A program made the position numbers and the translations under genes. A stretch of 8,934 bases of DNA from contig JAIVIH010000307.1 in NCBI GenBank assembly GCA_020200615.1, positions 1-8,934 on the forward strand. Direction: 5' to 3'. Positions 1 through 8,934 of the stretch are shown one piece after another; within the stretch, counting starts at the first letter, position 1; each line of letters opens with the position of its first letter. This DNA is from Actinomycetota bacterium. Its GTDB lineage: Bacteria > Actinomycetota > Acidimicrobiia > Acidimicrobiales > AC-14. Below the pieces are notes generated by a model. That model saw only the letters and a program-made list of their open reading frames with translations, had not been told where the DNA came from and did not search any database.

Positions 1-123
1 CGAGTCGGCGGGCATCATCCCGCCCTCGGTCATCGTGTGTCCGCCGCTGGGCCCCTGGGTCGGGCCCGAGCCCCCAGCCTTGCCCGACCGCGGCGAACGC
101 CCTCTTCCGCTTCCTGCTGCCAT
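1..123 (-). CDS. 5' end of an unrecognised protein (partial)
   Basis: An open frame of 41 codons begins at ATG 123-121 and continues past the left edge without a stop. A GAGGTGAGC motif lies directly upstream of the ATG and is a good Shine-Dalgarno match. The visible N-terminus is rich in Gly, Ser, Pro and Arg and has low complexity, so it gives no family. An internal ATG at 33-31, preceded by GGCGGA, is a plausible alternative start, and the protein would then begin MTEGGMMPADS. The gene is divergent from the HypC/SIS operon and shares its intergenic region, so co-regulation is possible. A hydrogenase-related gene would fit the neighbourhood, but nothing in the residues seen shows this. Confidence 0.5.
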   Translation of the reverse strand, partial: MAAGSGRGRSPRSGKAGGSGPTQGPSGGHTMTEGGMMPADS

Positions 124-167
124 GCTCACCTCGTGTTCGGTAAGTGATGTGCACACCTATCTGACAC

Positions 168-192
168 AGCTAGAGGTAGATTACCCCTAGCT
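168..192. promoter_or_regulatory. 25-bp inverted repeat, candidate operator
   Basis: Two 11-base arms, AGCTAGAGGTA and TACCCCTAGCT, flank a 3-base GAT centre and are complementary at 10 of 11 positions. The repeat sits between divergent genes. It also contains TAGATT (177-182, plus) and TAATCT (178-183 read on minus), both fitting a TANNNT -10 element. A dimeric repressor or activator bound here could control both directions. No convincing -35 hexamer is visible at 16-18 bases for either strand. The regulator is unknown. Confidence 0.45.
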
Positions 193-225
193 CGGAGGCG
201 ACGCAGGTGAAAGTTTGCGGATCTC

Positions 226-252
226 CCGCCCTTTCCGTCCCCTTCGGGGCGG
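226..252 (+). other. GC hairpin in the leader of the HypC/SIS operon
   Basis: CCGCCC (226-231) is the exact reverse complement of GGGCGG (247-252). A competing inner hairpin pairs CCCC (239-242) with GGGG (246-249) around a UUC(G) turn. Two mutually exclusive pairings of this kind could be a leader structure. There is no following U-run, so it is not a convincing terminator. Chance pairing is common at this GC content. Confidence 0.25.
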
Positions 253-356
253 TTCAGCTCGCCGTGCGTGCCGCAGCGGCCTTTCCGGTGTGGCCGCCCG
301 ATCCGTCTGACTTCGCGGACACAAGTGAGAGAATAGAAAGGAATCGGAGGAATCTC

Positions 357-428
357 ATGTGTCTTGGCATCCTCGGCCGGCTCGTCGAGAGTCCGGACGC
401 CCCTGAGCCGGCGGCTCGCCGGCGATGA
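357..428 (+). CDS. 23-residue HypC N-terminus-like peptide (micro-ORF or hypC remnant)
   Basis: The ORF begins ATG-TGT and encodes MCLGILGRLVE followed by a short Pro/Ala/Arg tail. The MCL-(A/G)-I-P-G-(x)-V-V-E start is the hallmark of HypC/HybG chaperones, in which Cys2 contacts HypD and the Fe(CN)2CO precursor of [NiFe]-hydrogenase. Here the usual Pro at position 6 is Leu, and the protein stops after 23 residues instead of about 75-90. GGAGG at 346-350, six bases before the ATG, is the best ribosome site of this operon. The stop overlaps the next start as ATGA (425-428), implying translational coupling. It could be a real peptide carrying only the Cys-bearing strand, a coupling leader, or a hypC gene that lost its middle in frame. 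The other two frames do not restore the missing part. Confidence 0.55.
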   Translation: MCLGILGRLVESPDAPEPAARRR

Positions 429-1147
429 GCACCACCCACCCCGCACCCACGGTCACCCAGGAGCTGGGCCCGGTCGCTGACGACCTGGCCCGGGCCTCGC
501 TGGCCCTCGCCCGCCGCTTCAACGCCGGCGCCACCATGTGGTGCGCGTCCCCCGTCTGGCCATTCCACGCCCACCACGTGGCCGTCGAATTCGTCCACCC
601 CGTGATCGTGGGCAAGCGCGCCCTCCCCGCCCTCACGGTGTCGGGCGCCGGTCTCGTGCCCACCCTGCGGGCTTCTGTCCGTCCGGGTGACATCGTCTGC
701 GCCCTGGCTCCGGCGGGCGACGCCCTCGTGGCCGACGCCATGCGCCGCGGGCAGGCCTGGGGTGTGGAGACGGTCTGGATCGGCCACGGTGACCGCCCGC
801 CTGCCGGAGCCGCCGACCACGTGATCTGGCTCGACACCACCGAGACCCTCGAAGCGTCAGAGCAGTTCGTGCGGATCTACCACATGCTGTGGGAGCTGGT
901 TCACGTCTGCTTCGAGCACACCGGCCTACTCAAGGGGGAGCCGGAGTGCACGGACGAGGTGTGCATCACGTGCTCGGACGAAGGCCGGCTGTCCGAAGTC
1001 GTGACCGTGGAGGGGGACGCGGCCGTGGTGCGCACGGCGGACGGCGAGGAGCGCATCGACATCTCCCTCGTCGAGTCGCCGCAACCGGGCGACCTCCTGC
1101 TGGTGCACGCCGGATTCGCTATCGGCTCCCACGGGAGCGCCGGGTGA
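425..1147 (+). CDS. SIS-like protein with C-terminal HypC/HupF-like domain
   Basis: This 240-residue protein has two parts. Residues about 15-168 resemble a SIS (sugar isomerase) fold: a helical start, the stretch FHAHHVAVEF, then the alternating strand/helix pattern RPGDIVCALAP...GVETVWIGHGD...ADHVIWLD. The usual SIS phosphate-binding Ser/Thr loop is not clear. Residues about 178-235 resemble HypC/HupF chaperones, ending PGDLLLVHAGFAI, which matches the conserved HypC C-terminal strand. Because the domain is internal it lacks the N-terminal Met-Cys; instead there is a CITC motif at 180-183 with a further Cys at 175. It probably acts in the cytoplasm in [NiFe]-hydrogenase maturation. The start at 425 overlaps the upstream ORF and has a weak ribosome site, so it is probably coupled. 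The stop overlaps the next start as GTGA. Confidence 0.75.
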   Translation: MSTTHPAPTVTQELGPVADDLARASLALARRFNAGATMWCASPVWPFHAHHVAVEFVHPVIVGKRALPALTVSGAGLVPTLRASVRPGDIVCALAPAGDALVADAMRRGQAWGVETVWIGHGDRPPAGAADHVIWLDTTETLEASEQFVRIYHMLWELVHVCFEHTGLLKGEPECTDEVCITCSDEGRLSEVVTVEGDAAVVRTADGEERIDISLVESPQPGDLLLVHAGFAIGSHGSAG

Positions 1148-1812
1148 CTTCCGAGGCCACTGACTTCCTCTATCCCTTCATCGAGGGTGACGAGAAGGAC
1201 TCGGGCTCGCTTCTGGTCGACCTGGCCAAGTCAGCCCAGGGCAAGTGGACCGAGAGCACGGCGCTGCGGGAACGGACCCTCGCCGAGTCCCACGACCTCC
1301 TGGACGAAATCGCCCGCTCCATGGCCGAGCGCTTCCGGGCCGGAGGGAGGCTGTTCACCTTCGGCAACGGAGGCAGCGCCACCGACGCCGAGGGCGTCGC
1401 CCAGCTCTACACCCGCCCCCCGAGTGACGGCGCCCGGGCTCTGCCCGCCCGCTCGCTCGTCGACGACCAGGCGGTGATCACCGCCCTCTCCAACGACGTC
1501 GGCTTCGACAACGTCTTCTCCCGTCAGCTCATCGCCCACGGGCAGCCGGGCGACATCGCCATGGGCTTCTCCACCAGCGGCAATTCAGAGAACCTGATGA
1601 TGGCCTTCGGTGAAGCCCACAAGCGGAGCATGCTCACCGTGGGGTTCTCGGGCTACGGGGGAGGTCGGATGGCAGGAGATCCTCGGGTGCATCACTGCCT
1701 GGTGGCCCGTTCCCAGAGCGTGCACCGCATCCAGGAGGCGCAGGCGTCCCTGATCCATGCCCTTTGGGCCGCGGTGCAGGACGCGCTGGCCGAACCGGCG
1801 GCTCTGGCCTAG
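1144..1812 (+). CDS. GmhA-like SIS-domain protein
   Basis: This 222-residue single-domain SIS protein resembles sedoheptulose-7-phosphate isomerase (GmhA). It has TFGNGGSATD at 72-81, LSNDVGFDNVFSRQL at 115-129, STSGNSEN at 143-150 and RIQEAQASLIH at 195-205. Gln197 and His205 are eight residues apart, as are Gln172 and His180 of E. coli GmhA. The positions matching the GmhA zinc/catalytic residues His61 and Glu65 appear to be Gly and Leu (DAEGVAQLYT at 81-90), so ordinary isomerase activity is doubtful. I chose GTG at 1144 because it overlaps the previous stop (GTGA) and leads straight into the domain; longer in-frame extensions run through the previous gene. No lipopolysaccharide or heptose genes are nearby. 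The link to a HypC-like protein suggests a role in hydrogenase maturation, which is inferred. Confidence 0.8.
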   Translation: MTSEATDFLYPFIEGDEKDSGSLLVDLAKSAQGKWTESTALRERTLAESHDLLDEIARSMAERFRAGGRLFTFGNGGSATDAEGVAQLYTRPPSDGARALPARSLVDDQAVITALSNDVGFDNVFSRQLIAHGQPGDIAMGFSTSGNSENLMMAFGEAHKRSMLTVGFSGYGGGRMAGDPRVHHCLVARSQSVHRIQEAQASLIHALWAAVQDALAEPAALA

Positions 1813-1815
1813 GCC
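1806..1815. repeat. Perfect 10-bp palindrome containing both convergent stop codons
   Basis: GGCCTAGGCC is a perfect palindrome. TAG at 1810-1812 ends the plus-strand SIS gene, and the complementary TAG (1811-1809) ends the minus-strand MerR gene, so the two genes overlap tail to tail by four bases. No separate terminator fits between them. Confidence 0.7.
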
Positions 1816-2318
1816 GACGCCGAGGGGTCTGCTGTAGCGACGGGGCGGGACGGCTTGCGCACCTGAATGGTGAGCGGCTGCTGGCACGTGCACAGCGACT
1901 CTTCGCAGCGGTGGACGCCCTGGTTGCGCTCCAGCCTGTCGAGCACGCCCTGCAGCGTCTGACGGAGCGACGCCAGCTCGGCGATTCGCCGTTCGGTCTC
2001 GTCCAACTTGCGCTCCACCAACGTGGCCAGGGCGGGGTGGTTCTCACCGCAGCAGCCCTCGGCCACGTGGAGGAACTCCTTGGTCTCGGCCAGGGTGAGG
2101 CCGAGGACCTTGGCCCGGTTGATGAGCTCGATCCGCCGGAGGCCCTCGCGGTCGTACAGGCGGTAACCCGCCTCGGTGCGCTCGGCCGGCTCGACCAGGC
2201 CCATGGTCTCGTAGAGGCGTAAGGCCTTGCGGCTCAGGCCCGTCCGGCGCCCGACATCGGACACTTTGAAGTAGCCAGCCTCAGCAAGTTCGTCCGGGGA
2301 AGGAACCACATCGCTCAT
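1809..2318 (-). CDS. MerR-family transcriptional regulator, probable metal sensor
   Basis: This 169-residue protein has an N-terminal winged helix-turn-helix at about 15-83: FKVSDVGRRTGLSRKALRLYE followed by GLVEP.R...GYRLYD, the MerR signature. Residues about 95-133 form the long dimerisation helix. Cysteines cluster where metal-sensing MerR proteins bind metal: C89, C90 and H94 before the helix, and C138, C143 and C145 after it. This recalls ZntR/CadR/MerR-type sensors of thiophilic divalent metals such as Zn, Cd, Pb or Hg; which metal cannot be told. The last 20 or so residues are low complexity. TAGTAT lies six bases before the ATG, consistent with a leaderless mRNA; GAGGG is too close to be an ideal ribosome site. 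No metal transporter is next to it, so its target may lie elsewhere, besides possible autoregulation. Confidence 0.88.
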   Translation of the reverse strand: MSDVVPSPDELAEAGYFKVSDVGRRTGLSRKALRLYETMGLVEPAERTEAGYRLYDREGLRRIELINRAKVLGLTLAETKEFLHVAEGCCGENHPALATLVERKLDETERRIAELASLRQTLQGVLDRLERNQGVHRCEESLCTCQQPLTIQVRKPSRPVATADPSASA

Positions 2319-2324
2319 GCCCTC

Positions 2325-2330
2325 ATACTA
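2325..2330 (-). promoter_or_regulatory. Candidate -10 element of the MerR gene (leaderless start)
   Basis: Read on the minus strand this is TAGTAT, followed by six bases (GAGGGC) and then the ATG. That spacing would put transcription start on or next to the initiation codon, a common arrangement in Actinobacteria. No good -35 hexamer is visible at 17-20 bases, so the long MerR-type spacer is not shown. Confidence 0.45.
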
Positions 2331-2349
2331 CCGCCCGCGGTGAGCAACC

Positions 2350-2364
2350 CGGCCCAAAGGGCCG
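2350..2364. repeat. 15-bp inverted repeat: terminator stem or operator
   Basis: CGGCCC (2350-2355) and GGGCCG (2359-2364) are perfect reverse complements around AAA. The repeat lies about 70 bases after the zinc-ribbon gene's stop and about 20 bases upstream of the MerR -10 element, both on the minus strand. It could terminate the former or bind a regulator of the latter. There is no U-run, so the terminator reading is weak. The rest of the 2319-2434 interval shows nothing else clear. Confidence 0.35.
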
Positions 2365-2434
2365 AGTTCCTTGTCGACCAGGCAACCACCCAGCGTGCGG
2401 GCGGCGGCCGGGTCCGGGACCGGTTCGGAGGAAG

Positions 2435-2659
2435 TCAGGCAGCGCTGCCGTAGGGCTGCCCGGCCTCCTCGTAGCATTCGGAGTGGTAGTGCTCCACCCG
2501 GTCCCAGACCTGGTCGACGTAGACGTTGGCGATCACCTGTTGGAGCTTGGCCTTGGCCGAGAATTTCACGGGCTTGCCACAGTTGGTACAGGTCGCCGAG
2601 TTGCCGGCCTCGACCAGACGGGTCACGGCTCGGCTCATGGATCGCATCTTGACCGTCAT
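2435..2659 (-). CDS. Small zinc-ribbon-like protein of unknown function
   Basis: The protein has 74 residues. A CTNCGKPVKFSAKAK segment at 24-38 has the look of a zinc knuckle (Cys24, Cys27). It is followed by VWDRVEHYHSECYEEAG, which supplies His57 or His59 and Cys62, giving a plausible CxxC...H..C zinc site. No signal peptide or membrane segment is present, so it is likely cytoplasmic. I recall similar small hypotheticals in Acidimicrobiia genomes but no function. The frame extends upstream to 2761, but that part is compositionally unlike the domain. ATG 2659 is my choice; ATGs at 2647 and 2638 are also possible and none has a strong ribosome site. Confidence 0.65.
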   Translation of the reverse strand: MTVKMRSMSRAVTRLVEAGNSATCTNCGKPVKFSAKAKLQQVIANVYVDQVWDRVEHYHSECYEEAGQPYGSAA

Positions 2660-2847
2660 ATCCGAGGTATCGGCAGGGAGGGTCGGAAGCTGAGGGCCCG
2701 ACCACGAAAATGTGGCGAAAAACCGTTCCGGGCCTCCGGACGGGGCTTGACGGGCGACCACGCGGCGTGTGAATCTTCGCGTCGCCGGGGCTCGGGGTGC
2801 GTCCGCCGTGCACCCCCGCCCCGGCTCTTTCGCGCCTGGGCCAGGGT
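2660..2847. other. Intergenic region with AT-rich hairpin
   Basis: This 188-base interval lies upstream of the zinc-ribbon gene and downstream of the two-helix membrane gene. It holds an AT-rich patch with a small hairpin, CCAC (2702-2705) pairing with GTGG (2712-2715), flanked by A-runs. It also has an 11-bp palindrome, CACGC-G-GCGTG (2759-2769), and CCTGG-G-CCAGG (2835-2845) just past the membrane gene's stop. The patch may hold the zinc-ribbon promoter, but no -10/-35 pair is convincing. Confidence 0.3.
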
Positions 2848-3159
2848 TCAGCTGGTCGGTATTCGGAGCCGCGACGCTTCGCGGACGAGCCGGCGCAGGT
2901 CACCTTCGTCGGCTCCCGCGGCCACCAGGTTCTGCACCATCTCCTCCACCCGCGCCGCCCGGACATCGTCGACGGGCGCCGTCCCGGGGCTGGGTGCGGC
3001 CACCGCCGTGGCCACCATGAGGCAGGCCACCGCAGCCGCGGTGATCAGTCCGAACGTGAGAGCTGCGCCCGTGGCGTCGGCGATGGACGCCACGATCATC
3101 CCGGCGATGCCCGCGGCACACACGGCGACCACCACCCACCGGACGAGGCGCGGTGCCAC
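2848..3159 (-). CDS. Small two-helix membrane protein
   Basis: This 103-residue protein has two hydrophobic segments at about 6-27 and 32-54. A Pro/Ala linker and a charged C-terminal helical tail follow (VRAARVEEMVQNL...DLRRLVREASRL). It has no recognised family. I chose GTG 3159 because it lies 14 bases after the upstream gene's stop and is preceded by GGACGGGG. Starting there also leaves only a short basic stretch before the first helix, favouring a cytoplasmic N-terminus. The longer frame to 3234 overlaps the upstream gene by about 60 bases and is less likely. It is probably co-transcribed with the membrane-anchored protein before it, so the two may work together at the membrane; this rests on position only. 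Confidence 0.65.
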   Translation of the reverse strand: MAPRLVRWVVVAVCAAGIAGMIVASIADATGAALTFGLITAAAVACLMVATAVAAPSPGTAPVDDVRAARVEEMVQNLVAAGADEGDLRRLVREASRLRIPTS

Positions 3160-3173
3160 GCGGCCCCGTCCTG

Positions 3174-4253
3174 CTACTTCGGCGCTCGGAACGAGCTGAG
3201 GAAGCCCTGGAAGACGGGCAGGAGCTCCTCCCACTGCGCCACCGGAGCCTGGAAGTAGAGGGCCAGACGGCCCTTGTCGGTGACGAGGCGGAGGTTGGCG
3301 CTGTGGAGCGTCCGGCCATCTCCCTCGGTGTGGATGAACTCCCAGAGGGCGGCCTTGTGACCGAGGTAGCTGGCCGCGCTCAGCTGCAGGCGCCGGTAGT
3401 CGGGAAAGCGGTCGGTGAAGGTGCGCTCCATGTTGGTCCAGACCGCCTCGGGCTCGACCGAGCCTTTCCCCTTCTGGTGCTCCACGCGGAGCTCGGCACC
3501 GGTCTGAGGATCACGGATGCGGACGGTGGATCCTTCCTCCCGCGCTGCCCACGCCGGGGGGTGGGACACGCCGTATCCGGCCGACGGATGGCGGTACAGG
3601 ATCCAGCCCGCAGGTATGGACGCGGGATCGGTGCGCAGGGCGGGACGGTTCTGAGCGGACGCCGTCCGCCGCTCTGCGGTATCGGGGCGGCCGATCTGCC
3701 CGTTGGTGAGGAGCAGGGCGACGACGACGACCAGGATCAGCGCGCACAGGCTCCGGGTGAAGAGCCGCCGTCTCTGCGGCGGCGGCCACGACGGCGTCGA
3801 CCGGTAACGCGGGGGGCTCTCGCCTTCGCCGCCATCGTCGGCGCCACCCTCTCGCGTGCCTGCCGCCGTGCGGTCGAGCGGTTCCGTGACCGTCTCCCAG
3901 ACGGCGATCGTCTCCTCGACCGACCCGTTTGCGGCCTCTGTGGCCCCGGGCCCGGACTCCGCTTCGGCAGTAGCCGGCTCGGGCTCGATCTCGGCCGACC
4001 ACTCGAGCCAGCCATCGTCGATGGAGGAGGGGGAGCCGGCTTCGACGACCGCGTTCCAGTCCCGCTCGGACGGCGTGTCGGCCTGCCCTCCGGTGTCGGA
4101 ACCGCTCTTCTCCCGTTCCGCGTTGCGACGGCGTCGACCCCGCCGGCGGCGGCCTCGAGCCGGCGCCTCCAGCTCGGCGATCTCGGTGGAAACCGGGTCG
4201 AGGTCGTTGGAACCGGAGTCGACCGCGAGCTTTGCGTGCCGGTCCTTTCTCAA
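3174..4253 (-). CDS. Single-pass membrane protein with extracytoplasmic C-terminal domain
   Basis: The protein has 359 residues in three parts. Residues 1-160 are a low-complexity, probably disordered cytoplasmic region with a strongly basic patch at 34-43 and an acidic, Glu-rich middle. A single transmembrane helix follows at about 166-183 (SLCALILVVVVALLLT), preceded by RRRLFTR, which fits an N-in orientation. Residues about 205-359 form a folded outer domain starting GWILYRHPSAGYGVSHPPAW and ending in an amphipathic helix (WEELLPVFQGFLSSF). That opening resembles the 'sensor' domains attached to actinobacterial Ser/Thr kinases and PsbP/LpqN-like secreted proteins, but no kinase is present. 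The start is TTG, with GGGAG about seven bases upstream. It is divergent from the Kgd-like gene. Confidence 0.75.
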   Translation of the reverse strand: MRKDRHAKLAVDSGSNDLDPVSTEIAELEAPARGRRRRGRRRRNAEREKSGSDTGGQADTPSERDWNAVVEAGSPSSIDDGWLEWSAEIEPEPATAEAESGPGATEAANGSVEETIAVWETVTEPLDRTAAGTREGGADDGGEGESPPRYRSTPSWPPPQRRRLFTRSLCALILVVVVALLLTNGQIGRPDTAERRTASAQNRPALRTDPASIPAGWILYRHPSAGYGVSHPPAWAAREEGSTVRIRDPQTGAELRVEHQKGKGSVEPEAVWTNMERTFTDRFPDYRRLQLSAASYLGHKAALWEFIHTEGDGRTLHSANLRLVTDKGRLALYFQAPVAQWEELLPVFQGFLSSFRAPK

Positions 4254-4381
4254 CCGCTACTCCCGGGGGCGCGGCGCGGCACGCAACGTTCGGGCATGGA
4301 TGACAACGCTACTTCGCCGTCGGGCGGCAGGGTGATCCCCTAGGTCGTCGGGAAGCGGGCGAGGCACCGGTAGATTGGTCG
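4254..4381. other. Divergent promoter region, membrane protein / Kgd
   Basis: These 128 bases lie between two divergent starts. TAGATT (4371-4376) is a clear -10 candidate for the Kgd-like gene. On the minus strand TAGCGT (4311-4306) fits TANNNT about 50 bases before the TTG start of the membrane protein. I see no strong inverted repeat or riboswitch. Confidence 0.4.
4371..4376 (+). promoter_or_regulatory. Candidate -10 element for the Kgd-like gene
   Basis: TAGATT ends five bases before GTG 4382 and eight before ATG 4385. With a usual 6-7 base distance to the transcription start, the mRNA would begin at about the start codon, so translation is probably leaderless. No ribosome site is visible before either codon, which supports this. 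Confidence 0.45.
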
Positions 4382-7300
4382 GTGATGGCCGAGGAGCCGT
4401 CGACCGCAGCAGCCTTCGGGCCCAACGCCTGGTTGGTCGACGAGATGTACGAGCGTTACCGGGCCGATGCGTCGTCCGTGGCCGAAAGCTGGCGGGACTT
4501 CTTCGTCGGCTACCGCCCGGACGGGCAGGCGGTTGGCGAGCCCGCGGCGGCTTGGGCCTCGTCTCCGGCCTCCGCGCCGCAGCCTCACAGGGACGGAGAC
4601 GGCGAAGGGCAGGACGCCATGAACGCCGCTTTCTCGCGCGACGGCAACCAGGCCCGCGTCGTCCGCCACCCTCACATCGGCCTGGGCCTGGCGGTGGACG
4701 TCCCCAAGGCCGACGGGTCCCGCACCCTGTTGGTGCCGTGCATCCGTGAAGCCGACACGCTCGACTTCCGTGCCTTCCACGCCGCCTACGAAGAGGTGAT
4801 CCGCCGGGTGCGCACGGCCAAGGTCACCCCCGACGACTTCACGGGCGTGACCATGACCCTGACCAACCCGGGGACGCTCGGCACCGTCCAGTCCGTGCCC
4901 CGCCTGATGCCAGGGCAGGGCGTGATCGTGGGTGTGGGCGTGCTCGAGTACCCGGCCGAGTTCCAGGGCGCCGACCCGCGGGTGCTGGCCGACCTCGGGG
5001 TGTCGAAGGTCATCACCCTCACGTCGACCTACGACCACCGCATCATCCAGGGCGCCGAGTCGGGGCTGTACCTCAAGCGCATCCACGAGCTGTTGCTGGG
5101 GACCGACGACTTCTACGGCGACGTGTTCCGCTCGGTGAACGTCCCCTACGAGCCGGTGCGGTGGCGGCCGGACGTCAACCCCAACAGCGACCGCAACGAG
5201 GTCGCCCGGGCCAAGCAGGTCCACGTCCAGACCCTGATCAACATGTACCGGGTCCGCGGCCATCTCATCGCCGACCTCGACCCGCTGGGCCTCAAGGAGC
5301 CCCGTACCCACCCCGAGCTCGACCCGATCACGTACGGCCTGACCATCTGGGACCTCGAGCGCGAGTTCTTCACCGACGGTCTGGCGGGCAAGGACTGGAT
5401 GCGGTTGGGCGACATCCTGGGCGTGCTGCGCGACGCCTACTGCCGTCGGGTCGGCGTGGAGTACATGCACATCCAGGAGCCCGACCAGAAGCGGTGGGTG
5501 CAGGAGCAGGTGGAGGGCGTCCGCACGACGCTGGAGCCGGCCGAGCAGGCCCACGTCCTGGACAGGCTGAACGCAGCGGAGGCCTTCGAACGCTTCCTCC
5601 ACACCAAGTACGTGGGTCACAAGCGGTTCGGTCTGGAGGGGGCCGAGAGCGCCATCTGCCTCATCGACGAGCTGCTCGACTGCGCCGCCCGCAGCGGGAT
5701 CCACGAGGCCGTGCTGGGCATGGCCCACAGGGGACGCCTCAACGTGCTGGTCAACATCGTGGGCAAGTCGCTGCGCCAGATCTTCCGGGAGTTCGAGGGC
5801 GACCTCGACCCCGCCACCACCCAGGGGTCGGGCGACGTGAAGTACCACGTCGGCGCGGCGGGGAAGTTCGTGGGCCGGTCGGGGATCTCGCTTCCCGTCG
5901 CTCTCGCCTCCAACCCGTCCCACCTGGAAGCGGTCGACCCGGTGGTGGAAGGGATGGTGCGGGCCAAGCAGGACCTCATCGACGACCCTGAGGCCTTCTC
6001 CGTGCTGCCGCTGGTGATCCACGGGGACGCCGCCTTCGCCGGCCAGGGCGTGGTGGCCGAGACCCTCAACCTCTCCGCCCTGCGCGGCTACCGGGTGGGG
6101 GGGACGGTCCACCTCGTCATCAACAACCAGCTGGGTTTCACCACCGCGCCGGCCGAGGCCCGGTCGTCGGTGTACCCGACAGACGTGGCCAAGATGGTCC
6201 AGGCGCCCATCTTCCACGTGAACGGGGACGACCCCGAGGCCTGCCTGCGGGTGGCGCGCCTGGCCTTCGGGTTCCGGGAGGCGTTCCACAAGGACGTCGT
6301 CATCGACATGGTGTGTTACCGGCTCCACGGTCACAACGAGGGCGACGACCCGTCCTACACCCAGCCCCTCATGTACAAGCGCATCGAGGCCCACCGGTCC
6401 GTCCGCAAGCTGTACACGGAGACCCTCGTACGCCGCGGCGACCTCACCATGGACGAGGCCGAGCGGGCCCTCGACGACTTCCTGGGCAAGATGCAGCAGT
6501 CGTTCGAGGAGACCCGCCAGTCGAGCCCTCCTCAGCCCGTGGTCGTGCGCAAGCCGGCGGGGGAGGGCGGTACCGACGCCCCCGACCCGGGCGCCCACGT
6601 GGCCGTGCCCACGGGTGTCGAGCAGGCGGTGCTCGACCGGGTGGTCGACTCACTGCACGAGACGCCGGCCGGCTTCAGCGTCCACCCCAAGCTGGCCCGC
6701 CAGCTCGCCGGCCGCCTGCACGCCTATTCCGGCGGAGAGGTCGACTGGTCGCTGGCCGAGTCCCTGGCCTTCGGCTCGCTCCTCCTGGAGGGCACCGACG
6801 TTCGCCTCAGCGGCCAGGACACCCGCCGGGGCACGTTCTCCCAGCGTCACTCGGTCCTGGTCGACTACGAGACGGGCGCAGAGTGGGTGCCGCTGGCCCA
6901 GCTCGACCCGGCGCAGGGCAAGTTCTGGGTGTACGACTCCATGCTCTCGGAGTACGCCGCCGTGGGCTTCGAGTACGGGTACTCCGTCGTGCACCGGGAG
7001 GCCCTGGTGGCGTGGGAGGCGCAGTTCGGAGACTTCGTCAACGGCGCCCAGGTGGTGATCGACCAGTTCCTCACGGCCGCCGAGGACAAGTGGGGACAGT
7101 CGTCGGGGCTCGTCCTGCTCCTGCCCCATGGGTACGAGGGACAGGGCCCCGAACACTCATCGGCGCGAGTGGAGCGCTTCCTCACCCTGTGCGCCGAGGA
7201 CAACATCCAGGTGGTCAACCCGACGACCGCGGGCCAGTACTTCCACGTGCTCCGCCGCCAGGTGCGCAGGGCGGGCCGCAAACCGCTGGTGGTGCTCACC

Positions 7301-7771
7301 CCGAAGTCCCTGCTGCGAGCCCGCCACGCCCGCTCGCCGGTCGACGACCTGACGTCCGGGGCCTTCTCAGAGGTGCTGCCCGATGCCGGGTTCAGGGGCG
7401 ACCCCGCCGACGTGCGCCGCGTGGTGCTGACATCGGGCAAGGTGGCCTACGACGCCATGGTCGCCCGTGACGAGAGGGGCCTACCCGTGCCCGTGGTCCG
7501 GGTCGAGCAGCTCTACCCGTGGCCCGAGGCCGCCGTCCTCTCCGCCCTCGCCGGCTACCCCTCGGCCACCGAGGTGGTGTGGTTGCAGGAGGAGCCGGAG
7601 AACATGGGGCCGTGGCCTTTCGTCCACCTGCGCCTGCACCGCATCCTGCGTGACCGGCTCAACCTCCGCCATGTGAGCCGCAGCCCGTCGGCCAGCCCGG
7701 CGACGGGCAGCCAGACCGTCCACGCCGAGGAGCAGGCCGCCCTTCTCGAGAGCGCTTTCTCCGCGCTGTAA
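4382..7771 (+). CDS. kgd: Kgd/OdhA-type 2-oxoglutarate decarboxylase/dehydrogenase with shortened E2o domain
   Basis: This enzyme of the TCA cycle decarboxylates 2-oxoglutarate with thiamine diphosphate. In Actinomycetota one polypeptide fuses an E1o to an E2o succinyltransferase core. Residues 1-45 are the N-terminal helix of the family (NAWLVDEMYERYRADASSVAESWRDFF... region). Residues 46-79 are a Pro/Ala linker. Residues 80-235 are the C-terminal part of E2o, with LTNPGTLGTVQSVPRLMPGQG and the DHR motif (His219) before IIQGAESG. E1o follows: HRGRLNVLVN (His449), the thiamine-site GDAAFAGQG (548) with NNQLGF (581), and HGHNEGDDPS. The C-terminal domain includes FSQRHSV, LSEYAAVGFEYGY and HAEEQ. 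At 1129 residues it is about 100 shorter than M. tuberculosis Kgd (about 1,230), because the first half of E2o is missing between residues about 60 and 80. E1 activity looks intact; acyltransferase activity is doubtful. The start is GTG 4382 or ATG 4385. Confidence 0.95.
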   Translation: MMAEEPSTAAAFGPNAWLVDEMYERYRADASSVAESWRDFFVGYRPDGQAVGEPAAAWASSPASAPQPHRDGDGEGQDAMNAAFSRDGNQARVVRHPHIGLGLAVDVPKADGSRTLLVPCIREADTLDFRAFHAAYEEVIRRVRTAKVTPDDFTGVTMTLTNPGTLGTVQSVPRLMPGQGVIVGVGVLEYPAEFQGADPRVLADLGVSKVITLTSTYDHRIIQGAESGLYLKRIHELLLGTDDFYGDVFRSVNVPYEPVRWRPDVNPNSDRNEVARAKQVHVQTLINMYRVRGHLIADLDPLGLKEPRTHPELDPITYGLTIWDLEREFFTDGLAGKDWMRLGDILGVLRDAYCRRVGVEYMHIQEPDQKRWVQEQVEGVRTTLEPAEQAHVLDRLNAAEAFERFLHTKYVGHKRFGLEGAESAICLIDELLDCAARSGIHEAVLGMAHRGRLNVLVNIVGKSLRQIFREFEGDLDPATTQGSGDVKYHVGAAGKFVGRSGISLPVALASNPSHLEAVDPVVEGMVRAKQDLIDDPEAFSVLPLVIHGDAAFAGQGVVAETLNLSALRGYRVGGTVHLVINNQLGFTTAPAEARSSVYPTDVAKMVQAPIFHVNGDDPEACLRVARLAFGFREAFHKDVVIDMVCYRLHGHNEGDDPSYTQPLMYKRIEAHRSVRKLYTETLVRRGDLTMDEAERALDDFLGKMQQSFEETRQSSPPQPVVVRKPAGEGGTDAPDPGAHVAVPTGVEQAVLDRVVDSLHETPAGFSVHPKLARQLAGRLHAYSGGEVDWSLAESLAFGSLLLEGTDVRLSGQDTRRGTFSQRHSVLVDYETGAEWVPLAQLDPAQGKFWVYDSMLSEYAAVGFEYGYSVVHREALVAWEAQFGDFVNGAQVVIDQFLTAAEDKWGQSSGLVLLLPHGYEGQGPEHSSARVERFLTLCAEDNIQVVNPTTAGQYFHVLRRQVRRAGRKPLVVLTPKSLLRARHARSPVDDLTSGAFSEVLPDAGFRGDPADVRRVVLTSGKVAYDAMVARDERGLPVPVVRVEQLYPWPEAAVLSALAGYPSATEVVWLQEEPENMGPWPFVHLRLHRILRDRLNLRHVSRSPSASPATGSQTVHAEEQAALLESAFSAL

Positions 7772-7780
7772 CCGGCGCTC

Positions 7781-7795
7781 CCCGCACCGGGCGGG
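7781..7795. terminator. Possible bidirectional terminator stem
   Basis: CCCGC (7781-7785) pairs with GCGGG (7791-7795) around ACCGG, in the 29-base gap between the convergent stops of the Kgd-like and CPBP genes. The position is right for a shared terminator, but the stem is short and no T-run follows on either strand. Confidence 0.3.
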
Positions 7796-7800
7796 CTGGC

Positions 7801-8679
7801 CTATCCCACGGCCAGGGCGACGAGCACGGCGACCAGGTTGAAGAAGGCGTGGGCCGCCACCGAGGTTCCCACCCGACGCCACCAGGCGGTGATCCCGAAC
7901 ACCACCCCGGCGGCGGCGATGACCGCCACCACCGAGAAGTTGGCCAGCCCCAGCAGGGGGCTGTAGTGGGCCAGGCCGAAGAGCAGGCCCTGGATGGCGA
8001 TGGCCGCCGCCACCCCCACCGCGGTCGTGAGAGAACGCTGGAGCAGGCCCCGGAAGAACAGCTCCTCAACCAGAGGAGCGCCGATCACGGCGACTACGGC
8101 GAACACCATGAAACCGGGAAGGCTGTCGCGCACTTCCCCGTAGACGCCCTGGTTGGAGCCCAGCAGGTCTTCGGACCCGAACAGGAAGGGGATCAGGACG
8201 ATCACCCCCGCCACCCGGGCGACCAGCGACATCAGCAGGCCCCACGAGAAGTCCGCCCCCCTGAGGGTCAGCCCGTAGTCCCGGGCGATGTTGCCCGACC
8301 CGTACCGGCGGCTGACCAGCCAGCACGACCCCAGGAGCCCGGTCCACAGCCCGAGCAGGTTCAGGATGAGCACCAGGACCTCGGGGAGATCGAGGAGCTC
8401 TCCCACCACGGCGAGGACGATCCCGGCGACGATGCCGACCACGAACCCACCGAGGGCGTAGAACGTGGCGCGGCCGGGCAGGACCGGCCGGTCGTCGGGG
8501 GGACCGGTGACGGCCACCGTGGGCGGCCACGGCATGGGCCGCTCGGTCACCTGGCCGGCGATCACCACGCCCGGCGTCCAGGCCGCCCCGTTCCAGTACC
8601 GCAACTCGCCGACCCCGGACGGGTCGGGGTACCAGGCGGGAGGTGGGACCGCAGGCGTGCTGACGCCGGCCCAGCTCAT
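7801..8679 (-). CDS. CPBP-family intramembrane metalloprotease with N-terminal DUF2510-like domain
   Basis: This 292-residue protein opens with a short soluble domain at about 14-40 (PAWYPDPSGVGELRYWNGAAWT), the DUF2510 pattern common in actinobacterial membrane proteins. After a Pro-rich linker come several hydrophobic helices from about 72 onward. The CPBP (CAAX protease and bacteriocin-processing, ABI) motifs are complete: EELFFR at 205-210, FGLAH with His238, and HAFFN with His277 and Asn281. These residues are the expected metal ligands and catalytic Glu. It should act in the cytoplasmic membrane on an unknown substrate. ATG 8679 is preferred because it overlaps the upstream stop as ATGA and begins just before the DUF2510 domain; the frame's extension to 8775 overlaps the upstream gene and is Arg-rich. 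It is convergent with the Kgd-like gene. Confidence 0.9.
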   Translation of the reverse strand: MSWAGVSTPAVPPPAWYPDPSGVGELRYWNGAAWTPGVVIAGQVTERPMPWPPTVAVTGPPDDRPVLPGRATFYALGGFVVGIVAGIVLAVVGELLDLPEVLVLILNLLGLWTGLLGSCWLVSRRYGSGNIARDYGLTLRGADFSWGLLMSLVARVAGVIVLIPFLFGSEDLLGSNQGVYGEVRDSLPGFMVFAVVAVIGAPLVEELFFRGLLQRSLTTAVGVAAAIAIQGLLFGLAHYSPLLGLANFSVVAVIAAAGVVFGITAWWRRVGTSVAAHAFFNLVAVLVALAVG

Positions 8680-8934
8680 GCGCGGTAGATGAACCCGTCG
8701 TCGACGGCGTTGAGCACGGCGATGCCCAGGGCGATCCCGACCACGATGGCGACGAGCGAGCCGATCCCCACCCACAACCCGAAGCGGTCACCCTTGGAGT
8801 TGCCGATGAAGCCGAAGACGGCGCCCAGCGTTCCCAAGATGATGGGCACGAAGATGATGGCGAGAATGCCGCAGACCAGCCCGGCGATGGTCCACGGCCG
8901 ACCCGGGGAGCCGGCCAGGGGAGGCGGGTAGCCC
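8676..8934 (-). CDS. Small membrane protein, DUF4190-like (5' end off the window)
   Basis: The last 86 residues are visible. A Pro/Gly-rich stretch (GYPPPLAGSPGRP) is followed by a hydrophobic helix (WTIAGLVCGILAIIFVPIILGTLGAVFGFIG), a short polar turn (NSKGDRFG), a second helix (LWVGIGSLVAIVVGIALGIAVL) and a short tail. This layout, a Pro-rich N-terminus with two close helices joined by a polar turn, resembles DUF4190-type proteins, which also often carry DUF2510-like or Tyr-Pro-rich heads. The stop overlaps the CPBP start as ATGA, so the two are probably one operon and translationally coupled. Function is unknown. Confidence 0.75.
   Translation of the reverse strand, partial: GYPPPLAGSPGRPWTIAGLVCGILAIIFVPIILGTLGAVFGFIGNSKGDRFGLWVGIGSLVAIVVGIALGIAVLNAVDDGFIYRA

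Follow-up and report, generated by a model that had tools for sequence, protein, structure and literature searches.

The window, i.e. the whole stretch of 8,934 nucleotides that was analysed, contains near one end a micro-ORF of 23 codons, followed directly by a gene for a protein in which a SIS domain is fused to a HypC-like domain (SIS-HypC) and by a gene for a separate SIS protein (the SIS neighbour). The features at this end of the window are:

1..123, minus strand: start of a divergent gene that runs off the window edge and most likely is the [NiFe]-hydrogenase small-subunit gene hhyS
170..190, no strand assigned: palindrome CTAGAGGTA-GAT-TACCCCTAG (CTAGAGGTAGATTACCCCTAG), by its sequence a candidate operator
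327..336, plus strand: GAGAGAATAG, by its sequence a possible -10 element
346..350, plus strand: Shine-Dalgarno GGAGG of the micro-ORF
357..428, plus strand: micro-ORF with a hypC-like start, sequence MCLGILGRLVESPDAPEPAARRR, beginning MCLGILGRLVE
425..428, plus strand: ATGA, where the stop of the micro-ORF overlaps the start of SIS-HypC
425..1147, plus strand: SIS-HypC, 240 residues (Pfam HupF_HypC; predicted model with SIS and HypC-like parts)
467..934, plus strand: SIS domain, approximately residues 15-170, with invariant H51, E55 and H153 (model and alignment)
962..973, plus strand: CITC (C180, C183), in the linker ahead of the HypC barrel
980..1123, plus strand: HypC-like beta-strand domain, approximately residues 186-233, with invariant H228 (Pfam, model and alignment)
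1144..1812, plus strand: GmhA-like SIS protein, 222 residues, with a GTGA 4-base overlap with SIS-HypC (SIS_2)
1809..2318, minus strand: regulator of the MerR family, scoring under the cut-offs of all NCBIfam models listed; found at the same place in locus L001

The strong GGAGG site, the MCLGILGRLVE start and the ATGA overlap with SIS-HypC are all present as an earlier, sequence-only reading of this DNA had described them. We built a matrix from 115 HypC-like starts taken from the loci described below and scored with it the 85,455 start codons of the window and 118 loci. The micro-ORF reached 27.7 bits; besides full-length HypC starts, only three starts scored above 20 bits, i.e. that of the window, that of L054, whose hypC lies at the end of a contig, and that of a shortened hypC (L073), and the next-best start not belonging to a hypC scored 14.3 bits. 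Compared with the hypC start of genome G003 (L090), the first 33 bases of the micro-ORF are identical at 29 of 33 positions and the following ones at 11 of 36; to the hypC starts of G001, G002 and L005 these 33 bases show 24, 27 and 26 identities, respectively. MCLGI and G7 of the HypC start motif L-G-I-P-G are retained, with Pro6, found in 105 of the 115 collected starts, changed to Leu. No Pfam or NCBIfam family is matched by the micro-ORF at E <= 1, and the HypC beta-barrel of about 65 positions is absent from its 23 codons. Thus the micro-ORF resembles the HypC/HybG/HupF chaperones over its first 11 residues, but differs from HypC in lacking both the barrel and Pro6. Since the likeness is far past chance but spans 11 codons only, and Pro6 is lost, the start of the micro-ORF is, judging from the letters, very probably derived from hypC, whereas the peptide itself is not a HypC.

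SIS-HypC belongs to a large family (7,973 database relatives at E <= 1e-3, of 7,999 scored), while a scan of viral contigs found no relative; in P0002, which is 97% identical, the protein is called from the same start as in the window. The proposal of a SIS fold fused to a HypC-like domain was borne out by the Pfam HupF_HypC match and the predicted model. The N-terminal part adopts a SIS fold according to the model and structure comparison (the VIA list for this protein spans the SIS part only, the HypC part being outside its scope), and the C-terminal domain scores 37.4 bits against HupF_HypC (PF01455; curated cut-off 28.5), a family matched at E <= 0.01 by 69 of 69 relatives. As in HypC (2z1c, 3vyr), the C-terminus can be aligned to the 3vyr HypC through the VHxGxAI end. 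Unlike HypC, SIS-HypC carries an internal CxTC and no N-terminal Met-Cys, and it scores under the TIGR00074 cut-off; as its HypC domain is internal, an N-terminal Cys2 is not found there. For HypCD, Cys2 of HypC together with Cys41 of HypD have been proposed as the residues that hold the iron (PMC11565642). A scan of genome contigs found 375 SIS-HypC loci, the best 80 of which were analysed; together with 120 database proteins they give an alignment of 200 sequences, window included and a few of them identical. C180, C183 and H228 are invariant in all 200, the two cysteines standing 11 and 8 residues ahead of the first HupF_HypC-matched residue. Moreover, CxTC is kept in 29 of the 29 loci, among the best 80 of 375, that also have an upstream HypC of at least 80 residues; from these two counts it follows that the family keeps its CITC beside complete HypC proteins. 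SIS-HypC would, on residue conservation, be a complete maturation protein whose partner is the SIS neighbour.

This bears on the idea that the peptide of 23 residues acts as a functional HypC mimic, providing SIS-HypC or HypD with Cys2 in trans. The strong ribosome site and the retained Cys2 speak for it, but with an invariant Cys and His of SIS-HypC's own, no barrel, Leu in place of Pro6 and no counterpart in the four nearest genomes examined, such a role is very improbable, and the earlier suggestion that the peptide supplies the Cys strand in trans is not upheld. A HypC split over the two frames was likewise rejected, as the CxTC and His of SIS-HypC are invariant also where a full HypC adjoins.

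Within the best 80 of the 375 loci, at least 30 have a hypC-type ORF (at least 30 codons) starting no more than 700 bases upstream of SIS-HypC; this is a lower bound, since the upstream DNA of L002, L003, L035 and L038 is shorter than 700 bases, with a truncated hypC visible in that of L035. All but one of these 30 ORFs have at least 80 codons, the exception (L073) having 46, and 24 of the 30 show the 4-base overlap with SIS-HypC that is seen in the window. A normal HypC at this very position in relatives had been named in the sequence-only reading as the sign of a deletion, and this is indeed what we observed: a HypC of at least 80 residues starts within about 620 bases ahead of SIS-HypC in 29 of the best 80 of 375 loci, 23 of these 29 with the 4-base overlap. 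In L004-L010 and L012, for example, this overlap links SIS-HypC to an intact hypC 92-93 codons long; in L011 hypC is present and the overlap is absent. The hypC of L073, from a Pseudonocardia MAG, shows two long gaps relative to the intact gene of L026, with start and overlap kept, and is, at the level of sequence, an independent parallel of hypC shortening. As a side observation, a gene for a MinD/CbiA-type P-loop ATPase lies approximately 1.1-1.8 kb before SIS-HypC and precedes hypC in L004-L012 (9/9 operons of the Acidimicrobiia type). Also, in L013 (7744-11958) two different HypC genes flank SIS-HypC/SIS/hypE, i.e. there are three HypC-type proteins per cluster, and similar clusters occur at Pseudonocardia, Rhodococcus and Mycobacterium loci.

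Neither the micro-ORF nor a hypC stands ahead of SIS-HypC in any of the four nearest genomes examined (G001, G002, G003 and G013; 74-77% identity), in a genome comparison that covers DNA other than that of the closest database relatives P0002-P0012. The MCLGI start, whose conservation had been put forward as a test, is thus absent there. In a tree of 220 sequences, made by a quick method and containing many weak forks, the window shares one fork of 122 rows with these four genomes (SH-aLRT 89, not starred), and L004-L012 lie outside this fork. In G001, G002 and G003 a full hypC is located ahead of hypD on another contig. If the micro-ORF is a remnant, the absence of hypC and micro-ORF from the nearest four thus requires several separate losses, or else later copying of a hypC start. 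A copying event alone would mean that this genome's own hypC-hypD operon was the source of the ribosome site and about 11 codons, now serving as a leader, and that no whole hypC ever stood here in this clade. The missing hypC at the locus in the nearest relatives, the fork shared with them, the end of the hypC likeness after 33 bases and an upstream region related to that of SIS-HypC in L082 (see below) are in line with copying; however, the 4-base overlap equals the hypC/SIS-HypC arrangement of other relatives, and L073 demonstrates decay in place. We regard copying as unlikely, yet as an alternative to be taken seriously.

The minus-strand frame from 123 starts with MAAGSGRGR and resembles the frame MATGSSGRGR of L082 (G013), which continues into small-subunit sequence, so that the micro-ORF sits in a divergent promoter region. 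Hydrogenase subunit genes are also divergent from SIS-HypC in L001, L002 and L003. The seed hydrogenase genes match the Pfam families of nickel-dependent hydrogenase large and small subunits; these hydrogenases are presumably of group 1h, with genes named hhyS and hhyL. By eye, L001, L002 and L082 show a palindrome similar to that of the window (TAGATGT...ACATCTA) in the corresponding position, and the MerR-family regulator, which has a Cys-rich C-terminus, may read the one at 170-190. GAGAAT/GAGACT runs precede SIS-HypC in L001, L003 and L082, and hypC in L088-L090.

As to translation, the predicted anti-SD pairing amounts to -5.0 kcal/mol before the ATG of SIS-HypC versus -9.5 at the micro-ORF, and the stretch before this ATG is able to form a GC hairpin, while the RNA fold of 330-470 is no stronger than that of shuffled sequences (z 1.07). 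Because its ribosome site is stronger than that of SIS-HypC, it is plausible that the micro-ORF serves as a leader loading ribosomes for SIS-HypC. In L001-L003 SIS-HypC seemingly starts near a promoter-like element (by eye), and in L082 SIS-HypC itself starts at a ribosome site that aligns with that of the micro-ORF. With the micro-ORF included, window positions 124-425 beat 300 of 300 shuffles in comparison with 10 of 11 hypC start regions, L009 being the exception. For positions 124-356 set against regions upstream of hypC, shuffles score as high in 4/300 (G003), 75/300 (G002) and 76/300 (G001) cases; the best alignment of 124-356 is with the region upstream of SIS-HypC in L082 (score 75, 0/300 shuffles as high). 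This relation to L082, which has no hypC, points to a promoter that originated with SIS-HypC and not with hypC. We do not claim that a hypC promoter was carried along with the hypC start, as 124-356 is not clearly above shuffles against hypC upstream regions.

The same data could be read in such a way that the micro-ORF is an ordinary 5' leader from the start region of SIS-HypC, its likeness to HypC being accidental or unimportant. This would fit the relatedness of the DNA upstream of the micro-ORF to that of L082, as well as the aligned ribosome site from which SIS-HypC itself starts there; but a hypC likeness far above that of any other non-hypC start among 85,455 makes this reading highly unlikely. 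An assembly or sequencing error that joined or shortened hypC in the contig has little probability as well: the window may be a metagenome contig, but promoter region, gene order and overlap fit together in it, and a natural parallel exists in L073, though that too comes from a MAG.

Our preferred reading, with a probability of about 0.58, is that the micro-ORF is a remnant of hypC ahead of a complete SIS-HypC that works with the SIS neighbour. A start past chance, the overlap shared with 24 of 30 upstream hypC-type ORFs, L073, the stronger ribosome site and the complete hypC that accompanies hypD on other contigs of G001-G003 were counted for it, as were, for SIS-HypC and its partner, the invariant Cys and His and the data on the pair given below. 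Counted against it were the lack of hypC and micro-ORF in the four nearest genomes examined, the genomes with a large subunit but no SIS-HypC and the weak GmhA mapping (both below), the likeness to hypC that ends after 33 bases, the match of 124-356 to L082, the start of SIS-HypC in L082 at the aligned ribosome site, and the fold z of 1.07. The deletion remnant, originally offered as the second of two options, thus gains support from the hypC-like start, the upstream hypC in relatives, the identical 4-base overlap and the L073 parallel. According to the remnant reading, a whole hypC would once have stood before SIS-HypC. About 11 codons with their start and ribosome site, plus the stop/start overlap, would survive of it, the chaperone barrel presumably having been lost by deletion. 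If the micro-ORF has a present use, it may be to load ribosomes for SIS-HypC by translational coupling, SIS-HypC having no good site at its own start. As an instance of gene decay, perhaps with a functional leader left over, the micro-ORF would then be of modest weight, and the SIS-HypC/SIS pair matters more.

A SIS gene follows SIS-HypC directly in 80/80 loci (best 80 of 375) and in the window. The SIS neighbour matches phosphoheptose isomerases (E 3.4e-26); its AlphaFold model, a poor single-sequence model with pLDDT 43.7, was left out of the analysis. We aligned 78 SIS sequences, comprising the window and 77 of the 80 loci (two loci were skipped as short and one further was outside the set). 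Phosphate loops of the GNGGS and STSGNS type are retained (GNGG in 77/78, STSG in 78/78), as is the Gln ligand Q197 (78/78), while at the columns of GmhA His61/64, Glu65/68 and His183 we found His in 0/78, Glu in 0/78 and His in 21/78, respectively. In SIS-HypC, H51, E55 and H153 correspond to the GmhA-type His/Glu/His metal ligands and are present in 200/200 sequences, a mapping taken from one weak profile alignment; H160 is likewise invariant. The phosphate loops of SIS-HypC are lost (GNGG in 1/200, STSG in 0/200). In GmhA, the zinc site is built from H61, E65 and H183 within one monomer, with Q175 coming from its neighbour (PMC5387315). Unlike GmhA (2x3y, 2i2w, 5i01), each of the two proteins here retains only a part of the active site: SIS-HypC is without phosphate loops, and the SIS neighbour is without equivalents of His61/64 and Glu65/68. 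DiaA (DnaA initiator-associating protein by its PDB name) shares the SIS fold with SIS-HypC, but the HypC domain and the hydrogenase gene context set the latter apart.

The complementary residues, together with the Gln that a neighbouring monomer supplies in GmhA, lead us to predict a composite hetero-enzyme. SIS-HypC and the SIS neighbour would probably assemble as a GmhA-like hetero-oligomer, SIS-HypC contributing the His/Glu/His metal ligands and SIS both the Gln ligand and the phosphate loops; this site would be joined to HypD-centred Fe(CN)2CO assembly through the HypC domain. In its full form the proposal is that the hetero-oligomer is obligate and that its sugar-phosphate site contains metal and is composite, one protein giving three ligands and the other a further ligand and the phosphate loops, with the HypC domain tethered to it. 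In this form it is tentative and falls somewhat short of even odds. The sequence-only reading had suggested a sugar-phosphate link to hydrogenase assembly; the SIS neighbour strengthens this link as a two-protein composite site, not by way of the micro-ORF. A bolder extension, by which enediol chemistry at the composite site supplies the CO ligand, we consider a long shot. Each of G001-G007 and G013 has only 2-3 formyltransferase-type matches, none of which was singled out as HypX. If true, the hetero-oligomer would link Fe(CN)2CO assembly, and with it the maturation of actinobacterial [NiFe]-hydrogenases, directly to a reaction or signal that involves a phosphosugar. For a maturation step to which no function was seen assigned in the sources consulted, the complementary active-site residues thus yield a prediction that can be tested directly.

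The link to hydrogenase maturation was also followed across 397 genomes of the order (completeness unstated), with SIS-HypC counted at E <= 1e-30. It occurs in 37 of the 397 genomes. HypD is found in 35 of these 37 genomes versus 84 of the 397 overall (Fisher p 1.4e-24, kinship ignored), and a hydrogenase large subunit that matches the one of L005 (E <= 1e-60, a threshold that also admits distant groups) in 27 of the 37 versus 49 of the 397. However, at least 11 of the 397 genomes have a full-length large subunit with at least 73% identity to that of L005 and no SIS-HypC at E <= 1e-30; thus the SIS-HypC/SIS pair is not required by every such hydrogenase. The pair accompanies hyp genes in many Actinomycetota, including Mycobacterium and Rhodococcus. 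A SIS gene beside hyp genes in the hydrogenase cluster of M. smegmatis is listed as gmhA, MSMEG_2706, in expression data (PMC5445863), and a survey of hydrogenase neighbourhoods contains a SIS_2 cluster of 68 genes near [NiFe]-hydrogenases (PMC12727194). Both resemble the present locus in having a SIS gene beside hyp genes or hydrogenases; in the parts of these two sources that were seen, the listings name the SIS gene only, unlike here, and no fused SIS-HypC, partner or residue analysis was met. Nor did we meet an account of the SIS-HypC fusion or of the split residues in the wider literature, in a coverage that leaves out most subscription papers.

Further along, the gene order of the window is the same as in L001, an Acidimicrobiia MAG: small subunit (minus strand), SIS-HypC, SIS, MerR and, further on, a 2-oxoglutarate dehydrogenase-like gene. 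In the window this last protein (4382-7771) has about 70 aligned residues fewer near its N-terminus than in L001 (one gap of 54 plus smaller ones). Window positions 3174-4253 (minus strand) encode a protein of 359 residues that matches no Pfam family at E <= 1e-5; at its place L001 has a 622-residue kinase-like protein, and only the C-terminal parts of the two are alike by eye.
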